A stretch of 7,189 nt of DNA from Thermoplasmatota archaeon (lineage in GTDB: Archaea > Thermoplasmatota > Thermoplasmata > RBG-16-68-12 > JAJISG01). Positions 1 to 7,189 of this stretch are shown in pieces (the first letter of the stretch is position 1; each line of letters opens with the position of its first letter). The translations under genes were made by a program, and so were the position numbers. Location: positions 1 through 7,189 of the forward strand of contig JAJISG010000215.1 of NCBI GenBank assembly GCA_022848835.1, written 5' to 3'. The notes beneath the pieces were generated by a model. That model was not told where the DNA came from, ran no database searches, and saw only the letters and a program-made list of their open reading frames with translations.

Positions 1-381
1 AAACCCGAAGAAGCCTCCCACGATGGCAAACACCTTACCGCCGGTCCCGTCCTTGAGGTATAGCTCCACCTCGGGCATGGCGTAGCTCGCCATGTGGATG
101 TGTATCTCCCTCAGGTCATATGCGTCCGCAAAGTCTATGAGAAGGGCGTCGGTGGAGGTGGCCCTCCACATGGTCGACGAGGACTCATCGATGGCCTTGG
201 AGGGCTCGTAGCCCGAGGTCCAAGTGGAGGCCGTCGCCGTCCCGCCATTGGAGGCGGCGGCGAAGTTCAGGTAGCTTGGATCCGACGGCAGCGTGGCGGC
301 CGCCTGCGGCGCCTGAAACATCACTATCAAGAGAAAGAGAGTCACAGCCAGGCTCAAGATACGACTTAGCCAAGGTCTCAT
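1..381 (-). CDS. Secreted protein with F5/8 type C (discoidin-like) domain start, partial (3' end outside window)
   Basis: Translating the minus strand from the ATG at 381-379 gives 127 residues with no stop, so the gene continues past the left edge. Residues 1-29 form a signal peptide: MRPWLSR with Arg at 2 and 7, a hydrophobic core at about 8-22, and an AAA cleavage site near residue 29. The mature part begins with a pattern typical of F5/8 type C or galactose-binding-like beta-sandwich domains: an A-S-x-x-G-T-A-T-A-S strand, then YEPSKAIDES, a S-T-x-W motif near 69-72, and LLIDFADAYDLREIHIH. The protein is therefore probably exported and may bind carbohydrate or another surface ligand. What follows the domain is unknown. 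A purine-rich Shine-Dalgarno (GGGGAGGG) lies just upstream of the start. The gene is divergent from the rest of the window. The reading frame and signal peptide are firm; the domain assignment is moderately sure. Confidence 0.8.
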   Translation of the reverse strand, partial: MRPWLSRILSLAVTLFLLIVMFQAPQAAATLPSDPSYLNFAAASNGGTATASTWTSGYEPSKAIDESSSTMWRATSTDALLIDFADAYDLREIHIHMASYAMPEVELYLKDGTGGKVFAIVGGFFGF

Positions 382-404
382 TCCCCACACCCTCCCCTTG
401 GGCC

Positions 405-459
405 GATTCGGAGACAACTGCCAATTACCTCTAACTACATAAAGATAATGATTCGGAGA
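405..459. repeat. Direct repeat GATTCGGAGA (two copies) in the divergent intergenic region
   Basis: The 10-mer GATTCGGAGA occurs exactly at 405-414 and 450-459, 45 bases apart start to start, in the 143-base gap between two divergent genes. The copies flank the TATA-like element at 435-444 and the predicted start site of the leftward transcript. That placement would suit paired binding sites of a regulator, but a chance repeat cannot be excluded. Nothing else recognisable lies in the gap apart from the two TATA candidates. Confidence 0.3.
435..444 (-). promoter_or_regulatory. Candidate TATA box for the secreted-protein gene
   Basis: On the minus strand this reads CTTTATGTAG, close to the archaeal TATA consensus, in an A+T-rich stretch inside a GC-rich region. 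Its centre is about 58 bases from the ATG at 381. Transcription would begin near 413 and leave a leader of about 30 bases, enough to include the Shine-Dalgarno-like GGGGAGGG. The call rests on motif and spacing alone. Confidence 0.4.
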
Positions 460-489
460 GAAAGAACATTCGAATCCATTAGCGGCAAG

Positions 490-497
490 CTTTCTAG
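490..497 (+). promoter_or_regulatory. Weak TATA-like element upstream of the 525-962 gene
   Basis: CTTTCTAG is centred about 32 bases before the ATG at 525, the same distance seen for better TATA candidates before rfcS and the last gene. No clear Shine-Dalgarno precedes this ATG, which fits a leaderless transcript and mildly supports this start codon. The motif itself is a poor match to consensus. Confidence 0.25.
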
Positions 498-524
498 GAA
501 AGGTCACCAAGGACTGCTGCGACA

Positions 525-962
525 ATGTCGATTGCCTCTCTCTACCAGTCGCCAATGGAAAGTCTTAACTGGAATTCTTTAGAGCGAGGAATCGCGAGAG
601 ATAGCTTCCCCGAGAAGTGCTGGGCGATAGATGGTCTCCCTTATATATCGCCCAATCTCTCGATTCCCCGCGTGGGACCCCTCACCGTGAGCTATGACAG
701 GCTGAAGGAGTATGTCGACTCCTCCGGAATGTACAAGATGTACGAAGAGGGGGAGGAGATCGTCCTCATCTTCGAGCCAACTTTCATCGAGGCCAGTTTT
801 CACGGCTCCGGAGCTCGCACCTTCATAACCTGCAAGAGGGAGGGTGACCTGGTCACCGTCCAGCGGTTCGAAATCGAGGATGAGGAGGGGGAGAAGAGGG
901 AGCTCGATCTGGAGGCCGCTAGGGAGTCTCTTGCGGCGTGGCTCGAGACGGTGGAAGACTAA
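525..962 (+). CDS. Unrecognised acidic soluble protein (145 aa)
   Basis: I do not recognise this protein. It has no signal peptide or membrane segment, so it is probably cytoplasmic. The middle (about 70-118) looks like alternating beta strands (EEIVLIFEP, FIEASFHG, RTFITCKREG, DLVTVQRFEI). An acidic turn (EDEEGEK) and a C-terminal amphipathic helix rich in Glu/Leu (LDLEAARESLAAWLETVED) follow, suggesting a small alpha/beta fold. Codon choice in about the first 45 codons is more A/T-rich than in the rest, and a 9-bp inverted repeat sits there, so a later start is possible (GTG at 672 or 687 is in frame). The TATA-like element 32 bases before 525 favours the long form. It is transcribed in the same direction as the ligase gene 70 bases downstream, but the gap holds its own promoter-like signals. 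The frame is likely real; the function is unknown. Confidence 0.7.
   Translation: MSIASLYQSPMESLNWNSLERGIARDSFPEKCWAIDGLPYISPNLSIPRVGPLTVSYDRLKEYVDSSGMYKMYEEGEEIVLIFEPTFIEASFHGSGARTFITCKREGDLVTVQRFEIEDEEGEKRELDLEAARESLAAWLETVED
621..654. repeat. 9-bp perfect inverted repeat inside the 525-962 gene
   Basis: TGGGCGATA at 621-629 is exactly mirrored by TATCGCCCA at 646-654, leaving a 16-base loop that contains TTATATAT. It could form an RNA hairpin early in the message or be a protein-binding site. It could also mark a promoter for a shorter version of the gene. No function can be read from it. Confidence 0.3.
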
Positions 963-972
963 GCCTCTTCCT

Positions 973-1003
973 TTCGAATTTTGTTGAACAAGTCTCTTAA
1001 GAG
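973..1003. promoter_or_regulatory. Promoter region of the ATP-grasp gene with three stacked palindromes
   Basis: Three short perfect palindromes sit in a row in the gap before the ligase gene: TTCGAA (973-978), TTGTTGAACAA (981-991, one central base) and CTCTTAAGAG (994-1003). Their centres are about 10.5 and 12.5 bases apart, roughly one helical turn each. The last is centred about 34 bases before the ATG at 1033, the TATA-to-start distance seen at other genes here. It may therefore be the TATA box itself (TCTTAAGA), or an operator overlapping it. Confidence 0.35.
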
Positions 1004-1032
1004 CTCCTGCCCAGGCATGTCTCGATTCGAGG

Positions 1033-2772
1033 ATGAGACCTATATCCCCCTGGAGAAAGCACGGTCCCTTCGCAGTCTTCCTAGGCGCACTCTTCCTTCT
1101 GAGCTACTACCTCCACCAGAACCTCTCCCTCCTCCTCCCGGCCCTCTACTCCGCCCGTGTACTGATACAGCTGGCCCTGGCCGCCAGCGTGATAGCGATC
1201 CTTCGCAACGTCGTCGGCATCAGGGCCTTCGGCACCTTCTCCCCCGTCATCATCGCCCTCAGCATGATCTACACAGGCCTGCCGATGGGACTCCTCCTAT
1301 TCACCGGGGTAATGCTCGTGATGATCCTCACCAGGGCAGCCCTACACGGTCAGCGGATTCAGCAGAGCCACCGCGCCGCCATCATGGTGCTCATGGTGGC
1401 CCTAGTGGCCACCCTGGTGGCGACCCTGGGCTCCAGGTTCGGACAGCCGGAGGCCTCCTTCGTCCTCCTCTTCCCTGTAGTCATCACCTCCTGGGTAGCC
1501 GACCGCTACCTGGAACAGGTGGATAAGGTCGGATGGGGGTCACCGACGAAGGCCCTGCTGTGGACCATACTACTCGTAGCCACCGCCTATCTGGTGATAG
1601 CGCAGGACCCGTTGGTTGACTACTTCACGCAGGAGCCGTTGATGTGGCCGCTGCTCGTCCTGCTCCACTGGTTCCTGGGTACCCGAGTGAGGATGCGGGT
1701 CTCGGAGAAGCTACGCTTCGGACCCCTGAAGAGGCTGGAGGAGGTCGTCCTCAACGGCGGCCTCTCGAAGACCATCCTGACGCTGAACAGGAGGAACAGG
1801 CAATATGTGGACCGCTATAACCCGCCGGAAGTGATGGGGAGCCTCAACAAGTCCAGAGCCAAGGCCCTCATGCTTTTGGAAGGCATCCCGGTGCCGGACA
1901 ACTACCTCCTGGTGTCAAGGAAGGAGGAGATGTCCGAGGCTTCGGAGGTCTTCCTGAAAGCGCGGAGCTTCGCCCTGAAGCCCGCCGACGGCTATGGCGG
2001 CGAGGGGATCGTCATCGTCCATCAACGGGAGGGGGATAGGTACGTAACCGGCAGAGGCCCGTTGCGGCTGGAGGACCTCCTGCAGCACCTGGCCGCCATC
2101 CTGGAGGGGGACTACAACGCGGGGAACCCGGATGAGGCCCTAGTGGAAGCTCTGGTGGAGACCCATCCCGCCCTCAGAGCCATTGCAGTCGAGGGGGTCC
2201 CCGACATTCGGGTTCTCTGTTTCCGCGGCTACCCCATCATGGCGATGCTCCGCCTCCCTACAAGGCAGTCGGACGGCAAGGCCAACCTTCACCTGGGAGC
2301 AGTGGGCGTCGGGGTGGGGATTGGGACGGGAGTCATCACCTTCGCCACGTGGAAGGGCGAGCTTGTAGAACGCCATCCCGACACGGGGACCAGGCTCCTG
2401 GGCTTCCACCTACCCTTCTGGGAGGAGATACTGGAGATCGCGTGTGAGGCCCAGAGGGCGTCCGGCCTCGGGTTCGCCGGGGTGGACGTCGTCCTGGATG
2501 CCCGGAGGGGGCCCCTCGTCCTCGAGGTCAACCGGAGGCCCGGTCTCGACATCCAGAAGGCCAACGGCTGCGGTCTGGTACCACGCCTCGAGGCCATAGA
2601 GGCGCTGCAGGTCATAGAGGAGCCCTCCCAGGTACGCGTCCTCAGGGCCATGGAGATGGACCGTCGGAGATGGAGAGCCCCCGCCTCGCCCACTGCCCCT
2701 CCCGAGGGGCCCATGGCTCCTCCCAGCCACCTCCACGCCCCCCCTCCCTCGCATCCGACGGGGGGCCACTGA
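1033..2772 (+). CDS. Membrane-bound RimK-related ATP-grasp ligase fused to a 7TM (7TM_transglut-type) domain
   Basis: This 579-residue protein has two parts. Residues 1-230 are membrane: one hydrophobic helix at about 12-28, then about seven more (near 41-57, 68-82, 83-101, 114-133, 141-158, 173-190, 203-217). They include LRNVVGIRAFGTFSPV and end in SEKLRFGP, which match the 7TM domain normally fused to inactive transglutaminases. Residues about 245-530 match the alpha-L-glutamate ligase-related ATP-grasp family: LNRRNRQYVDRYNP, an ATP-loop KPADGYGGEGIVIV (Lys316), GVPDIRVLCFRGYP, DGKANLHLGAVGVG, and metal-binding Asp485 with Glu498/Asn500 in LVLEVNRRPGL. Such enzymes use ATP to activate a carboxylate and join it to an amine, typically adding amino acids to peptides or proteins. 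The true substrate is unknown. The active domain should be cytoplasmic. The inactive transglutaminase domain expected between the first TM and the 7TM unit is absent. The tail (548-579) is Pro/His-rich. The subtilisin gene starts one base after the stop. Confidence 0.9.
   Translation: MRPISPWRKHGPFAVFLGALFLLSYYLHQNLSLLLPALYSARVLIQLALAASVIAILRNVVGIRAFGTFSPVIIALSMIYTGLPMGLLLFTGVMLVMILTRAALHGQRIQQSHRAAIMVLMVALVATLVATLGSRFGQPEASFVLLFPVVITSWVADRYLEQVDKVGWGSPTKALLWTILLVATAYLVIAQDPLVDYFTQEPLMWPLLVLLHWFLGTRVRMRVSEKLRFGPLKRLEEVVLNGGLSKTILTLNRRNRQYVDRYNPPEVMGSLNKSRAKALMLLEGIPVPDNYLLVSRKEEMSEASEVFLKARSFALKPADGYGGEGIVIVHQREGDRYVTGRGPLRLEDLLQHLAAILEGDYNAGNPDEALVEALVETHPALRAIAVEGVPDIRVLCFRGYPIMAMLRLPTRQSDGKANLHLGAVGVGVGIGTGVITFATWKGELVERHPDTGTRLLGFHLPFWEEILEIACEAQRASGLGFAGVDVVLDARRGPLVLEVNRRPGLDIQKANGCGLVPRLEAIEALQVIEEPSQVRVLRAMEMDRRRWRAPASPTAPPEGPMAPPSHLHAPPPSHPTGGH
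2737..2766 (+). promoter_or_regulatory. Possible hairpin covering the subtilisin ribosome binding site
   Basis: GCCCCCC at 2737-2743 can pair with GGGGGGC at 2760-2766, a 7-bp all-GC stem with a 16-base loop. The G tract is the only Shine-Dalgarno-like sequence before the ATG at 2774. Ribosomes finishing the ligase gene (stop at 2770-2772) would melt the stem, which would couple subtilisin translation to ligase translation. A second GC stem, GCCCCT/AGGGGC (2695-2710), lies just before it. The pairing is seen in sequence; the role is inferred. Confidence 0.35.
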
Positions 2773-2773
2773 G

Positions 2774-3928
2774 ATGACTCGCGACAGGATCGCAAGGGAT
2801 GTGGTGGCGAGAGTCCGGAAGGCGCAAATAAAGAGAGGGGCGATGGTGGTGGTAGCCCTGCTTGTGGCGGCCCTTCTCATCGCCTTCCTGGCAGCCGCAG
2901 GCGTGATCAGTCTGCCGCTGACGGGATTGCCGATGCGGGAGGACCAGTTGTGGATCTCCCAGCTTACCCAGGCCGACCGGCTCCAGGAACTCGGGTACGA
3001 TGGGGCGGGCGTGACCATATGCCTGGTGGACACGGGGATTGACCTGATACATCCGGACCTAGCTGGCGTTCACATAGTGGCCTGGAGGGACTTCATCAGT
3101 GGTAGAGCTCTGCCCTACGATGACGGGGGTCACGGTACCGCGATGGCGGGGCTCATAGTTGCCGACGGAAGGGCGAAGGGGTTAGCTCCGGGCGCCTCTC
3201 TCATCGTGGCCAAGGCCCTCAGGTCCAACGGTACAGGGAGCTCAGACACCATCGGCGAGGCCATCGGATTCTGTGTGGACCCGAACGGGGATGGCGATGC
3301 GGGCGATGGTGCCGACATCATCTCCCTCTCCCTAGGGGCCCAGAGGACCCCCTTCTCCACAAACGCGGCGTCCAAGGCAGCGGAGGAGGCCACCACGAAG
3401 GGCGTATTCGTGGTCTCCTCAGCGGGAAACGACGGTCGAGAGGATGATGGTGATGTGGGAACGCCTGCCGACACACCCCTGGTTATCGCCGTGGGCTCCC
3501 TCAACCACCAACTGGAAGTGGCCGCCTTCAGCTCCAAGGGCAACAACAGCCCCACGATGCAGAATTCGAGGGTAGACCCCAACCTGAAGCCAGAGTTCAC
3601 ACTGCCGGGGGTCGGTCTCGTCACCACGGCCATGGGCTCCTCCTACACCAGCATGACGGGTACCTCGATATCGGCGGCCCTCCTCTCTGGCCTCCTGGCA
3701 CTCCTCCTCCAGGCCCATCCGAGTTACGCGAAGGTGGGGGCGGAGTCAGTCGTCCAGATGAAGAACATCCTCATGCTCACCAGCCTCCCCCTAGAAGGGC
3801 AGGAGACGCCCCATGACGACTGGTATGGCTACGGGTTGATACAGGTGCATGAGGCTCACCTAATCCTCCTGTCCGGGAACCCGACGATGCTGGGCCCGTG
3901 GGAGCAGGTCGTGAGTATCAATCAGTGA
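2774..3928 (+). CDS. Membrane-anchored subtilisin-like serine protease (S8 family)
   Basis: This 384-residue protein has a short basic N terminus, one membrane helix at about 22-44, and a subtilase catalytic domain from about 58 to 366. The triad is complete: Asp86 in LVDTGID, His120 in GGHGTAMAG and Ser298 in TGTSISAAL. The oxyanion Asn219 lies in SSAGND. An acidic loop DPNGDGDAGDGAD (169-181) resembles the calcium-binding insertions of archaeal subtilisins. The positive-inside rule (R/K before the helix) puts the catalytic domain outside the cell. Only about 14 residues separate the helix from the catalytic domain, so no inhibitory I9-type propeptide is present and the enzyme may not need classical autoprocessing. 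Its start lies one base after the ligase stop, indicating co-translation. It may cut the ligase product or another surface peptide, but that is inference. The family call is very secure. Confidence 0.95.
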   Translation: MTRDRIARDVVARVRKAQIKRGAMVVVALLVAALLIAFLAAAGVISLPLTGLPMREDQLWISQLTQADRLQELGYDGAGVTICLVDTGIDLIHPDLAGVHIVAWRDFISGRALPYDDGGHGTAMAGLIVADGRAKGLAPGASLIVAKALRSNGTGSSDTIGEAIGFCVDPNGDGDAGDGADIISLSLGAQRTPFSTNAASKAAEEATTKGVFVVSSAGNDGREDDGDVGTPADTPLVIAVGSLNHQLEVAAFSSKGNNSPTMQNSRVDPNLKPEFTLPGVGLVTTAMGSSYTSMTGTSISAALLSGLLALLLQAHPSYAKVGAESVVQMKNILMLTSLPLEGQETPHDDWYGYGLIQVHEAHLILLSGNPTMLGPWEQVVSINQ

Positions 3929-3942
3929 AAAGGCGTGAGAAG

Positions 3943-3950
3943 CTTTTTGT
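3943..3950 (+). promoter_or_regulatory. Candidate TATA box before the three-TM protein gene
   Basis: CTTTTTGT (followed by AG) is centred about 36 bases before the ATG at 3983, in the 54-base gap after the subtilisin. The T-run could equally help end the upstream transcript, since archaeal termination often occurs at T-rich tracts. A small stem, GGAGA/TCTCC (3959-3972), lies between it and the ribosome binding site. Confidence 0.3.
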
Positions 3951-3973
3951 AGGCCCCGGGAGAGGCGTCTCCA

Positions 3974-3979
3974 GGTGAT
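3974..3979 (+). promoter_or_regulatory. Strong Shine-Dalgarno site for the three-TM protein
   Basis: AGGTGATC at 3973-3980, containing GGTGAT, is complementary to the conserved 16S rRNA 3' end and lies three bases before the ATG at 3983. This fixes the start codon there rather than at the Met two codons later. Confidence 0.55.
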
Positions 3980-3982
3980 CCT

Positions 3983-4330
3983 ATGAACATGGTACAGGTC
4001 GCGGTTCTCCTGCTGGGCATCACACTGGGATGGCTTCTCATCTTCGCCGTCCGTCGCTACAGGGTTCAGTGGGGCGCCTTCGCCAGCTTCATGGCCGTGA
4101 TTCTGGGCATCAGCCTCATCAAGTTCCTCTACGCCTCCGATCTCCTCCCATACTACGCCATCGGCCTCTTCGTGGGATTCTTCGGAAACATGGCCGTGAG
4201 AATGGCGGGTACGATCGTAGGTGGGAAGGTGGGAGAGGGCCTGCTGGAGATCTCCGCCTTTCGCGTGAAGGCTGAGGCGGTTGAGACAGATGACGTGGGA
4301 AGAGGTCAAGAGGGCCAGAGCGAGGCATGA
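3983..4330 (+). CDS. Small integral membrane protein with three TM helices (115 aa), unknown function
   Basis: I do not recognise a named family. Three hydrophobic helices are visible at about 5-23, 29-48 and 55-76. A basic stretch RRYR (24-27) lies between the first two. Small residues are frequent in the third region (GLFVGFFGN, MAGTIVGG), suggesting helix packing and perhaps oligomerisation. The C-terminal about 35 residues are hydrophilic, acidic and probably disordered (ETDDVGRGQEGQSEA); by the positive-inside rule the RRYR loop should be cytoplasmic, placing this tail outside unless the third segment does not span. The start is set by a strong Shine-Dalgarno. The gene end overlaps the following protease gene by 41-50 bases, a sign of translational coupling and a hint that the two products work together, for example by holding the protease at the membrane. 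That partnership is inference. Confidence 0.8.
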   Translation: MNMVQVAVLLLGITLGWLLIFAVRRYRVQWGAFASFMAVILGISLIKFLYASDLLPYYAIGLFVGFFGNMAVRMAGTIVGGKVGEGLLEISAFRVKAEAVETDDVGRGQEGQSEA

Positions 4331-5270
4331 GGCTGAGCTTCTCCGCAAGGCCAACGTACTGGGATTGGCGGTAGGCAGGAAGGTCATCGGCGGGGAGGAG
4401 ACGGATGAGCCTTGTGTCGTCATCCTGGTGCGGAAGAAGGTCCCCGAGGAGGAGCTGAAGCCCCGGGATGTGGTCCCGAAGAGGGTAGACAGCGTAAGAA
4501 CGGATGTGGTGGAGACGGGGGAATTGAGGGCCCTAGGTCTTCCCCTTCTCGAAACCCAGCAGAAGCCCACAGATCGAATGCGACCTGCTCCAGGCGGTGT
4601 GAGTGTGGGACATTACCGCGTGACGGCCGGGACCCTGGGGTGTGTCGTCCGACGAGGCTCCCGGGCCTTCATTCTCTCAAACAACCACATACTGGCGGAT
4701 GAGAATCGAGGCCGAAAGGGTGACCCGATTCTTCAGCCAGGTCCCTTGGATGGAGGTGAGCAGCCCCAAGATGTGATCGCCTGCCTCGACGAGTTCGTCC
4801 CAATACGATGGATTCCGCGAGGCCTTCGACGCCTGCTCCCCTCATCCTCACTGAGAAACCTGGTGGACTGCGCTCTTGCCATGCCCCTTGAAGAGGCGGA
4901 TCTGGCTGATGAGATTCGCCTCATCGGTTCTATCGACGGTAGACACGAGGCCGCCATCGACCAGATGGTTGCCAAGAGCGGGCGGACTACGGGTCTGACG
5001 AAGGGCAGAGTGACCCACCTTGAAGCTACGGTCACCATAAGCTACGGGGAGGGTAGGAAGGCCATCTTCGAGGACCAGATATTGACTTCGAAGATGTCCG
5101 AAGCAGGGGACAGCGGATCCCTCGTGGTCAGCGAGGGAAAGAGAGCCGTAGGGTTGCTCTTCGCCGGTGGTGACACGGTCACTGTTCTCAATAGAATCGA
5201 GAATGTACTCTCGACGCTTAGGGTGGAGATCGAGGACGGGAAGATCGTGGGGGAGATTCCGATGCGCTAG
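4290..5270 (+). CDS. Nal1-like trypsin-fold serine protease
   Basis: The protein resembles the bacterial/plant Nal1-like family of chymotrypsin-fold proteases. Numbering from the TTG at 4281 (329 residues), an N-terminal domain (about 25-85) contains NVLGLAVGRKVIGGEET, EPCVVILVRKKVPEEEL and VRTDVVETG. The linker RPAPGGVSVGHYRVTAGTLG leads into the protease domain. The triad is His136 in LSNNHILA, Asp196 in NLVDCALA and Ser278 in AGDSGSLV. KSGRTTGLTKG and AVGLLFAGGDTVTVLN are further family hallmarks. There is no signal peptide or TM, so it is probably cytoplasmic. I prefer the ATG at 4290 (326 residues); the in-frame TTG at 4281 has a GAAGG nine bases upstream and is a real alternative. Both starts lie inside the preceding membrane-protein gene. 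Substrates are unknown. The family is mostly known to me from bacteria, so acquisition by transfer is possible but untested. Confidence 0.92.
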   Translation: MTWEEVKRARARHEAELLRKANVLGLAVGRKVIGGEETDEPCVVILVRKKVPEEELKPRDVVPKRVDSVRTDVVETGELRALGLPLLETQQKPTDRMRPAPGGVSVGHYRVTAGTLGCVVRRGSRAFILSNNHILADENRGRKGDPILQPGPLDGGEQPQDVIACLDEFVPIRWIPRGLRRLLPSSSLRNLVDCALAMPLEEADLADEIRLIGSIDGRHEAAIDQMVAKSGRTTGLTKGRVTHLEATVTISYGEGRKAIFEDQILTSKMSEAGDSGSLVVSEGKRAVGLLFAGGDTVTVLNRIENVLSTLRVEIEDGKIVGEIPMR

Positions 5271-5343
5271 AGATAGCGATGCATTGGGAACAATAGGGGC
5301 GAGGACAGGTCTGTCATCACGCTGGATTCCCCGAGGGACTCCG

Positions 5344-5358
5344 CAAAAGGTTTTAATC
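5344..5358 (+). promoter_or_regulatory. rfcS promoter: BRE-like CAAAAG plus TATA box TTTTAATC
   Basis: A purine-rich BRE-like CAAAAG (5344-5349) directly precedes TTTTAATC (5351-5358). The box centre is about 33 bases before the ATG at 5387, so transcription would start within about 5-10 bases of the start codon. No Shine-Dalgarno is visible, consistent with a leaderless message. The rest of the 116-base gap (5271-5343) shows nothing recognisable. Confidence 0.55.
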
Positions 5359-5386
5359 GAATCTAGCCATCGCAGGCCGACGCAGC

Positions 5387-6355
5387 ATGCAACAGATCTG
5401 GGTGGAGAAGTACAGGCCCAAGAGCCTCGATGAGGTCGTCAATCAGGACGAAGTGGTGGATCGTCTCAAGGCCTACGTCAGGACGGGAAATCTCCCTCAT
5501 CTTCTCTTCGCTGGCCCCGCGGGCACGGGAAAGACCACCTGCGCAATCGCCCTCGCCAGGGAACTCTTCGGAGAAGACTGGCGGACCAACTTCGCCGAAA
5601 CTAATGCGAGTGATGCTCGCGGGATAGACGTTATCCGAACCACAATCAAGAACCAGGCCCGGATGGCGCCTATTGGAGCCAGAGGTTTCAAGATCCTTTT
5701 CCTGGACGAGGCGGACCACCTCACCAACGACGCCCAGGCCGCCCTCCGCAGGACCATGGAGATGTACACACGAACGGCCCGCTTCGTCATCTCCGTCAAC
5801 TACTCCAGCAGGATAATCCCGCCCATCCAGAGCCGCTGCGCCCTGTTCAGGTTCCGGCCCCTCAAACCCGAGCATGTGACCGCCTATGTGTCCCGCATAG
5901 CGAAGGCGGAGGGCTTGGAGGTGAAGGAAGATGGCATGGAGGCCCTGGTGTACGTCGCTCGAGGCGACTTGAGGAAGGTCACCAACGCCCTCCAGGTGGC
6001 GGCCGCTCTCTCCAACGTCATCGACTCCGATTCCCTCTACAGGGCCGCTGGTGCTGCGAGACCCGAGGACGTCCGCCAGATGGTGGAGGCGGCCCTGAAG
6101 GGCGACTTTCTGGGGGCCAGGACGATGCTGGACGATCTCTTGATTGAGTATGGTCTGGCAGCCGAGGATCTCATGAAGGAGATATACCGGAGTGTGTACG
6201 ACCTCGGCATCCCGGACGAGATCAAGGTCGAGATGGTGGACCGGGTCGGTGAGACCGACTTCAGGCTGATCCAGGGCAGCAACCCCCGAATCCAGCTGGA
6301 GGCCCTGCTATCCAGCTTCGCCTTGATGGGGAGAGGCCTGGGGGGGACGGAGTAG
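5387..6355 (+). CDS. rfcS: Replication factor C small subunit (clamp loader ATPase)
   Basis: RfcS is the repeated ATPase subunit of the archaeal clamp loader, which with RfcL opens the PCNA ring and places it on primed DNA. This 322-residue protein has the family's usual length, with no intein or frameshift. It opens with the typical IWVEKYRPKSLDEVV. Walker A is GPAGTGKTT (43-51, Lys49) and Walker B is LFLDEAD (104-110). Sensor 1 is in SVNYSSRI (Asn138). The SRC motif (149-151) supplies the arginine finger, and sensor 2 is in GDLRKVTN (193-200, Arg196). LRRTMEMYTRT and IQSRCALFRFRPLKPEHV are RFC hallmarks. The C-terminal collar helices run from about 225 to 315. The gene has its own promoter and looks separate from the protease operon; rfcL is not in the window. 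The identification is very secure. Confidence 0.98.
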   Translation: MQQIWVEKYRPKSLDEVVNQDEVVDRLKAYVRTGNLPHLLFAGPAGTGKTTCAIALARELFGEDWRTNFAETNASDARGIDVIRTTIKNQARMAPIGARGFKILFLDEADHLTNDAQAALRRTMEMYTRTARFVISVNYSSRIIPPIQSRCALFRFRPLKPEHVTAYVSRIAKAEGLEVKEDGMEALVYVARGDLRKVTNALQVAAALSNVIDSDSLYRAAGAARPEDVRQMVEAALKGDFLGARTMLDDLLIEYGLAAEDLMKEIYRSVYDLGIPDEIKVEMVDRVGETDFRLIQGSNPRIQLEALLSSFALMGRGLGGTE

Positions 6356-6385
6356 GCTGTTATCCACAAAGAGAATGATAGCCTA
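6353..6385 (+). terminator. Weak inverted repeat after rfcS, possible transcript end
   Basis: TAGGCT (6353-6358, starting at the rfcS stop codon) pairs with AGCCTA (6380-6385), six base pairs with a 21-base A-rich loop, followed by ACCTTTATT. The stem is short and the loop long, so a role as terminator is only a possibility. The trailing T-rich bases are better explained as the next gene's TATA box. Confidence 0.15.
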
Positions 6386-6387
6386 AC

Positions 6388-6395
6388 CTTTATTA
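6388..6395 (+). promoter_or_regulatory. Candidate TATA box for the right-edge membrane protein
   Basis: CTTTATTA is centred about 35 bases before the ATG at 6427. That matches the rfcS spacing and predicts a leader of under 10 bases. No strong Shine-Dalgarno stands at the right distance. Confidence 0.5.
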
Positions 6396-6399
6396 GCGC

Positions 6400-6426
6400 T
6401 CTGACGGAGGCTTCGCAGGCGTCAGA
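6400..6426. repeat. 7-bp inverted repeat abutting the start codon of the last gene
   Basis: TCTGACG (6400-6406) and CGTCAGA (6420-6426) are exact reverse complements with a 13-base spacer, ending on the base before the ATG. The predicted transcription start (about 6418) falls inside, so the repeat would act as DNA, for instance as an operator for a dimeric repressor, rather than as an RNA hairpin. Confidence 0.35.
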
Positions 6427-7189
6427 ATGAGGACTGCATCAAGGCATCTCGGTAGACTCTCTCCAAAGTTGCTGAATGTCATCTTCTGGATACCCTTTGT
6501 CGCCATCGCCATTGCCTCATTCTTCATGGCGCCCTCCCTGGGGTACTTCTACTCCCCTGAGCTCTCCCTGGCGACCTACGGCACCGCAGTCCAGGCGGTT
6601 GGTGCCCTCCTGGCCATCGTCGCGGCTGGCCTCTTCATGATGAAGCTCAAGATCGATTCTACCGTCAGCAACCTGGAGGAGCGGACCCTGGGGGTTCTCA
6701 ACAACCGCCTCGGCTGGTCGGCCATCAGGTGGAGTGACGACCTGGAGGAGCACTTGGAGGAGGAGCTGGTGGGTGCAGCCTATCCCGACGTGGGGCCAGT
6801 CCAAGCCTCCGGAGACTATCTGGAGAAGGAGCTAGACGAGCTGCTAGACGCCATCCTGGCGAAGGACAGCCCAGGGGGGCAGGCACAGCAGGAGGTGGTC
6901 TACCAGGAGGCGAGGACCACCTTGAGCTCCGACGTGAAGGAGGTCCTGGGCGCCATGAGGGAGCGGAGATCCCTCCTAGCCCGTCGCCGGGACCTCATAA
7001 GGGTCATGGGCGGGCCAATAGCCATGCTCGCTGTGCTGGTGGCGTCTGCCGCTTGGGCGCTGCCCGCCAGCGGTGGCTTCCTTGCGGCCCAGGCCAACTT
7101 CAACACCGCCTTGCTGTTCATGGAGACGTACGGAGGTGTAGTCGCCCTCCTGTTCACGGTTGTCGCTGCTTTGAGAGCAGCCCTATCCT
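6427..7189 (+). CDS. Multi-TM membrane protein with a central acidic hydrophilic region, partial (3' end outside window)
   Basis: Reading from the ATG at 6427 gives 254 residues without a stop up to the window edge. I do not recognise the family. Two TM helices lie near the N terminus (about 16-38 and 52-74). A hydrophilic, Glu/Asp-rich, probably helical region follows at about 75-180 (DDLEEHLEEELVGAAYP, YLEKELDELLDAILAKD), which could form coiled coils. A strongly basic patch RERRSLLARRRDLIR (178-192) precedes a third TM (about 194-213), and a fourth begins near 236. By the positive-inside rule the central region should be cytoplasmic, giving a paired-hairpin topology. The start is supported by the TATA box 35 bases upstream. 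It is probably transcribed apart from rfcS. Function cannot be inferred. Confidence 0.8.
   Translation, partial: MRTASRHLGRLSPKLLNVIFWIPFVAIAIASFFMAPSLGYFYSPELSLATYGTAVQAVGALLAIVAAGLFMMKLKIDSTVSNLEERTLGVLNNRLGWSAIRWSDDLEEHLEEELVGAAYPDVGPVQASGDYLEKELDELLDAILAKDSPGGQAQQEVVYQEARTTLSSDVKEVLGAMRERRSLLARRRDLIRVMGGPIAMLAVLVASAAWALPASGGFLAAQANFNTALLFMETYGGVVALLFTVVAALRAALS

Follow-up and report, generated by a model that had tools for sequence, protein, structure and literature searches.

A mainly archaeal fusion of a 7TM_transglut domain with a RimK-related ATP-grasp ligase, and its predicted outward-facing subtilase neighbour in the Thermoplasmatota

The RloABC system of P. aeruginosa consists of RloC, a ligase, RloB, a 7TM protein with an inactive transglutaminase domain, and RloA, a secreted retropepsin, all of which are encoded by separate genes (PMC12239564). 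RloA, which has a basic channel, cuts poly-glutamate of eight or ten residues, but not of six, in vitro; cells lacking all three secreted RloA retropepsins fail to grow in low salt, and the loss of RloB or RloC rescues their growth (PMC12239564). The Rlo genes of P. aeruginosa also affect osmotic tolerance, antibiotic sensitivity, biofilm and cell shape, and 96% of the RloB hits given in this 2025 paper were in Proteobacteria (PMC12239564). The rescue implies a process shared by RloB, RloC and RloA, in which the activity of the first two harms cells without RloA. RloA is predicted to lie on the far side of the membrane, and the simplest reading of the rescue would be that RloB and RloC jointly place something outside that RloA must remove. 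In both of the proteobacterial loci that we checked, the gene before rloB encodes a PF05618 retropepsin. The poly-gamma-glutamate synthases PgsBCA and CapBCA also combine a ligase, a small membrane protein and outer enzymes; the general plan is alike, but by analogy only, and PgsB belongs to a different ligase fold. CapC (PF14102) was not among the 20 families matched by any of 48 sequences at E<=5 (weak matches may have been filtered), and none was found in 6 genomes.

The window, that is, the whole stretch of 7,189 nucleotides that was analyzed, comes from contig JAJISG010000215.1 of a Thermoplasmatota archaeon and contains the following features:

1033..2772, + strand: fused gene, first transmembrane helix, 7TM_transglut domain and ATP-grasp ligase, 579 aa
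1048..1119, + strand: first transmembrane helix, residues 6-29 (AlphaFold2)
1153..1728, + strand: 7TM_transglut domain, residues 41-232 (Pfam), homologous by profile to the RloB 7TM
1789..2601, + strand: ATP-grasp ligase domain, residues 253-523 (Pfam), RimK/ArgX-like
2485..2532, + strand: metal-site residues D485, E498 and N500 (alignment to RimK chain 5zct)
2665..2769, + strand: Pro-rich C-terminal tail, with low model confidence at the tail end
2774..3928, + strand: subtilase, 384 aa, with a basic N-terminus, a transmembrane helix at about 23-41 and Peptidase_S8 at 77-354
3983..4330, + strand: small membrane protein, 115 aa, found in the same place in G292, a genome of the same family
4281..5270, + strand: NAL1-like trypsin-fold protein (PF25608, 34.9 bits; cut-off 27), also in the same place in G292

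The match at 4281-5270 is to a NAL1 N-terminal domain, in an archaeon, of a family named for a plant leaf gene. On the minus strand, an ORF at 1-555 that runs off the window edge has a hydrophobic stretch and a weak F5/8 type C match (18.9 bits; cut-off 28.2).

The frame at 1033..2772 (+) begins with ATG, has no internal stop and encodes 579 aa which, judged from the sequence, are a 7TM_transglut protein and a RimK-related ATP-grasp ligase in one chain. In Pfam searches, PF14402 (7TM_transglut) matched residues 41-232 (76.4 bits, E 3e-21; above the cut-off of 25) over profile positions 56-247 of 248, the first 55 being unmatched, and PF14397 (ATPgrasp_ST) matched residues 253-523 (230.5 bits, E 3e-68; above the cut-off of 31.4) over profile positions 1-277 of 278. 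Among the NCBIfam models, TIGR02291, for an RloC-type ligase-like protein, scored 279.2 bits, below its cut-off of 314.2. These matches bear out the direct fusion, with a 7TM_transglut domain in its N-terminal part, that an earlier note on this DNA had claimed; the same note had cautioned that an assembly error might have joined two genes. Both domains are, however, present in 115 of the best 120 of 854 database relatives, which argues that the fusion is no assembly join; the ligase domain is present in all 120, and the five without the 7TM domain have entry lengths of 360-472 aa, with two labelled partial by name. The G+C content of third codon positions is 0.82 in the 7TM part, 1.00 in the 63-base junction and 0.83 in the ligase, a pattern that does not hint at a shift of frame where the two parts meet. 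Moreover, 7TM and ligase share one open frame at 24 distinct loci, in six genomes of the window's order, three other genomes of the Thermoplasmatota phylum, six loci each of the Heimdall and Haloarcula phyla, and L032, L033 and L034 (labelled Terrabacteria, Bathyarchaeota and Thaumarchaeota, respectively, from metagenome bins, so that the labels may be wrong).

An AlphaFold2 model of the fusion, built with 48 sequences, had a mean pLDDT of 89.7 and a pTM of 0.86; the 7TM part modelled alone did better, with a mean pLDDT of 94.4. The modelled helices span residues 6-29, 31-40 (short), 42-61, 70-81, 83-104, 111-135, 141-166, 169-189 and 204-218, and are followed by the ligase. The topology is predicted to comprise eight membrane helices, with the N and C ends and the ligase inside; positive charges at the N-terminus and behind the last helix would place both ends inside. 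All 44 aligned 7TM domains, archaeal and bacterial, have basic residues at positions 58, 114 and 228; these positions are found on what is presumed to be the inner side, and may serve to take up an acidic chain or else reflect the positive-inside rule only. No clear relative of the 7TM bundle was found among solved structures. For the ligase domain, the nearest solved folds to the predicted model are RimK and ArgX; it shares with RimK, ArgX and LysX the ATP-grasp fold (in the predicted model) and a D/E/N metal site, but differs from them in being fused to a membrane part, and its sequence similarity to RimK chains is confined to residues 467-517. D485, E498 and N500 align with D248, E260 and N262 of RimK chain 5zct, which we take to be Mg ligands in RimK, and are invariant across the 48 aligned sequences, window included.

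RloB carries its transglutaminase domain between the first helix and the bundle, and the fusion otherwise follows the same plan. By profile-profile comparison (E 2e-32, from residue 41), the 7TM part of the fusion is homologous to the bacterial RloB 7TM. The fusion has no Pfam match to PF14400, the inactive transglutaminase, at E<=1, whereas in a control RloB, from locus L041, PF14400 was matched at 25-184 (162 bits) and PF14402 at 260-505. Some 12 residues occupy the spot where RloB holds this domain, as estimated from the AlphaFold2 model, in which the first helix ends at residue 29 and the next long helix starts at residue 42. The domain is thus missing, and the gap is of about a dozen residues, both as the earlier note had it. 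A classification of the fusion as RloB itself was rejected, as it is without PF14400 and the RloB model NF052267 (NCBIfam) scored 54 bits, at residues 35-230, against a cut-off of 900. The window's draft genome (94% completeness) gave zero matches to Transglut_core and to the retropepsin family PF05618. In bacterial loci the 7TM gene is separate from the ligase gene, as the earlier note had stated; its bacterial 7TM protein with an inactive transglutaminase before the bundle agrees with the RloB of L041, but not with seven bacterial loci (four labelled Moraniibacteriota) in which the 7TM protein, again with a separate ligase gene, has only 217-224 aa. In the one of these seven that was scanned with Pfam (L096), PF14402 is present and PF14400 absent. 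Given these short bacterial proteins, the absence of the transglutaminase is not tied to the fusion.

The share of genomes with a PF14402 match was 4 of 389 for the window's phylum, 6 of 37 for the window's order, 4 of 246 for the Haloarcula phylum and 6 of 148 for the Heimdall phylum, and the occurrence of the fusion across archaea is patchy. Of the 58 loci placed in a tree, the 23 with the fusion part from the 35 without it at a branch that has an ultrafast bootstrap of 100%, so that a single change between the two states is enough on this sample. At an archaeal locus labelled Methanosarcinales (L110), 7TM and ligase are two genes, as in the bacterial loci. The 7TM-ligase fusion as a mainly archaeal form is supported. 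Complete family ligases without a nearby 7TM domain also exist: L006-L014 and L107, from other families of the window's phylum, have open frames of 352-380 aa, with no 7TM domain found in the surrounding DNA (L015, cut by its contig end, was left out). Two bacterial ligases (L083:7682-10108 and L089:1982-4378) are of about 800 aa, with a C-terminal extension.

The stop codon of the fusion is followed by one base and then by the ATG of the second gene (2774-3928). Its product has an N-terminal transmembrane helix, a PF00082 match of 158.6 bits (cut-off 21.8) and the Asp/His/Ser motifs, and belongs to Peptidase S8; it is predicted to be anchored in the membrane and to face outward. A subtilase adjoins the 3' end of the fusion in all six fusion-bearing genomes of the order, in tandem in G000 and G292 and tail-to-tail in G319, G296, G323 and G316; it is also in tandem with the fusion in L032 and fused on in L033. 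Triple fusions (7TM-ligase-subtilase), in which the Pro-rich tail region runs on into the subtilase, are found in seven protein clusters in addition to L033. When the subtilase part of one triple fusion was used as query, the top seven matches were the seven triple-fusion clusters (797 to 408 bits), and other subtilases dropped to 181 bits, in a search that covered proteins of about 514-1636 aa, with free-standing subtilases like that of the window lying outside this range. Hydropathy scans of five triple fusions showed a membrane helix after the ligase and before the subtilase, located at about 597-631 in four and at 546-564 in the fifth (P0121), which fits a ligase inside and a protease outside. 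Of the subtilases of the order, nine scored at least 268 bits and the tenth 80; six of the nine adjoin a fusion and three lie elsewhere (in G301, in G297 and as a second copy in G292), so that the link is strong, yet the group has further members. An FtsZ-like gene, recognized by eye, is next to the non-adjacent subtilases of G301 and G292. Subtilases of the same group without a 7TM-ligase beside them were seen in L163, L164 and L165, with an FtsZ-like neighbour (by eye) in L163 and L165.

The window's subtilase domain is acidic (35 D+E against 16 K+R), and the domain is at least slightly acidic in every sequence listed. An acidic loop, presumably part of the substrate pocket as in subtilisin, is present in 10 of 17 distinct subtilase sequences; its motif was not found in L033 or in six of the seven triple-fusion clusters. 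As the channel of RloA is basic and the subtilase acidic, the product is something other than poly-glutamate unless the subtilase serves a different purpose; the acidic make-up of the subtilase argues against poly-glutamate as the product.

Sixteen fused loci lack an adjoining subtilase, and of these nine have a transglutaminase-like gene and nine a toroid. In G072, G027 and G018, all of the window's phylum, the next gene is of the Transglut_core type, with membrane helices, and the preceding gene encodes a large toroid protein (Pfam for G072 and G018; our own profiles for G027, where both partner genes run off the contig); in L034, too, a transglutaminase-like gene is beside the fusion. In the Heimdall phylum, the 7TM-ligase carries a fused N-terminal toroid in 6/6 loci, with an extra toroid gene upstream in 6/6, and a transglutaminase-like gene follows in 5/6, the sixth contig stopping there. 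L122, L124, L034 and the Asgard loci share the 7TM-ligase fusion with the window but have a transglutaminase-like gene instead of a subtilase next to it, the Asgard fusions differing further by the toroid joined at the N-terminus. At the column of the transglutaminase catalytic Cys, the residue is Ser for L122, L124 and L034 but Cys for the five Asgard copies; the copy of G027 ends before it. The Ser-type proteins are at L122:7717-8817, L034:1868-2971 and L124:5323-6420, and the Asgard proteins with alpha-alpha toroid and 7TM-ligase (L098, L105, L149-L152) are of 1364-1431 aa. In the Haloarcula phylum, no subtilase, transglutaminase-like or toroid partner was found at 6/6 fused loci (three of them from named haloarchaea; only 0.6 kb downstream is visible in L039). 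In Haloarcula japonica, the gene directly after the fusion (L037:8683-9435) encodes a membrane protein that matches DUF1508. The "stripped-down archaeal form" of the earlier note is therefore apt insofar as the fusion is mainly archaeal and the domain gone, but less so in that the next gene is transglutaminase-like elsewhere and a subtilase in the window's order.

The locus resembles RloABC in having an RloB-homologous 7TM, an RloC-type ATP-grasp ligase and an adjoining gene for a peptidase whose helix is predicted to serve for export or as an anchor; it differs in that 7TM and ligase are one chain, the transglutaminase domain is absent, the peptidase is a subtilase (Ser) instead of a retropepsin (Asp) and the host is archaeal. 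Among the papers listed by literature searches, none was seen to treat the archaeal 7TM-ligase fusion or its subtilase partner. We think that the fusion works like RloB plus RloC. The ligase domain would likely make a peptide or a poly-amino-acid chain, the product being presumably peptide-like, at the inner face of the membrane; the 7TM bundle is predicted to act as a conduit that passes it outward; and the neighbouring subtilase, predicted to face outward, may release, trim or degrade it. We put the probability that the chain makes a peptide and hands it out for processing by the subtilase at about one half. Besides the acidic subtilase, it counts against this reading that the 7TM bundle has no clear relative among solved structures and that complete ligases of the family occur with no 7TM domain near them. 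More generally, a membrane-bound ligase would give its product to exchangeable outer processing enzymes.

Three other readings have to be weighed against this one. The ligase could be a membrane-anchored modifier which lengthens a membrane or envelope protein by amino acids attached at its end, with the 7TM part only docking the substrate and the subtilase maturing or removing the modified proteins. ArgX acts on a carrier protein, which also counts for such a role. RimK, a nearest solved fold, acts on the C-terminus of a ribosomal protein, and the mBio authors keep post-translational poly-glutamylation possible (PMC12239564); on the other hand, a shared candidate substrate gene beside the fusion was not apparent by eye, and a cytosolic protein-modifying ligase alone leaves the outward-looking partner enzymes unexplained, so that we regard this reading as rather unlikely. 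The 7TM part could instead sense the state of the membrane or osmotic conditions and gate the ligase, the fusion shortening the signal path and the product staying inside. The osmotic and cell-shape phenotypes of Rlo mutants (PMC12239564) and the effect of an RloB relative on membrane vesicles in Shewanella (PMC12096838) would fit a sensor, which however explains neither how a secreted RloA offsets the activity of RloB and RloC nor why a subtilase is fused behind a membrane helix; we consider it improbable.

Lastly, the subtilase may be a linked passenger, serving for example general envelope quality control, with the fused ligase working alone, as it apparently does in haloarchaea. The acidic subtilase domain, the three non-adjacent homologues within the order and the lack of a detected partner at 6/6 Haloarcula-phylum loci all speak for a passenger, but adjacency is held despite a different gene orientation in four of the six genomes, and in seven clusters the subtilase is in one chain with the fusion; we find this reading unlikely. 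Synthesis and export by the fusion, with processing by the subtilase, remains the reading that we prefer. The earlier note had taken the fusion as direct evidence that 7TM protein and ligase work as one enzyme; it is good evidence that the two are coupled both physically and functionally, yet less than direct evidence for a single enzyme.

The fusion argues that 7TM and ligase are a single unit, and the triple fusion adds the subtilase to the chain; the Rlo-type system is thereby extended beyond the Proteobacteria. The function of RloB and RloC is left open in what the 2025 Rlo paper says of them (PMC12239564), and with the 7TM-ligase and triple fusions the question of their product and its destination becomes testable with one or two purified polypeptides. 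Tentatively, and at less than even odds, these proteins may represent a class of archaeal peptide-polymer machines, one-chain synthase-exporters of which some have their own extracellular protease fused, and whose outer enzyme would be exchanged, across bacteria and archaea, between three unrelated folds, namely retropepsin, transglutaminase-like protein with toroid, and subtilase; Thermoplasmata, Haloarchaea and Asgard archaea would then have a hidden polymer, of the surface or of an osmotic kind. The main interest of the locus lies in this shared, testable mechanism with exchangeable outer enzymes.
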